A stretch of 55,889 nt of DNA, from positions 1 to 55,889 of the forward strand of contig QHZE01000437.1 of NCBI GenBank assembly GCA_003225335.1, written 5' to 3'. Positions 1-55,889 of the stretch are shown one piece after another. The notes beneath the pieces are model-generated. The model saw only the letters and a program-made list of their open reading frames with translations, was not told where the DNA came from and did no database searches. Source of the DNA: Acidobacteriota bacterium. GTDB taxonomy: Bacteria > Acidobacteriota > UBA6911. Positions within the stretch are counted from its first letter, which is position 1. Every line of letters starts with the position of its first letter. The translations under genes were made by a program, and so were the position numbers.

Positions 1-137
1 ATGCGGAAGTGATAATCATCTCCGAGCTGATCCAGGAGTTGCTCGTATTCCTCCCAGGCGATTTCGTAAAGCGTCAGTCTTCCGCCGGGCGGCAGGCGGG
101 TGATGAGATCAAGATAATCCGCAGTTTGGACGCTCAT
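1..137 (-). CDS. Uma2-family endonuclease, N-terminal part (runs off the window)
   Basis: The minus strand opens with ATG at 137 and stays open to the window edge, giving about 45 residues (MSVQTADYLDLITRLPPGG, then LTLYEIAWEEYEQLL). The LPPGGRLTLYEIAWEEYEQLL stretch resembles the start of Uma2 (DUF820) restriction-endonuclease-like proteins, common stand-alone nucleases in Acidobacteriota and Cyanobacteria. The catalytic D-ExK core would lie beyond the window, so nuclease function is inferred from the N terminus only. The upstream side (138-195) is a repeat, not a neighbouring gene. Confidence 0.55.
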   Translation of the reverse strand, partial: MSVQTADYLDLITRLPPGGRLTLYEIAWEEYEQLLDQLGDDYHFR

Positions 138-166
138 CAGGGTGACGGGATTATAGCACATCGTTC

Positions 167-447
167 GGAGTTCAGGCTTTAGCCTGCTCGGGCGCGGGTG
201 CTATTAAGAGTGGGAGTCAGGCAGCGCGGCCGGGAGACTGTAAAAAATTGTATTTCAAACCGATGACGTCCAAATGGCGGTGATCGTTTTCGTGAAATTC
301 GTGGAATTCGTGGTCGGTTTTATTGGCCACGAATTCCACGAATTGACACGAATTAAAATTCTCTGGGGAGTTCACGCAGCGTGAACCGACTCCCCCTTCT
401 AATTGCACCCGCTCGGGCGTAGAGCAGCCTGAAGGCTGAACTCCAGG
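167..447. repeat. Paired GGAGTTCAG-foot hairpins interrupted by a MITE insertion
   Basis: GGAGTTCAGGCTTTAGCCTG at 167-186 and its inverted partner CAGCCTGAAGGCTGAACTCC at 425-444 are the two ends of one REP-like pair. The MITE-like element 196-410 sits between them, flanked by GCTCGGGCG on both sides (186-194 and 411-419). Removing the element and one GCTCGGGCG copy leaves a compact pair about 60 bp long, like the intact pair at 17223-17283. Nothing in 138-544 looks coding. Confidence 0.85.
196..410 (-). mobile_element. MITE-like element, copy 1, with 9-bp target duplication
   Basis: Ends are GGGTGCTATTAAGAGTGGG and, inverted, CCCCCTTCTAATTGCACCC, i.e. imperfect terminal inverted repeats around GGGTGCAATTA. 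The inside holds the palindrome built on CCACGAATT / AATTCGTGG (about 285-355) and a sub-terminal TTCACGCAGCGTGAA. In reverse complement it aligns along its whole length with 52689-52913. It is flanked by the direct repeat GCTCGGGCG (one extra C on the left). It has no open frame of note, so it is non-autonomous. Confidence 0.85.
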
Positions 448-544
448 CTTCGCACAACTGGGTTCGTGGCAACGACGGGCAGGATTCTGCCGAGAAAAAG
501 GGGCCGCGGGTGCTCCAGCCTGACGCTCTTTGGAGGATCTGCGC

Positions 545-1528
545 TCATGAGCTCAGGACAGGGCTCGGTTCTGCGACGGAGGTCGTGCCGGCGCCGGGCT
601 TGGGTATTTGCGGCTCGCGGGGAGCAAAGTCGCGCAGGAAGGCACCCGCAGCTCGGGCGTAGCGTTTGGGATCCTGGACGAGCAGGTCTCCGTGACCCGA
701 TCCCGGGAAGATGACCAAGCGCTTGGGCTCGGGAATGCACCCATAAAGGTACTCGATCTCGACCATACGGAGCACGGCTTCCGAATCCCCCGCCATGACC
801 AGAATCGGGCACCGTGCCTTTTCCAGCGCCTTGGCAGGATCGAGGTCTTCGGCCCGGAGTTGAATGAGCTGTTCGACTATCAGCTCCACAGGCCAGGCCA
901 GAATAGGGGTGAGCGATTTTCCGACACGCGTTTCCAGACGGTTGGCGAAGGCATTCCGGATGTTGTCATAGCAGGACTCCAGAATCATCCAATCGGGATC
1001 GACGTCGCCGTGTCCTACCGCGTAGGCCGCCGCGGCCGCTCCCATGGAAATCCCGTCGATACCGATTCGCATGCGCTGTTCGGGCCGCAACGAACGAATG
1101 AAATCAAACGCCGCTTTCACATCCTTGCGCTCGTTGTAACCGTACGAAATAATTGCGGGATCGCTGCTTCCGTGGCCGCGAAAGTGGAGGAGAAGGACAT
1201 TGAAACCGCGGCGGGAAAAGAAGCGCGCTCGATTCTGCACGGCGGACCGGTCCGAGCGATAGCCATGGAGGAGGACAACCCAGTCTTCGGGAGATGCCTT
1301 GCGGCTCAGCAGCACCCAGGCGTGCAGCCGCAATCCGTCGGAGCTCAAGAGCGTCAAGGGCTGCATCTTGCCGTACCGCATTCCAGGAACGCAGTCGTAA
1401 TCACGGCGCTTTCCTGGGCGCACCAGGATCCAGCCCGCAACCAGTCCGCCGCCAAAGTACGCCAGCGCGGCGAATCCTGCCGACCACAAGGCTATCTTGC
1501 CTATCTTCTTCAGTCTCATCCCGTTCAT
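545..1528 (-). CDS. Alpha/beta hydrolase, membrane-anchored, BAAT/COG1073-like
   Basis: 327 residues. An N-terminal hydrophobic segment (about 12-35) follows a basic MNGMRLKK start, so the enzyme is probably anchored with its catalytic domain outside the cytoplasmic membrane. The oxyanion region LLHGYRSDRSAV lies near residue 87, and GISMGAAAA near 160 is a G-x-S-x-G-type nucleophile elbow (Ser in GISMG). An acid (AGDSEAV, near 250) and a His (GSGHGDLL, near 282) complete the triad in the usual order. The substrate is unknown; relatives include peptidase- and acyl-hydrolase-like proteins. It is the last minus-strand gene after the ccm cluster but is separated from ccmD by a word palindrome, so co-transcription is uncertain. 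No clear Shine-Dalgarno is visible before ATG 1528. Confidence 0.75.
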   Translation of the reverse strand: MNGMRLKKIGKIALWSAGFAALAYFGGGLVAGWILVRPGKRRDYDCVPGMRYGKMQPLTLLSSDGLRLHAWVLLSRKASPEDWVVLLHGYRSDRSAVQNRARFFSRRGFNVLLLHFRGHGSSDPAIISYGYNERKDVKAAFDFIRSLRPEQRMRIGIDGISMGAAAAAYAVGHGDVDPDWMILESCYDNIRNAFANRLETRVGKSLTPILAWPVELIVEQLIQLRAEDLDPAKALEKARCPILVMAGDSEAVLRMVEIEYLYGCIPEPKRLVIFPGSGHGDLLVQDPKRYARAAGAFLRDFAPREPQIPKPGAGTTSVAEPSPVLSS

Positions 1529-1603
1529 ACAGGCAATTTTAGATTAAGGGCCCTCTTCTATCTATATCGGATAATGTTCGAACAATGCCCGGGCTTTCTG
1601 CAA

Positions 1604-1655
1604 AGCAGTCGGCAGTAGCAGTAGGCAGTTTCTGCCCACTGCCTACTGCCTGCTC
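1604..1655. repeat. Word palindrome (GGCAGTA / TACTGCC)
   Basis: AGCAGTCGGCAGTAGCAGTA faces CCCACTGCCTACTGCCTGCT, so the two arms are strings of the same short word in opposite orientation. It lies directly 3' of ccmD and could fold as a hairpin at the end of the ccm transcript. Confidence 0.6.
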
Positions 1656-1801
1656 TTTTTTTCGAGGAGATCTCTGAGGCGCCGCACTTCTTCGCGCAGA
1701 CTCTGTTCACGGGAATGGATGGAGTAGAGGTAGAGCGCCAGGATGATCCAGATGGCAACGTAAGCGGCAAACAGGTAATTCATGGGGTTGATCTTTTCCA
1801 T
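1643..1801 (-). CDS. ccmD: CcmD-family protein (small membrane subunit of the heme exporter)
   Basis: 52 residues from ATG 1801 (a second ATG at 1783 gives MNYLFAAYVAIWIILALYL). One membrane segment at about residues 8-27 is followed by a charged helix, HSREQSLREEVRRLRDLLEKK, the standard CcmD layout. In the System I pathway CcmD helps release holo-CcmE from the CcmABC complex. It follows ccmC by 16 bases, consistent with one operon. It was hidden in a longer spurious frame, so the short start is chosen on the family pattern. Confidence 0.8.
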   Translation of the reverse strand: MEKINPMNYLFAAYVAIWIILALYLYSIHSREQSLREEVRRLRDLLEKKSRQ

Positions 1802-1817
1802 AATCCGGGCGCTCCTT

Positions 1818-2507
1818 TTAGGAAACCATGTCCGCACGCCGCTGCAGCCACTCCACCTCCTGCCGCGACGCTTCGAGGAAGAAACGCCGGCGCAGGAGAT
1901 AGATGAACAAGATCTGAAAAACTGCCCAGCACGTATAGAAAGCCGGGCGCATGGACGGCGACAATCCTCCGGTCTCCAGCATGGGTGCTGGATGGATGTC
2001 CCGCCACCAGCGAATCGAAAACCACACAATAGGCGCGTCCACAAAGGCGACGATCCCGAATACCGCTGAGACGAGCGCGCGGCGGTCCGGGTCGAGAACA
2101 TAGTTGCGGACCAGGAGGTAAGCGACGTAGAGCATCCAGAGGACGAGCGAGGAGGTGAGGCGCGGCGACCAGGTCCACCAGACGAACCACACGGGCTTGG
2201 CCCAGATGGGTCCGGTAACCAGGACGATGCTCAAGAACATCACTCCGAGCTCGGCAGACGAGAGCGCCACGTGGTCCCACCATCGGTTCCTGCGGACCAG
2301 GTACATCACCGAGGCGGCAAAGTTGACGGCAAAGGCTGTCAACCCGGTAATTCCCGAGGAAACGTGAAAGTAAAAGATCCTCTGAAGGTCCCCCATGGTC
2401 TTTTCGCGCGGCGCCTGCAGGAAAGCCATGTAGAGCGCCAGAATCATACCCGCGAACAGAAGCGCGCCCAGGAACTCATCCAACCGGGCTTGCCCTCTCT
2501 GGTCCAT
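1818..2507 (-). CDS. ccmC: Heme exporter / heme handling protein CcmC
   Basis: 229 residues from ATG 2507, four bases after the ccmB stop. Six hydrophobic segments and the tryptophan-rich WWD-type motif WFVWWTWSPRLTSSLVLW (around residues 105-122) identify CcmC, which binds heme on the outer face and loads it onto CcmE. The flanking His residues of the family (FYFHVSS near 53; RDIHPAP near 175) are present. A longer reading upstream of 2507 is rejected because it overlaps ccmB and lacks similarity. Confidence 0.9.
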   Translation of the reverse strand: MDQRGQARLDEFLGALLFAGMILALYMAFLQAPREKTMGDLQRIFYFHVSSGITGLTAFAVNFAASVMYLVRRNRWWDHVALSSAELGVMFLSIVLVTGPIWAKPVWFVWWTWSPRLTSSLVLWMLYVAYLLVRNYVLDPDRRALVSAVFGIVAFVDAPIVWFSIRWWRDIHPAPMLETGGLSPSMRPAFYTCWAVFQILFIYLLRRRFFLEASRQEVEWLQRRADMVS

Positions 2508-2511
2508 AGGG

Positions 2512-3183
2512 TCAGTCCTCCAGCACATATTCAAACAGCAGATACGCCAGGGTCGCAAAGACTATGGTGAAGACAGTCATAATCGTCAGCGGGAGCTTCA
2601 GCTGCCGGTAGTCGACGGTGTTGAGAATGATGGCGGTGGCTTCCACGGCGTTCACGAGAATCGGCAAAACAACCGGAAACAGGATCAAAGGGAGCAGCAC
2701 TTCCCTCATTTTGGTGTTTGCTGCAATCGCCGAGAGCAGAGCCCCGACGGCCGTAAATCCCAGAGTGCCTACCAAGCATACCAGAACCACGTAAGGTATC
2801 TCGCGCCAGACGGTGAGATTGAAAAAAATCAGGGAGAAGACAAAGATCACGGCTTCCGTAAGGAGCATGAACACGCAGGCGGCGATCATCTTTCCGAGAT
2901 AGATGATCCCGCGATCCACCGGGACCATGAGCAGCCCTTGAAGGCAGCTGTTTTCTTTCTCCGCCGCGAACATGCGATTCAGGCCGAGCGTGCCCGAAAA
3001 GGCAAACGATACCCAGAGCACGCCGGGGACCGCCGCCCGTATCGACTCGCGAATTGCCTCCAGAGCGAAATTGAAGATCACCAGGACCACGATCCCGAAG
3101 AAGATCATGGCATTCAGAGAGTCCTTGGTGCGCAGCTCGATGAGCAGATCCTTCCGAAAAATCGTCCACACCTTAGCCGGCAT
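2512..3183 (-). CDS. ccmB: Heme exporter permease CcmB
   Basis: 223 residues with six predicted membrane segments. The N-terminal amphipathic WTIFRKDLLIELRTKDSL and the AEKENSCLQGLLMVPVDRG loop near residue 75 are typical CcmB sequences. It is the membrane partner of CcmA; together with CcmC they use ATP to release heme-loaded CcmE. Its start overlaps the ccmA end by 11 bases, implying translational coupling. Confidence 0.9.
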   Translation of the reverse strand: MPAKVWTIFRKDLLIELRTKDSLNAMIFFGIVVLVIFNFALEAIRESIRAAVPGVLWVSFAFSGTLGLNRMFAAEKENSCLQGLLMVPVDRGIIYLGKMIAACVFMLLTEAVIFVFSLIFFNLTVWREIPYVVLVCLVGTLGFTAVGALLSAIAANTKMREVLLPLILFPVVLPILVNAVEATAIILNTVDYRQLKLPLTIMTVFTIVFATLAYLLFEYVLED

Positions 3184-3883
3184 CGCTTCGCTCTTTCACC
3201 AGCGCCCGGTATCTCTGTTGAAATTCGGCGAGACTCACAGACCGCCGGGCCACGTCCATGGCCACGCCCCCGCTCTCAATGACCAGAATCCGATCGGCCA
3301 GCTCGTAACCGAGCACGGCATCATGAATGGCCATCACGCACGTCTTCCCGCGCCCATGGGCGCGAGACAGGTAATCTTTGAGAAACTCCGTTCCTGTCTG
3401 GTCGAGCCCCGTGAATGGCTCGTCCAGCAGCAGGATCGAAGGATCATGCAGGAACGCCCGCGCAATGGCCAATCGCTGCTGCATCCCGCGCGAATAATTC
3501 CGCACCGGCTCTTTTTCCCGTCCCGCCAGTCCTACCAGTTGGATCCTCTTATCGAGCTCGGCCTCGTCCAAGGCAAGGTCGAAAAGATTTGCATAGAAAC
3601 GCAGATTCTCGACGGCGGTCAGGTCGCCGTAGAGAGCGGTGTTGTGGGAGAGATAACCCATGCCTCCACGAGCTTCTTGCGGCGACCGTGGGCCCGATAA
3701 ATGAATCCTGACATCGCCGGAAGAGGGCCGGGTAAGACCGGCCAGGATTCGGAGCAGCGTCGTTTTTCCCGCGCCGTTCCGGCCGAAGAGCGAGACAAAC
3801 TCGCCTTCCCTTACCGTAACGCTGAGGTCCCGCAGCGCCGAGAATCTCCCGAAGTATTTGGCGACCCCCTGCACCTCAATCAT
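3173..3883 (-). CDS. ccmA: ABC ATPase CcmA of the cytochrome c maturation system
   Basis: 236 residues. Walker A GRNGAGKTT (34-42), the signature YSRGMQQRL (130-138) and Walker B LLLDEP (151-156) are all intact. Position directly before ccmB and ccmC makes it CcmA rather than a general ABC exporter ATPase. It follows the carboxypeptidase-like accessory gene across an 89-base gap that holds a word palindrome. Confidence 0.9.
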   Translation of the reverse strand: MIEVQGVAKYFGRFSALRDLSVTVREGEFVSLFGRNGAGKTTLLRILAGLTRPSSGDVRIHLSGPRSPQEARGGMGYLSHNTALYGDLTAVENLRFYANLFDLALDEAELDKRIQLVGLAGREKEPVRNYSRGMQQRLAIARAFLHDPSILLLDEPFTGLDQTGTEFLKDYLSRAHGRGKTCVMAIHDAVLGYELADRILVIESGGVAMDVARRSVSLAEFQQRYRALVKERSDAG

Positions 3884-3894
3884 GGTTTTCAGTC

Positions 3895-3962
3895 CGGAGA
3901 ATTAACCGCAAAGGCGCGAAGATCACAAAGTCCACTTCGCGTCCTTTGCGTCTTCGCGGTGA
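3895..3962. repeat. Word palindrome (ACCGCAAAGGCGCGAAG type)
   Basis: TTAACCGCAAAGGCGCGAAG faces CTTCGCGTCCTTTGCGTCTT then CGCGGTGAAAA. The arms are strings of CGCAAAGGCGCGAAG-like words in inverted orientation. It fills the gap between the accessory gene and ccmA inside an otherwise tight operon. Confidence 0.65.
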
Positions 3963-3972
3963 AAACGCTGGC

Positions 3973-5208
3973 CTATTTCTTCCCTAAAAGAAGGGAGATG
4001 CGCCGGAGCTGGCTCTTGGCGTGCGCGCGCAAGCGATGATACTCTCCTCGCTCCATCTCTTTGTTCTCGTACTTCTGATCCAGCGATGCCACAAATTGCA
4101 GAAGTTGCTCGTGTTTCTGCCTCAGTTCCCGCGTCCGGGAATCCTTGGGCTGCTTGGCCGGAATGTTATTGTAGGCATACCAGAGAACAACGATGAATAC
4201 CATGAGGAGCAACGGGCCGACTATTGGCGTGTAGCGCCCCACAGACGTGGGCATAGGCCGGATGCGCGGTTCGGCAGAACCTTCCGATGACTCGCCCGCT
4301 GCCGTTGGCGTGCCACCGGCAAAAGTAACGGCCATCTCGCTCCCTGCCTTGAGAGGCCCGCCGGTATAGACCGCAAAATTCTTGGCCACATCCACTTGAA
4401 TCCGCTTCAGGCCTTCACCTGTGACGGCTACGTCCTGCGGGATAACACCGATCTGAAAGAAATCCACATCCTGATAGAAATTCTTGCGGTACGTGTAGGT
4501 TCTATCGTGATAAGGCAGAACATAATCCAGCTCAAAAGTGGTCGTACCGGGACGGAGCGCGTACAAGCTGTAGTAACTCTGGCCATCCGCGCTCTCGAGC
4601 GGTGTCTGCGTGAGCGGCATGGGGGCTCCGGGGCCTTGCGCCGACAATCGTGGTGGTTCTGCGATGCCAGCGGGCTTGGTAAAGCGAAAACTTCCCCGGT
4701 TGCTGGCAAACGTCTTCTTTGGTTTTGTCTCATTGACGAAGGAATAGGTCTCCACGGCGCGCAGGTGATCCCCATCCAGCTGGAATCCCAGGCGAACGCC
4801 CTCCACCCGGATATCCTTCATCGATGTGGTGGCCTCGAAAACCTCCACCTCCACGGATGCCTTTCCCGAGGCGTCCAGGCTAAAGCGCGAATGATAGTTC
4901 ACGGACTGGTAGTTCGCCCGGATCATCAGGGGGGGTCCGGTAGGAAGGCCCTCGATCCGGAATCGCCCCGAGGGGTCGGTCACGGCACTCTTGAGAACTG
5001 TCATTCCACCGCCCAATCCGATGACGTCGAGATCGACGCCCGCCGCGGCTATCCTGGCATCGGTGCCGTTAACCACCCTGCCTTCCACAACGCCGGATCC
5101 CTGCGCCCACAAAGCCGGAACAGCACAACGCATCAAGACTATCAAAAGGAAAACGGGCCGGCGCATGGAAAGGAGCGCAGGTTTGACGACTGAGTTGATC
5201 GGATTCAT
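3973..5208 (-). CDS. Ccm-cluster accessory protein: carboxypeptidase-regulatory-like domain, membrane anchored
   Basis: 411 residues from ATG 5208; ATG 5166 (MRRPVFLLIVLM) is an equally possible start. Order: signal/anchor segment, then a beta-sandwich carboxypeptidase-regulatory (CarboxypepD_reg) type domain (VEGRVVNG...GRFRIEGLP), a second beta-rich region, a C-terminal membrane helix (PIVGPLLLMVFIVVLWYAY) and a charged coiled-coil tail facing the cytoplasm. It lies 22 bases after the zinc-ribbon gene and before ccmA, so it belongs to the ccm operon. Its role is unknown; a scaffold or chaperone in heme or apocytochrome handling is only a guess. Confidence 0.65.
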   Translation of the reverse strand: MNPINSVVKPALLSMRRPVFLLIVLMRCAVPALWAQGSGVVEGRVVNGTDARIAAAGVDLDVIGLGGGMTVLKSAVTDPSGRFRIEGLPTGPPLMIRANYQSVNYHSRFSLDASGKASVEVEVFEATTSMKDIRVEGVRLGFQLDGDHLRAVETYSFVNETKPKKTFASNRGSFRFTKPAGIAEPPRLSAQGPGAPMPLTQTPLESADGQSYYSLYALRPGTTTFELDYVLPYHDRTYTYRKNFYQDVDFFQIGVIPQDVAVTGEGLKRIQVDVAKNFAVYTGGPLKAGSEMAVTFAGGTPTAAGESSEGSAEPRIRPMPTSVGRYTPIVGPLLLMVFIVVLWYAYNNIPAKQPKDSRTRELRQKHEQLLQFVASLDQKYENKEMERGEYHRLRAHAKSQLRRISLLLGKK

Positions 5209-5230
5209 GTGGAAGATAATCTTACCGGGA

Positions 5231-5683
5231 TCAAGCAAGCCGCTGGCCGCAGTCGGCGCAGAATTTCTTGCCGGGGACGGTGGCGGACCCACAGGAAGGG
5301 CAGCTGGCAAAACCGGGCGCAGACTGCGACGGGGGAGCAGAGGAGAGCTTTCCCCGGCGCACCGAGATTTCTTTCTCGATCTGCTCGTCGACGTTCTTTT
5401 CGGCGCCCAACTGATCCAGTTTTTGCAGAACCAGGGCTGCCTCCGCCTTATAACCGGCTCCCAGGCGGCCGTAATCGGCATCGGACAGCCTGCCCATCTT
5501 GTATTCGAACTCGAGGTCCTTGATGTTGCTGTAGATAACGGCCTTGCGGTTGAGCAGCCGGTCGAGCTCCGTTTCGGCGAGAAGCTCCACGTCCAGGTTC
5601 CCTTTGGGTTCCCTGAAGAGCGGCGTCAGGACGTATAATCCAACCAGCGCCACAAGCAGAGTGCATGCAGCAGCCACTAACAT
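5231..5683 (-). CDS. CcmI-like membrane protein with C-terminal zinc ribbon
   Basis: 150 residues. One N-terminal membrane helix (LVAAACTLLVALVGLYVLTPLF) is followed by a helical region (LNRKAVIYSNIKDLEFEYKMGRLSDADYGRL), which resembles the N-terminal part of CcmI, the apocytochrome-binding subunit. The C terminus is a zinc ribbon, CPSCG...KKFCADCGQRL. The start ATG overlaps the ccmH stop (TGATG), showing translational coupling to ccmH. A zinc-ribbon tail in place of the CcmI TPR domain is unusual and would sit on the cytoplasmic side or the outer face depending on topology. Confidence 0.65.
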   Translation of the reverse strand: MLVAAACTLLVALVGLYVLTPLFREPKGNLDVELLAETELDRLLNRKAVIYSNIKDLEFEYKMGRLSDADYGRLGAGYKAEAALVLQKLDQLGAEKNVDEQIEKEISVRRGKLSSAPPSQSAPGFASCPSCGSATVPGKKFCADCGQRLA

Positions 5684-6165
5684 CAGCTCTCCTCTTCGAA
5701 GTCCTTGAGCTCTCTTTCGACCCGGGGATCGACAATGACGGGAGCGCTCGCTTCCGCTGCCGCGGCCGGACGCGCCATCCGGACGACGATCCAGGAAACA
5801 ACGATCAGGCCCAGGGCAAACATGACGATGGGCATGATCCAGGCGGTAAGATCAAAGCCCTTCAGGGTCGGGGCGGCCAACACCTGCTTGCCTATCCTGG
5901 CCACGAAGCCGTCCACAATCTTCTCCACGGTCATTCCCGCCTGCAGTTTTTCCCGTATCTCCGCGCGCATCGGCGTGGCGGAGTGGCAGTTCTGCATGCC
6001 GCACACGGTGAGCTGTTCGCGGCATCCCCCACACTGGCAGACGAGTTGCGCCGCCGCTTCCCTGTATTGCTTTTCAAGGTCCGCAGTCTCCGGCGCGCTT
6101 GACAGGGGAGTACCCAGAACAATCACGATGTAAAGGAGTATTCGAGCTCTCAGTTTCATCCGCAT
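5683..6165 (-). CDS. ccmH: Cytochrome c maturation protein CcmH (cysteine-rich variant)
   Basis: About 160 residues from ATG 6165, or 158 from ATG 6159, which has GGA six bases upstream. A signal peptide is followed by LVCQCGGCREQLTVCGMQNC, then a helical bundle and a C-terminal membrane helix (WIMPIVMFALGLIVVSWIVV). Classical CcmH carries a single LRCxxCQ thiol pair that reduces or holds the apocytochrome CxxCH; here the segment carries five cysteines, as in other acidobacterial-type CcmH proteins. It precedes the CcmI-like gene with overlapping stop and start. The longer upstream reading is rejected. Confidence 0.8.
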   Translation of the reverse strand: MRMKLRARILLYIVIVLGTPLSSAPETADLEKQYREAAAQLVCQCGGCREQLTVCGMQNCHSATPMRAEIREKLQAGMTVEKIVDGFVARIGKQVLAAPTLKGFDLTAWIMPIVMFALGLIVVSWIVVRMARPAAAAEASAPVIVDPRVERELKDFEEES

Positions 6166-6196
6166 TCCACGGGACACGGACCCGGGGGCGAACGTC

Positions 6197-6220
6197 GGGG
6201 CGGCCCTGTGTGGCCGCCCG
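6197..6220. repeat. GGCGGCC hairpin, family shared with 44817-44840
   Basis: GGGGCGGCCCTGTGTGGCCG then CCC forms a 7-bp stem (GGCGGCC/GGCCGCC) with a CTGTGT loop. The inverted version GGGCGGCCACACAGGGCCGC lies between nusA and infB. It is in the leader of ccmH. Confidence 0.6.
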
Positions 6221-6267
6221 AATGAGGCTGATCGGCCGGCCAACAGTCTTAAGACCATCCTCTTTGA

Positions 6268-6442
6268 GGGCAATTAGAAGTAAGAGTCAAATTTTTTGGC
6301 GCTACCGTCCGGTGACCGTTTTTCGTGGTGGCGGTTTTTAGTTTACTGGCCACGAATTCCACGAATTAACACGAATTGAATTCTTCACAGCTTCTGAGGT
6401 AGTTCACGGCAGCGTGAATTGAACCCACTTCCAATTGCATCC
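6268..6442 (+). mobile_element. MITE-like element, copy 3 (internally shortened), inserted at the ccmF stop
   Basis: Ends GGGCAATTAGAAGTAAGAG and, inverted, CCCACTTCCAATTGCATCCC match the element at 196-410. The inside keeps GGCCACGAATTCCACGAATT and the TTCACGGCAGCGTGAA sub-terminal palindrome, but the second half of the central palindrome is lost (about 175 bp). It is flanked by CCTCTTTGA (6259-6267) and CCTATTTGA (6443-6451), eight of nine identical. The right copy contains the ccmF stop codon. Confidence 0.75.
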
Positions 6443-6443
6443 C

Positions 6444-8480
6444 CTATTTGATTCTCAGGGTTTCCCCGATCCCTGCAGCCTCGCTGAAACTCAGTTGGGG
6501 TGTGACAAAGGCGCCTTTGCGGTCCGGCAGCAGAGTCACTAGAGTCCCGAAAACCATGATCGCAGCGCCGAACCACACCCAGAACACGAGCGGATTCACG
6601 AAGGCATGGATTTCATAACCTTTTCCGCCGTTTGCCACACCGGAGAACACCACGTAGAGATCTTCCTTCGGCGTGCTGTACAGTTCCACCTCTGTAGTGG
6701 TCTGCTGGTCCCCGGCCTTGTAGAGCCGTTTTTCAGGGGTCATCGTGCGAATTAACTTCCCATCCTTGTAGGCTTCCAGCTTTACTTCGGCCAACTGATA
6801 GTTCGGCGTGTCTGCCTCCCTGTAATCGACCATGCGGAGCATGTAACGCCCGATATGCATCGACTCTCCCTTGCTGAGCTTCTGCTGGACTTCCTTGTTG
6901 AAGGCGTTGCCCGTCAGGCCCACGAAAATTACTACGATGGCAACGTGGACGATGTACCCTCCGTAGCGTCGCTTGTTTTTCAAGGTGAGGTTGACTATGG
7001 CGGAAAGGAAGCTCTCGCCCGTATTCTTTGCGCGGACGCTCGCTCCCTTGTAGAACTCCCGGACGACCGTAATCAGGACGAAGACGCAAAGCGTGAATGA
7101 GACCACCGCATAGAAATCGCGCATTCCGGCAATCATCAGCGCTGCGCAAAAGGGCACGGAAAAGATAACCGGCCAGAAGAAAGCCTTCTTCAAGCTTTCC
7201 ACCGACGTCTTACGCCAGGCAAACAGCGGGCCGACACCCGTAAGGAAGAGCAGAAACAGGCCGATGGGAATGTTCACGTTATTGAAGAAGGGCGGGCCCA
7301 CCGTCATTTTCTGTCCCTGAACCCATTCCGAAAGGACCGGGAACATAGTTCCCCAGAACACCGCAAAACAGGCGACGAGCAGGACCAGGTTGTTAAACAG
7401 GAATGCGCTCTCGCGCGACAGCACGGAATCCAGCGGCCGCTCGCTCTTGAGATACGGGAGCCGGTCAATGATGAGATACATGCTCACAAAAAAGACCGCG
7501 GACATGTAGTAAAGGAAGAACGGCCCTAACGAAGAGTCGGCGAAGGCGTGAACGGAATTGATAACTCCGCTACGCGTTATGAATGTTCCAAAGACCCCGA
7601 GAAGATAGGTAATCATGATCAAGAAAACGTTCCAAACCTTCAACATCCCCTTCCGTTCCTGCACGATTACCGAATGCAGGAAGGCAGTCCCGGTAAGCCA
7701 GGGCATCAGGGAAGCATTCTCGACCGGATCCCATCCCCAGTAGCCTCCCCAACCCATCTCGACGTAAGCCCACTTGCCCCCCAGGATCAGGCCGGCCCCG
7801 AGAAACATCCAGGGGACCAGCGTCCAGCGGCGGATCGTGCGGATCCAGGAATCTCCGAGCTGCTTTGTTACAAGTGCGGCAAAGGCGAACGCGAAGGGAA
7901 CCACAAACCCGATAAAACCGAGGTACAGGATCGGTGGATGGATGACCATCGCCCAGTATTGCAGCAGCGGATTTAACCCGCGCCCGTCCTGCGGAATGAA
8001 TTTCTGCAGGGTGCCGTCCGCGTTCGCCTGCACAAGCTGATTAAACGGATTGGACAGAAACAGATTCAGACAGAGAAAGAAGGACAGGTTGACCATCAGG
8101 ACCGCCACCACGTACGGCATCATGTCCCGGTAGCGGAAGCGGTTCTGGTAAATCACAATCCCGCTGAAGATGGACGTCACGAAGACCCACAGGAGCAGGG
8201 AGCCGTCATGGGCACCCCAGAGTGCGGCAATCTTGTAGTAAACGGGCAGGGCCCGGTTGGAAGCGCTGGCCACGTGCGATACCGAAAAATCGCTGGTCAC
8301 AAGCAGATAGACCAGGCTCGACAAGGCCAGAGCAATACTGCCGCAAGCAGCAAGAGCCGCCCGTTCCGCGCTGCGCACAATGCGATGCTGCTTCTGGACT
8401 GCGCCGAGCACCGACGCCAAGAGCGCATACAGACCCAAACAGAACGCCAGAAGCAGGCAGAAGTTACCGAATTCGCTCAT
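6444..8480 (-). CDS. ccmF: Heme lyase subunit CcmF
   Basis: 678 residues from ATG 8480, chosen because AAAGG lies seven bases upstream (8487-8491); an upstream TTG is rejected. Many membrane segments surround the WWD-type motif GWGGYWGWDPVENASLMPWL near residue 240, with the adjacent His-bearing helices (MVIHPPILYLG; FLHSVIVQE). CcmF takes heme from CcmE and, with CcmH, ligates it to apocytochrome c on the outer side of the membrane. A MITE sits immediately after the stop codon and separates the gene from ccmH. Confidence 0.93.
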   Translation of the reverse strand: MSEFGNFCLLLAFCLGLYALLASVLGAVQKQHRIVRSAERAALAACGSIALALSSLVYLLVTSDFSVSHVASASNRALPVYYKIAALWGAHDGSLLLWVFVTSIFSGIVIYQNRFRYRDMMPYVVAVLMVNLSFFLCLNLFLSNPFNQLVQANADGTLQKFIPQDGRGLNPLLQYWAMVIHPPILYLGFIGFVVPFAFAFAALVTKQLGDSWIRTIRRWTLVPWMFLGAGLILGGKWAYVEMGWGGYWGWDPVENASLMPWLTGTAFLHSVIVQERKGMLKVWNVFLIMITYLLGVFGTFITRSGVINSVHAFADSSLGPFFLYYMSAVFFVSMYLIIDRLPYLKSERPLDSVLSRESAFLFNNLVLLVACFAVFWGTMFPVLSEWVQGQKMTVGPPFFNNVNIPIGLFLLFLTGVGPLFAWRKTSVESLKKAFFWPVIFSVPFCAALMIAGMRDFYAVVSFTLCVFVLITVVREFYKGASVRAKNTGESFLSAIVNLTLKNKRRYGGYIVHVAIVVIFVGLTGNAFNKEVQQKLSKGESMHIGRYMLRMVDYREADTPNYQLAEVKLEAYKDGKLIRTMTPEKRLYKAGDQQTTTEVELYSTPKEDLYVVFSGVANGGKGYEIHAFVNPLVFWVWFGAAIMVFGTLVTLLPDRKGAFVTPQLSFSEAAGIGETLRIK

Positions 8481-8688
8481 AAGCAACCTTTGACCGAGGG
8501 TTCATGAATGTGTGGGCTTAGCGGAGTCACTGGATGAAGGGCTCGCCCCTCGAACTCCCTGGGAACGGTCTTAAGGGCGCGGATGAGCGCGGACCAACGC
8601 GGATTTGGTTCCGCGTGCAGCCATGCTGATCCACGTCGGCGCCTTCTCAATGTGAGAGACATGTCGTCAGTTGCGAGGTTGTGAGAAT

Positions 8689-9099
8689 CTAAGATTTCCC
8701 TTTGCTTTCGTATTCAGCCTCGTACTTCGAGGCGCACTTTGCCTCGATATGTTTCGCCTGGAAGACTCCATCCAGCGTGATAGTACCCTCCACTACAGCT
8801 TTTGACCCATCTTTGAAGGTATCGGGGAGCACTTCCTTGCCTATGTATTGAACTTTCAGAGTCTGACCTTGGTGGCCGATAACAAACTCCAGGGGCGACT
8901 TGGCGCGGTCGATGGACCCCTCGACCACGTCTCCGGCCACTTTGAGGGTTTTGCCCTGCGCACGTCCTTGCATAGCCCGGAACTCGTCCACTGTGATGTA
9001 ATAAGCTTTGCTCTCCTGGAAGCCAACAAATCCCAACCATGCGAGCGCAGCCACAATCACCAGGCTCCCCACTACAAACTTCACCCTTGGGTTGCTCAT
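8689..9099 (-). CDS. ccmE: Heme chaperone CcmE, CxxxY (cysteine) type
   Basis: 136 residues: N-terminal anchor (about 7-27), then the OB-fold domain. The heme-binding site near the C terminus reads AKCASKYEA, with Cys122 and Tyr126, where most proteobacterial CcmE has LAKHDENY. The Cys-type CcmE is known from System I* (for example Desulfovibrio), where the Cys bonds heme. GGAGG lies six bases before ATG 9099, and a TATACT -10-like box is at 9140-9145. It is the first gene of the ccm cluster; 208 bases of GC-rich inverted sequence separate it from ccmF. Confidence 0.9.
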   Translation of the reverse strand: MSNPRVKFVVGSLVIVAALAWLGFVGFQESKAYYITVDEFRAMQGRAQGKTLKVAGDVVEGSIDRAKSPLEFVIGHQGQTLKVQYIGKEVLPDTFKDGSKAVVEGTITLDGVFQAKHIEAKCASKYEAEYESKGKS

Positions 9100-9139
9100 G
9101 ACGTACCTCCATGCTTACGGCGCGGTCTCAGAGGCATTT

Positions 9140-9145
9140 AGTATA
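9140..9145 (-). promoter_or_regulatory. Candidate -10 box for ccmE
   Basis: On the minus strand TATACT lies about 40 bases before the ccmE start. The hexamer 17 bases upstream (CCTCGA) is a poor -35, so this is either a weak promoter or one dependent on an activator or another sigma factor. Confidence 0.3.
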
Positions 9146-9181
9146 CCACCCGGGACCAGTCTTCGAGGTACTAACTTTCAG

Positions 9182-9322
9182 GCGCAATCAGATATGGGAG
9201 TCAATTCATGCCTTTAACTCGCTCAGAAGCTGTGGAGACCCCAATTCGTGTTAATTCGTGGAATTCGTGGCCTGTAAAACCCGCCACGAATTCCACGAAT
9301 CTCGCGAAAACGATCACTGCGG
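9182..9322 (+). mobile_element. MITE-like element, decayed copy 4
   Basis: The left end GCGCAATCAGATATGGGAGT is a degenerate terminal repeat. The CTCAGAAGCTGTGGAGA and AATTCGTGTTAATTCGTGG segments and the CCACGAATTCCACGAATC arm match 52689-52913. The right end is gone, replaced by a GATTGACGATTG word repeat, so no target duplication can be read. Confidence 0.6.
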
Positions 9323-9326
9323 ATTG

Positions 9327-9735
9327 ACGATTGAAACTTTGACAGAAATCGTCAATCGTCAACCCTCATGCTTCTAGTAGCCGCGAGCCTTGTCTACGAC
9401 TCTCACGTGATGGGCTCGACGTGTCCTGTGCTGCTTTGCAACCCGCTCTGTAACCACGAAGAATTGCTCATTTTTGCAGCTACAGACCAACCGTTTCTCT
9501 CGCTCGCTTTTTAAACTCTCTAAGTACTGTCTCTCCAGCTCCTCCCAACTAGGCAGTTCCAGCACATTCATATTTCATCACCTCCGTTTCTTTGGTCGTA
9601 CAGTTCATAGTTAACCCGTAGCCCACTTTTACCCCCAGATCCATGCGCTTCCCCGCGCCATTGACGATTGAAGCTTTAACAGAAATCGTCAATCGTCAAC
9701 CCTCATGCTTCTAGTAGCCGCGAGCCTTGTCCACT
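9327..9735. repeat. 75-bp direct repeat flanking a small gene (9327-9401 and 9661-9735)
   Basis: The two copies share TTGACGATTGAA, AAATCGTCAATCGTCAACC, CTCATGCTTCTAGTAGCCGC and GAGCCTTGTC with only a few differences. The repeat covers the last eight codons and stop of the dehydrogenase gene plus a word palindrome. The extra copy therefore supplies the same tail and stop to the small gene 9374-9571. Confidence 0.85.
9374..9571 (-). CDS. Small hypothetical protein with a duplicated foreign C-terminal tail
   Basis: 65 residues. A strong GGAGG lies nine bases before ATG 9571, so translation is likely. The first part (MNVLELPSWEELERQYLESL, then KSEREKRLVCSCKN) is a charged helix followed by a CSC pair, with no family recognised. 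The last eight residues, VVDKARGY, are identical to the C terminus of the neighbouring dehydrogenase and come from the direct repeat 9327-9401. The gene probably lost its own 3' end when the repeat was copied in. Confidence 0.5.
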   Translation of the reverse strand: MNVLELPSWEELERQYLESLKSEREKRLVCSCKNEQFFVVTERVAKQHRTRRAHHVRVVDKARGY

Positions 9736-10817
9736 ACGTTCAGCAGAGGCAGCCCGTGCGAGTAACGGCGGACGTTTTCCGCGACGAGAGCCATGAGCCG
9801 GACCTGGCGGATAGGTGCGTTCCCCGAATTGTGCGGAGTGAGGACCAGGTTCGGGCAGTTCCACAGGACGTGGTCCGGAGGGAGAGGTTCCGGCGTTGTC
9901 ACATCCAGGCCTGCGCCCTGGATCCAGCCTTCTTTGAGCGCCCTGGCAAGGGCTTCCTGGTCCACCAGGCCGCCGCGCGACACGTTGATGAAATAGGACG
10001 ACCGCTTCATGTTGCGAAAGACCGACTCGTTGAACATGTGGCGCGTCTCTTTCGTTAGCGGGGCGGCACTCATCAGCACGTCTGCCTGAGGCACCATCTC
10101 CATCAACCAGCCGGGCTCCCGCAGCTCCGCGACAAACTCCGGCTTTGGCAGCGGCTTGGGATCCACTGCCAGGACCTTCATGCTGAATCCGTAGTGCGCC
10201 CGGCGGGCAGTCTCCGTGCCGATCCCGCCCAGGCCCACAATCCCCAGAGTTTTCTGATACAGATCCGCCAGCGGAACATCGCTTCTCGCCCATCGTCGCT
10301 CCTTGAAGGCGGGGATCGAGATCTGCGCCAGGCCGCGCGCAAGGCTGAGCATCAGACCAAGCGCAGATTCCGCGATGACGGGCGCAAAGACTCGCTGCAT
10401 ATTCGTAAGGACACACGGGTGCTCCATCAGCTCCTGTGGAAGCGATTCCACGCCGGCAGCCCAGGTCTGCACCCATTTCAGTTTTCTCGCATTCAGCATG
10501 GTCTCGCGGTCCACGACGCCGAGGATGGCTTCGGCCTCTGCAGCGTTGTCCTTGAGTCCGGATCGGTCCCGCAGCAAAACCAGATCGATATTCTTGCCCG
10601 CGCTGCGAATCTGGTCCGCCTCTTCCGGCGCGAGCTTTTCCGCGCACACAATTTTGATGCGGCCGCCGGCCGGCTTCGGCTCGACGATGGGAAAACTATG
10701 GAATACCACTGCATCGGATGACTCGACGGCCTCGGCAGAGCTCGCCAACGTCGCGACAGCTCCGCCGGCCGCGATTCCCGATATGAAATCGCGTCGCGAT
10801 AAGGTTTCTTTCGACAT
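9711..10817 (-). CDS. D-2-hydroxyacid dehydrogenase with Tat signal
   Basis: 368 residues from ATG 10817, with AGGAG nine bases upstream. The N terminus SRRDFISGIAAGGAVATLAS is a twin-arginine signal. The NAD-binding motif GIVGLGGIGTETARRA (near 185) and the conserved NVSRGGLVDQEAL and LTPHNSGNAP segments carry the Arg/Glu/His surroundings of the 2-hydroxyacid dehydrogenase active site. Substrate and export are unproven: an NAD enzyme exported in folded form would have to carry its cofactor through Tat. No operon partner is evident; the gene is bounded by repeats on both sides. Confidence 0.8.
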   Translation of the reverse strand: MSKETLSRRDFISGIAAGGAVATLASSAEAVESSDAVVFHSFPIVEPKPAGGRIKIVCAEKLAPEEADQIRSAGKNIDLVLLRDRSGLKDNAAEAEAILGVVDRETMLNARKLKWVQTWAAGVESLPQELMEHPCVLTNMQRVFAPVIAESALGLMLSLARGLAQISIPAFKERRWARSDVPLADLYQKTLGIVGLGGIGTETARRAHYGFSMKVLAVDPKPLPKPEFVAELREPGWLMEMVPQADVLMSAAPLTKETRHMFNESVFRNMKRSSYFINVSRGGLVDQEALARALKEGWIQGAGLDVTTPEPLPPDHVLWNCPNLVLTPHNSGNAPIRQVRLMALVAENVRRYSHGLPLLNVVDKARGY

Positions 10818-10871
10818 GGTTGAACTCTCCTGGGGATTTTTCACAGCGTCTCAGTTACTCGGGACGCTCAG

Positions 10872-11012
10872 CTTCACCACGGAGACACGGAGGGCAACGG
10901 GACCTACGAACGTAGAGTGACGAATGACGAATTATGTTCACTCGTCTTACGCGTCATTCGTCACTCCCCGTGAATCTCGGTGGCCTCCGTGCCTCTGTGG
11001 TGAAAAGGACGC
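10872..11012. repeat. Nested word palindrome upstream of the permease gene
   Basis: Outer arms CTTCACCACGGAGACACGGA and GGCCTCCGTGCCTCTGTGGT enclose inner arms GTAGAGTGACGAATGACGAA and ACGCGTCATTCGTCACTCC. The 311-base gap 10818-11128 holds little else; any promoter for the divergent genes must lie at its edges. Confidence 0.7.
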
Positions 11013-11128
11013 CCGGCTCCTTCTTACACAGCTCCGTAATTGACGGGTTGCTGATCTTCAGCATTTACAATCGACAAGGACCATTCTACATTCGACCGTC
11101 ACTTGTCAATCGCAAATGGTCCGTTGAA

Positions 11129-12409
11129 ATGAGCCTGCCAATACTCTCGCTTTGGGCCCTGATTGCCGCTATCGTCGCCAGCTGCGCTACCGAAATCAAC
11201 GTAGGCATCCTCTCGCTGGCCCTGGCTTTGTTCATCGGCGTCTACTACGGCGGAATGAAGCTCAGCGAAGTCGCGGCGGGGTTTCCCACCCAATTGTTCT
11301 TCACCCTGGTCGCGGTCACGCTCCTGTTTGGGCAGGCAAGGCTTAACGGCACGCTGGACAAAGTCGCCCATCGGGCCGTGCGCGGTTGCAGAGGAAACCT
11401 CGGGCTCGTTCCCATCATGTTCTTTCTTCTCGCACTGGTTCTCGGATCCATCGGCCCCGGCAACATCGCCTCGGCCGCACTGGTCGCCCCCATGGCAATG
11501 GCCGTAGCCGGCCGGACCGGCATCTCCGCCTTCTTGATGGCGCTCATGGTAGGAAACGGCGCCAATGCGAGCTCTCTCTCGCCTGTGGCGCCGACCGGCA
11601 TCATTGCAAACGGAATCATGGCCCGTATCGGGCTCGCAGGAATGGAATGGCAAAACTATTTCAACGTTTGCCTGGCGCACGCTTCAGTGGGCTTTGCGGG
11701 TTATTTTCTGTTCGGAGGCTGGAGACTCTTCCGCCGGACTTACCACGAGCAGGACGCTTTCGCGGACCTGCCCGCGAAGGCTGATTCGTCCCATAACGCA
11801 TCCGGCGCAAGCGAGGGGCTGGAGCCGCGACACTGGCTGACATTAGGTGTGATTGGAGCCTTGATCGCGGGAGTGATTTTTTTCAATCTGAATGTGGGAA
11901 TGGGGGCGCTGGCCGGGGCAGTGTTGCTGACTGTGTTGAGGGTGGCGAACGAAGCTCATGCTATCCGCGCGATGCCCTGGAGCACGATCCTGATGGTCAC
12001 AGGGGTGACCGTGTTGATCGCCCTTCTGGAAAAAACCGGCGGCATGGATCTGTTCACCACGCTCCTGGCCCGCTTTTCCACCCAGAGGTCGGTCACGGGC
12101 GTGACGGCTTTTCTCACGGGATCGATCTCGGTTTATAGTAGTACTTCGGGTGTGGTGCTGCCGGCTTTTCTGCCCACCGTGCCCGGGCTCATTCAGAAAC
12201 TGGGAGGCGGGAATCCCATGGCGATCGCTTCGTCGATCAACGTAGGTTCCCATCTGGTCGACGTCTCACCGCTCTCGACCATAGGCGCGCTCTGTATCGC
12301 CGCTGCCCCCGCTGGAGAAGATACTCGCTCGCTCTTCAGGAAGATGCTGGCCTGGGGTCTTTCCATGGCGGTCGTAGCCGCCGCCGGATGTTATCTTGTT
12401 TTCTCTTGA
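11129..12409 (+). CDS. SLC13/MatC-like anion (dicarboxylate) permease
   Basis: 426 residues from ATG 11129; the reading frame is open further upstream but that part lies in repeat sequence. Ten or more hydrophobic segments are visible. The N-terminal region (LALALFIGVYYGGMKLSEVAAGFP) and the GSIGPGNIASAALVAPMAMA and GNGANASSLSPVAPTGIIAN loops resemble the MatC N-terminal domain and the re-entrant loops of the DASS/SLC13 family. A second half with SINVGSHLVDVSPLSTIGAL repeats the pattern. The likely substrate is a small organic anion. The neighbouring dehydrogenase and amidohydrolase do not fix it further. Confidence 0.7.
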   Translation: MSLPILSLWALIAAIVASCATEINVGILSLALALFIGVYYGGMKLSEVAAGFPTQLFFTLVAVTLLFGQARLNGTLDKVAHRAVRGCRGNLGLVPIMFFLLALVLGSIGPGNIASAALVAPMAMAVAGRTGISAFLMALMVGNGANASSLSPVAPTGIIANGIMARIGLAGMEWQNYFNVCLAHASVGFAGYFLFGGWRLFRRTYHEQDAFADLPAKADSSHNASGASEGLEPRHWLTLGVIGALIAGVIFFNLNVGMGALAGAVLLTVLRVANEAHAIRAMPWSTILMVTGVTVLIALLEKTGGMDLFTTLLARFSTQRSVTGVTAFLTGSISVYSSTSGVVLPAFLPTVPGLIQKLGGGNPMAIASSINVGSHLVDVSPLSTIGALCIAAAPAGEDTRSLFRKMLAWGLSMAVVAAAGCYLVFS

Positions 12410-12448
12410 AACAGTCGTCAGTGGGCATGGGTAGTAACACGAAACAAT

Positions 12449-12561
12449 GGCTAGGTACACTTGGTGGACACGAAGCTCACAAATCGGTCAAGTTTTGCAT
12501 CATGGCCGGGACGGCCTTGCCACGAAGCTATCGTGGCACGGGCGTCTCGCCCGTGAATGAC
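12449..12561 (+). repeat. Dispersed repeat with GGCACGGGCGTCTCGCCCGTG hairpin, copy 1
   Basis: The segment runs from CACTTGGTGGACACGAAGCT through GGCCGGGACGGCC and CCACGAAGCTATCGTGG to CACGGGCGTCTCGCCCGTG. The same series of hairpins occurs in reverse at 39328-39439. Three consecutive hairpins give it a strongly structured transcript on either strand. Confidence 0.75.
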
Positions 12562-12672
12562 GGGCTCACTCGTTATCGATAGTACGGTAGCCACAACAGA
12601 ATTGATATCGGCATCACTGCCGGCTGCCCACTGCACACCGCCGACTGCATTCTTCCACTGCCCAGGAGCGCG

Positions 12673-12748
12673 ATGCGAATTGATCCCGGCAAATGCGTGG
12701 CATGCGGCAAATTGCATTGCCATTTGCCTCATGGGCGCCATCTATGTC
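12673..12748 (+). pseudogene. Truncated, frameshifted 4Fe-4S ferredoxin remnant
   Basis: ATG 12673 has AGGAG four bases upstream and reads MRIDPGKCVACGK. One base extra in the AAA run at 12709-12711 breaks the frame; the +1 frame continues NCIAICLMGAIYVDP. Together they spell the CxxCxxC...C-P-like core of a bacterial ferredoxin (the usual Pro is Leu here). The gene then ends in the GGCACGACTGAAGTCGTGCC hairpin at 12757-12782, so the rest of the protein is missing. Confidence 0.6.
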
Positions 12749-12756
12749 GATCCCTG

Positions 12757-12782
12757 CGGCACGACTGAAGTCGTGCCCTCCC
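12757..12782. repeat. GGAG-foot hairpin GGCACGACTGAAGTCGTGCC (single copy)
   Basis: This is a near-perfect palindrome followed by CTCCC, i.e. one end of the family seen as inverted pairs at 33181-33474 and 38364-38538. Here only one end is present, abutting the ferredoxin remnant. Confidence 0.8.
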
Positions 12783-12837
12783 ACAAAATGGCCAATCTCG
12801 AGATTGTAGATTGAATCCGCAATAAAGGAGCTTCGGA

Positions 12838-14211
12838 ATGAAAAAGAGAAAATTGCTAGGCGTCGGTATTTCTTTGTCCCTTCCCTTGCTTCTCCTCTTA
12901 CCAGCGCAGAGCGAACGGAACGGTTCTCCGCTCAGTGCCGCAAATGCGCCTGCTGTTGTTATTGACGGCGCCCAGATCTGGGATGGCACGGGGCGGCCGC
13001 CGATCCGGGACGCCATTCTGGTGATCCGAGGCGCCCGTGTTGAGGCCTTGGGGCCCCGCGGATCGGTGCAGGCGCCCCAAGATGCGGTAACCATTCCCGC
13101 AAAGGGAAAGACCATCATTCCGGGGCTGATCAATACACACGGGCACGTCGGGATGACGAAGGGCCTCAAATCCGCGCGTGAGAACTACACCAGGGACAAC
13201 GTCGTCTCCCAGCTGAAGCAGTACGCCCGCTACGGTGTCACAACGATAATGAGTCTGGGAACCGACTTTGAGCCTATGTCTGAGATTCGCGGAGCCGCAA
13301 GGCCGGAGGAGCCGGTGCGCGCGACGGTTTTCACTGCCGGGCGCGGCTTTACCGGAAAGAACGGTTACCCGGCCGTCCTGCCTGGAAATGCCGGGGTCCC
13401 GCGCGAGGTGGACACCATCGAAGAAGTCCAGAGCCAAGTCCAGGAGCTGGCCCGGCAGAAGGTTGACATGGTGAAGATCTGGGTGGATGACCATTGGGGC
13501 CACTATTCCAAAATACGGCCCGAATTGTACCGGGCCATCATTGCGGAAGCGCATAAACACAACCTGAGAGTGATGGCCCACCTCTTCTATCTGGAAGACG
13601 CCAAGGAACTGGTGAAAGCCGGGCTGGACGGCATGGCCCACAGCGTGCGCGACCGCGAAGTTGACGGCGAGTTGATTCAAGCTCTGAAGGCGAGGAAAAC
13701 CTTCGCCGTACCCACTCTGGTACGGGAGGAATCCACGTTTATCTATGCAGAACCGCCTGCGTTCCTGGACGATCCCTTTTTCAGCCGCTGGGCTGATCCC
13801 CTCGTGGTACGCCAATTGAAGGACCCGGCGTACGGAGCCCGGATCAAATCGGATCCCGACTTTTCACGATATCCGGGCCAGTTGAAGACCGGTCAGAAGA
13901 ACCTGAAGAAGCTGTGGGATGCGGGAGTCACGATTGCCTTGGGCTCCGACTCCGGCCCGCCCGCCCGTTTTCAGGGATTCTTCGAGCATCGGGAGCTGGA
14001 GCTCATGGTGCAGGCAGGACTGACTCCCGCGCAGGCATTGCTGGCGGCAACTTCGAATGCCGCCGAGGCTCTGAAAATCTCCCGAGACTTCGGGACTCTC
14101 GAGAAAGGCAAACGCGCCGATCTCATCCTCCTCGACGCCGATCCGCTGCAAGACATCCGGAATACCCGAAAAATCCACAAGATCTGGATCGGAGGCCGTG
14201 AAGTGGATTGA
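12838..14211 (+). CDS. Secreted amidohydrolase (imidazolonepropionase/prolidase-like)
   Basis: 457 residues. AAAGGAG lies seven bases before the ATG. A signal peptide (1-24) is followed by the metal-dependent hydrolase fold: N-terminal beta domain, NTHGHVG with His101 and His103, VKIWVDDHWG (likely bridging Lys), VMAHLFY and DGMAHSVRD (His ligands), LGSDSGPP (catalytic Asp) and the C-terminal RADLILLDADPLQDI strand typical of the family. The substrate (peptide, amide or lactone) is unknown. The stop codon is formed inside a GATTGACGAATGACA word-repeat fragment that follows directly. Confidence 0.8.
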   Translation: MKKRKLLGVGISLSLPLLLLLPAQSERNGSPLSAANAPAVVIDGAQIWDGTGRPPIRDAILVIRGARVEALGPRGSVQAPQDAVTIPAKGKTIIPGLINTHGHVGMTKGLKSARENYTRDNVVSQLKQYARYGVTTIMSLGTDFEPMSEIRGAARPEEPVRATVFTAGRGFTGKNGYPAVLPGNAGVPREVDTIEEVQSQVQELARQKVDMVKIWVDDHWGHYSKIRPELYRAIIAEAHKHNLRVMAHLFYLEDAKELVKAGLDGMAHSVRDREVDGELIQALKARKTFAVPTLVREESTFIYAEPPAFLDDPFFSRWADPLVVRQLKDPAYGARIKSDPDFSRYPGQLKTGQKNLKKLWDAGVTIALGSDSGPPARFQGFFEHRELELMVQAGLTPAQALLAATSNAAEALKISRDFGTLEKGKRADLILLDADPLQDIRNTRKIHKIWIGGREVD

Positions 14212-14221
14212 CGAATGACAG

Positions 14222-14536
14222 GTTTGGAGTTCAGCCTTCAGGCTGTCCTTAGGGCTCGCGCAGAAATAACTTCACATTTTGCTGCTGGCCCCCAGGCCCG
14301 CTGACGAGGCGCGAGTGACGAGCTATACCCGGGGCGGTATGTGAGGAGCGGGCGACAAAGCCAGCGGGCCTGAGGGCCGCAGCCCGAAGGGGCGCGGCGG
14401 CGAAGGGCGCGTATCGGCTTTGTTGCCGCGCCTCGCATCTGCCCACCCGGCGCTCGCGCCAAAATGTGAATTTATTTCTGCGCGAGCCCTTACAGCCGGT
14501 TCTCCGAGCAGACTAAAGCCTGAACTCCAAACCTGA
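14222..14536. repeat. GGAGTTCAG-foot hairpin pair bracketing a TIR element
   Basis: TTTGGAGTTCAGCCTTCAGG at the left and AGACTAAAGCCTGAACTCCA at the right are inverted partners; the stems differ (CCT/AGG versus the other arm). Between them lies the 240-bp element 14251-14490. The gap 14212-14553 has no coding signal. Confidence 0.75.
14251..14490. mobile_element. 240-bp non-coding element with 31-bp terminal inverted repeats
   Basis: AGGGCTCGCGCAGAAATAAC (14251 on) runs on to TTCACATTTTG, and its inverted copy ends at 14490; the 31-bp arms differ at one base. The interior is GC rich, has further internal inverted stretches and no convincing frame. No clear target duplication is visible. It resembles a MITE but is unrelated in sequence to the GGGTGCAATTA family. 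Confidence 0.7.
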
Positions 14537-14553
14537 AGTTCGAACGCCTACTA

Positions 14554-15483
14554 CTAACCGCCCACTGTGATCCCGAGCTGCTGTTCCATGTACTGCTTGC
14601 TGATACGGGCACTTTCCTTGGGAGGCCGGAAAGGAGAGGAATCGAGCTCCACGGTCAGCCAGCCCTTCCACTGAATGCCGTCGAGATGCGCCTTCAATCC
14701 CGGAAAGTCCACGCCTCCTTTCCCGAGTTCAAAGAATGGCGGGTTTTTCATTACGTCTGGACGCTCCATGCGCTGTTTCGCGCCTCCCCGATGCTCCGGT
14801 TTTGTGTCTTTCAGATGGAATTCGATAATCCTGTGGCCAAGCTCGCGAGCCAGTGTAACCGGATCGATCCCCGCGAGAGTGATCTGTCCCGTGTCCAGCA
14901 CAAAGGCGACGTGCTCTGCCGGAGTGTGTCCCATGATGTGGTCAATCTCGCGGCGGTTTTCAAACTGGCTCCACATGTGCGCATGCACGCCGAGCTTGAG
15001 CCCCTCCGCGCTGACTCGCCGTCCCAGCTCCGTCAAAACTCTCGCCATGTGCTCCAGGTCTTCGTCCGTCGTGCCGGCAGGACGGCGCGGGCCCAGGTTG
15101 ATTTTCAGGTGCGTGCAGCCGAACTTCTTTATGAAACCTACCAGGCGCATGTGATCCTCGAGCAGCTTTTCATGCTGTGCGGGATCTTCAAAGTGCATCT
15201 CCAGAGGGCCGCCGTTGGAGATGGTCACAAATCGCACACCGATCTCGTCGATCTTCTTCCGCAACTCTTCCGGCCTGTCAAAGTACCCGGTAAAGTAATG
15301 AACGAAGGATTCGACATGACGAAAGCCCGCCTCCCGCGCCTCGCGGAACGACAGGAAGACGTCGTCTTCCCATCCGCCCCGCGTGTTCGTGGTTATGCCG
15401 ACCCGATAGCGCGTCTCCCCGGCTGTTACACTGAAGGGCAGCAGCGCGGACGAAAGCAGGAAGTCCCTTCGGGTAAGGCTCAT
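14554..15483 (-). CDS. Sugar phosphate isomerase/epimerase-like TIM-barrel protein, Tat-exported
   Basis: 309 residues from ATG 15483, with AGGAGG six bases upstream; the longer frame runs into repeats. The N terminus MSLTRRDFLLSSALLPFSV is a twin-arginine signal. The barrel shows the xylose-isomerase-like (AP_endonuc_2) pattern: acidic and His metal positions in VGITTN, TISNGG, GVHAHMWSQFE, VLDTGQ, EFHLKDTK and LTVELDSS. It probably acts on a sugar or inositol derivative in the periplasm, but the substrate cannot be read. Confidence 0.75.
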   Translation of the reverse strand: MSLTRRDFLLSSALLPFSVTAGETRYRVGITTNTRGGWEDDVFLSFREAREAGFRHVESFVHYFTGYFDRPEELRKKIDEIGVRFVTISNGGPLEMHFEDPAQHEKLLEDHMRLVGFIKKFGCTHLKINLGPRRPAGTTDEDLEHMARVLTELGRRVSAEGLKLGVHAHMWSQFENRREIDHIMGHTPAEHVAFVLDTGQITLAGIDPVTLARELGHRIIEFHLKDTKPEHRGGAKQRMERPDVMKNPPFFELGKGGVDFPGLKAHLDGIQWKGWLTVELDSSPFRPPKESARISKQYMEQQLGITVGG

Positions 15484-15603
15484 CTTCGACCTCCTAAACG
15501 GGACGCAACCTAAACGTTTTGCCTTACAATACCACGGACCGCGCACTTCGATCAGTGGTCGTTTCTCGCAAAGGAATTTTCGTCTGCGTAAACTGCACAA
15601 AAT

Positions 15604-15793
15604 GAAACCACCGATGAACACGGAGCAGCCCAGCCACAAGCAAAGAAATCCACCGCGAAGACGCGAAGAACGCGAAGTTTTCGAAATCGCTTTCTTCGCG
15701 TTCTTCGCGGTGAAAATATCCTTGACCGCCGGACAAGGATTTGCACGTTAGTAGTACAGATGAACACGGATCTGTGTTCATCGGTGGTCTTTC
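15604..15793. repeat. Composite palindrome (ACCACCGATGAACAC outer arms)
   Basis: GAAACCACCGATGAACACGG at the left faces GTGTTCATCGGTGGTCTTTC at the right. Inside is the word palindrome CCACCGCGAAGACGCGAAGA / TTCTTCGCGTTCTTCGCGG (15649-15712). GGTTGCGGCC follows at 15805. The rest of the 15484-15972 gap includes a short GGATTTCGGATTTGG / CAATCCGCAATCCGG palindrome at 15934-15985. Confidence 0.75.
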
Positions 15794-15972
15794 GTTCACG
15801 CTTTTGGTTGCGGCCGAATGGCTACGCCGTGTTGATCCGTCGCCGTGTCCCATAGCGCGTCCTAAAAAAATACGCTACCGTATCCGTGAAGGGCACTGTT
15901 TGGTAGCGAGGGGGGCAGCGGACATCCGATGCCGGATTTCGGATTTGGCAAACTTCAATCCGCAATCCGGAA

Positions 15973-16575
15973 TCAGCAATCTGCAATCGAAGGGCGCCTG
16001 AAGATCCGGCTCAGGCCTCGGCGCAGGGCCCCGAACAGTTTGACCACGACGTAAATGGAAAGGGAGACAAGCAGGGAGACGAGGACAAGGGTAATGAGCG
16101 GATGCACCGCTGACATCCAGGCCAGGAATATCGCCAGGCCGTCCTCACCCAGGCTGAGGATCCAGTTGCTCACCGGCTCGGGGCTGGCGTTGACCGCGAT
16201 ACGCGTCGAAGCCTTGCTCCCATGGGACGTCAGAGCGACGCTGCCCGCCAGGAGAGCAGCGGCTAAGCGCCACTCTTCGGAGACGCTGCCAACCGCACTA
16301 TACGCAAGCAGAGCCGCGGCGGGCGGCCGGATAAAGGTATGTATCGCATCCCAGACACTGTCTACGTAAGGAATCTTGTCCGCCACAAACTCGACAAGGT
16401 AGAGAGTCAAGGCAATCCCCACCACCCAGGGATTCGCCAGGATCTCGATGGAGTGTGGAAGCTGGACGACCCCATTCCGGTGAAGAAGGCCCAGCGTGGC
16501 TACGGTCGCATAGAGATTGAGGCCGGACGCGAACGAGGCCCCCAGGATAAAGGCAAGGCTGTGTAAGGAGGTCAT
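15973..16575 (-). CDS. DUF4126 membrane protein
   Basis: 200 residues from ATG 16575, which has AGAGGA six bases upstream; the ATG at 16581 has no room for a ribosome site. About five hydrophobic segments are present, with the early GASFASGLNLYATVATLGLLHR motif and the VDSVWDAIHTFIRPPAAALLA and GSVALTSHGSKASTRIAVNASPEP regions of the family. Function is unknown. The last residues, SIADC and the stop, are encoded by the CAATCTGCAATC word repeat, so the C terminus has been re-written by repeat DNA. Confidence 0.75.
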   Translation of the reverse strand: MTSLHSLAFILGASFASGLNLYATVATLGLLHRNGVVQLPHSIEILANPWVVGIALTLYLVEFVADKIPYVDSVWDAIHTFIRPPAAALLAYSAVGSVSEEWRLAAALLAGSVALTSHGSKASTRIAVNASPEPVSNWILSLGEDGLAIFLAWMSAVHPLITLVLVSLLVSLSIYVVVKLFGALRRGLSRIFRRPSIADC

Positions 16576-16775
16576 GGGCATTCCTCTGACAAGGTGTTAT
16601 ACGCATCCTGGCACTGAAAGTTCAATGCTGTGGGGTTCAGGCTGCACCAGGGCAGGCTCGTTGGGGTGCCGGCCCGTGAGTCTCCGCTATTATTGGCTGG
16701 GCGGTTCGCCCCTGCGGGCGGACCAGTTTTTTCACAGCTTCTGAATCATTACGAAGAACCAAAGGAGGGGCAGAA

Positions 16776-17222
16776 ATGAGACGGCTGATTCTGGCGATTA
16801 CGATTCTGGCGGTGGCCGGCCTTGGGCTATGGGAACCTTCCGCCAGGGCCCAGGAGGATTCGGCTAACCGGCCCGTTATTGCTGCCTATTATTACAAAAT
16901 CAAATGGGGGTACCAGGACGAGTTTCTCGACTTGTTCAGGAGAAATCACTACCCGGTCTTGGAGGCACAGGTAAAAGGCGGCCGGTTGCTGAGAGTGGAA
17001 GCTTACACACCGCGCTTTCATGGGGACGGCCACAGCGACTGGAATTTTGTGACTATCCTGGTCTATAAAAACTGGCAAGCTTTCGGAGACAGTAGTCAGG
17101 AACTGGAAATCATCAAAAGGCTCTATCCCGACCAGGAGAAATACAAACGGGAAGAAAAGAGGCGTTTCGAGCTTCTGGACGCCCATTGGGATGTCCCATT
17201 GAACCCTGCGTCCATGAAATAG
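16776..17222 (+). CDS. Small secreted protein, possible dimeric alpha/beta-barrel fold
   Basis: 148 residues, AGGAGG seven bases upstream. A signal peptide ends near ARAQ (about residue 26). The mature part (VIAAYYYKIKWGYQDEFLDL, RLLRVEAYTPRFH, DWNFVTILVYKNWQAF) has the beta-alpha-beta alternation of NIPSNAP/ABM-like dimeric barrels, but no family is recognised with confidence. It stands alone between repeats and has no operon partner. Confidence 0.65.
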   Translation: MRRLILAITILAVAGLGLWEPSARAQEDSANRPVIAAYYYKIKWGYQDEFLDLFRRNHYPVLEAQVKGGRLLRVEAYTPRFHGDGHSDWNFVTILVYKNWQAFGDSSQELEIIKRLYPDQEKYKREEKRRFELLDAHWDVPLNPASMK

Positions 17223-17515
17223 GGTTTGGAGTTCAGCCTTCAGGCTGCACTGTCCTTGAGCAGGCTAAAGCCTGAACTCCGAACAAGAAATGTCTGAGAA
17301 GCTGTGAAAAAATCCTATCCGCCCGTCCGCTCGCTCACGCTTCTGTGCGTCAAAAAAGCGTCATTGGCCACAGAGACGCAGAGCCACGGAGTATGCTCGC
17401 CACGAATTTCACGAAAATAACGGGGGCTGTTGGTGCCACCTTGCGTCATGCTTCACCAACGACATTCACCGTCTGCAATCGAAGAAAATTCGTGAAATTC
17501 GTGAAATTCGTGGCA
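17223..17515. repeat. Compact GGAGTTCAG pair followed by word palindromes
   Basis: TTTGGAGTTCAGCCTTCAGG (17224 on) and GCAGGCTAAAGCCTGAACTCC (to 17280) form an intact pair about 60 bp long with different stems (CCTTCAGG versus GGCTTTAGCC). Next come GACGCAGAGCCACGGAG words (17366-17390) and a CCACGAATTTCACG / TTCGTGAAATTCGTGG palindrome (17399-17514) like the MITE core but without its ends. No gene is seen in 17223-17641. Confidence 0.7.
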
Positions 17516-17641
17516 AAGTGTTTCCGGCGTTGGTTCTTTTCTCCGGAGTTCCTCCCGAGGCTGAGCATTAGGCCACTCCCCCTAGCGCTTCCACTCCAGG
17601 GCTCGAACAATGCCATGGGCTTTGCCGATAAAGAATAAGCT

Positions 17642-19123
17642 ATGGACGAAAAATCCAAGGAGCAGCAGCTGATGGAGCAGGTGCAATCGCTGCGCCATGA
17701 GGTCGAACAACTCAAATCGCTGGAGGGGAAGTATCGCAATATTTTCTTGAATGCGGTTGAGGGTATTTTTCAAAGCACTCCTTCCGGGAGATTTCTTGTG
17801 GCGAACCCGGCACTGGCGCGGATTCTCGGTTATGCGTCGCCGGAGGAGCTGATAGCGGAACGTACGGACATTGAAAAACAGCACTACGTCGAACCGCAAC
17901 GCCGCCGGGAGTTTCAACAGTCCCTCGACGAGAACAGCATCATAAGAGAATTCGAATATCAGGTTTACCGCAAGGACGGAACCAGGATCTGGGTGTCCGA
18001 AACCTGTCGTGCCGTGCGCGATGCCAGCGGGGCCGTCCTGTACTACGAGGGTACGATCCAGGACATCACCCATCGACGGTCCACTGAGGAAGCATTGCAA
18101 GAGGCCAACGAGCAACTGGCTTCGTGGGTAAACGAGCTGCAGCAGCGAACCCGGGAGATGACACTGCTTAGCGAGATGGGCGATCTGCTCCAGGCCTGCC
18201 TGACCCTGCCGGAAGCCTATGTTGCGATCGGTCAGATCGCGCGGCAACTTTTCGCTCCGGAATCTGGCACGTTATCCGTCACGAAGACAGCGCAGAACTT
18301 GGTGGAAGTCGTCGCGGCCTGGGGTCCGGCTTTGGGGGGTGAGCCTGTCTTTACGCATGAGGGTTGTTGGGCGCTGCGGCGCGGCCGCGTGCACCATATC
18401 GAAGACTCGAGCGACGGCCTGCTTTGCAAGCACCTGTATAAACCGCCTCCTGCGGCTTACATTTGCGTCCCCATGATGGCTCAGGGAGAAGCTCTAGGCA
18501 TACTGCATCTCGGCTATCAAGAGGTGGGGCGACTGACAGAATCCAAACAGCGCTTTGCGGTCGCGGTGGCGGAGCATGTCGCTCTGGCATTGTCCAATCT
18601 CAAACTTCATGAGACTCTCCGGAGCCAGTCTATTCGTGATCCGCTCACCGGGCTGTTCAACCGCCGCTTCATGGAAGAATCGCTGGTCCGCGAAGTACTA
18701 AGAGCGGCGCGCAACCAGGGCCCGCTGGGGGTCATTATGATCGATCTGGACGGGTTCAAGAGCTTTAACGATACTTTTGGTCATGACGCCGGCGACACCC
18801 TTTTGCGGGAATTCGGGTTCCTTTTGAGAAACACCATCCGGGCGGAAGACATCGCCTGCCGTTACGGAGGCGAAGAATTCACGCTCATACTGCCCGAAGC
18901 AACTTTGGAGGCGACCTTGGAGCGCGCCGAGCAGATTAGGGAGGAGATCAAACGGCTGAAAGTCCTCCACCGCGACCAGGATCTGGGTCAGGTTACCGTG
19001 TCCCTGGGCGTCGCGGTCTTTCCAAACCACGGTACCACGGGGGAGGCATTACTGCGGGCAGCAGACACGGCGCTTTACCGCGCCAAGATCGACGGTCGAG
19101 ACCGCGTAGCGGTCAAAACCTAG
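17642..19123 (+). CDS. PAS-GAF-GGDEF diguanylate cyclase
   Basis: 493 residues, no membrane segment, so a soluble sensor. A coiled start (1-25) precedes a PAS domain (about 27-145, ending IQDITHRR), a short coiled coil, a GAF domain (about 180-310) and GGDEF (about 330-490). The active-site loop is GGEEF (409-413), an active variant, and an RAED inhibitory I-site precedes it. It therefore should make c-di-GMP with product feedback. Ligands of the PAS and GAF domains are unknown; no Cys/His heme site is obvious. It is transcribed alone. Confidence 0.88.
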   Translation: MDEKSKEQQLMEQVQSLRHEVEQLKSLEGKYRNIFLNAVEGIFQSTPSGRFLVANPALARILGYASPEELIAERTDIEKQHYVEPQRRREFQQSLDENSIIREFEYQVYRKDGTRIWVSETCRAVRDASGAVLYYEGTIQDITHRRSTEEALQEANEQLASWVNELQQRTREMTLLSEMGDLLQACLTLPEAYVAIGQIARQLFAPESGTLSVTKTAQNLVEVVAAWGPALGGEPVFTHEGCWALRRGRVHHIEDSSDGLLCKHLYKPPPAAYICVPMMAQGEALGILHLGYQEVGRLTESKQRFAVAVAEHVALALSNLKLHETLRSQSIRDPLTGLFNRRFMEESLVREVLRAARNQGPLGVIMIDLDGFKSFNDTFGHDAGDTLLREFGFLLRNTIRAEDIACRYGGEEFTLILPEATLEATLERAEQIREEIKRLKVLHRDQDLGQVTVSLGVAVFPNHGTTGEALLRAADTALYRAKIDGRDRVAVKT

Positions 19124-19245
19124 GGAAGGGGCAAAGGGGTTATAAGCGTATAGGGGAAAGGACAAAAAACTTATAGTAAATGGTGCGTTGGCTGGAAGAT
19201 TCGCCCTGGCCTTTCCCTTTGCCCCTTGACCCCTCAAGTTTCTCA
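19121..19245. repeat. Word palindrome (GGGGCAAAGGGG / CCCCTTTGCCCC)
   Basis: GGGAAGGGGCAAAGGGGTTAT faces TTTCCCTTTGCCCCTTGACC across 60 bases between two convergent genes. It may act as a two-way terminator-like hairpin. Confidence 0.65.
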
Positions 19246-19251
19246 GCGGCA

Positions 19252-20202
19252 TCAGTCGGGTCCGTAGCGTTCCTCCAACTTCTTCAAAAACGGGTCGCGG
19301 TAATCGTAGGGCATCTTCTTCAGATACCCTAACTGGGTCTCGGGACTGATCCGCACGCGTCCGCTGGCGGGATCATACCGGTAGGGGACACGCGAAGGAT
19401 CGCGCGCGACATCTTTGAGCAAACCTGAAGAAACGAGATCCTGAAGCATCGCCGGGCGCCTGCCGAACCGTTTCCGGAATTTCTCCACAAAGAATTCCAA
19501 GGTCCAGCAGTCCTCGTTTATTTGCATGGTGAGCAGATACTTCCGAGCGTTTTCCTTGACCTCGGCGCGCTCGGCCTCGTCGTACTGGCGCTGCCAGAGC
19601 ATGCGCGCCGTCTCCACCGCTCCGCTCTTGGATAGCCCCATGGCCGCGAGCCCTTCCAGCCACTTTGGCGCTCCGGGTACCCGGCTCGCCTCGAGCCACA
19701 CATCTCCCGCCTTCCTGTAGTCGCTAACGTACCAGAAGTAGATAAATCCCTTGTCAAACCGCAGATGCCATTCAAGGGGGAAGGCGCGTATCCCTCTGTC
19801 GATTATCCGGATTGCCTCTTGAGGCTGGCCCGCTCCCATCGGCTCCGGTTCGCCGAGGAATACTCCGCCAAAGCGGTAGGCATTCAGCAGGTGAGGATCC
19901 AGCGTGGTGGTAATGTCCAGCAGCGCCGCAAGGTTTCCGTAGAGCACGGGCCTGCGTTGCGCCTCCTCCCTCCGGCCATAGTATTGGATGGCTCGCATCC
20001 AATACACATCGGCCAGCAAACCATCGTAGCCGAGAGCGAGCCTCTTCACGGCTGTCGGAGAACCGAAATAAAGCAGGTCCAGCACCTTGGTTGATTTTCC
20101 GACCCTGTCGTCCAGACGGTCCTGCACGGGCTTGATCAGGGCTGCGCTTATGGCACACGCCAGGATAAGCTGGATTGCACCGATGGAGAGCGTTCCCTTC
20201 AT
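19252..20202 (-). CDS. ABC-cluster-associated hypothetical protein (TPR-like)
   Basis: 316 residues. One N-terminal hydrophobic segment (about 5-24) is followed by a helical repeat-like domain (LALGYDGLLADVYWMRAIQYYGRREE; WHLRFDKGFIYFWYVSDYRKAGDVW) with TPR-like spacing. The ATG overlaps the permease stop by four bases, so it is the third gene of the ABC operon, and it is probably an extracytoplasmic partner of the transporter. No enzyme motif is seen. Confidence 0.65.
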   Translation of the reverse strand: MKGTLSIGAIQLILACAISAALIKPVQDRLDDRVGKSTKVLDLLYFGSPTAVKRLALGYDGLLADVYWMRAIQYYGRREEAQRRPVLYGNLAALLDITTTLDPHLLNAYRFGGVFLGEPEPMGAGQPQEAIRIIDRGIRAFPLEWHLRFDKGFIYFWYVSDYRKAGDVWLEASRVPGAPKWLEGLAAMGLSKSGAVETARMLWQRQYDEAERAEVKENARKYLLTMQINEDCWTLEFFVEKFRKRFGRRPAMLQDLVSSGLLKDVARDPSRVPYRYDPASGRVRISPETQLGYLKKMPYDYRDPFLKKLEERYGPD

Positions 20203-20990
20203 TTGAAGTCACGGCGGGAGAAGATGAGAACGGCTATGCCGAGGAGGATTCCGGAATAGAGAATCCCATAGACCGTCACCCACCCTAGCGCTGCATAATT
20301 GATTGGCTCAAAATAGGCCGCAGCCTGAATCACATTCCGGCTGTCGATGACCTTGAAATTCGAAATGTTGGGGATCACGTAATAGAAAACACGGGTCAGC
20401 CATTTGAGCCCGGGGGTTTTTGCCAGATTGCCAAATTCCAGCAGATCGGCGTTGAAGTGGCCGGCAACCCAGAGGAAAAACGTAAACAGGGCCGAAAGCG
20501 CGGGAGTGGAAAAAGTGGAGAACACCAGAGCGAGCGCCGTTGTGACCATGAGCGACAGCAGCGTCAGGTAAATGGCCGGCAACAGATTCAGGTACGTGTA
20601 GCGTTCGATCCCGCCCTGATACAGCAGAGTAAGCATCAGCCCCGCCGCCATAATGGCAACATTTACCAGCAGGGTAAACAGCAGTCCGAGATACTTTCCT
20701 GTAATGAACTCCCACCGGTGAATAGGCTTGGCAAGGAGCGCATAGACGGTGCGCTTTTCCAGTTCCTTGTAAACCAGACTGATTCCGATGAAGATGGCGA
20801 TCAGCGTCCCGAAGATGGAGATGGAGCCAAGCCCCAGATCTACGATGACCTTCGCCTCGTGACCCAGCGTCAACTGGCCGAGAGCAATGGAGCTCAGGAT
20901 CATCAGCAAGGCAAATAGAATGAGGTTGTAGAGAATCTTGTCGCGGATGTTTTCACGGAAGGTGTTTCGCCCGATGGTAAGAATCTTCAT
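20199..20990 (-). CDS. ABC-2 type exporter permease (NosY/GldF-like)
   Basis: 263 residues with six membrane segments. The start TIGRNTFRENIRDKILYNLILFALLM and the SLVYKELEKRTVYALLAKPIHRWEFITGKYLGLL loop are typical of ABC-2 permeases. It lies 10 bases after the ATPase gene. The substrate is unknown. Confidence 0.8.
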   Translation of the reverse strand: MKILTIGRNTFRENIRDKILYNLILFALLMILSSIALGQLTLGHEAKVIVDLGLGSISIFGTLIAIFIGISLVYKELEKRTVYALLAKPIHRWEFITGKYLGLLFTLLVNVAIMAAGLMLTLLYQGGIERYTYLNLLPAIYLTLLSLMVTTALALVFSTFSTPALSALFTFFLWVAGHFNADLLEFGNLAKTPGLKWLTRVFYYVIPNISNFKVIDSRNVIQAAAYFEPINYAALGWVTVYGILYSGILLGIAVLIFSRRDFK

Positions 20991-21000
20991 TTTCTGGTCG

Positions 21001-21927
21001 TCACGACTTTTGCACCTCCTGGAAGAAATATTCTTCCAGCGAAGCGCGGATAGGATTTACGGAAACGAGCTCCGCCCCGCCCGACACGGCCTGGGAAACT
21101 ATGGCCCCCGCCTGGCGTGAGGTCGCGGCCCGGATGTGCACGCGGTCACTCATAAGCGTTATCTCTTCGCACATGGGTCTCAACGCTTCCAGGACGGCAG
21201 GCTGCACGTGAGCCAGAATGATCTCGTGACCCTGGATCTTGACCTTGAGGATATCAAGCAGGGCGCCAAGCTCCAAAAGCTTTCCCCGGTTCATAATGGC
21301 CACGCGGTCACAAAGAGCTTCCACGTCGGGCAGGATGTGGGAGCTGAAGAAAACAGTCGCGCCCCGAGTCCTCAAAGACGAAATCACCAGGCGCACCTCC
21401 CTTCTGCCTAGCGGATCCAGCCCCGACATAGGTTCGTCCAAAAAGACCACTTCGGGGTCATTGATGAGGGCCTGAGCGATCCCGACCCGTTGCACCATCC
21501 CTTTGGAGAACTTACGCAACTGCAGCTTGCGAGCCTCTGCGAGCCCGACTGTTTCAAGCAATTCCAGTATCTTTTTCCGCAGAACAGGCTGCCGGATACC
21601 AAACAGAGTTCCGATGTAAGTCAGCAGTTCCTCCGGAGTGAGGTGGTCGTAGAAGTAAGGATTTTCCGGCAGGTAGCCGATGTTCCGGCGCATGGACACC
21701 GAGTCCACGGGCTGGCCCAGGATCCGGGCGGATCCCGCCGTCGGCCGAATCAGGTTCATCAACAGCTTGAGTGTTGTCGTTTTGCCGGCCCCATTCGGAC
21801 CGAGGAACCCGAATATTTCACCCGCTTCAACTCTCAAGCTCAGACCGTCGAGAGCCCGGATGGGACGCTTGCGCCAGAAGCCCGCGTAGAAATCTTTGGT
21901 CAGGTGCTCAATCTCGATCGCGGCCAT
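21001..21927 (-). CDS. ABC exporter ATPase
   Basis: 308 residues. GPNGAGKTTTLKLL (Walker A, near 43), FSKGMVQRVGIAQAL (signature) and VVFLDEPMSGLD (Walker B) are intact; the C-terminal extension (about 220-308) is the regulatory domain seen in NatA/CcmA-like exporters. It is first in a three-gene operon with 20199-20990 and 19252-20202. Confidence 0.88.
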   Translation of the reverse strand: MAAIEIEHLTKDFYAGFWRKRPIRALDGLSLRVEAGEIFGFLGPNGAGKTTTLKLLMNLIRPTAGSARILGQPVDSVSMRRNIGYLPENPYFYDHLTPEELLTYIGTLFGIRQPVLRKKILELLETVGLAEARKLQLRKFSKGMVQRVGIAQALINDPEVVFLDEPMSGLDPLGRREVRLVISSLRTRGATVFFSSHILPDVEALCDRVAIMNRGKLLELGALLDILKVKIQGHEIILAHVQPAVLEALRPMCEEITLMSDRVHIRAATSRQAGAIVSQAVSGGAELVSVNPIRASLEEYFFQEVQKS

Positions 21928-21979
21928 AAAGCTTAGATATGTTAACCCGAACTTATTCGCGAAAGGGAAAAACTTTGAG

Positions 21980-22316
21980 ATCCCCAGATCCCCAATTCGT
22001 GGCCGGTTTTTCGTGCGAAATAAACCACCTCTCGATTACCCACAGAGACACGGAGACACCGAGAAAATCTTGGCTCTGTGGCTCCGTCTCTCTGTAGCTA
22101 AAGATTGGGTTTGAGAAAGGGAGCAACTTGGGAGTGCCAACGAATCAACGTTCGCGATTCCTTTGCGGACTTAGCGCCTTCGCGGTGAAACTGAGCCCGA
22201 ATCAACCGCCAGGACGCGAAGAGCGCGGAGGGCTCGCCGAGACAGAACAAGACCAGTGTTGCCAAACGAGGGGAGGATTTGCGGGTTCAAATCGTCAATC
22301 GTCATTCGTCAATCTT
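21980..22316. repeat. Cluster of word palindromes in the gap before the ABC operon
   Basis: CCCACAGAGACACGGAGACA faces TGGCTCCGTCTCTCTGTAGC (22030-22099). TTTGCGGACTTAGCGCCTTC GCGG words recur in reverse at 22205-22230. AATCGTCAATCGTCATTCGT (22283-22312) reaches into the rlmB stop codon. No gene is seen in 21928-22301. Confidence 0.65.
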
Positions 22317-23039
22317 CGTGAGGCGCTGTCGGATGACTTCGTAGAGGACGATTCCCGCGGCAACGCTTACGTTGTAAGAGCGCACTTTCCCGCGCACCGG
22401 GATGCCCGCCAGGAAGTCGCATTTCTCTCGCACCAGGCGATGCATGCCGGTCCCTTCGTTCCCGAAAACGAGGGCCGAAGGGACGGTAAAGTCGGCTTCC
22501 CACAAAGTTCTGCCAGACTCCGCATCCAGACCGGCAATCCAATACCCTTTTTCTTTTAGCATTCCCAGCAGCTGCGCGACGTTTGGGACACGCGCCAGCT
22601 TAACGTGCGACGCCGCGCCCGCACTGGCCTTGACTGCGGCCGCGTTGAGGGCGGCGCTCCTGCGCCTCGGAAGAAACACCCCATCGGCCCCGGCTACTTC
22701 CGCCGAACGAAGGATAGCTCCCAGGTTGTGCGGATCTTCGATGCCGTCCAGGATCATCAAGAGTCCAGGCGGAGTTGCCTGCTCGAGAATATCGTCGATT
22801 TCGAAGGTGGCCATTTCGGCCACATAGCAAAGAACTCCCTGGTGCCTCTGGCCTTCGGATTTTCGATCCAGCCACTCCCTGGCTTCGAATGAAAGAGCGA
22901 TTCCTTTCGTTCGGGTCAGGTCGATGAGCTCCTGGATCCTCGGACTGCGCTGCCCGCGTCGAACGCAAACCCGTTCGACGCGGCAATCGACCGCCTTCAG
23001 CGCCTCCAGTGTGGGATTGATGCCGCAAAGGATAGCCAT
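22302..23039 (-). CDS. rlmB: 23S rRNA (guanosine-2'-O-)-methyltransferase RlmB (SpoU/TrmH family)
   Basis: 245 residues from ATG 23039 (MAILCGINPTLEALKAVDC); a longer reading adds MAPWPLKS from a GGGGCCAAGG word repeat and is rejected. The N-terminal L7Ae-like substrate domain is followed by the knotted SPOUT domain, with LDGIEDPHNLGAILRSAEVAGADGVFLP (motif 1), VFGNEGTGM (motif 2) and YNVSVAAGIVLYEV (motif 3) including the SAM-binding knot. The predicted target is the 2'-O of G2251 in 23S rRNA. The terminal codons and TGA lie in GACGAATGACGATTGACG word-repeat DNA. Confidence 0.88.
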   Translation of the reverse strand: MAILCGINPTLEALKAVDCRVERVCVRRGQRSPRIQELIDLTRTKGIALSFEAREWLDRKSEGQRHQGVLCYVAEMATFEIDDILEQATPPGLLMILDGIEDPHNLGAILRSAEVAGADGVFLPRRRSAALNAAAVKASAGAASHVKLARVPNVAQLLGMLKEKGYWIAGLDAESGRTLWEADFTVPSALVFGNEGTGMHRLVREKCDFLAGIPVRGKVRSYNVSVAAGIVLYEVIRQRLTKIDE

Positions 23040-23047
23040 AGACTTCA

Positions 23048-23182
23048 GGGGCCAAGGGGCCAAGGGCAGGCTCGCAAGACCCAGCGAAAAAATTTCCAGA
23101 TGACGTATTCAGGTCAAGAAGCTTTTAGCCGTTGACCCGTTTGCCCCCTTTGCCCCTCCGCCCCTTTGCCCCCTTTGCCTGC
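23048..23182. repeat. Word palindrome reaching into the ispDF 3' end
   Basis: AGGGGCCAAGGGGCCAAGGG on the rlmB side faces TTTGCCCCCTTTGCCCCTCC and GCCCCTTTGCCCCCTTTGCC. The right arm lies inside the ispDF frame and encodes its Gly/Lys-rich last 16 or so residues. Confidence 0.7.
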
Positions 23183-24414
23183 AGCAGCGCGACCGCCTGC
23201 GCCGAGATGCCTTCTCCACGACCCTCGGCGTTCATGCCTTCGGAGGTCTTCGCCTTGACGTTCACCTGTTCCACGGAAATGGAGAGGGCCTCGGCAACAT
23301 TGCGCCGCATCGTTTCCCTGCAAGGCGCGAGCTTCGGCCGCTCGGCAAGCAGGGTGGCATCGACGTTTTGGATGCTCCACCCGGCCTCCTCAATCCTGCG
23401 GCGCACCTCGCACAGGAATTCCAGGCTCGAACGGTTTCGATTGGCGGCGGCGTCGTCCGGGAAGTGTTGCCCTATGTCTCCCAGGCCGGCCGCTCCGAGC
23501 AGGGCGTCGCAGACGGCGTGAGAGAGAACATCGGCGTCAGAGTGCCCCTCCAGCCCCTTCTCGAAAGGAATCTCGACCCCGCCAAGCACCAGTTTCCTTC
23601 CTATGACGAGGCGATGATAGTCCATTCCGTGCCCGATGCGCATCGGCCCGGTCCTTTCTCGGGATAGCCGGCCCGGGTTTTGATCCGAAACACCCGAAAT
23701 CAGAATTTCCGCAACTCGCAGGTCCAGAGGATGCGTGATCTTGATGTTCGCGGGCGAACCTGGAACCACCCGGACTCGGTGGCCAGCCCATCGAACCACG
23801 GAGGATTCATCAGTGCCGGCGAAACCCGTTCTCGCAGCGCTCTCCAGCGCACGCCGGAGTATCCCGGCGGCAAATACCTGGGGTGTCTGAATGGCATACA
23901 ACTGCTCGCGCGGAGGAGTCGCGATTACAAGGCCACGCCTCGAAACTCGCTGGATGGTCTCGGTCGCTGGGAGTCCGGCCACTGCGCCACCGTCTTGTGC
24001 GGCCGCCTCGATGACACGCCTCATGGTTTCAAGATCGCAGAGGGGACGGACCCCATCGTGTACCATGATCAGATCGGGCTCGGGGGATACTTGCGCGACA
24101 CCACGGCGCACCGATTCCTGCCGGGTCGGCCCGCCGCGCGTGTATTTGACCGGGAATCTCCAGGAGCTGCCCAGCATCTCCTTTGCGCGCCTGATGTGGG
24201 AGGCGGGGAGAGCAATGACCACCTGGACGACATCGTCAAGGGAAGCGATGCGTTCGAGAGTACGAAGGAGTATGGGCTTGCCTGCCAGGCTGAGGAATTG
24301 CTTCGGAAGCCAACCCCCGATTCGAGCGCCCGCCCCTCCCGCCGCCAGGACAACCGCCACTTTGGGGTTGACGATGGACGATGGACGGTGGACGAATGGA
24401 CGCCTTGGTTTCAT
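23125..24414 (-). CDS. ispDF: Bifunctional IspD/IspF (MEP isoprenoid pathway)
   Basis: 429 residues if ATG 24414 is used; the first 17 residues are word-repeat DNA and a GTG before AVVLAAGG is the likelier ancestral start. The IspD half has LAAGGAGARIG...PKQFLSLAGKPIL, MVHDGVRPL and TDESSVV (2-C-methyl-D-erythritol 4-phosphate cytidylyltransferase). The IspF half, from MRIGHGMDYHRL, has the metal-binding Asp/His pair, GLEGHSDADVLSHA and VKAKTSEGMN (MEcPP synthase). The fusion is common in Acidobacteriota and alpha- and epsilon-proteobacteria. The C-terminal AKGAKGRRGKGGKRVNG is encoded by a GGGGCAAA word repeat and is not part of the IspF fold. Confidence 0.93.
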   Translation of the reverse strand: MKPRRPFVHRPSSIVNPKVAVVLAAGGAGARIGGWLPKQFLSLAGKPILLRTLERIASLDDVVQVVIALPASHIRRAKEMLGSSWRFPVKYTRGGPTRQESVRRGVAQVSPEPDLIMVHDGVRPLCDLETMRRVIEAAAQDGGAVAGLPATETIQRVSRRGLVIATPPREQLYAIQTPQVFAAGILRRALESAARTGFAGTDESSVVRWAGHRVRVVPGSPANIKITHPLDLRVAEILISGVSDQNPGRLSRERTGPMRIGHGMDYHRLVIGRKLVLGGVEIPFEKGLEGHSDADVLSHAVCDALLGAAGLGDIGQHFPDDAAANRNRSSLEFLCEVRRRIEEAGWSIQNVDATLLAERPKLAPCRETMRRNVAEALSISVEQVNVKAKTSEGMNAEGRGEGISAQAVALLQAKGAKGRRGKGGKRVNG

Positions 24415-24475
24415 GGGGCGACGCGATGAAAGCCTTAATCGTCAGTCGTCAATCGCCAATCGTCAATCGAATTTA
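24360..24475. repeat. Word repeats (GACGATGG and GACGATTG) at the ispDF start
   Basis: TTGACGATGGACGATGGACG and, inverted, AATCGTCAGTCGTCAATCGC CAATCGTCAATCG surround the ispDF ATG and stop just after the PIN-TRAM stop codon. The two arms use slightly different words. Confidence 0.6.
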
Positions 24476-25561
24476 ACGGCCTTTGACTTTCTCGCGGTCT
24501 TCCTCGTAGACGGGGCGGTCGCTCCGCTCGTTCTTTTCATACGGGCGGCGCTCCGGGCGCTGGGGGAAGTTGTTCTCTGTCTCCTCAGGGAAGCGCCCAA
24601 AGATCATCTTGCCCGCAGTGGTCTGAAGCACGGATGTGACCTGAGTTGCGATGGTTTTGCCGATCATCCTACGCGCGTTGTCCACCACCACCATGGTGCC
24701 ATCATCCAGATAGGCCACACCTTGGTTGTACTCTTTCCCCTCCTTAAGGATGAAAACCTTCATCGTCTCCCCAGGAAGGACCACGGGCTTGAGTGCGTTG
24801 GCCAGCTCATTGATATTGAGCACGTCGACTCCACGGAGCTGTGACACTTTATTGAGGTTGAAGTCGTTGGTGACGATTTTCGCCCCGAGCTCCTTTGCCA
24901 GCTCGATCAGCTTCAGATCGACTTCCTTCACGTCGGGGTAATCCTTCTCCACAATTTGAACCGAGACGCCGGGAACCTGTTTGACCTTGTCCAGGATATC
25001 CAGACCGCGCCGGCCCCGGTTTCGCTTGATGGAATCCGCGCTGTCGGCGATTTGCTGCAACTCGCGCAGCACGAAATGGGGAACGGCCAGCGTTCCTTCC
25101 AGGAAACCTGTTTTGCATATATCCGCCACTCGACCGTCAATGATGACGCTGGTGTCGAGGACCTTGTACGATTTCTTCAAGCTCCGATCGCTGAAAATCC
25201 CGCCCAAGGCCGAGAGGTCGAGATACTCTGCTTTGTTGGCCCCCAAGACCAGCCCCACATAGGTCATCAATATCAAAACCATGACCTGGGCGAAGGTGCC
25301 TGTAGCCGGATCGAGCGTCATCCGTCCAATGACGACACTGATCAGGCTCGCGCCCACGATGCCGAGAATGGAACCAATGGCGGCACCGATGAGGGCCTTC
25401 AGGGAACACCGGCGAACGCGGATCTCCACGAGAACGATCAGCAGTCCGAGGGCACTGCTAAGGATCAGCGTAGAGGAAGGGCTGAGGTGAAAAGGCCTGA
25501 CGAGGTAGCCGCTGATTATAGTAGCGGCGAATAGAACCATACGAATAATCCAGAGGTCCAT
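24473..25561 (-). CDS. Membrane-anchored PIN-TRAM domain protein (YacL-like)
   Basis: 362 residues from ATG 25561, with AAGGAG seven bases upstream. About four N-terminal membrane helices (1-115) are followed by a PIN nuclease-like domain with acidic residues in [15 protein letters not shown] and [12 protein letters not shown], and a TRAM RNA-binding domain ([37 protein letters not shown]). A charged tail follows. Related proteins (Bacillus YacL, Thermotoga) lie beside radA and ispDF, as here. The RNA target is unknown. Confidence 0.88.
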
Positions 25562-25943
25562 GGATGAGCTCCTTCGAGGTAGGAAACATTGTTGTATCAA
25601 CAGAATAGGATGATTGCGGCGCCGGAGCGAGTAGGAGTGCCGGCGTGAAACGCGTTTCCGGCGGCACCGGTGTTATCAGGAGTGCCCGTAAGAGTATCCA
25701 GACCCGCTTCTCCACAGAGTCCATAACTCCAAGCCGTGTATTACTGCGTTCGCGCCTGATGGAATGGGCCAAGGCCACCAAACTTGTCAGTTCGAAGACC
25801 TATAGGCACATTTCGGAACAATCTATCATATTCTTCACATCTTTTTTGAAAAAAATCCCATACCACCGTCCCCTTGCTCACGCGCCCACGGCGGAAGGCA
25901 GAAGGCGGAAGGCAGAAGGCGTGAGTGTTACGAACCGAGGCAC
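25562..25943. other. Intergenic region, no gene seen
   Basis: The only repeat is GGCGGAAGGCAGAAGGCGGA AGGCAGAAGG (25891-25922), a run of the same AGAAGGC word found at 27352-27445 beyond the other end of radA. The rest is the leader of the PIN-TRAM gene. Short frames here lack ribosome sites and family features. Confidence 0.5.
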
Positions 25944-27329
25944 TCAGGGTTCGAAGATTAAATCCGAAAGGTCCGAGATTGCTTTTACTGGAAGCAACTC
26001 CACTTCTTGCACCTGGTCCACCAAGGGGAGATTACCGCTCGGCAATATGCATTTCCGGAAGCCCAGGGCTATGGCTTCACGTATCCTGGGATACACCTGG
26101 CTCACCGGTCGAACTTCCCCCGATAGTCCCAACTCTCCAAAAAGAACTGCGTCTCGGACCAGGGGACGATTCCGGAAGCTGCTGAGAACGGCAGAGACGA
26201 TACCGAGGTCCGCCGCCGGTTCATGGATTTCCAGACCTCCGGCAGCGTTGACATAAATGTCGCAGCCCATCAGATGAAACCCCAGGCGCTTCTCGAGCAT
26301 TGCGACCAGCAGCGAGATCCGGTTGTAATCCATTCCCGAGGAGACGCGTCTTGCCGTGCTGTACTGGCTGTCGCTCACCAAAGCCTGCACTTCTATGAGA
26401 AGGGGCCGCGTCCCCTCCAGTGCGCAGATGACAGCGCTTCCCGGATGCGAGACTTCTCTTTCGCGCAGAAACAGGGCCGAAGGATTCTGGACGGGGAGCA
26501 ACCCACGCGCGGTCATTTCAAAGACACCGAGCTCGTTAGCGGCGCCGAAGCGGTTCTTCACTGCGCGGACGATGCGGTGGTTGTGGTGCCGCTCTCCCTC
26601 GAAATAGAGGACGGCGTCAACGATGTGCTCAAGGGCCTTCGGACCTGCGATGGAGCCGTCCTTTGTCACGTGGCCTATGAGGAAAACCGGAACGTGTTCT
26701 GATTTCGCGAGATGGAGTAGCTGCGCCGCTACCTGGCGCACCTGGCTTATGCTTCCGGGCGCCGAATCGAGCGCCTCGGAGAATGCCGTCTGCACAGAAT
26801 CCACCACCAAGAGCGCAGGACGTAGCTCCTTCACTGCATCGATTATCTTTTCGAGGTTCGACTCGGCCAGAAGATAAATCTCCTCCTCGATCCCCGGCCC
26901 CTGACTGCTGGCGCCCAGGAGCCGCTCCGCCCGCATTTTGATCTGCTGCGCCGACTCCTCACCGGAAACGTAAAGAACGCGTCGGCCTCGCTCCTGGAGC
27001 AACTGAGATATCTGTAAGAGGAGAGTGGATTTTCCCACCCCGGGCTCGCCTCCCACGAGCACCAACGATCCAGGGACGATCCCCCCTCCCAGCACCCTAT
27101 CGAACTCGGGATTCGAGGTTGCAATACGTGGTGCGTCCGCCGAGGAGATTTCGCTCATGCGAACGGGGCCGGCATTACCGTCCGTCGCACGCGATCTCTT
27201 CGTGGAGGACGCGACCCGCCTCTCTTCCACAAAAGAGTTCCAGCTGCCGCAATCCGGGCAGCGGCCCAGCCACTTGGCGGCCGCGTATCCGCACGCCTGG
27301 CATTCGAACTCGGATTGCTGCCTGGACAT
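25944..27329 (-). CDS. radA: DNA repair protein RadA
   Basis: 461 residues, GGGAG seven bases upstream of ATG. The C4 zinc finger (Cys10, Cys13, Cys24, Cys27) is followed by a RecA-like ATPase with GEPGVGKST (94-102), LLVVDSVQT (Walker B), the RadA-specific KNRFG motif (AVKNRFGAANELG) and a Lon-protease-like C-terminal domain (GLEIHEPAADLGIVSAVLSS). It drives branch migration in recombination. Same-word AGAAGGC repeats flank both ends of the gene. Confidence 0.95.
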   Translation of the reverse strand: MSRQQSEFECQACGYAAAKWLGRCPDCGSWNSFVEERRVASSTKRSRATDGNAGPVRMSEISSADAPRIATSNPEFDRVLGGGIVPGSLVLVGGEPGVGKSTLLLQISQLLQERGRRVLYVSGEESAQQIKMRAERLLGASSQGPGIEEEIYLLAESNLEKIIDAVKELRPALLVVDSVQTAFSEALDSAPGSISQVRQVAAQLLHLAKSEHVPVFLIGHVTKDGSIAGPKALEHIVDAVLYFEGERHHNHRIVRAVKNRFGAANELGVFEMTARGLLPVQNPSALFLREREVSHPGSAVICALEGTRPLLIEVQALVSDSQYSTARRVSSGMDYNRISLLVAMLEKRLGFHLMGCDIYVNAAGGLEIHEPAADLGIVSAVLSSFRNRPLVRDAVLFGELGLSGEVRPVSQVYPRIREAIALGFRKCILPSGNLPLVDQVQEVELLPVKAISDLSDLIFEP

Positions 27330-27351
27330 GAGCCTGCTCCCTGGCAGAAAC

Positions 27352-27448
27352 CAGAAGGCAGAAGGCAGTAAGCACGTGCCTTCCGCCTTCTGCTTTCCGC
27401 CTTCTGCTTTCCGCCTTCCGCTTTCCGCCTTCCGCCTTCTGCTGTATC
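27352..27448. repeat. Word palindrome (AGAAGGC / GCCTTCT)
   Basis: CCAGAAGGCAGAAGGCAGTA faces a long run of CCTTCCGCCTTCTGCTTTCC-type words (seven or more units). It fills the gap between alr and radA. Confidence 0.7.
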
Positions 27449-27458
27449 GCCGCGACCT

Positions 27459-28627
27459 TTAAGCTGTTGAGGTTCCCAGTGCGGGATAGACTCGGGGAAC
27501 GCGAGGGCTGATACCGCAGAGGATTTCGTACGCGCTGGTGTTGAGCCAACACGCCCAGGCCGAAGCGTCCACCCGGCAGTGAGTGCTTGAACCCAAAAGA
27601 ATTACTTCCTCGCCCTCCTGGATTTCGGAAAAATCCGTCACGTCTATGACGATCATATCCATATTGACGGACCCGATAACGGGAACCAGGCGATCGCGTA
27701 CGATAGCCCATCCTTTGCCCGTAAGCGAGCGCCGATAACCGTCCGCGTATCCGACGGGGAGGGTAGCCGCCCGGGTTGTTCTCTCCGCGGCGAACAGCCT
27801 GTTGTAGCCAACCGATGCTCCTGGCGGGACCGTGCGGATCTGGCCGATCCGTGATTTAAGGGACAGCACCGGCCGCAGAGATTCCGGGCAGCGCTCGGGA
27901 TCAGGGAAATAGCCATAAAGGGCAATTCCGGGGCGGGCGCTCATGGAGCGAAGCCCGGGATGATAGAGAAGCCCGGCGCTGTTTGCCAGGTGCAGTTCCC
28001 CGGGATCCAGGCCACGATCGCGAACGAGTCCGACGGCCTGATGAAATCTCCTCGTCTGCTCCAGCGTGAAGGACGCGTCCTCTTCCTCAGCGCTCGCCAG
28101 GTGGGAGAACGTCCCGCGCAGGCGCAAGCTGTCGCTTGCCAGGAGTGCGTCCAGGACAGCCTCCATATCGTTCCAGGGAACTCCCAGACGGTTCATTCCC
28201 GTGTCGATTTTCAGATGGACCGGCACGCGCTCCCCGGCAGCACGCGCAGCCTCGGCCAGACGTCGAATCGACGAAACGGAGTAGACTGCGGGCATCAGCC
28301 GGTATCGCAGGGCTTCCTTCTCCTGGCCAGGCCAGCACCCTTCCAGCACCAGGATCTCCTGTCCGACGCCCGCCTCACGGGAACAGAGCCGTGACCGTAA
28401 GCATTGGCCTTGATGACCGGAATGACCCGAGGAGTTCCGATTGCGGATTGTGGATTGGGGATTGCGGATTTCGGATTGGGGCCTGAGGCGGTTCCTTCAA
28501 TCGCCAATCCACCATCCGCAATCTGCAAAGCGCAATCAAGTAAGCCGCAGAGGGTTCGGTAGTTGTGGAGGAGGGCGCCGAGATCGATCTCTGCCCAGGT
28601 CGGGCGCCCGGGATCAGGAGGCCGCAT
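27459..28627 (-). pseudogene. alr: Alanine racemase, disrupted by a word-palindrome insertion and a frameshifting deletion
   Basis: ATG 28627 lies just after the dnaB stop. The N-terminal TWAEIDLGALLHNYRTLCGLL is interrupted by about 36 residues encoded by a GGATTGCGGATT word palindrome (28439-28541), then resumes VIPVIKANAYGHGSVPV, which carries the PLP lysine. Near 28372-28384 the frame shifts: REAGVGQEILVLEGCWPGQEKEAL continues in the next frame, and the roughly 25-30 residues normally between these segments are missing. The rest (VHLKIDTGMNRLG, ARPGIALYG, VGYNRLFAAERTTRAATLPVGYADGYRR with the catalytic Tyr) is well kept. As written the two catalytic residues are in different frames, so it is either a recent pseudogene or an assembly collapse. 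Confidence 0.8.
28439..28541. repeat. Word palindrome inside alr (GCGGATT / AATCCGC)
   Basis: GATTGCGGATTGTGGATTGG and GGATTGCGGATTTCGGATTG face CAATCGCCAATCCACCATCC GCAATCTGC. It is read through in frame in the alr 5' region. Confidence 0.75.
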
Positions 28628-28634
28628 TGCCGGG

Positions 28635-29978
28635 CTAGGGCTCCTGCCAGAGGTTGGCAAATTTGGTGAACTGCTGGATGAAGGCGAGCTCGAGTTTTCC
28701 AGTGGGACCGTTGCGCTGCTTGCCGATGATGATCTCGGCCACCCCGCTGTTCTCCTGGGTAGGATTCACTTCGTCTTCCCGGTAGATAAACAGCACGAGA
28801 TCTGCGTCCTGCTCGATGGAGCCCGATTCGCGCAGATCGGAAAGCTGCGGTCGGCGGTCACCCTTGCGCGACTCGACGGCCCTGTTTAGCTGAGAGATGG
28901 CCAACACCGGCACGTTGAGATCCTTTGCCAGAGCCTTCAGCCCGCGAGATATCTGGGAAATCTCCTGAGTCCGATTCTCGTAACGCGGGCCGGTGCCGGA
29001 CATGAGCTGCAGGTAGTCGACGATCAGCAGATCGAGGCCGTGCTCGGCCCGCAGCCGGCGGGCTTTGGAGCGCATCTCGACAATGGAAATACCGGGCGTG
29101 TCATCGATGAACATCTTTGTCTGGGAGACCGCGCCGGCCGCGCGGCCCAGCTTGCTCCATTCTTCCTTGTTGATAAAGCCGGTGCTTACGCGGTGCGAAT
29201 CCACCTCTGCCTCGGAGCAGAGCAGTCGCTTTACCAGCGACTCTCTGCTCATTTCGAGGCTGAAAATTCCCACGGTCTGATGTTTTTTCAGCGCCACATG
29301 CTCGGCGATATTCAAGCAGATGCTGGTTTTGCCGAGACCCGGACGGGCCGCCACGATGATCAGGTCGCAACGATGCAACCCTGCCGTCATTTTGTCCAGT
29401 TCCGTGAATCCGGTCTCGATTCCCGTCACGGGGGTCCTGCGATTGGCGACTTCCTCGATTTGCTTATAGACGTCGCTGACGAGAGGTTCAATCGGCAGGA
29501 AGCCCGTTCGGAACTGCTGCCCGGCGAGCTCGAAGATCACCTTCTCGGCGCTCTCGAGGATCTCCTGAGGCGATTCTTCATTCTGGTAGCTGCGCGCGGT
29601 GATTTCATTGGAGATCTGAATCAATCGGCGGAGCGTCGCCTTTTCTTTGACTATCTGCGCGTAATACTCCACGTTGGCGGCCCGCGGGAGGCCGTCGGTG
29701 AGACTGGCCAGATAGGCGGGACCGCCAGTGCTCTCGACCAGATTGGAGCGGCGCAGTTCGTCCATCAAGGTGATCAGGTCGATCGCCTTGCCTGCGCTCG
29801 TCAGGGTGATCATCTTCTCGTAGATCTTTCGATGGCTGTCGAGATAGAAATCCTCCTTGCGCAAGATCTCCTGCACCGGGAACAGCGCTTTGTCGTCGAG
29901 CAGGATGGCGCCGAGGATCCACCGCTCCGCGTCCAGATTGTTCGGCAGTGTTTTTTCCAGGCTCAAGTCGGTGGCCAT
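28635..29978 (-). CDS. dnaB: Replicative DNA helicase DnaB
   Basis: 447 residues. The N-terminal domain (LPNNLDAERWILGAILLDDKALF) binds primase. The RecA-like domain has AARPGLGKTSICLN (Walker A), FSLEMSRESLVKRLL, LLIVDYLQLM (Walker B) and KALAKDLNVPVLAISQLNRAVE with the arginine-finger SDLRESGSIEQDAD region. It is a normal length and has no intein. It follows rplI across a 426-base repeat-filled gap. Confidence 0.95.
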   Translation of the reverse strand: MATDLSLEKTLPNNLDAERWILGAILLDDKALFPVQEILRKEDFYLDSHRKIYEKMITLTSAGKAIDLITLMDELRRSNLVESTGGPAYLASLTDGLPRAANVEYYAQIVKEKATLRRLIQISNEITARSYQNEESPQEILESAEKVIFELAGQQFRTGFLPIEPLVSDVYKQIEEVANRRTPVTGIETGFTELDKMTAGLHRCDLIIVAARPGLGKTSICLNIAEHVALKKHQTVGIFSLEMSRESLVKRLLCSEAEVDSHRVSTGFINKEEWSKLGRAAGAVSQTKMFIDDTPGISIVEMRSKARRLRAEHGLDLLIVDYLQLMSGTGPRYENRTQEISQISRGLKALAKDLNVPVLAISQLNRAVESRKGDRRPQLSDLRESGSIEQDADLVLFIYREDEVNPTQENSGVAEIIIGKQRNGPTGKLELAFIQQFTKFANLWQEP

Positions 29979-30040
29979 TTCAGACTGGATTTACCACGAA
30001 GAGAGCAACGCACCAACAATTTTCTCGAACTTTATACTGC

Positions 30041-30330
30041 ACAAAATGAAACCACCGATGAACACAGATAAACACAGAGCAGCTGCGCCGCAACCAAAAA
30101 AATCTCACCGCGAAGACACGAAGAATCGCAAAGGATTTCTTCGCGTCTTCGTGGTGAACAGGATGCGTGTGCTCCCAGGAGAACGCACAAAAATGCTTTG
30201 CCAGATCGCAGGCTGCATTGCGCCGGAGCAGGCTAAAGCCTGAACTCCAGAACCTCGCACCAAGACAAACGGCGGACGAGGGAAAATGGTCAATGAAAAA
30301 TGAGCAATGACCGATGAAAAATGATCGCCA
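30041..30330. repeat. Half composite palindrome and word palindromes before dnaB
   Basis: AAACCACCGATGAACACAGA and GCCGCAACCAAAAAA mark one half of the composite seen at 15604, 40626 and 41251. TCACCGCGAAGACACGAAGA faces TTTCTTCGCGTCTTCGTGGT (30106-30160). GCTCCCAGGAGAACGCAC (30170-30187) and GGAGCAGGCTAAAGCCTGAA (30228-30247) are single REP-like ends. AATGGTCAATGAAAAATGAG words follow (30285-30325). No gene is seen in 29979-30404. Confidence 0.65.
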
Positions 30331-30404
30331 GAGGAAAAAATGTGGTGGGTTAGGCGCGCGGCCTTTGCACGCAAAAAATCGTCAAATTCTTGATTGCGGC
30401 TGGG

Positions 30405-30857
30405 CTAGGCCTCGGGTTCCGGTTCGACGACGACCTTGATAGGCACGGTCACTTCGCGGTGCAGCCGGATGGGCACGTGGTATTCGCCCACGGACTTGAT
30501 CGGCTCTTCCAGCTGAATCTTGCGCTTGTCGATATCGATCTTATGGGTGATCAGGTAGTCCGCGATATCAATGGCGGTGACGGAACCGTAAAGGGTGCCG
30601 CCTTCACCAGCCTTTTTCCGGACCGTGACCACCAGCGATGCGAGGTCTCTGGCCACGAGGCTGGCGGCCTGCTTGTCGCGCTGGTCCCGCCGGGCGCCCA
30701 CCGTGCGCTCGATCTCGCTGATCTTCAAATTACCCGGGGTGGCCTCCAGGGCGATCTTACGCGGGATGAGATAATTGCGTCCGTATCCCGGGGCTACCTT
30801 TACTATCTCTCCCGCTTTGCCAAGTTTCTCAACATCCTGCTTCAATATGACCTTCAT
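30405..30857 (-). CDS. rplI: 50S ribosomal protein L9
   Basis: 150 residues, normal length. MKVILKQDVEKLGKAGEIVKVAPGYGRNYLIPRK is the N-terminal RNA-binding domain with its VKVAPGYGRNYLIP signature; the C-terminal domain follows the long central helix. It sits in the usual rpsF-rpsR-rplI order. Confidence 0.96.
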   Translation of the reverse strand: MKVILKQDVEKLGKAGEIVKVAPGYGRNYLIPRKIALEATPGNLKISEIERTVGARRDQRDKQAASLVARDLASLVVTVRKKAGEGGTLYGSVTAIDIADYLITHKIDIDKRKIQLEEPIKSVGEYHVPIRLHREVTVPIKVVVEPEPEA

Positions 30858-30884
30858 CGTGAAACCTCGCCGGTAATGAGAGCC

Positions 30885-31121
30885 TCAATCAGCCACAAAT
30901 GGAAGTATCGCCAGATGCCTGGCTCTTTTGATCGCTTCCGCGAGCTGCCGCTGGTGAACGGCGCACACCCCGCTGATTCTGCGAGGCAGGATCTTCCCCC
31001 GCTCCGGGTTGAAGTGGGAAAGAAGCCTCCCGTCTTTGAAATCGATATAGGTAATCTTTTCGGCGCAAAACTTGCACACTCTCTTGCGCCGGACCGAGAA
31101 TCGTCTCGTTGCAGTACCCAT
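30885..31121 (-). CDS. rpsR: 30S ribosomal protein S18
   Basis: 78 residues. [11 protein letters not shown] and [50 protein letters not shown] are the conserved S18 core. The Cys residues (CKFC...C) suggest a zinc-binding (C+) paralogue form. It lies 27 bases upstream of rplI. Confidence 0.96.
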
Positions 31122-31242
31122 GGTCAGTCAACACCCTTTCTGTATGAGCGAGCCGATACTTGAGTGACGAATCCACGAACGTAAGAAAATCAGAATTGAT
31201 TCTTAGCTCTTCTGATAAAAGCCTTATGCATTCGTCAATCGA

Positions 31243-31632
31243 CTACATGGGGGCGGATTCCGCATTCACGCCGCCTTGCTGGCCTGCGGACCGCGCCCTC
31301 GCCTTTCGGTTGCGGGCGGCCTTCAACTTTTCCGACCGCTTTAGATCTTCATCGATCCGGACGGAGAGAAAACGCATGACGAAATCCGTGACTCTGAAGC
31401 GCCGCTCCAGTTCTGCGATCGCCGCCCCATCCCCCTCGATCGTCATGAAAACATAGTAGGCGTCCCGGAATCTCTTGATCTTGTATGCGAGTGATTTCTT
31501 TCCCCAGTTATCTACCTTGATCACCTTGCCGTTCCTGCTTTGTACTACGGTCTGCATCTGGGAAACGAAAGCCTCCAGCTCCTCGTTGCTCAGAGTTGGC
31601 GCCGTGATGAATCCTACTTCGTAAGTTCTCAC
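31243..31632 (-). CDS. rpsF: 30S ribosomal protein S6
   Basis: 129 residues from a GTG start at 31632, with AAGGAGG eight bases upstream. RTYEVGFITAPTLSNEEL, VDNWGKKSLAYKIKRFRDAYYVFMTIEG and FRVTDFVMRFLSVRIDED are the S6 fold. The basic C-terminal tail runs to about residue 129, as in many relatives. First gene of the S6-S18-L9 operon. Confidence 0.95.
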   Translation of the reverse strand: MRTYEVGFITAPTLSNEELEAFVSQMQTVVQSRNGKVIKVDNWGKKSLAYKIKRFRDAYYVFMTIEGDGAAIAELERRFRVTDFVMRFLSVRIDEDLKRSEKLKAARNRKARARSAGQQGGVNAESAPM

Positions 31633-31750
31633 CAGTCGTGCCTCCTTAAATCCTTACGTCACCTTCTGAGAATACGTCCCCTGACGTTCTGATGTTCAGC
31701 AGGCGCAAATGCGCGAGGATTCAAACCCGCGTGTGCCCGCGTTTATCCGC

Positions 31751-31780
31751 ATGCTTAAAACAGCCTTTCCAGCGATTTCA
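31751..31780 (-). promoter_or_regulatory. Candidate sigma70-type promoter for rpsF-rpsR-rplI
   Basis: On the minus strand TTGAAA and, 16 bases on, TTTAAG lie about 120 bases before the rpsF GTG and inside the gap after pth. The match is moderate (four of six at -10), so it is only a candidate; the long leader would leave room for S6:S18-type autoregulation, but no such structure was confirmed by eye. Confidence 0.3.
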
Positions 31781-31796
31781 AGAGTGAAGCCTCTCT

Positions 31797-32384
31797 TTAC
31801 TGCGTGCCCGCGTTAAACAAAGACATGGCGCTTGAGACGCCGTCGGATAGAATCGCCGTTACGGCGTCTCGAGCCTTCTGGATCGTTTCTTTCAATGCTG
31901 CCTCCTGCTCTCCAGGAAATTCTGAGAGAACAAAATCGGCTTTGTCCTCAGGCAGGCTCTCCTCCGCAATTCCAATGCGAACGCGAACAAATTCGGCGCT
32001 ACCCAGCGCCCGAATAATGGATTCCAACCCATGGTGGCCGCCCGGCGATCCTCGTTCCCGCACGCGTACCCTGCCGAAGGGCAGGTTCAGGTCATCGAGG
32101 ATGACTACCAGGCTTTCCAGGCGAAGACCGTGCTTTTCCAGCAGGGCATTCACTGCTTGCCCGCTCAGGTTCATAAAGGTCAGCGGTTTTGCGAGAAGCA
32201 CGCGCTGTCCGGCGATCTCGCAAATGCCTGTCAGGGACCGGCACTCCTGCACCCAACGTATCATCCCGCTCGCGCGCGCCAGGGCGTCCAGGACCATGAA
32301 TCCGGCATTGTGGCGCGTTCTGGCATATCTCTCGCCCGGGTTTCCGAGACCCACGATGATTCTAGCCGGCGGTGCGAGGCCCAT
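31797..32384 (-). CDS. pth: Peptidyl-tRNA hydrolase
   Basis: 195 residues. VGLGNPGERYARTRHNAGFMVLDAL carries Asn15 and the catalytic His25; KPLTFMNLSGQAV, DDLNLPFGRVRVRERGSPGGHHGLESI and FVRVRIGI are the remaining conserved blocks. It recycles peptidyl-tRNA. Order rplY-pth-rpsF is conserved in Acidobacteriota and delta-proteobacteria. Confidence 0.95.
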   Translation of the reverse strand: MGLAPPARIIVGLGNPGERYARTRHNAGFMVLDALARASGMIRWVQECRSLTGICEIAGQRVLLAKPLTFMNLSGQAVNALLEKHGLRLESLVVILDDLNLPFGRVRVRERGSPGGHHGLESIIRALGSAEFVRVRIGIAEESLPEDKADFVLSEFPGEQEAALKETIQKARDAVTAILSDGVSSAMSLFNAGTQ

Positions 32385-32414
32385 GGGTCGCTTGTTCGAC
32401 GGCGCCCGCGAGCG

Positions 32415-33113
32415 CTATTTCGATTCGGGTTTCGGAGACTTGCCGCCCGGTTTGGCTTCCTCCGCGGCCTCGCCTTCTTCAGCCACCTTGCCTTTCTTGA
32501 TCACCTCGGGTTCCGCGGTCTCGGCCGGCGCTTCGACAGGCGCCTCTTCCTTGATCGGAGGAACTATGGTAACGATGACCACTTCCGGATCCGTCAAGAT
32601 CCTGACGTTTGAAACGCTCTGAATATCCTTGACCCGGATGTAGTCATTGATCTTCAGGGCGCTGACATCGACTTTGATCGACTCGGGGATATCCGCAGGC
32701 AAGCACTCCACCTGGATCGAGCGTGTCACCAGGTCCATGATGCCGCCGTCGAGCTTCACACCCTGGGCCTCACCCACGATCTCGATGTTTACGGTGAGCT
32801 CGAGCAGCTTGTCCATCGCGATTTCGAAGAAATCTGCGTGAATCAGATTCCCCACGACCGGGTCTGTTTGGTAGTCCTTGACCATCGCGTTGGCGTGCTC
32901 TTTCCCGTCCACGCTGACAGTGAAGATGGTGTTGTGACCGCTTTCGGAATAGAGAATGTTCCTAATGCTTTTCGGATCGACAGCGACCGAAAGAGGTTCC
33001 TTGCCCGGCCCGTAGATCACGGCAGGGATCTTGCCCGAGCGTCTGAGCTGCCGATTGAAATTCTTACCGGCTGCGGTCCGGCGCTGCGCTTGCACGACAA
33101 TCTGATCCGCCAT
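32415..33113 (-). CDS. rplY: 50S ribosomal protein L25/general stress protein Ctc (two-domain TL5 type)
   Basis: 232 residues from ATG 33113, with AAGGAG nine bases upstream. The N-terminal 5S rRNA-binding domain (VQAQRRTAAGKNFNRQLRRSGKIPAVIYGPG) is followed by the TL5 C-terminal beta domain and a Glu/Ala-rich tail (EEAPVEAPAETAEPEVIKKG). It lies 30 bases upstream of pth. Confidence 0.92.
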   Translation of the reverse strand: MADQIVVQAQRRTAAGKNFNRQLRRSGKIPAVIYGPGKEPLSVAVDPKSIRNILYSESGHNTIFTVSVDGKEHANAMVKDYQTDPVVGNLIHADFFEIAMDKLLELTVNIEIVGEAQGVKLDGGIMDLVTRSIQVECLPADIPESIKVDVSALKINDYIRVKDIQSVSNVRILTDPEVVIVTIVPPIKEEAPVEAPAETAEPEVIKKGKVAEEGEAAEEAKPGGKSPKPESK

Positions 33114-33180
33114 AAAACCCAACTCCTTCCCCCAAGATTCTTACACTGCAATCTAAGAATTTGCCTCTCAGATTTTGGAA

Positions 33181-33474
33181 GGGAGGGCACGACTTCAGTC
33201 GTGCCGATCCGCTCCGGAGCGGAGGAACTTAGCCAGGGGTGAGCGCTTTTTGCGAACCCCTGGAACCCCTGCCCAGGTGATCAACGCGCCCCGGAGGGGG
33301 CGCGGGGAGATCCCTGCCGGGTTACGTCTTATTGTTCCTCTTCTACCCCGGGGGTTCGCTTTGCTCACCCCCGGCTGAGATCCTTTCGCCCCGCTGGAAC
33401 GGAATACGTTACCCCATGAAATCATGTACTAAAGCAGATAATTTCATCGCGCATGACTGAAGCCGTGCCCTCCC
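33181..33474. repeat. About 290-bp element with inverted GGGAGGGCACGAC hairpin ends
   Basis: GGGAGGGCACGACTTCAGTC (33181) faces GCATGACTGAAGCCGTGCCC TCCC (to 33474). Inside, GCCAGGGGTGAGCGC / GCGAACCCCTGG and CCCCGGGGGTTCGC / GCTCACCCCCGGC form further hairpins that mirror each other. The right stem (GGC-TTC-AGTC) has changed sequence but keeps pairing through G-T. There is no gene in 33114-33517. Confidence 0.75.
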
Positions 33475-33517
33475 GCCACAAGAGTACTGCAAGGGGCGCA
33501 GCCCCTGGACCAGAGTC

Positions 33518-34477
33518 CTATACAAAAAGATTACTGACGCTGGTCTCTTCGTGAATGCTCCGAATGGCCTTCGCAAGCAGATCTCCCACACTCAGAAACG
33601 TAAAATTGGGCAGGGCCCTTGACTCGTCCGTAGGTACGGTGTTCGTGAGGATGATTTCGTCGAGAGGCACCTTCCGCAGTCTCTCTATGGCGGGGCCGCT
33701 CAGAACAGCGTGCGTGGCACAAGCGAAGATCCGCTTGGCCTTCTTCTTTCGGAGGGCGAGCGCAGTGTTCACCAGAGTCCCTGCCGTGTCAATCATGTCG
33801 TCACAGATGACCACATTCCGCCCCCCTACCTGGCCGATCACATGCATTACCTCTGCTTCATTGGCGGTCACGCGGCGCTTGTCTCCCACTGCGAGATCTG
33901 CATTCAGCCTTTTAGCAAACGCGCGGGCGCGCTCCACGCCCCCGGCATCAGGTGAAACGATGGTAAGGTCCGGAATCTTGAGTTTCCTCAAATAGTCCAC
34001 CAGCACGGGCGAAGCGAAAAGGTGATCTACGGGAATGTTGAAAAAGCCCTGGATCTGCGTGGCATGAAGATCCATCGTGAGGATCCGGCTTGTGCCGGCT
34101 GCTGTGAGGATATCGGCCACAAGCTTGGAGGAAATAGGAACACGCGGCTTGTCCTTTCGATCCTGCCGCGCATATCCGTAGTACGGAATTACGGCCGTTA
34201 TCCGCGCGGCTGAGGCCCGCTTGAACGCATCGATCATGATGAGCAGTTCCATCAAGTTGTTGTTCACGGGCGGGCACGTGGGTTGTATCACGAAGACATC
34301 TGTTCCCCTGACGTTCTCCAGTATCTGAAAATACAGCTCTCCGTCGCTGAAAGTTGTCGTCACCGCATTCCCCAGCGGGATTTCCAGGCGCTGGCAGATC
34401 TCCTCTGCCAGAGGACGGTTCGCGTGACCGGAGAAGACTTTCAGTTCGCTGCTCAACGCCCCGTACCCTCTTCTCAT
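33518..34477 (-). CDS. prs: Ribose-phosphate pyrophosphokinase (PRPP synthetase)
   Basis: 319 residues. KVFSGHANRPLAEEICQRL, the ATP/Mg site LTMDLHATQIQGFFNIPVDHL (class I signature with conserved His), the flexible-loop DKRR, and the PRPP-binding loop VVICDDMIDTAGTLVNTA are intact. It makes PRPP for nucleotide, His and Trp synthesis. AAGGAGAG precedes ATG 34477. The tRNA-Gln gene ends 33 bases upstream, on the same strand. Confidence 0.95.
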   Translation of the reverse strand: MRRGYGALSSELKVFSGHANRPLAEEICQRLEIPLGNAVTTTFSDGELYFQILENVRGTDVFVIQPTCPPVNNNLMELLIMIDAFKRASAARITAVIPYYGYARQDRKDKPRVPISSKLVADILTAAGTSRILTMDLHATQIQGFFNIPVDHLFASPVLVDYLRKLKIPDLTIVSPDAGGVERARAFAKRLNADLAVGDKRRVTANEAEVMHVIGQVGGRNVVICDDMIDTAGTLVNTALALRKKKAKRIFACATHAVLSGPAIERLRKVPLDEIILTNTVPTDESRALPNFTFLSVGDLLAKAIRSIHEETSVSNLFV

Positions 34478-34510
34478 CTCGCAGACTCTCTCCTTGGAAG
34501 CGATGCGAAA

Positions 34511-34585
34511 TGGCTGGGGCGGGAGGATTCGAACCTCCGAATGCAGGTTCCAAAGACCTGTGTCTTACCGCTTGACGACGCCCCA
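34511..34585 (-). tRNA. tRNA-Gln (anticodon UUG), CCA encoded
   Basis: 75 bases including CCA. The acceptor stem TGGGGCG pairs with CGCCCCA; the anticodon arm CAGGT-CTTTGGA-ACCTG has anticodon TTG; the T arm GGAGGTTCGAATCCTCC is standard. It lies between ispE and prs on the same strand, a conserved position in Acidobacteriota and delta-proteobacteria. Confidence 0.95.
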
Positions 34586-34589
34586 ACAA

Positions 34590-34745
34590 TTGCGGATTTC
34601 GGATTGCGGATTGCGGATTGGCAGACTCGCGATCGTGTATCTGCAAGCCCCACGCGCTTTTCAATCCCAAATCCCAAAACCGCAATCTGAAATCTTTTCC
34701 TTGAATCCGCAATCCGAAAAACCGCAATCCGAAATCGGAAATCCG
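34590..34745. repeat. Word palindrome (GCGGATTTCGGATTG / CAATCCGAAATC)
   Basis: TTGCGGATTTCGGATTGCGG ATTGCGGATTGG faces CAATCCCAAATCCCAAAACC, GAATCCGCAATCCGAAAAAC and CGCAATCCGAAATCGGAAAT. It separates ispE from tRNA-Gln. Confidence 0.75.
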
Positions 34746-34749
34746 GCGG

Positions 34750-35703
34750 CTACCCAAACATACGTTGGAAATATTCAGCACGAGATAGGGTCTTCGCCGG
34801 AAACACCCGCCAGGTTTCCCGTACCGACCCTCGGGAAGCTGCGAGTGCTGACTCCTCATCGTTGAAGAATCCGAAGACGGATGATCCGCTGCCCGACAGC
34901 AACGTCGCTACCGCGCCCCTCTCCTCGAGCAAGATTTTCGCTTGCCGGATAGCCGGATAGGCAGGGAGGATTGAAGTCTCGAAGTCATTGAAAATCCCGG
35001 TCAGGCAGCCCGCACCTTCCTGCGTCCGCTCGCAGAAACTGGCAATTTTATTGGCGCTGCCAGGAGAAGTCAATGTTAAACTCAGAGATCCGTAGGCTGC
35101 GGCGGTAGAGACAGGGATACCGGGGTAAACGACAACCAGAAAGACTGGTGGCAGTTCGGGGAGGGGATAGATCTCCTCTCCCCTGCCCGTTCCCAGAGCG
35201 GTTCCGCCACAGAGGAAAAAGGGCGCGTCGGACCCCAGTTCACACGCCAGATTTTGCAATTCCGCGGCGGGAACCCGCAAGTTCCAGAAACGGGCGAGGC
35301 CCAGCAGCGTTGCTGCGGCATTGCTGCTGCCCCCGCCAAGCCCGGATCCCAAGGGTATGCGCTTGCGAAGAACAATCTCCGCGCCCTCTGCTGCCGAGAC
35401 TCTTTTTGCCAGGGCCCTGGCAGCTCTCCAAACCAGGTTATCTTCATTCCTCAAAAGTTCCGCGCCGTGGCACTCGAGGCGAAGCTCCCGGCATGGCCAG
35501 AACTCCAGCTCGTCGCAGAGGTCGATGCTCTGCAAGACAGTACGAATCTCGTGGAAGCCATCGGGACGGCGTCCCAGGACCGACAGGGCTAGATTGACCT
35601 TGGCAAAAGAGCGAACGTGAAGGGGGCGCGGATTCACTCGGCTAATCCGTTCAGTTTCGGGAGGAACCTCAGGGAAAGAACTGGCGCCAGAAAGACTCGC
35701 CAT
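34750..35703 (-). CDS. ispE: 4-diphosphocytidyl-2-C-methyl-D-erythritol kinase IspE
   Basis: 317 residues (the first 28 are not conserved; a start nearer LHVRSFAKVNLALSVLG is possible). The GHMP kinase motifs are SFAKVNLAL (catalytic Lys), PLGSGLGGGSSNAAATL (ATP loop), LGSDAPFFL (catalytic Asp) and LLSGSGSSVFGFF. With ispDF it covers three steps of the MEP pathway in this window. Confidence 0.93.
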   Translation of the reverse strand: MASLSGASSFPEVPPETERISRVNPRPLHVRSFAKVNLALSVLGRRPDGFHEIRTVLQSIDLCDELEFWPCRELRLECHGAELLRNEDNLVWRAARALAKRVSAAEGAEIVLRKRIPLGSGLGGGSSNAAATLLGLARFWNLRVPAAELQNLACELGSDAPFFLCGGTALGTGRGEEIYPLPELPPVFLVVVYPGIPVSTAAAYGSLSLTLTSPGSANKIASFCERTQEGAGCLTGIFNDFETSILPAYPAIRQAKILLEERGAVATLLSGSGSSVFGFFNDEESALAASRGSVRETWRVFPAKTLSRAEYFQRMFG

Positions 35704-35715
35704 GAATTACACGAG

Positions 35716-36018
35716 ACTCAAAGGGGCAAAGGGATCAAGACGTAGAGATCAACGGGCCCAAAACCAGCGTTTCCCTTCCTTTGCCCCTCTGGCCCTTGAC
35801 CCCTTTATCTGGCAAGCGAAGCGAGCCAAGTTCATTCGTACTACTAACCCGAAAATCCTTTGCTTTTTGCAAAGGATTTTTGTGCGTTCTCCTGGGAGCG
35901 CACGCATCCTGCGTGCCGGGAGTTAGAAGCCCTGAGCACGCTGGAAGCGTGCGCTCCCAGGGGCCAACCCCGGGTCTCTGCGGTGAAATAGCTTTTGGTT
36001 GCGGCTGGGCTGCACCGT
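35716..36018. repeat. Word palindrome, rescue-type hairpins and GGGAGCGCAC pair upstream of ispE
   Basis: AAAGGGGCAAAGGGATCAAG faces TTCCTTTGCCCCTCTGGCCC TTGACCCC (35716-35807). CGAAAATCCTTTGC / GCAAAGGATTTTTG follows (35847-35880). At 35890-35959 TGGGAGCGCACGCATCCTGC GTGC faces GCACGCTGGAAGCGTGCGCT CCC, with stems GCATCCTGC and GCTTCCAGC. GGTTGCGGCTGGGC closes the unit. No gene is seen in 35704-36117. Confidence 0.7.
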
Positions 36019-36117
36019 GAAATTCGTAGCCAGCTTTTCCCCGCGGCTTTATGCGTCTGGCCAACGAGCGTTTAATGCGGGCTGTGTGCGATTTTTTCAC
36101 AGCTGCTGACGGATGAC

Positions 36118-38157
36118 TCACTCGGGGCGCTTCTGTTTGCGCGAGGTTTCTTTGAGCTTCTCCATTTTCTCCCGGACCTTCTGGATCTCCTCGGCTTCGG
36201 TTCCGCTGGTCAGGGACCTGTTCCAGTATTCCTCTGCCTTCCGGTAGTCTCCGCTCTTGAAATAGAGATCTCCGAGATGATCGTGGATGGTGGGATCGTT
36301 CTTTACGATGGAAACGGCTTTGAGCAGATAAGTCTCTGCTTGCTTCAGGTCATTGAGCTTGAAGAATGCCCATCCCAGACTGTCCAGATATGCGCCGTTG
36401 TTGGGCTCCAGCGCGAGGGCTTTTTCCACATACTCAACGGCTTCCTGCAGACGGACGCCGCGATCCGCCAGCATGTAGCCCATGTAGTTCAGAGCACTGG
36501 CATTGTCGGGGTTCGTTTTCAGGATCTCCTTGAAGAGGGATTCCGCTCGATCGAAATCTTTCTGCCTTTCGTACAGGGAAGCGAGCTGAAACTTGATTCT
36601 CTCGGTGTCTCCCTCTCGAAGCGACTCCAACGTCTGGGCGCGGCGCAGCACTTTTTCGGCATCGGAGAAACGCTTACCTTGCAGATAGATCTGGCTGAGA
36701 TTCATGTAGATATCCAGATTCGAAGCATCCAGCTGAAGCAGCTTGTGAAGAATCTCGGCGCCCTGGTTGTGCTTTCCGGCGTCCCCGAGAGTCCGGGCAT
36801 AAACCAACCCGATCTGGATATCTTTGGGGTTCCTTTCAAAGTGCTCTTTGGCCAGGGCAAGGGCCTTCTCCGTCTGGTGATTGACGCGGTAGGCATTGAT
36901 CAGCAGGAAAAGGTGGCGGGAGTTCTCCGGGTCCTCTTTTACCAGGACCTCATAGATGGCTACAGCCTTTTCATTCTCGCCCATGTCCTGGTATGCCGAA
37001 GCCAGGTGCTGCTGGAACAGCGCCCGGTTGTTTCTTTGCTCGTCAGAATACTTCCCGGTAGGGCTCTTGGTCTGCTCCAGCAGGCGGGAGAATATCTCCG
37101 CGGCCTCCGCCGGATCGCCGCCCTGCTCGTAGCAGGCGCCAAGATAGAACTCTGCCTCCGGGTCGCTGGGGTTTTGTTCGAGCACCGCCTTGAAGCTCTC
37201 AATTGCCTTGGGAATCTGTCTCGCTCCCAGCCGGGCCCGGCCCAATTGGGTGAGGGCGGCCGTGTCCGAAGGTGCGGCCTGAACCATCGGCTCCAGAATC
37301 CGGATGGCATCCTCAAACTGGCCGGCATCCACCAGAGAAGATCCCAACTGGCGCTGAACCGTGGGATTGTCTCCCGTAAGCTTTAGAATCTTCTTATAAA
37401 TAGGTATGGCTTCCTTGTCCCTGTTCGTCTGGGAGTACAAAGACGCCAGCATCATCATGCTCTTGACCGACTCGGGCTGTATCTCGATGGCCTTGAGGAT
37501 GTACTCGACCGCCTTTTCCTTGTCCGCTTTCTTCTGATAATACTCCGCCATGGCAACATACCCGGCATCGCTGTCGGGACGGAGAGATTGGAACTTTTCG
37601 TAGGCTTGAAGCGCCTTTTCGGTTTCTCCCAGCTCGAGATAGGCGCGACCAAGCGCGTAGTATGCGCGCTCGTCCTCCGGCGCCACTTCTCGCATTGTCT
37701 CGAGCTCCTTGACTGCTTTCTGCAGGGATTCCTTCCCGCCTACACGCTCGCGCGAATTGTCGTAGATGTAAGCAAGGAGCCAGTAGCCCTCCGGGTCTTT
37801 GGGATCTAAACGGATCGCTTCGCGGCATTCCTCGATCGCCTCCCGAAAGTTCCGGGCCTTCACCAAGAGACCCGCGAGCTCCACTCGGACGGAAGCGCTC
37901 TTGTCATTGGCATCGGCCGCCTTGCGCATCTCGGAGATCGCCTGCGTAATGTCCCCTTTCTCCTCAAACCACTTGGCCAGCGAATAATGATAGTAACTGG
38001 AAGCCCGGTCCTGGGGGACTTTGGCGCGTAACTCCTTGTCTATGTCGATGGGCTTCCTGGTTCTTTCCTGGGCATTGGCAGGCCAGAATGAACCTGTGAC
38101 GCAGACAAGCCAAAGAACAAAAATGTCGCACTGCCTGGGCGTGGTAAAAACTTTCAT
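36118..38157 (-). CDS. Exported TPR-repeat protein
   Basis: 679 residues. A signal peptide (about 1-29, WPANAQ) is followed by roughly 15-17 tetratricopeptide units (for example AYYALGRAYLELGETEKALQAYEKFQSLRPDSD; AYLDSLGWAFFKLNDLKQAETYLLKAV) and a charged Lys-rich tail. It would be a periplasmic or outer-membrane scaffold for protein interactions. Similar large TPR proteins lie next to ispE in Acidobacteriota. No catalytic motif is seen. Confidence 0.8.
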   Translation of the reverse strand: MKVFTTPRQCDIFVLWLVCVTGSFWPANAQERTRKPIDIDKELRAKVPQDRASSYYHYSLAKWFEEKGDITQAISEMRKAADANDKSASVRVELAGLLVKARNFREAIEECREAIRLDPKDPEGYWLLAYIYDNSRERVGGKESLQKAVKELETMREVAPEDERAYYALGRAYLELGETEKALQAYEKFQSLRPDSDAGYVAMAEYYQKKADKEKAVEYILKAIEIQPESVKSMMMLASLYSQTNRDKEAIPIYKKILKLTGDNPTVQRQLGSSLVDAGQFEDAIRILEPMVQAAPSDTAALTQLGRARLGARQIPKAIESFKAVLEQNPSDPEAEFYLGACYEQGGDPAEAAEIFSRLLEQTKSPTGKYSDEQRNNRALFQQHLASAYQDMGENEKAVAIYEVLVKEDPENSRHLFLLINAYRVNHQTEKALALAKEHFERNPKDIQIGLVYARTLGDAGKHNQGAEILHKLLQLDASNLDIYMNLSQIYLQGKRFSDAEKVLRRAQTLESLREGDTERIKFQLASLYERQKDFDRAESLFKEILKTNPDNASALNYMGYMLADRGVRLQEAVEYVEKALALEPNNGAYLDSLGWAFFKLNDLKQAETYLLKAVSIVKNDPTIHDHLGDLYFKSGDYRKAEEYWNRSLTSGTEAEEIQKVREKMEKLKETSRKQKRPE

Positions 38158-38270
38158 AACTTCTTCTGGATCCTCGGTTGATACAAATTCAAAAGCGCAA
38201 TTATCTCATACGCCTTCAGAAGCTGTCAAACTTCGCGCCGCTCCGGGGCGTGCTCGGCCGCTCGGACGGG

Positions 38271-38297
38271 GTGCAATTACAAGTGCGAGTCACTGAG
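38271..38297 (+). repeat. Lone MITE end
   Basis: GGTGCAATTACAAGTGCGAG matches the terminal inverted repeat of the MITE family (196-410), but no body or other end is present. Confidence 0.5.
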
Positions 38298-38363
38298 CAC
38301 ACAATTTCATAAATAAACGAAATACGCCGGCGTATTTTCCCAGATAGGGCCCGGCGCCCTGGA

Positions 38364-38538
38364 AGGGAGTACGGGACGGCACGACTTCAGTCGTGCCGTC
38401 ACGGAGCGTGTTGAGAAAGGGCTTTAGCCCCTGAGGTGCCTTTCTGAACATACCTTAAAACCGAGAGATATCCCTGAGAGGCTAAAGCCTCTTTGAAGGT
38501 GCGTCTATCCTGCGGCACGACTGAAGTCGTGCCCTCCC
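38364..38538. repeat. 175-bp element with inverted GGCACGACTTCAGTCGTGCC ends
   Basis: Ends GGACGGCACGACTTCAGTCG and GGCACGACTGAAGTCGTGCC CTCCC face each other. Internal hairpins GGGCTTTAGCCCC (38420-38432) and AGAGGCTAAAGCCTCT (38478-38493) are also present. The gap 38158-38735 shows no other feature. Confidence 0.75.
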
Positions 38539-38735
38539 GTTCCCAGTGATTTTCATTCGCAGTGGTGAGCCGCGGGATCATGGAACTCTGTGGCTCCGTG
38601 CCTTTGTGGCTAAAGATCAAGAATTTTGAAATTTTTCTTCGCTCATTTGGAACCTGGGCCGTTAGAGGGGGTGAAGCGGAAGGGATCAGCCCTTTCGAGA
38701 CAATCCACGGAATTGCGTATAGAGGAGAGAGAAAA

Positions 38736-39032
38736 ATGACATTGAGAAAGAAAAACCTGGCATGGGTCGTTCTTTTGGCCCTTGGCCTGTCGCTAACTCC
38801 GGCAGTGACACTCGCCCAGAAAGCAAAGCCGCCGTCCACGGAAAAAGTCAACCTCAATAATGCCACAGAGGACCAGCTGCAGACACTTCCCGGCGTCGGC
38901 CCGGCGATGGCGAAGAAGATCATCGAATACCGAAGCAAGAATGGGAAGTTCTCCAAGATTGAGGACATCTTGAACGTGAAGGGTATCGGGGAAAAGAAAT
39001 TCCAGAGGATGAAAGACCGCCTCGTCGTCTAG
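38736..39032 (+). CDS. ComEA-like helix-hairpin-helix DNA-binding protein, exported
   Basis: 98 residues, AGAGGAG eight bases before the ATG. A signal peptide (about 1-28) is followed by a double helix-hairpin-helix: VNLNNATEDQLQTLPGVGPAMAKKIIEYRSKNGKFSKIEDILNVKGIGEKKFQRMKD. This is the minimal ComEA form that binds DNA outside the membrane, associated with DNA uptake. No comEC is nearby. A longer upstream frame is repeat DNA. Confidence 0.85.
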   Translation: MTLRKKNLAWVVLLALGLSLTPAVTLAQKAKPPSTEKVNLNNATEDQLQTLPGVGPAMAKKIIEYRSKNGKFSKIEDILNVKGIGEKKFQRMKDRLVV

Positions 39033-39174
39033 TGCGGCCTGGACGATAAGGGGTTTTCGTCCTCGAACAGGGCCGGAGGCGAGGTGATGGAGCTCGCCGC
39101 CGGCCCACCACCTGATGTGACTAATAATAGTGAGCGAGCCTCATACCGCCCAAGCCATTCGCTGCGCACGGCCC

Positions 39175-39235
39175 GTTTGGAGTTCAGGCTTTAGCCTGCC
39201 CCGGTCAGTGCAGCCTGAAGGCTGAACTCCAAACC
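39175..39235. repeat. Compact GGAGTTCAG-foot hairpin pair
   Basis: TTTGGAGTTCAGGCTTTAGC CTGC faces GCAGCCTGAAGGCTGAACTC CAAAC within 60 bases. The left stem is GGCT/AGCC and the right stem CCTT/AAGG, i.e. different but each paired. Confidence 0.8.
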
Positions 39236-39327
39236 TGCGCCCGCCATGACGCAAACTTTGACCAGTTTGTGAACTTGGTGGCCACCTAGTGGACCTAGTA
39301 ATGGCGGGCAACGACGTACCGCGCAGT

Positions 39328-39439
39328 CATTCACGGGCGAGACGCCCGTGCCACGATAGCTTCGTGGCATGGCCGTCCCGGCCAGGCTGCGAACTTGACC
39401 GATTTCTGAACTTTGTGTCCGCCAAGTGGACCTAATGGC
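39328..39439 (-). repeat. Dispersed repeat with CACGGGCGAGACGCCCGTG hairpin, copy 2
   Basis: The reverse complement of this segment matches 12449-12561: CACGGGCGAGACGCCCGTGC, CCACGATAGCTTCGTGG, GGCCGTCCCGGCC, then GAACTTTGTGTCCGCCAAGT. The two copies differ at scattered positions, so it is not a recent duplication. Confidence 0.75.
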
Positions 39440-39486
39440 GCATGACCCAATCCTCAGGGTCTCGGGCAAAGTCACCAATTTCTTGG

Positions 39487-39592
39487 AAAATGACAAATGA
39501 CCAATGACAGATGACAAATCTTCCGGGGGCAATCCGATCGCGATCCGGTCGATTTGTCATTTGTCATCGGTCATTTGTCATTTGCGAATCCG
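39487..39592. repeat. Word palindrome (TGACAAATGACC / GGTCATTTGTCA)
   Basis: AAATGACAAATGACCAATGA CAGATGACAAATC faces GATTTGTCATTTGTCATCGG TCATTTGTCATTTG. It ends four bases before the truB stop. Confidence 0.75.
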
Positions 39593-39595
39593 GGG

Positions 39596-40507
39596 TCAGA
39601 CAAAGATGATGCGCGGGTGGACGCGTACCCAGTGAGCAGGTTGGGCCACAGGAGAAACAAAAGTCTGTAGTCTTTGGCCTAATCCGATGATCTCTCCGGA
39701 CGGATCCAGGAGTCGATACTCGTCGGCTTCCCACGCGCTTGTGAGCAAGTTCAAGTCCATCCCATGGACCACCTTCGTTTTGTCCGCCTCCGTTATTACA
39801 ACCGCGGGGATCTCGGTCAGAAGCGCCCGCATGGGAATGATGCGGCTCAGAAAGAACTCGCGTGAATGGAATTCCGCCCCCTCAGAGAGGGGCAAGGCCG
39901 AATCGATCGGGAATTCGCCGCTGCGCGTGCGACGGAGCCGGATGAGATGCGCTCCGCAACCATAGTCCCGCCCCATGTCGTGCGCCAGGCTGCGGGCATA
40001 GGTCCCTGCGGCGCATACCAGTTCAAATTCGACCTCACTTCCTTCGACGCGGATCAGCGTGAGCGCCTTGATGTGGACCTCCTTGGTTCCGGCCTGCACC
40101 TTGATGCCTTTGCGGGCGTAACTGTACATGGGGCGGCCTCGTATCTTCTTGGCCGAGTAAGCGGGGACCGTCTGCTTCACCAGACCCAAGTATTTCTGGA
40201 AGACCTCCTCGAGGCGGCGGCTATCCAGGACTGGATGGGTATCTTCAGAGAGGGGATCTCCGTCTATGTCAAACGTGGTCGTGGCAAAGCCGAACCGGAT
40301 GACGCCGCGATAAACCTTGTCCGTGGAAAGAAAATAATTGGTCAGGCGTGTGGCGCGTCCCAGCGTCAGCGGGAGGACGCCCGTAGCAAACGGATCCAGC
40401 GTTCCCGTGTGTCCCACCTTCTTTATTCGCGTAACATTGCGGATTTTGGCGACAACATCGTGGGAAGTCCACCCGGGGGGCTTGTCTATAACCAAAACAC
40501 CATTCAC
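39596..40507 (-). CDS. truB: tRNA pseudouridine(55) synthase TruB
   Basis: 303 residues from GTG 40507 (NGVLVIDKPPGWTSHDVV). GHTGTLDPFATGVLPL holds the catalytic Asp; KVYRGVIRFGFATTTFDIDGDP, VPAYSAKKIRGRPMYSYARKG and CAAGTYARSLAHDMG are conserved blocks, and a C-terminal PUA-like domain follows. Upstream codons remain open but have no start codon before a TAA at 40583-40585. A composite palindrome separates it from rbfA. Confidence 0.93.
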   Translation of the reverse strand: MNGVLVIDKPPGWTSHDVVAKIRNVTRIKKVGHTGTLDPFATGVLPLTLGRATRLTNYFLSTDKVYRGVIRFGFATTTFDIDGDPLSEDTHPVLDSRRLEEVFQKYLGLVKQTVPAYSAKKIRGRPMYSYARKGIKVQAGTKEVHIKALTLIRVEGSEVEFELVCAAGTYARSLAHDMGRDYGCGAHLIRLRRTRSGEFPIDSALPLSEGAEFHSREFFLSRIIPMRALLTEIPAVVITEADKTKVVHGMDLNLLTSAWEADEYRLLDPSGEIIGLGQRLQTFVSPVAQPAHWVRVHPRIIFV

Positions 40508-40625
40508 AGCTTTTCCGTCGATCGCTTCCGCCTCCGCCGGGTCGACGCGGTCAAAGGCGGCCTGAGAGTGCGATGGGTCGCGTTAGCTGGAAAGAATTTT
40601 CGTCGGCGCAAATTACGCGCAATAT

Positions 40626-40863
40626 GAAACCACAGATGAACACCGATCTGTACTACTAACCCGAAAATCCTTTGCAATCCGGCAAGGATTTTCCCAACAT
40701 TCTTGGGCTCTTCTTTGGAGTGCGCAAGCTTGCTTGCGCCTTGACGGACTCGGAACAAACTCCACATCGAAGAAAAGCGGCAGCAGGCTGCCGCACTCCA
40801 AAGAGCACAGTGGACCATAGTTCTGGTTGCGGCTGCGCGGCTCTGTGTTCATCTGTGGTTTTG
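40626..40863. repeat. Composite palindrome with mixed-stem REP pair
   Basis: Outer arms are GAAACCACAGATGAACACCG and CTCTGTGTTCATCTGTGGTT T. Inside lies CGAAAATCCTTTGC / GGCAAGGATTTTC, then TTTGGAGTGCGCAAGCTTGC TTGCGCC (40714 on) facing GCGGCAGCAGGCTGCCGCAC TCCAAA (to 40803). The foot TTTGGAGTGCG is kept but the two stems (CAAGC/GCTTG and GGCAGC/GCTGCC) are unrelated. GGTTGCGGCT closes the unit. No gene in 40508-40877. Confidence 0.8.
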
Positions 40864-40877
40864 TTGATACCTACTAG

Positions 40878-41228
40878 TCAGGAATCCTCTTGGATTTCGT
40901 CGAGCAACCGGTCGATTCGTTCGCCATACTCCAGGGACGAATCTGTTCGGAAGACAATCTCGGGCAAGAATTTCATCCGGATGCGTTGGCCTAACTCGCG
41001 GCGAATCCATCCCGCAGCATGGTTAAGCGCGTCCAAGGTTTTCTTCTTCTGTTGGTCGGTCCCCATCGCCGACACGTAAATTCTCGCGTGACGCAGATCC
41101 GGGCTCATTTCCACGCCCGTGACGGTGACAAAGCCGATCCTTCGATCTTTGATGTTTCGGGTGAGCATGGCGCTCACTTCGTGCTGGATCTGGAACGCCA
41201 GCCTCTGTGGTCTACGATTGGGCCGCAT
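40878..41228 (-). CDS. rbfA: Ribosome-binding factor A
   Basis: 116 residues from ATG 41228. RRPQRLAFQIQHEVSAMLTRNIKD, VTVTGVEMSPDLRHARIYVSAMG and LGQRIRMKFLPEIVFRTDSSLEYGERIDRLLDEI are the KH-like RbfA fold. It matures the 30S subunit. Repeat DNA begins directly upstream of the ATG and leaves no clear Shine-Dalgarno. Confidence 0.92.
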   Translation of the reverse strand: MRPNRRPQRLAFQIQHEVSAMLTRNIKDRRIGFVTVTGVEMSPDLRHARIYVSAMGTDQQKKKTLDALNHAAGWIRRELGQRIRMKFLPEIVFRTDSSLEYGERIDRLLDEIQEDS

Positions 41229-41250
41229 AGGCGCAACCAAAAGTATGAAC

Positions 41251-41537
41251 GAAACCACAGATGAACACAGATCCGTGTTTATCTGTTTTTATCCGTACCA
41301 TCAAGCCGAAAATCCTTCGCGAGCCGGCAAAGGATTTTCCTCAGCGTTCCTCCGCGGACGTGAGAGAAATGTAGCGTCGGCTTCCAGCCGGCAAAAGGTC
41401 CTGTTGACGCAAAAGGACTCATCCAGGCCCACATGCCCCGCAGCGCGGGACGCTACGATTTTTCCTCCCGTTCTCCGTCTCTGCGCTGAGATCCGTTTTG
41501 GTTGCGGCTATGCGGATCTGTGTTCATCTGTGGTTTC
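41251..41537. repeat. Composite palindrome with GTAG-foot REP pair
   Basis: Outer arms are GAAACCACAGATGAACACAG and ATCTGTGTTCATCTGTGGTT TC. Inside are CGAAAATCCTTCGC / GGCAAAGGATTTTC, then GTAGCGTCGGCTTCCAGCCG GC (41371 on) and, inverted, GCCCCGCAGCGCGGGACGCT AC (to 41456). The foot GTAGCGT is shared; the stems CGGCT/AGCCG and CCCGC/GCGGG are not. It fills the rbfA-ylxP gap. Confidence 0.8.
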
Positions 41538-41550
41538 ACTTTGTACTGCT

Positions 41551-41838
41551 CTAAGGATCTAGAAACGACACCTGGCAGTCTACCAGCAGGTCCTGCAGAA
41601 TCTTCTCGGCCTCCCGCACGAATTGCTGCGCCGCCTGTTCCAAAACAGCATTGTTCGGGCCGACCGTTACGGCTGCCAGTTTTGCCCGCTGCCAGAGATC
41701 CTGGTAATCGACTTCAGCAATCGAAAAGTTCGAACGCGCACGCAGGCGATCCTGCGCCTTGCGCAGAACCATGCGCTTTTCTTTCAGGGATTGCGCGTAG
41801 GGGAGATAGATTTCGAGAGTGCAATACGCAATGGGCAT
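41551..41838 (-). CDS. ylxP: DUF503 family protein YlxP
   Basis: 95 residues. CTLEIYLPYAQSLKEKRMVLRKAQDRLRARSNFSIAEVDYQDLWQRAKLAAVTVG is the family signature. It lies 36 bases after infB, its usual place between infB and rbfA; function is thought to be ribosome or RNA related but is not settled. Confidence 0.88.
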   Translation of the reverse strand: MPIAYCTLEIYLPYAQSLKEKRMVLRKAQDRLRARSNFSIAEVDYQDLWQRAKLAAVTVGPNNAVLEQAAQQFVREAEKILQDLLVDCQVSFLDP

Positions 41839-41874
41839 CGTCCAGCCGCCTGTCCGGTGCGGCTCGGATCAGAG

Positions 41875-44550
41875 TTAGAGCGAGGTGGGCTGGACCTTTT
41901 CAACTGTGTAGGCTTCGATGATGTCGCCCACCTTCACGTCCGAAAAGTGTTCCAGACCAATGCCGCATTCGAAGCCCGATTTAACCTCTGCGACGTCGTC
42001 CTTGAAACGTCGCAAGGAAATGATTTTTCCCTCGTGTATTACAATACTGTCCCTCAGCAACCGAACATCCGAGTTCCTTCGAACGATGCCATCCAGAATG
42101 TAGGACCCTGCTACCAGCCCGAATTTGGGCACCCGGAAGGTTTCACGAACCTCGGCCCGGCCCAGGTACTTCTCGCGGGTAGTGTACTCGAGCATTCCGA
42201 TCATGGCATTCTTGATATCATTCGCCACGTTGTAAATCACCGTGTACAGACGAATCTCGACGCCCTCGGCATCCGCCAGTTCCTGAGCCTTGCGCTCAGG
42301 CCGCACACTAAACCCGATAATGATGGCATTGGAGGCAGACGCCAGGAGCGCATCGGTCTCGGTGATGGCGCCGGCCGCGCTGTGCAGAATCCGGACCTTT
42401 ACTTTTTCCGTGCTCAGCTTGTTAAGCACATCGCTGAGGACTTCCACCGAGCCCTGCACGTCAGCCTTGAGAATTATGGGCAGCTCCTTGACAGTCCCCT
42501 GTCTCATCTGCTCGTAGAGGGCCTCCAGAGAAACGCGAGCCGTGGTGCGCAGCGCTTTCTCGCGCAATTTCGCCTGGCGCAGCTCCGCTACCTGACGCGC
42601 CTTGCCGGCATCTTCGAAAACCTGGAAGGAATCGCCTGCCTGCGGCAGATCCTGAAGCCCCTGAATTTCCACAGGCATAGAAGGCCCGGCGGATTCGATG
42701 CTCCTCCCGCGATCATCTATAAGAGCGCGCACGCGGCCATGCACCGCGCCAGCCACAAACACATCCCCTACACGCAAGCTGCCATTCTGGATCAAGACTG
42801 TTACCACCCTGCCCCGGCCGATGTCTACTTGTGCCTCGAGGACGACTCCTGAGGCAAGCCGTCTCGGGTTTGCCTTTAACTCCTTGAGGTCGGCCACTAG
42901 CAGAATCATTTCGAGAAGGAGGTCCAGATTGGTCTTTTGTTTGGCCGACACCGGGACCGTGACAACGTCGCCACCCCAATCCTCGGCCAGGAGACCGTGT
43001 TCCGAGAGGGCCTGTTTGACTCTTTCTGGTTGCGCGCCGGGTTTGTCGATCTTGTTGATGGCCACGACGATCGGAACGTTGGCCGCTTTGGCATGATGAA
43101 TGGCTTCCACCGTCTGAGGCATTACACCGTCATCTGCAGCCACTACGAGCACTACAATGTCGGTGACCTGGGCCCCCCGCGCGCGCATGAGCGTGAAGGC
43201 TTCGTGCCCCGGTGTATCCAGAAAGACAATGTTCCTCCCCTTTATGTCCACGTGATAGGCGCCGATGTGCTGCGTGATCCCACCAGCCTCCGTAGCCGTC
43301 ACATTGGTCTCGCGTATGGCATCCAGCAGGGAGGTCTTGCCGTGGTCGACATGACCCATAATGGTGACGACCGGTGGTCGCGTGACGCGGTCAGTCGGAT
43401 TGTCGGCGACTTCCTGCCTGGCCTCTGCTTCCTGTTCGAAGCTGATAACTTCCGCCCTGAACCCGAACTCCGCGCAGACGTCCTTTGCAACTTCCAGGTC
43501 CAGCGTCTGGTTTATGGAAGCCAGAATCCCCTTGGCTATAAGCTTCTGGATAATGTATTTGGACTTGATCTCCATCTTTTCCGCCAGCTCTTTCAGCGTT
43601 ACGCCCTCGGTAATGGCGATCGGCCTGTAGTCTTCCGGGGAGGCTGGCGGCCTTGGCAACTCCACAACTCTAGCCACACGCTCGGGAGCTTCCGCCCTTC
43701 CAGGTTTCTTCTTTTTGACGAACCTGACCGGAGCCGCCGGGCGCGCGACCGGAGTCTTCTCCTGAAGTCCTTTGAGGATTCTGTCCGTGATCTCGGGAGT
43801 GACCACTTTTTCCGTGCTCGTGCGCATCAGAATCTTGGTCTTCGCCTTTGGGACCACGATTTTCTTGGAGACGGTCCCAGGATGCGCCACAGGCTCTTCG
43901 AGACGGAGAACCGGCTCCGGTGGGGCAACCGGCTCAGTGACCAGAGGCGTGGCCGGTCCGGCCTCCACGGCAGGCTTTGTCTCTGACGGCTCGGGTTCCG
44001 GCGCCGATGGCGCTGATTCCGGGGGCGGTGGCACCTCAACCGGTGCACCAATGCCCGATAGGACCCTCTGCGCAGCTTCGAGATTTGTAAGCTCTGCCGG
44101 TTTCTGGGCGGCGACGGGAGCAACCACCTCCACAAGTTCCGCTGTTTCCCGATCATAATGCTTGCGCCCTTTGCGGGGAGCAAGAGAAAGCCTAGGGTGA
44201 GTTTCTTCTTCGTGTTTAACTTCCGGAGCTTTCTCCGGCTTTTTGACTCCCTTCTTGGCTTTGGGCGCCTCCGGCGCCTCCGCAGGCGTTACGGCTTTCT
44301 TTGCTGCAATCTTTTTGCCCTGCTTCGCGGTTTCTTCGTGCGCTTCCTTCTTCTTCTCGGCCTCTGCTTGCCGCGCTTCGTCCGTTTCCCTCTGATTGAG
44401 GATCTTCTTGCGTATGGTGTCGGCGAACGTCGCGTCGATTGTCGCGGATGGCGAAAAGACGTAAAGGCCCAACCGTTTCAGTTCAGACAGAACTACCTGA
44501 TTCTGCACTGAACATTCCGACGCCAGCTCGGCCACAGTAATCTTGTCCAT
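41875..44550 (-). CDS. infB: Translation initiation factor IF-2
   Basis: 891 residues. The N-terminal IF2-N domain ([25 protein letters not shown]) is followed by a long Lys/Ala/Glu- and Pro-rich linker, a second IF2-N-like domain, and the GTPase core near residue 400 with GHVDHGKT (G1), DTPGHEAF (G3) and NKIDKPGA (G4), then domains II-IV. The rimP-nusA-infB-ylxP-rbfA order is conserved. No ylxR is found in the 433-base repeat-filled gap after nusA. Confidence 0.96.
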
Positions 44551-44702
44551 TTAGACTACAACCCTCTCCTTAACACGTGATGTCTATCGCCGGGAATAAC
44601 GGGAGATTCTAATGCATCCCGACACCAGAATGCAACCACACGCGCTTTTTTTGGACGAAACCCCTCGGTTAAAGCGGTAGCTTACAAGTAAGGATTCGAA
44701 CG

Positions 44703-44900
44703 TCCTGTTAGACCACGGAGGCGCGAAGGACATGGAGTCACATACGGTTCTCCGCGCACTCCGTGTCTCTCACGAAAATTCCAACTCCCTTGCAATCCGT
44801 GGGCGCGCCCGCAGCTCGGGCGGCCACACAGGGCCGCCTGTACAATTGGGCAGGCACCCCTTGCGGCCATTTTCATTCGCCAGTGGCGAGCCGGAGGATC
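44703..44900. repeat. Word palindrome and GGCGGCC hairpin between nusA and infB
   Basis: GACCACGGAGGCGCGAAGGA faces TCCGCGCACTCCGTGTCTCT (44712-44772). GGGCGGCCACACAGGGCCGC C (44817-44840) is the inverted version of the hairpin at 6197-6220. The gap 44551-44983 shows no coding remnant. Confidence 0.6.
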
Positions 44901-44983
44901 GTGGAAACTTTTCATGGAAACTTTGTGGTGAGTACCCCCTTTGGCTGAGCGAATACCTCCTGCCTTTTGTATCCCGTGTGCTG

Positions 44984-46477
44984 CTACTGCGAGTCTTCCT
45001 GCTTTGAGTCAGGCGCAGTTGCGTCAGATTCCCCGCCCGCGGCCGATGCCTCGGCAGCCACTTCTTCTTCACTCGTCCCCGCGGGCTGATCCGGCGGATG
45101 CTCATCCTTGTGCAGCGGTTCGCCGGAGATCGCTTCCTTGGTCTCCCGGGATTTTTCCTCGAAGGAAGGCGCCTTGATGGCGGCGGGAAGATCAATGCCT
45201 TCCGGAACTTCTATCTCAACTTCCTCAAAGAGGTCCCGGGCGGCTTCCATGATCTTGGCGGCGGTCTTTTCGCCGATTCCCGGGATCTCCTTGAGTTTCT
45301 CTTCGCCCATCTCCAGGATGCGCTCGACATTCTCTATGCCGGCCTCCCGCAGCTTCTCGACCAGGCGTTCGCTAACACCCTCCAATTCGCCGAGCGACGT
45401 CGACGAGGATGTCAGAGATTCCATGACACTGAGAACTTCCTGCTTCTTCTGTTCCTCGCTCTTCACATCGATCTGCCAGCCGATCAGCTTCGATGCCAGC
45501 CGCACGTTCTGCCCCTTCTTGCCGATAGCCAGGGACTGCTGCTTCTCTTCTACGATGACCTCCATCCGCCTCTCCGCCGGGTCAATAATGAGAACTTTGG
45601 AGATCTTGGCGGGATTGAGCGCATTGGCCGCGTATTGAGCCGCGTCGTCCGACCACTGGACAATGTCAATTTTTTCCCCTCTGAGCTCGCGGATGATGGA
45701 ATTGATGCGAGACCCCTTCATTCCGACGCAGGCTCCGACCGGGTCTACGTCCCTGTCCGTGGAAGCCACAGCCACTTTTGCCCGGTCGCCGGGTTCGTGC
45801 ACCGCGTTCTTGACAACGATGGTTCCGTCGTAGATCTCCGGAATCTCCATCTCGAACAGACGCACAAGAAGCTGCGGATCCGTGCGAGAAAGGATTACCT
45901 GCGGCCCTTTGGCGACCGGCAGCACCTTGACAATGACGGCCCGAATGCGCTCCCCCTGTTTGTAGGTTTCCGCCCTGGACTGCTCCCGAAGAGGGAGCAG
46001 GGACTCCGTCTTGCCGATATCCACAATGATATCAGGTCCCTCGAAGCGCTTGACAATACCGTTGACCAATTCGCCGATCTTCTGCGAGTACTCGTTATAA
46101 ATGTTCTGCCGCTCCGCTTCGCGCACCTTCTGTAAGATGACCTGTTTTGCGGTCTGGGCGGCGATGCGGCCCAACACGTCGGTCGGTTTCGGCAGTTCGA
46201 CCGTGTCGTCCAAAGCGAGGCTCTCATCTATTTGCCTGGCCTCCTCAACGGAGATCTCCAAACTGGGATTCTCGACATTCTCCACAACGCGCTTTACCGC
46301 AAAGATCTCCACCAATCCGGTTTCAGGGTCGAACCGGGCGCTGATCTCTTCGTTGGTCTTGTAGTACTTCCTGGACGCAGCGATCATGGCATCTTCGAGC
46401 GCGGCGATAATCACTTTGGGGTCGATATTCTTTTCCTTGCTGATCTGTTCAATGGTTTGAGTAATGATATTGGACAT
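44984..46477 (-). CDS. nusA: Transcription termination/antitermination factor NusA
   Basis: 497 residues from ATG 46477 (MSNIITQTIEQISKEKN), GAGAGG upstream. Order: N-terminal RNA polymerase-binding domain, S1 (IVKRFEGPDIIVDIGKTESLLP), two KH domains (DPVGACVGMKGSRINSIIREL; QQSLAIGKKGQNVRLASKL), a C-terminal helix-hairpin-helix region (LKEIPGIGEKTAAKIMEAA) and an acidic tail. The upstream ATG at 46525 overlaps rimP and is rejected. Confidence 0.95.
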   Translation of the reverse strand: MSNIITQTIEQISKEKNIDPKVIIAALEDAMIAASRKYYKTNEEISARFDPETGLVEIFAVKRVVENVENPSLEISVEEARQIDESLALDDTVELPKPTDVLGRIAAQTAKQVILQKVREAERQNIYNEYSQKIGELVNGIVKRFEGPDIIVDIGKTESLLPLREQSRAETYKQGERIRAVIVKVLPVAKGPQVILSRTDPQLLVRLFEMEIPEIYDGTIVVKNAVHEPGDRAKVAVASTDRDVDPVGACVGMKGSRINSIIRELRGEKIDIVQWSDDAAQYAANALNPAKISKVLIIDPAERRMEVIVEEKQQSLAIGKKGQNVRLASKLIGWQIDVKSEEQKKQEVLSVMESLTSSSTSLGELEGVSERLVEKLREAGIENVERILEMGEEKLKEIPGIGEKTAAKIMEAARDLFEEVEIEVPEGIDLPAAIKAPSFEEKSRETKEAISGEPLHKDEHPPDQPAGTSEEEVAAEASAAGGESDATAPDSKQEDSQ

Positions 46478-46521
46478 ATGCTCAAGACCTCTCTGGCGCC
46501 CAGGGCCGGCAATGTCTCTAT

Positions 46522-47004
46522 TCAATTCTCAAATACGAGGTTCGCCTTCTCGATATCCGCCACTCCGATCTCGATCTTTCTGCCGGCACCGATCTCGAGG
46601 CCGACGCGGCCCTCGAAAACCCCCAGGAGCTTGCCTTTGAAGTTTCGCTGACCCTCCAGGGGAACCCGGGTTCGGACTCGGGCAGTCTTCCCGGCGAAGC
46701 GCTCAAAATCCTTTTCCTTCACCAGGGGCCGATCCAGACCCGGCGATGAAACTTCCAGAATATAGCTGAACGGGATCCAGTCTTCGACATCCAAAACGAC
46801 CGAGAACCGCCTGCTGAAGCGTTCACAGTCGCCCAGAGAAATCCCTCCGGGTTGGTCGACGAAAGTCCTGACGATGGAACGACCGCTGCCAACCTTGATC
46901 TCCACGAGGATAACCTCCATCCCCATCGCAGCCGCAACTTTTTCTGCGAGCGCTGTAATCCTGGTCCGCAGGGAGTCGATATCCACCCCATCTGGCCGGG
47001 CCAT
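46522..47004 (-). CDS. rimP: Ribosome maturation factor RimP
   Basis: 160 residues from ATG 47004 (MARPDGVDIDSLRTRITAL). VILVEIKVGSGRSIVRTFVDQPGGISLGDCERFSR and SYILEVSSPGLDRPLVKEKDFERFAGK are the conserved RimP blocks, followed by the SH3-like C-terminal domain. First gene of the nusA-infB operon; the leader carries a promoter and a strong hairpin. Confidence 0.92.
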   Translation of the reverse strand: MARPDGVDIDSLRTRITALAEKVAAAMGMEVILVEIKVGSGRSIVRTFVDQPGGISLGDCERFSRRFSVVLDVEDWIPFSYILEVSSPGLDRPLVKEKDFERFAGKTARVRTRVPLEGQRNFKGKLLGVFEGRVGLEIGAGRKIEIGVADIEKANLVFEN

Positions 47005-47020
47005 TCCGGACCCCCAAAAT

Positions 47021-47051
47021 AAAAAAGTGGGCAACGCGCGCCCACTTTTTG
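47021..47051 (-). promoter_or_regulatory. rimP leader hairpin (terminator-like)
   Basis: AAAAAGTGGGC pairs with GCCCACTTTTT around a GCGCGTT loop, followed on the minus strand by T-rich sequence and then GGGGG before rimP. A similar GTGGGC/GCCCAC hairpin with T run precedes rimP in many bacteria and is described as a rimP leader attenuator. A role in NusA-dependent feedback is inferred. Confidence 0.65.
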
Positions 47052-47068
47052 CAACGCTAGCGAAAAAA

Positions 47069-47097
47069 CTTATACACGAATCCGGGACAAAGATCAA
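47069..47097 (-). promoter_or_regulatory. Sigma70-type promoter of the rimP-nusA-infB operon
   Basis: On the minus strand TTGATC (47092-47097), a 17-base spacer and TATAAG (47069-47074). Initiation would fall just before the leader hairpin, giving a leader of about 60 bases. Confidence 0.65.
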
Positions 47098-47135
47098 GCT
47101 CTGCTTCGGGTTGCTTCGGAGATCAAGATTTAGCT

Positions 47136-47161
47136 TGCAGCCTGAAGGCTGAACTCCAAAC
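47136..47161. repeat. Single GGAGTTCAG-foot hairpin
   Basis: GCAGCCTGAAGGCTGAACTC C ends one base before the DUF4340 stop codon region; no inverted partner is seen nearby. Confidence 0.65.
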
Positions 47162-47162
47162 A

Positions 47163-48623
47163 CTATTTCTTGGACGTCGTCGGGGTCGGAGGATTCTCCT
47201 GAGGGGTAGGAGCTTCGAGGAAATCGGACTCGCCCTTGCCGAGCTTCCCCAACACTTCCTTGTCGGCAACCTTGACAAAAGACTCTCCCTTTACCTGGGC
47301 ATAGACACCGTCCTTTGTTTCCTTTCCAAAGGCGCAGTCAACCTTCACGGTAGCGCCTTGTTTGAGAACGACGCGAATGGCCGGCGCATCGAATCCATAG
47401 GTGGCAGGCGGTCCGGGCTTGTCCACGAACTCCTTCACCGGCTTTTCCAGCGCCTCCAGGATCCCGCTGACGCCATCCCATTTCGTCTTCTTCTTGGCAT
47501 CGCCCAGGACCCAATCTCCGCTGTCCGTGGCTTTCGTGAACGTAAAGCTGCCTTTGGAGTTCTTCAGAACGACACCGTCTATATCCCACCGCTGGAAACT
47601 CGCCAGAGTCTTGTCTCTCAGATCCGAAGGAGACTTGAGCAGTTTGTCGACAAACTCCTTTTCCACAAAGAACAGCTCCCGGCGTGATTCATCACGGGCA
47701 ATGTAGAGCTCAGTGCTTGTGCTGCCGGGCTTGTTTTCCTTTTTTTTCGCTTTTTCTTCCTTCGGTTTCTGCTCGCCCTTTTTTACCAATTTCGTTTTTT
47801 CCAGCCCCACCACGAGATGTTTGATCCCCTTGTCTTTCCCGACAGTGAGCTTCACGTCAAGGAGGGGCTTCTCGAAACCAAGGGTCCCGTAGCTCTCCGG
47901 ACCGTCGTCAACGAATTCCTTCAGCCGTGTATTGGAAAGGGATCCCAAAATGCCGTTCACAGCCGAAGAATCCGCGCCCATCTTCTCTTTGCCCTGAATC
48001 CACCAGTGGTCATTCTCTTTAACCAGCTGGACGCTTCCTTTCTCGCTCTGCAGATCCAACGACTGGACGTCGAACTGGTCGAAGCTCAAAATGGAATGGT
48101 TGCGCAGGTCTTCGAGTTTCTTCTTGAAGCCGGAAGTGGTATAGCTGGGCACCAGGAAGACTTCATTCTTCCCCTCGAGCGCCGCATATGTTGAGTTTCC
48201 CGTCGGGTTATTCCGGCCGAATCGGACCTTGTACTCTTTTCCGTCTTTGGTCTTGAATTGAAGACTAATCTCGGCAGGCTGGAGCCCGAATTGCGACAGG
48301 TCCGCCGCGTTGGCCTCGACAACGCTTTCCCGGCTGATGTCCGCAGCAGAGCTCGCCAGTCTGTTGAACTCTTCCGAGTCTGCTTCCAGCTCGCGTGGAA
48401 AAGCTATCTTCCATTGCTTCTCCCCGGTACGCACTCCGGTCACCCTTTGATCGGGATACAGCAGCTCGATTTGCTGAATCGCACTGCTCTCAACCTTCCA
48501 CAGCTGCTTCTCCTCTTGTTTGGCTTTCTCCCGCTTTTCCCCTCCCTTGATTTCATAGAAGTATAAGAAACCGCCAAAGGACGCGCAGAGTAACAGGAGG
48601 ACCAGTGTGCCCTTGAATCGCAT
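47163..48623 (-). CDS. DUF4340 protein of a Gld-type ABC operon
   Basis: 486 residues. An N-terminal anchor (about 5-24) is followed by repeated DUF4340 beta domains (WKVESSAIQQIELLYPDQRVTGVRTGEKQWKIAFP; WWIQGKEKMGADSSAVNGILGSLSNTRLKEFVDD; WVLGDAKKKTKWDGVSGILEALEKPVKEFVD). A Lys-rich linker (residues about 285-305) joins the modules. It follows GldG by three bases. The function of the operon is unknown outside gliding bacteria. Confidence 0.82.
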   Translation of the reverse strand: MRFKGTLVLLLLCASFGGFLYFYEIKGGEKREKAKQEEKQLWKVESSAIQQIELLYPDQRVTGVRTGEKQWKIAFPRELEADSEEFNRLASSAADISRESVVEANAADLSQFGLQPAEISLQFKTKDGKEYKVRFGRNNPTGNSTYAALEGKNEVFLVPSYTTSGFKKKLEDLRNHSILSFDQFDVQSLDLQSEKGSVQLVKENDHWWIQGKEKMGADSSAVNGILGSLSNTRLKEFVDDGPESYGTLGFEKPLLDVKLTVGKDKGIKHLVVGLEKTKLVKKGEQKPKEEKAKKKENKPGSTSTELYIARDESRRELFFVEKEFVDKLLKSPSDLRDKTLASFQRWDIDGVVLKNSKGSFTFTKATDSGDWVLGDAKKKTKWDGVSGILEALEKPVKEFVDKPGPPATYGFDAPAIRVVLKQGATVKVDCAFGKETKDGVYAQVKGESFVKVADKEVLGKLGKGESDFLEAPTPQENPPTPTTSKK

Positions 48624-48626
48624 CTG

Positions 48627-50219
48627 TCATCTCCTGCGACGGGTCCAAACGGTAATGCCCGCGATCAGTACGGACCCGGGCAGCACGATGACCGTCAAAT
48701 ACAGCAACATCCTCTGCTGGCTCTGAGAGAGCAAGACTCTCCGGTCTTCCGGAGACTTGGGCCGGATGGAGATCAGATCCTCCTCCTGAGCCAGCCAGCT
48801 GACCATGTTGAGGAAAAGGTTGCCGTTCCCCTGCTGGAGATAGCCGTTCGCGGCAAAATCCGAATCCCCGACAACGACCATCCGCGCCTTGACCGCCGGC
48901 TCCTTTTCCGTGGCCGGCTTCACTTCCTTTGTAACGGCGACCGCCAAGGACAGAGGGCCCTTGAGATCCTTTTTTTCATCAAAGGAGGCTTCGGCGCCGC
49001 GCAAGTCCGTCTCTCCCCAGCTGTTGGCATTGCTCTTGAAAAGGGACTCCACCGTGATTCCGCTCACGGTCTCCTTGGAAGGCCCCACAGATCGGGCGAG
49101 CGGGAAGAACGTCATGGCCTTGAACCGATCGGTGATCTTGTGAGATTCATAGCGGAGGACCAGGGGAATCTGAGGCCCTGCTCCCATAAGGCGGCCGGCG
49201 CCGCTCACATCAAGCACTACGTCGTTGTCAACCTGGACCCCCCAGCTTTTTAGAAAGCCCTCCAGGCCCGGCGCCGGGGCCGGGTCGACCATTAGCAGGA
49301 ACCCTCCCCCGCGGTTCAGGAAACCGTTCACGAACTGCATTTCCTGCTCGAACGGAGCTGTTGTGGGCCCGGCCATGACTGCAACCTTGGCGTCATCCGG
49401 GACCTTGGCCTGACTGGCCAGGTTTGTTGTTTCCACGCGGAAGCCCTGGCTCTCCAGGCCCTTCTTTGCTTCGGAACATCCCTTTCTCTCGGTATCTTCC
49501 GGAGACTTCTCACCGTGTCCCTCGATGAAGTACACCTTTTTCATTTCGGTCCGCAGCACTTTTATGATGGCGTTCGTGAGATCCTCCTCGCGCACCTCCT
49601 CGGATCGCTTTTCTATCTTTTCCCTGCGATCGCCCGCAACCAGGACCACGGTTCCGAATTTCATTTGTGTGCCGGTAAACGGATTCGAAAAAGTACCGTA
49701 TGTCGACACGTCAAACTGCTTGGCCAGAGCCGGCTGCCGGTCAGGGTCGATAAACTCATAGCGGACATGCCCGCTGCGCGTCTGGTATTCCACCAGAAGC
49801 TCCTTGAGGGGAGGATAATCCCCGCCGGGGAAAAACGCTTTGATGTCGAGAGTCTTGTTGAGCTTTTGCAGGATCTGCGTCGTCTGCGGCGCCAGCGTGA
49901 ATCTGCCCGTAGAGGTCAGATCCAGGCGCCTGGGATGCCGCTTCCCAATGAAGTTCACCCCTGAAACCAGGGCCACGACCAGCACAACAGAGACCACGTA
50001 GTTGGTCGCGTATTTTGTCGATCTTTTGCCGAGACTCGCCAGGATCTGTTGATAGTTCGCAACCAACCCGACCAGAATGAACACGCCCCCTGCAATGGCC
50101 AATCCCAAAGACCACTTGTCCCACAGGTTGGTCACCGAGTAGTAGATCGCTGCCGCAACCAGAAGCAGCAGACCCAGAGTGTCGAACTTCTGAAGAAGTC
50201 GTTTCATCAGCTTCTCCAC
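48627..50219 (-). CDS. GldG-like ABC transporter auxiliary protein
   Basis: 530 residues. Two N-terminal membrane helices are followed by an extracytoplasmic ABC_transp_aux domain (DLTSTGRFTLAPQTTQILQKLNKTLDIKAFF; FINGFLNRGGGFLLMVDPAP) and a C-terminal helix (MLLYLTVIVLPGSVLIAGITVW). It overlaps the permease gene by 13 bases. The phrase 'gliding' reflects the founder family only. Confidence 0.85.
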   Translation of the reverse strand: MEKLMKRLLQKFDTLGLLLLVAAAIYYSVTNLWDKWSLGLAIAGGVFILVGLVANYQQILASLGKRSTKYATNYVVSVVLVVALVSGVNFIGKRHPRRLDLTSTGRFTLAPQTTQILQKLNKTLDIKAFFPGGDYPPLKELLVEYQTRSGHVRYEFIDPDRQPALAKQFDVSTYGTFSNPFTGTQMKFGTVVLVAGDRREKIEKRSEEVREEDLTNAIIKVLRTEMKKVYFIEGHGEKSPEDTERKGCSEAKKGLESQGFRVETTNLASQAKVPDDAKVAVMAGPTTAPFEQEMQFVNGFLNRGGGFLLMVDPAPAPGLEGFLKSWGVQVDNDVVLDVSGAGRLMGAGPQIPLVLRYESHKITDRFKAMTFFPLARSVGPSKETVSGITVESLFKSNANSWGETDLRGAEASFDEKKDLKGPLSLAVAVTKEVKPATEKEPAVKARMVVVGDSDFAANGYLQQGNGNLFLNMVSWLAQEEDLISIRPKSPEDRRVLLSQSQQRMLLYLTVIVLPGSVLIAGITVWTRRRR

Positions 50220-50977
50220 CGCATGGATTCCAGCGAACGGTAGGTCAGGAAGAGACCCACGAAAGCAAAGCTCAGGTAGAAGATTACGTGAGTCGTGTCT
50301 ATTACACCTTTGATGAAATCATCCAGATGCCCGATGACCGAAAGATAGCTCAGAACATCCTTGGCCGCACCCGAAGCCCCGGAGGAAAAAGAGTCGATCA
50401 ACCAGAGCACCAGACTGACCCCGAAAGTGATCACCCCTGAAACTATCTGGTTCTCGGTGAGGGTAGAGATGAAAAGCCCTGCCGCCAGCAACCCTTCCCC
50501 GTACAACAAAAGACCCAGGTAAGCCCCCAGGATCGGCTTCCAGTCCGGCTGTCCGTACTTAAAGAGCGCCGAAATTGTGACCCACGTGCCGGCTAACATG
50601 ATCAGGAGGAACGTGGTACTGGCCAGGAACTTCCCCATCATGGCATGAAGATGGCCAACCGGAGTTGTGAGCAGCAGTTCCATGGTGCCCCGCTTCTTTT
50701 CCTCGGCAAACAGGCCCATGGTCAACATCGGAATCATGAAAAGCAGCACGACGCTCATGGTACCGAAAAAACCCCGGGTCACGATCCCGGGCACGTCCAC
50801 AGGTTGAGACCCTGGACCGAATTGGCTCTGCATCATCGTGGACTGGATTACATTTGTGAGAATAGCGTAAAAGAACAGTCCTGACAGCAAGAGCCAGAGC
50901 GTCAACACAACGTACGCAATGGGCGAGACAAAATACGCTTTCATCTCACGCTGCCATATCGCCAGTACATTTTGCAT
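50207..50977 (-). CDS. ABC-2 permease, GldF-like
   Basis: 256 residues from ATG 50977 (MQNVLAIWQREMKAYFVSPIAYVV). Six membrane segments; AEEKKRGTMELLLTTPVGHLHAMMGKFLAS is the conserved cytoplasmic loop. The frame upstream of 50977 is spurious. Confidence 0.87.
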   Translation of the reverse strand: MQNVLAIWQREMKAYFVSPIAYVVLTLWLLLSGLFFYAILTNVIQSTMMQSQFGPGSQPVDVPGIVTRGFFGTMSVVLLFMIPMLTMGLFAEEKKRGTMELLLTTPVGHLHAMMGKFLASTTFLLIMLAGTWVTISALFKYGQPDWKPILGAYLGLLLYGEGLLAAGLFISTLTENQIVSGVITFGVSLVLWLIDSFSSGASGAAKDVLSYLSVIGHLDDFIKGVIDTTHVIFYLSFAFVGLFLTYRSLESMRWRS

Positions 50978-51012
50978 AGCGCGTCGCTCGAGGGGTGTGC
51001 GAAGTTCCCTTC

Positions 51013-51963
51013 TCAAACTTCTTCTTTGGTTACGAGATTGATGAAGACATCCTCCAGGCTCATGGAAACACCGCGCAATTCCAGGAGTCCCCATCCTTGT
51101 GTGACAACTGCGTTCGCGATGTCACGCCTCAGATCGGTGTTCAGTTTGCATTCCACGGTAAAACCCGCCGGCTGCGCGTCGCTCCCGGCTTCGGCTTGAA
51201 CGCTCATGACTCCGGGGATGCTCGCAAGCTTTTGGCGCACCGCCTCCCTGGGACCCTCAATAAGCAGGGCTATTCTCTCGGCGCCCTTCTGCTGGTTCGC
51301 AAGCCCCTGCGGTGTGTCGATTGCGATCAGCCGCCCGTCGTTAATAATTACCACACGATTACAGGTCATGCTGACCTCAGGGAGGATGTGGGTCGAGAGA
51401 ATCACCGTATGCGTCCCTGCCAGGTTCTTGATCAACGACCTGACTTCAAATATCTGTTTCGGGTCCAGCCCTATAGTAGGCTCATCCAGGATAAGCACTT
51501 CGGGATTGTTGAGCAGGGACTGGGCCAGACCAACGCGTTGCTTGTAGCCTTTGGACAGCTTGCCGATGATCCGGTCCCGCACATCCGTGATACTGCACCT
51601 ATCCATTGCATCTTCGACCTGTGTCTTTCGCTGCGCAGAAGGTGTTCCTTTTATCTTCGCGACAAAATGGAGGTAGGACTGCACGGTCATTTCCGGATAG
51701 AGCGGCGGATTTTCGGGCAAGTAACCGATCCGCTTTCGAACCTCCAGGCTGTTTTCAAAGACGTCGAAACCAGCCACTCTGGCGGTCCCGTCTGTGGCCG
51801 GCATATAACAGGTGAGAATGCGCATCGTCGTCGTCTTCCCCGCTCCGTTGGGACCAAGGAAACCCAGGATTTCTCCTTTTTCCACTCGGAAGGAGATGTC
51901 GTCGACCGCCTTTCGGCCATTGTAAGCTTTGGTCAAATGCTCGACTTCGATCACGCCAGGCAC
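51013..51963 (-). CDS. ABC ATPase, GldA-like
   Basis: 316 residues. GPNGAGKTTTMRIL (Walker A), LSKGYKQRVGLAQSLLNNP (signature) and VLILDEPTIGLDP (Walker B) are intact, with the C-terminal domain of the GldA/NatA type. First gene of the four-gene operon GldA-GldF-GldG-DUF4340. Confidence 0.88.
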   Translation of the reverse strand: MPGVIEVEHLTKAYNGRKAVDDISFRVEKGEILGFLGPNGAGKTTTMRILTCYMPATDGTARVAGFDVFENSLEVRKRIGYLPENPPLYPEMTVQSYLHFVAKIKGTPSAQRKTQVEDAMDRCSITDVRDRIIGKLSKGYKQRVGLAQSLLNNPEVLILDEPTIGLDPKQIFEVRSLIKNLAGTHTVILSTHILPEVSMTCNRVVIINDGRLIAIDTPQGLANQQKGAERIALLIEGPREAVRQKLASIPGVMSVQAEAGSDAQPAGFTVECKLNTDLRRDIANAVVTQGWGLLELRGVSMSLEDVFINLVTKEEV

Positions 51964-52036
51964 CTCCGAAGAAACTTAGGGAAAAGCGGATTCTATTGAA
52001 TGGCCCGTGAAGAGTCAAGGGAGCCTCCAGTCCGCG

Positions 52037-52155
52037 GTGCAATTAGAAGTGGGAGTCAAAGTTCTCCACGCTCGAGGCACCTTTTGGAGTGCGGCGACTT
52101 GTCGCCGCTATGGCCTGGGCGTCAGAACGAAAGCGGCGACAAGTCGCCGCACTCC
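52037..52155. repeat. Lone MITE end and GGAGTGCG-foot hairpin pair
   Basis: GGTGCAATTAGAAGTGGGAG (52038 on) is a MITE terminal repeat without body. TTTTGGAGTGCGGCGACTTG TCGCCGC (52083 on) faces GCGGCGACAAGTCGCCGCAC TCC (to 52155), an intact pair with identical stems. The gap 51964-52325 shows nothing else. Confidence 0.75.
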
Positions 52156-52325
52156 ATATTTGTCCGTCTTCTGCGCACATCCGGCGGCAGAAACTGAATC
52201 GAGGTCCGAAGGGCCCGCACTCCGACTCTACCGTATCTTCGGCGTCTCGTGGTTACTCAAATGGAGTTATGATGGGCAGGCTCCGCTTGCGTGAGCTGTC
52301 GTGCTTCTTTTCTGAAGAGCGAAAA

Positions 52326-52652
52326 ATGCTTAGGCAACCCTTTTTTGTGCCTGCAATCCTGATTCTGTTACTGGCTATTCCACTTATTCTCGGCCTGATC
52401 CCGCGAAATCGCGCCTATGGGGTACGCGCCTCCAAGACCCTGACAGAGGATCGTGTTTGGTATCGCGCAAATAGATACGGTGGCTGGGCCCTTCTTCTTT
52501 CAAGTGCTATCTATCTGGCGGTGGCAAGTGCGCTTCCGAGCGCGGTATCGGGTCGCAATGATTTTGGGCGGTGGTTACTCCATCTGTGTGCTTTCGTATT
52601 CCCGCTAGTCATAAGCCTCCTGCGGATTCGAAGCTATGTGAAAAGGTTATAG
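52326..52652 (+). CDS. SdpI/YfhL-family membrane protein
   Basis: 108 residues from ATG 52326; AAGAG lies upstream and the longer open frame is repeat DNA. Three membrane helices are present with the family motif NRAYGVRASKTLTEDRVWYRANRYGGW. SdpI proteins give immunity to a toxin in Bacillus, but most homologues have no known role; no toxin gene is seen here. Confidence 0.65.
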   Translation: MLRQPFFVPAILILLLAIPLILGLIPRNRAYGVRASKTLTEDRVWYRANRYGGWALLLSSAIYLAVASALPSAVSGRNDFGRWLLHLCAFVFPLVISLLRIRSYVKRL

Positions 52653-52688
52653 AAACCGCAGCAACGTTGCCGGTCATTCTGCCTTCGA

Positions 52689-52913
52689 GGGTGCAATTAA
52701 GAAGTGGGAGTCAATTCACGCTGCCGTGAGTTCCTCAGAAGCTGTGGAGAATTCAATTCGTGTTAATTCGTGGAATTCGTGGCCAATAAAAGCGACCACG
52801 AATTCCACGAATTTCACGAAAACGATGACTGCCATTTGGATATCATCGGTTTGCATTACAATTTTTCAAAGTCTCTCAGGCCGCGCTGGTGTCTCCTGCT
52901 TTTAATTGCACCC
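52689..52913 (+). mobile_element. MITE-like element, copy 2 (best preserved) with 9-bp target duplication
   Basis: Ends GGGTGCAATTAAGAAGTGGG and CTGCTTTTAATTGCACCC. The body has TTCACGCTGCCGTGA, CTCAGAAGCTGTGGAGA and the central AATTCGTGTTAATTCGTGG / CCACGAATTCCACGAATTTC palindrome. It is flanked by the exact direct repeat TGCCTTCGA (52680-52688 and 52914-52922). Confidence 0.88.
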
Positions 52914-52926
52914 TGCCTTCGACAGC

Positions 52927-53886
52927 TTACACAGGCACTGCATTTTCTTTGATGTAGGTGTCCAACATCGGCTCTTTCGGACCGATGTAGTGGAAGGGTT
53001 CGGCAAACTGGAGCCCGTATTTTCTGCCCAGGTCCGCATCTTCCTTCAACACGATATGCTTTATGTACTGGCGATTGGCGGTTTCATCGTCATTCCCCAG
53101 GATCGGGAGCCTCAGTTTTTTCGATGCCAGCTGTGCCCGCAGGCGCGCCCCTTCTTCGCCGGCCGGCCCCTGAGCGACGTTGGCCCGATTCACTTCAACT
53201 TTTTGATCGATCACCGCGCTTATGTCGACGACGCGGTTGACGAGCTGCGGTCCTCGCGCGAAATAGTACTTTTCCTTCACGGCGTGGGGCTCCAGTCCGG
53301 CTTCGAAGTGCTCGGGCAAGTCCCAACGCCCGCCCGCCATCCAGCACGCCGCTTCCACGCACTGCGCGCTGACGTAGTGGTCCGGGTTTTCCTCGTAGTG
53401 GCCCCAGGGGTCGTAGCAGATTACGGTGTCGACCTTCATCAGCCGGAAAATAAAGATAAGCCTGTGGCGCAGTTCGCCGGGAGAGACTGCGTCAAACTCA
53501 TGATTGCGGTAATGGAGATCGAATATCTTCTTCAACCCCAGACGGCGTGCAACCTCAAAGTTGTCCTTTTCGTTGTTGAGGACAACCTCGCCCATCGTGG
53601 CGCCGCGGCCCGCCATTTCGTCGTTGCTGGTTCGAATCAGAATGCCGCTGTAGCCTTCTTTGATCAATTTCAGGACGGTCCCGCCCGCAAAAAGAGGAAG
53701 GTCGTCCGAATGGGGCTGGATGGCTGCCAGAACCTTCCCCTTGTGGGGTTGCGCCGGCTCTTCGCGTTCGATAAAGACGCTGGCGTCCTGAGCGATCTCG
53801 CGAAGCGGGATCTGAGGCGCCGCGGCGCCGCGGCCCAGCCATATACCTCCGGCGATCGTTTGGCCTATGAATCTCCGTCTATCCAT
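52927..53886 (-). CDS. PIG-L (LmbE-like) deacetylase with Tat-type signal
   Basis: 319 residues. MDRRRFIGQTIAGGIW is a twin-arginine-like signal. The zinc site usually written P-H-P-D-D is PHSDD here (His59, Asp61, Asp62), and HYEENPDHYVSA near 165 supplies the second His pair. The family deacetylates N-acetylglucosamine-type or related N-acyl substrates. It may work on the same carbohydrate as the GH42-like neighbour on the opposite strand, but they are divergently transcribed. Confidence 0.85.
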   Translation of the reverse strand: MDRRRFIGQTIAGGIWLGRGAAAPQIPLREIAQDASVFIEREEPAQPHKGKVLAAIQPHSDDLPLFAGGTVLKLIKEGYSGILIRTSNDEMAGRGATMGEVVLNNEKDNFEVARRLGLKKIFDLHYRNHEFDAVSPGELRHRLIFIFRLMKVDTVICYDPWGHYEENPDHYVSAQCVEAACWMAGGRWDLPEHFEAGLEPHAVKEKYYFARGPQLVNRVVDISAVIDQKVEVNRANVAQGPAGEEGARLRAQLASKKLRLPILGNDDETANRQYIKHIVLKEDADLGRKYGLQFAEPFHYIGPKEPMLDTYIKENAVPV

Positions 53887-53984
53887 AAAGTTGTCTCCTT
53901 CCCGAATCAGATCGTCTATCGGCGTGTGTCGCCGTCCATCGGCGGTACCCCATCCTTCGTAACACTGAACTTTGAATTCGTGCT

Positions 53985-54128
53985 TTTTCTAACTCTTCGT
54001 GATTCTTTCGCGCCTTCGCGTCTTCGTGGTGGATTCGGTCCAGGCTTTACCACGACGACGCGAAGACGCAAAGAATCGCCAAGCTTTTGGTTGCGGCTGG
54101 GCTGCTGCTGTGTCCTCCGTGGTGAAAG
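53985..54128. repeat. Word palindrome between the PIG-L and glycosidase genes
   Basis: CTTCGTGATTCTTTCGCGCC TTCGCGTCTTCGTGGTGG faces CCACGACGACGCGAAGACGC AAAGAATCGCC, then GGTTGCGGCTGGGC. It lies in the shared upstream region of the two divergent genes. Confidence 0.65.
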
Positions 54129-54159
54129 AAGGTGTAGGATTGCGCAAAGGAGTGAGCTA

Positions 54160-55889
54160 ATGCGCCACATTATTCTCTGTAGTCTGATCGCTGTGCTCAG
54201 CTTAACCCTGTGCCGGGCCGGAGAAATCGTTCTGCCTTCGAGCGCCCTCGAGCGCGACGCTCCGGTCACGGCGTACTATCGCACGAATTCCCGCGCTACA
54301 GGAAAAGGATCGCTTTCGATCCGGTGGAGTGACGCGCACGGCCGCGTCGTGGAAGACCGGCAAATCCCTGTTGAGCTCCTCGATGAAACCGACGTGGAGT
54401 TCCTGCTCGACCTGAGGCGCGCGGCCGCAATGAAGAATGATCTCCTCGTTCGGTTCTCCTTCGACGGCGTCGATCAGAAAGGGAACCGGGACAAGCGTGA
54501 AGAAGAGGCGCACGTATCTTTCGTCGCCCGGCCGCCGGACCGCTCGTGGTGGGATTACGCGATCATCATGTGGCAGCAACACAGCTCTCAGATGTTCGCC
54601 CAGCTCAAGAAGCTGGGGATCAATGCAGGCGAGTACAGCGGCAGGAGCAAGGCGCCGCCGGAGTTCCTGCTCGACAACGATCTGCGCTGGTACGCGGAAA
54701 ACATCGCTACGGATTTTTATTCCGAGTATCACCGCTGGTATCCCGACCGCCCCGTGAACTGGGCATTTCTCAAGGCCAAAGAGCTCTACAAGAAGGACCC
54801 CGCCGGGAAAGAAGCCTTCAAGCGCCATCCGAGCTTTTCCGATCCCATATGGCTCAAGAAGATTCACGACCGGCTGGTGGAGTCCGCTCGCGCGCACTCC
54901 CCCTACCGCCCCGTCTTTTACAGTCTGGGAGACGAGACCGGAATTGCCGATCTGGCCGCTTTCTGGGATTTCGATTTTTCCGACCACTCGCTGGCCGGGA
55001 TGCGCGTCTGGCTCAAGGAGCGCTACGGAACGTTGAGCGCCCTGAATCGCCAGTGGGGAACCGATTTCAGCCGGTGGGATTTCGTTATCCCCATGACCAC
55101 GAACGAAGCCATGAAGCGCGCGGACGAGAATTTCTCCTCTTGGGCGGACCACAAGGAATGGATGGATATTTCCTACGCTCGCGCTCTGAAGACGGGTGCG
55201 GATGCGATACGCTCCGTCGATCCGGACGCCTGCGTGGGAATCGGCGGCGCGCAGACGCCTGGCTGGGGAGGATACGACTACGCGCGCGTGACACAGGCCC
55301 TTACGGCGATCGAGCCGTACGACATCGGGAACAACATCGAGATCATTCGCTCCCTGAACCCGGGCATGGCAGTAGTGACGACTTCCTTTGCGAGTGGGCC
55401 GTGGGAAAAGCATCGAGTCTGGTATGAGCTGCTGCACGGAAATCGAGGGCTGATTCTTTGGGACGACAAAGCCGAGTATGTCACCCAAGAGGGAGTCGCC
55501 GGCCGGCGCGGCCAGGAGGCCGAACCGTATTACAACGAAATCCGCAACGGCATAGGCGCGCTTCTCATCAACAGCCAGCGGCTGGCCGACCCCATTGCCA
55601 TCCATTATTCCCAGCCGAGCATGCGGACCGAATGGATGCTGGCGCAGAAACCCAAAGGAGAAGCGTGGGTCCAGCGCACTTCCAGTTCCGAATACAAAGA
55701 CAGCAATTTTTTGCGCCTGCGAGAGTCGTGGTGCCGCCTCATTGAAGATCAGGGTCTGCAGTACAAATTCGTTTCCTACGACCAGGTCGAGCACGGAGAA
55801 TTGCTGCGCGGGGGCTACCGGGTCCTGATCCTGCCGCGCTCCAGCTCGCTTTCGGAGGAGGAAGGCGGCGCCATACGGGAGTTTGTGCG
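54160..55889 (+). CDS. GH42-like glycoside hydrolase (beta-galactosidase-like), 5' part
   Basis: ATG 54160 has AAAGGAG seven bases upstream; the frame is open to the window end (576+ residues). A signal peptide (about 1-21, LTLCRAG) and an N-terminal beta domain precede a TIM barrel. VFYSLGDETG and FDFSDHSLAGMRVWLKERYGTLSALNRQWGTDFSRW are GH42-type sequences, the latter like the barrel region of GH42/GHA-type enzymes, and DIGNNIEII and LILWDDKAEYV follow. A trimerisation domain would lie beyond the window. Exported; substrate unknown. Confidence 0.8.
   Translation, partial: MRHIILCSLIAVLSLTLCRAGEIVLPSSALERDAPVTAYYRTNSRATGKGSLSIRWSDAHGRVVEDRQIPVELLDETDVEFLLDLRRAAAMKNDLLVRFSFDGVDQKGNRDKREEEAHVSFVARPPDRSWWDYAIIMWQQHSSQMFAQLKKLGINAGEYSGRSKAPPEFLLDNDLRWYAENIATDFYSEYHRWYPDRPVNWAFLKAKELYKKDPAGKEAFKRHPSFSDPIWLKKIHDRLVESARAHSPYRPVFYSLGDETGIADLAAFWDFDFSDHSLAGMRVWLKERYGTLSALNRQWGTDFSRWDFVIPMTTNEAMKRADENFSSWADHKEWMDISYARALKTGADAIRSVDPDACVGIGGAQTPGWGGYDYARVTQALTAIEPYDIGNNIEIIRSLNPGMAVVTTSFASGPWEKHRVWYELLHGNRGLILWDDKAEYVTQEGVAGRRGQEAEPYYNEIRNGIGALLINSQRLADPIAIHYSQPSMRTEWMLAQKPKGEAWVQRTSSSEYKDSNFLRLRESWCRLIEDQGLQYKFVSYDQVEHGELLRGGYRVLILPRSSSLSEEEGGAIREFV

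Follow-up and report, generated by a model that had tools for sequence, protein, structure and literature searches.

Does the uncultured Acidobacteriota bacterium behind this genome still possess a working alanine racemase, or has its only recognizable alr gene recently been destroyed? The window, i.e. the whole stretch of 55,889 nt that was analyzed (G000:C148:1-55889), belongs to a draft MAG of 7.54 Mb in 795 contigs that is 96.7% complete. The alr reading region (27459..28627) extends on the minus strand from the ATG at 28627 to the stop at 27459. It is placed between two genes on the same strand that are intact according to family profiles, namely dnaB (28635..29978, stop at 28635) and radA/sms (25944..27329, start at 27329), giving the gene order dnaB > alr > radA. 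Among the relatives, alr directly follows dnaB in G004, G007, G011 and G012 and directly precedes radA in G001. A protein alignment of the window alr with 11 acidobacterial Alr proteins was used for comparison, in which L022, L041, L038, L037 and L035 are the five closest relatives and the identity to the relatives' Alr amounts to 53-59%. The search of named genomes with this alignment retrieved alr genes of Acidobacteria MAGs, one of which is the nearest named relative, but none of them is nearer than the relatives already compared; the same search with the C-terminal part by itself gave no match. Homology across both parts of the gene and the conserved dnaB-alr and alr-radA adjacencies identify the region as a broken alr locus.

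As assembled, the gene falls into two parts. The N-terminal part (28382..28627, minus strand) encodes RPTWAEIDLGALLHNYRTLCGLL and RVIPVIKANAYGHGSV with the PLP lysine motif in its own frame, and the other frame holds the 298 stop-free C-terminal codons (27486..28379, minus strand) with HLKIDTGMNRLG, the catalytic Tyr and the whole Ala_racemase_C domain. For this C-terminal part, the identity to the closest relatives is 53-59%. Searches by tblastn with the relatives' proteins split the gene every time into one match in frame -2 and another in frame -1. The C-terminal part alone reaches 250 bits against positions 69-367 of TIGR00492, which together with PF01168 and PF00842 we take to be the reference for alanine racemase (e.g. 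PDB 4y2w, 1sft). The locus resembles this reference in the PLP-Lys motif, the TIGR00492 match and the dnaB neighborhood shared with the relatives, whereas it deviates in being 73 nt short after the PLP motif, in its two frames and in a loop of 36 instead of 4-16 residues. The distance from GHG to the Arg of R-x-A-G-I is 27 residues (81 nt) in all five closest relatives. At this place the window reads GGC-TCTGTTCC-CGT, i.e. 8 nt (28380-28387) are left up to the conserved Arg (28379-28377), hence 73 nt are missing at 28379/28380 (junction 28379..28387, minus strand), 24 aligned columns after GHG are absent and the frame changes. The motifs KANAYGHG with the PLP Lys (codon 28411-28409) and SVGYNRLF with the catalytic Tyr (codon 27806-27804) are both still present in the DNA, in different frames. 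These data agree with the sequence-only reading, which had placed a loss of 25-30 conserved residues near 28378 and had assigned the two catalytic residues to different frames. Thus, no single open frame runs across both Ala_racemase domains and the N-terminal PLP barrel lacks 24 aligned residues. Judged from the fold, a product without these residues would be unable to form the barrel, so that the gene as assembled is predicted to yield no active racemase, with the deletion alone being sufficient for that. Both pieces are open frames, and a programmed frameshift or a two-piece enzyme might be considered to restore the activity; however, no recoding brings back a barrel from which 24 columns are absent, programmed frameshifting was rejected for this reason, and we regard such a rescue as practically negligible. 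No split Alr is known to us.

The second change affects the loop before the PLP-lysine strand, a variable region that is presumably situated between this strand and the first helix, as in established Alr structures. In the relatives the join reads ...LL-(4 to 16 residues)-R(L/V/I)IPV(I/V)KA, with 4 residues in L022, 10 in L041, 11 in L038 and 16 in both L037 and L035, whereas 36 residues (28430-28537) separate RPTWAEIDLGALLHNYRTLCGLL from RVIPVIKANAYGHGSV in the N-terminal frame of the window. They consist of an in-frame, stop-free heptad-word palindrome of 99 nt or 33 codons (28439..28537, minus strand) followed by GTP (28430-28438). The earlier estimate of about 36 residues added in frame before the PLP-lysine motif agrees with this loop, within which the palindrome lies. 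The insert edges coincide with the palindrome edges, and the loop without the palindrome would have 3 residues, about like L022, where the site is empty. The palindrome is built of GGATTGC heptads; the plus strand shows the words GATTGCG, GATTGTG, GATTGGG, GATTGCG, GATTTCG and GATTGGG, then a short middle and the inverted words CAATCGC, CAATCCA, CCATCCG, CAATCTG and so on. Its ends are flush (GATTG...CAATC), its arms are complementary to 92% over 26 nt and to 73% over 41 nt, and its RNA fold has a z of -4.3 relative to dinucleotide shuffles. The bare heptad CAATCCG/CGGATTG is free of stops in all six frames. Being a multiple of three and stop-free, the insert is compatible with a working enzyme; probably it need not break alr by itself, and disruption of the enzyme by the insert alone is unlikely. 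In this regard, the same loop of L038 (G012) contains the word-like CCACAATACGCAATCC, which is close to CCACAATCCGCAATC of the window, and the alr of G012, itself intact, has a CCAAACT heptad array joined in frame to its N-terminus (L192:11871-11913). These G012 sequences suggest that this region of alr can tolerate word-like sequence. Hence, of the earlier statement that alr is broken twice, the two independent changes hold, but only the deletion appears to be disabling.

The palindrome is one member of a much larger population. When up to 2 mismatches are allowed, the genome contains the pattern CAATCCGCAATCCGCAATC 896 times and its reversed control 0 times, and triplet shuffling of a 409-kb sample left no heptad arrays; a chance origin of the pattern is thus excluded. 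Blast searches with the 99-mer gave 89 matches, most of which cover one arm only or both arms at 70-78% identity. The 409-kb sample, 81% of which is coding, contains about 119 heptad arrays, none of which is situated 60 nt or more inside a called gene (a 120th array called inside a gene turned out to be a run of N). This gene-body count was used for the arrays, since a coding-score test on ORF-spanning arrays missed alr, the N-terminal part of which is too short. The alr copy is therefore unusual in its place, because heptad arrays lie almost all between genes. Neighboring arrays are inverted in 52 of 59 pairs at a slightly looser threshold. Within the window, heptad-word elements were found at 15948-15988, 22289-22317, 24366-24470, 25888-25921, 34588-34743 and 39484-39588, and a palindrome of the word class AAGGCGG, with no strand assigned, is located between the alr stop and the radA start (27344..27443). 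Including heptad hairpins collected from the sample loci L172-L191, the word classes comprise AATCCGC, AAATGAC, AATCGTC, ACCTCAG, AAGGCGG and others, and each arm pairs with an arm of the class to which it belongs. In the listed pairs of AATCCGC, it is the GGATTGC arm that leads.

Similar elements have been described in other bacteria. Rickettsia palindromic elements (RPE) are palindromic repeats of about 100-150 nt with many dispersed copies, nearly half of them in genes (PMC10969869). The alr palindrome shares with them the dispersal in many copies and the stop-free, in-frame insertion into an unrelated housekeeping gene, whereas it is composed of 7-nt words instead of one conserved sequence, has kin with unrelated middles that are almost all intergenic, and belongs to a population in which many in-gene copies with a conserved encoded peptide are lacking (0 of the about 119 sampled arrays). 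By analogy, it would work like an RPE without being a member of this family. Heptanucleotide tandem repeats are known from Nostoc/Calothrix and Xanthomonas (PMC4692102), and TAACTGA repeats from Beggiatoaceae (PMC4679880). They likewise form short arrays of 7-nt units mainly in non-coding DNA, whereas the arrays found here are mostly inverted and hairpin-capable, fall into several word classes and have another unit sequence. Other repeats occur in the window as well. A second dispersed REP-like family is represented by four imperfect palindromes at 17224-17284, 39175-39234, 40712-40804 and 52085-52156, which have similar ends (TTTGGAGT...ACTCCAAA) but differ in their middles. Arrays of the 9-nt words AATTCGTGG / CCACGAATT, also as inverted pairs, occupy 287-354, 6350-6377, 9243-9270, 17399-17516 and 52755-52822, and a 42-nt inverted repeat (86%) around 156 nt at 14251-14490 is MITE-like in shape.

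The central question is whether the 73-nt deletion exists in the cells or only in the assembly. Both halves keep their conserved residues without any further lesion, hence the deletion must be recent, or else an artefact of the assembly or of strain variation. It is quite conceivable, though we would put it somewhat short of an even chance, that the insert is real and the deletion arose through faulty assembly or scaffolding, or because the assembler followed a minority strain, while the living cells carry an undamaged alr including the 36-residue loop. Such an error would fit with the undecayed halves, with the presence of Ddl beside a sole alr and with the full-length Alr found in 14 of 14 genomes of the same family. 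Moreover, N gaps, some of them inside genes, reveal that the contigs of this MAG are scaffolds, so that a mis-join is possible; a run of 76 N directly follows the window end (L190:7333-7408, G000:C148:55890-55965), and 146 N interrupt a gene at L181:11084-11229. However, there is no N run at the deletion junction, no long repeat spanning the 73 nt was seen in the relatives, and the missing stretch was not found on any contig of the assembly, which together do not favor a plain repeat collapse. The other scanned genes of the window are intact by family profiles, and among the conserved genes screened for splits, in a small sample of about 88 covered 300-bp bins, alr alone was broken. The junction itself may also point to an event in the cell. 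On its left, agreement with the relatives extends through the GTG codon for the Val of SVPV, and on its right it starts with CGT GAG (R-E), such that the codons conserved left and right share CGTG. The overlap, which is short and partly deduced, would be compatible with a short-repeat deletion.

No second alr was recognized in the 96.7%-complete genome, and the window gene appears to be its sole recognized alr. Other proteins with PF01168 are three BhcC/D-threonine-aldolase-like PLP enzymes (G000:C738, C308 and C644, the last cut by the contig end), YggS and LysA; the proposed search for a second racemase has thus found none. No D-amino-acid transaminase was recognized in the genome, IlvE being the only class IV aminotransferase found. 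Ddl is intact and full length, hence D-Ala is presumably needed. It is unlikely a priori that a single-copy gene of the essential type is lost when no substitute is recognized, and the remainder of alr looks as fully constrained as it would if the deletion were confined to the assembly. On the other hand, alr is missing from related genomes. No TIGR00492 match over the cut-off was obtained for G021, G022, G034 and G036 (genus g10, 90-98% complete), G026 (a single contig), G027 and G044, and Ala_racemase_C had no match in 6 of 6 tested genomes of this kind. Ddl exceeds the cut-off in these Alr-less Acidobacteriota, and none of the class IV aminotransferases checked in them reaches the cut-off for D-amino-acid transaminase. 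Pertinent literature on the absence of Alr in Acidobacteria was not found. These profile matches indicate that loss of alr with retention of Ddl occurs in the phylum, and such a loss would therefore be possible in the window lineage.

One might go further and assume that alr had become dispensable earlier, because another D-alanine maker, for example one of the three BhcC-like fold-III PLP enzymes or the route used by the alr-less relatives, had taken over, so that palindrome and deletion both arose under relaxed constraint. The retention of Ddl without Alr in several relatives and the odd position of an array in a constrained gene like alr speak for this scenario. However, the insert is in frame, stop-free and placed exactly in the variable loop, the 298 downstream codons keep all motifs where a long-relaxed gene would carry more lesions, and the BhcC-like proteins lack an Ala_racemase_C domain, which makes it highly improbable.

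Weighing these observations, we consider a real recent loss of alr at least as likely as an assembly fault or a second racemase. The sequence-only reading had offered just the latter two; no second Alr was found and repeat collapse is not obvious, a mis-join is possible, and a recent real loss has to be added as the third option. The explanation to which we incline, with slightly better than even confidence, is a single alr that tolerated a palindrome insert and then suffered a real, very recent deletion. The 99-nt palindrome may first have entered, or grown in, a length-tolerant surface loop, where it would have been tolerated with the enzyme still working, as with the Rickettsia palindromic elements. 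Later, and very recently, the 73 nt right after the PLP-lysine motif would have been lost, perhaps between short direct repeats, an event that cost the enzyme part of its PLP barrel and changed the reading frame. D-alanine might then come from some of the cells or from another enzyme. We infer the order of events, the tolerance of the insert, the deletion in cells and the supply of D-alanine by some cells or another enzyme. The parts as such belong to known kinds, i.e. an in-frame palindromic element and a recent pseudogene or assembly fault. A broader proposal is rather speculative: the 7-nt-word hairpins might form a large, apparently undescribed family, of which the alr copy is a rare in-frame entry into a housekeeping gene favored by the stop-free GGATTGC word, in a lineage on its way to losing Alr like several of its Ddl-bearing relatives.

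If the deletion is real, a Ddl-bearing acidobacterium would just have lost its only recognizable alanine racemase, which would suggest an unrecognized source of D-alanine; the alr-less, ddl-bearing relatives raise the same question. If it is an artefact, the locus is a warning against drawing conclusions on individual genes from draft MAGs. In both cases, the in-frame word palindrome in alr illustrates how a housekeeping enzyme can gain peptide from heptad hairpins.
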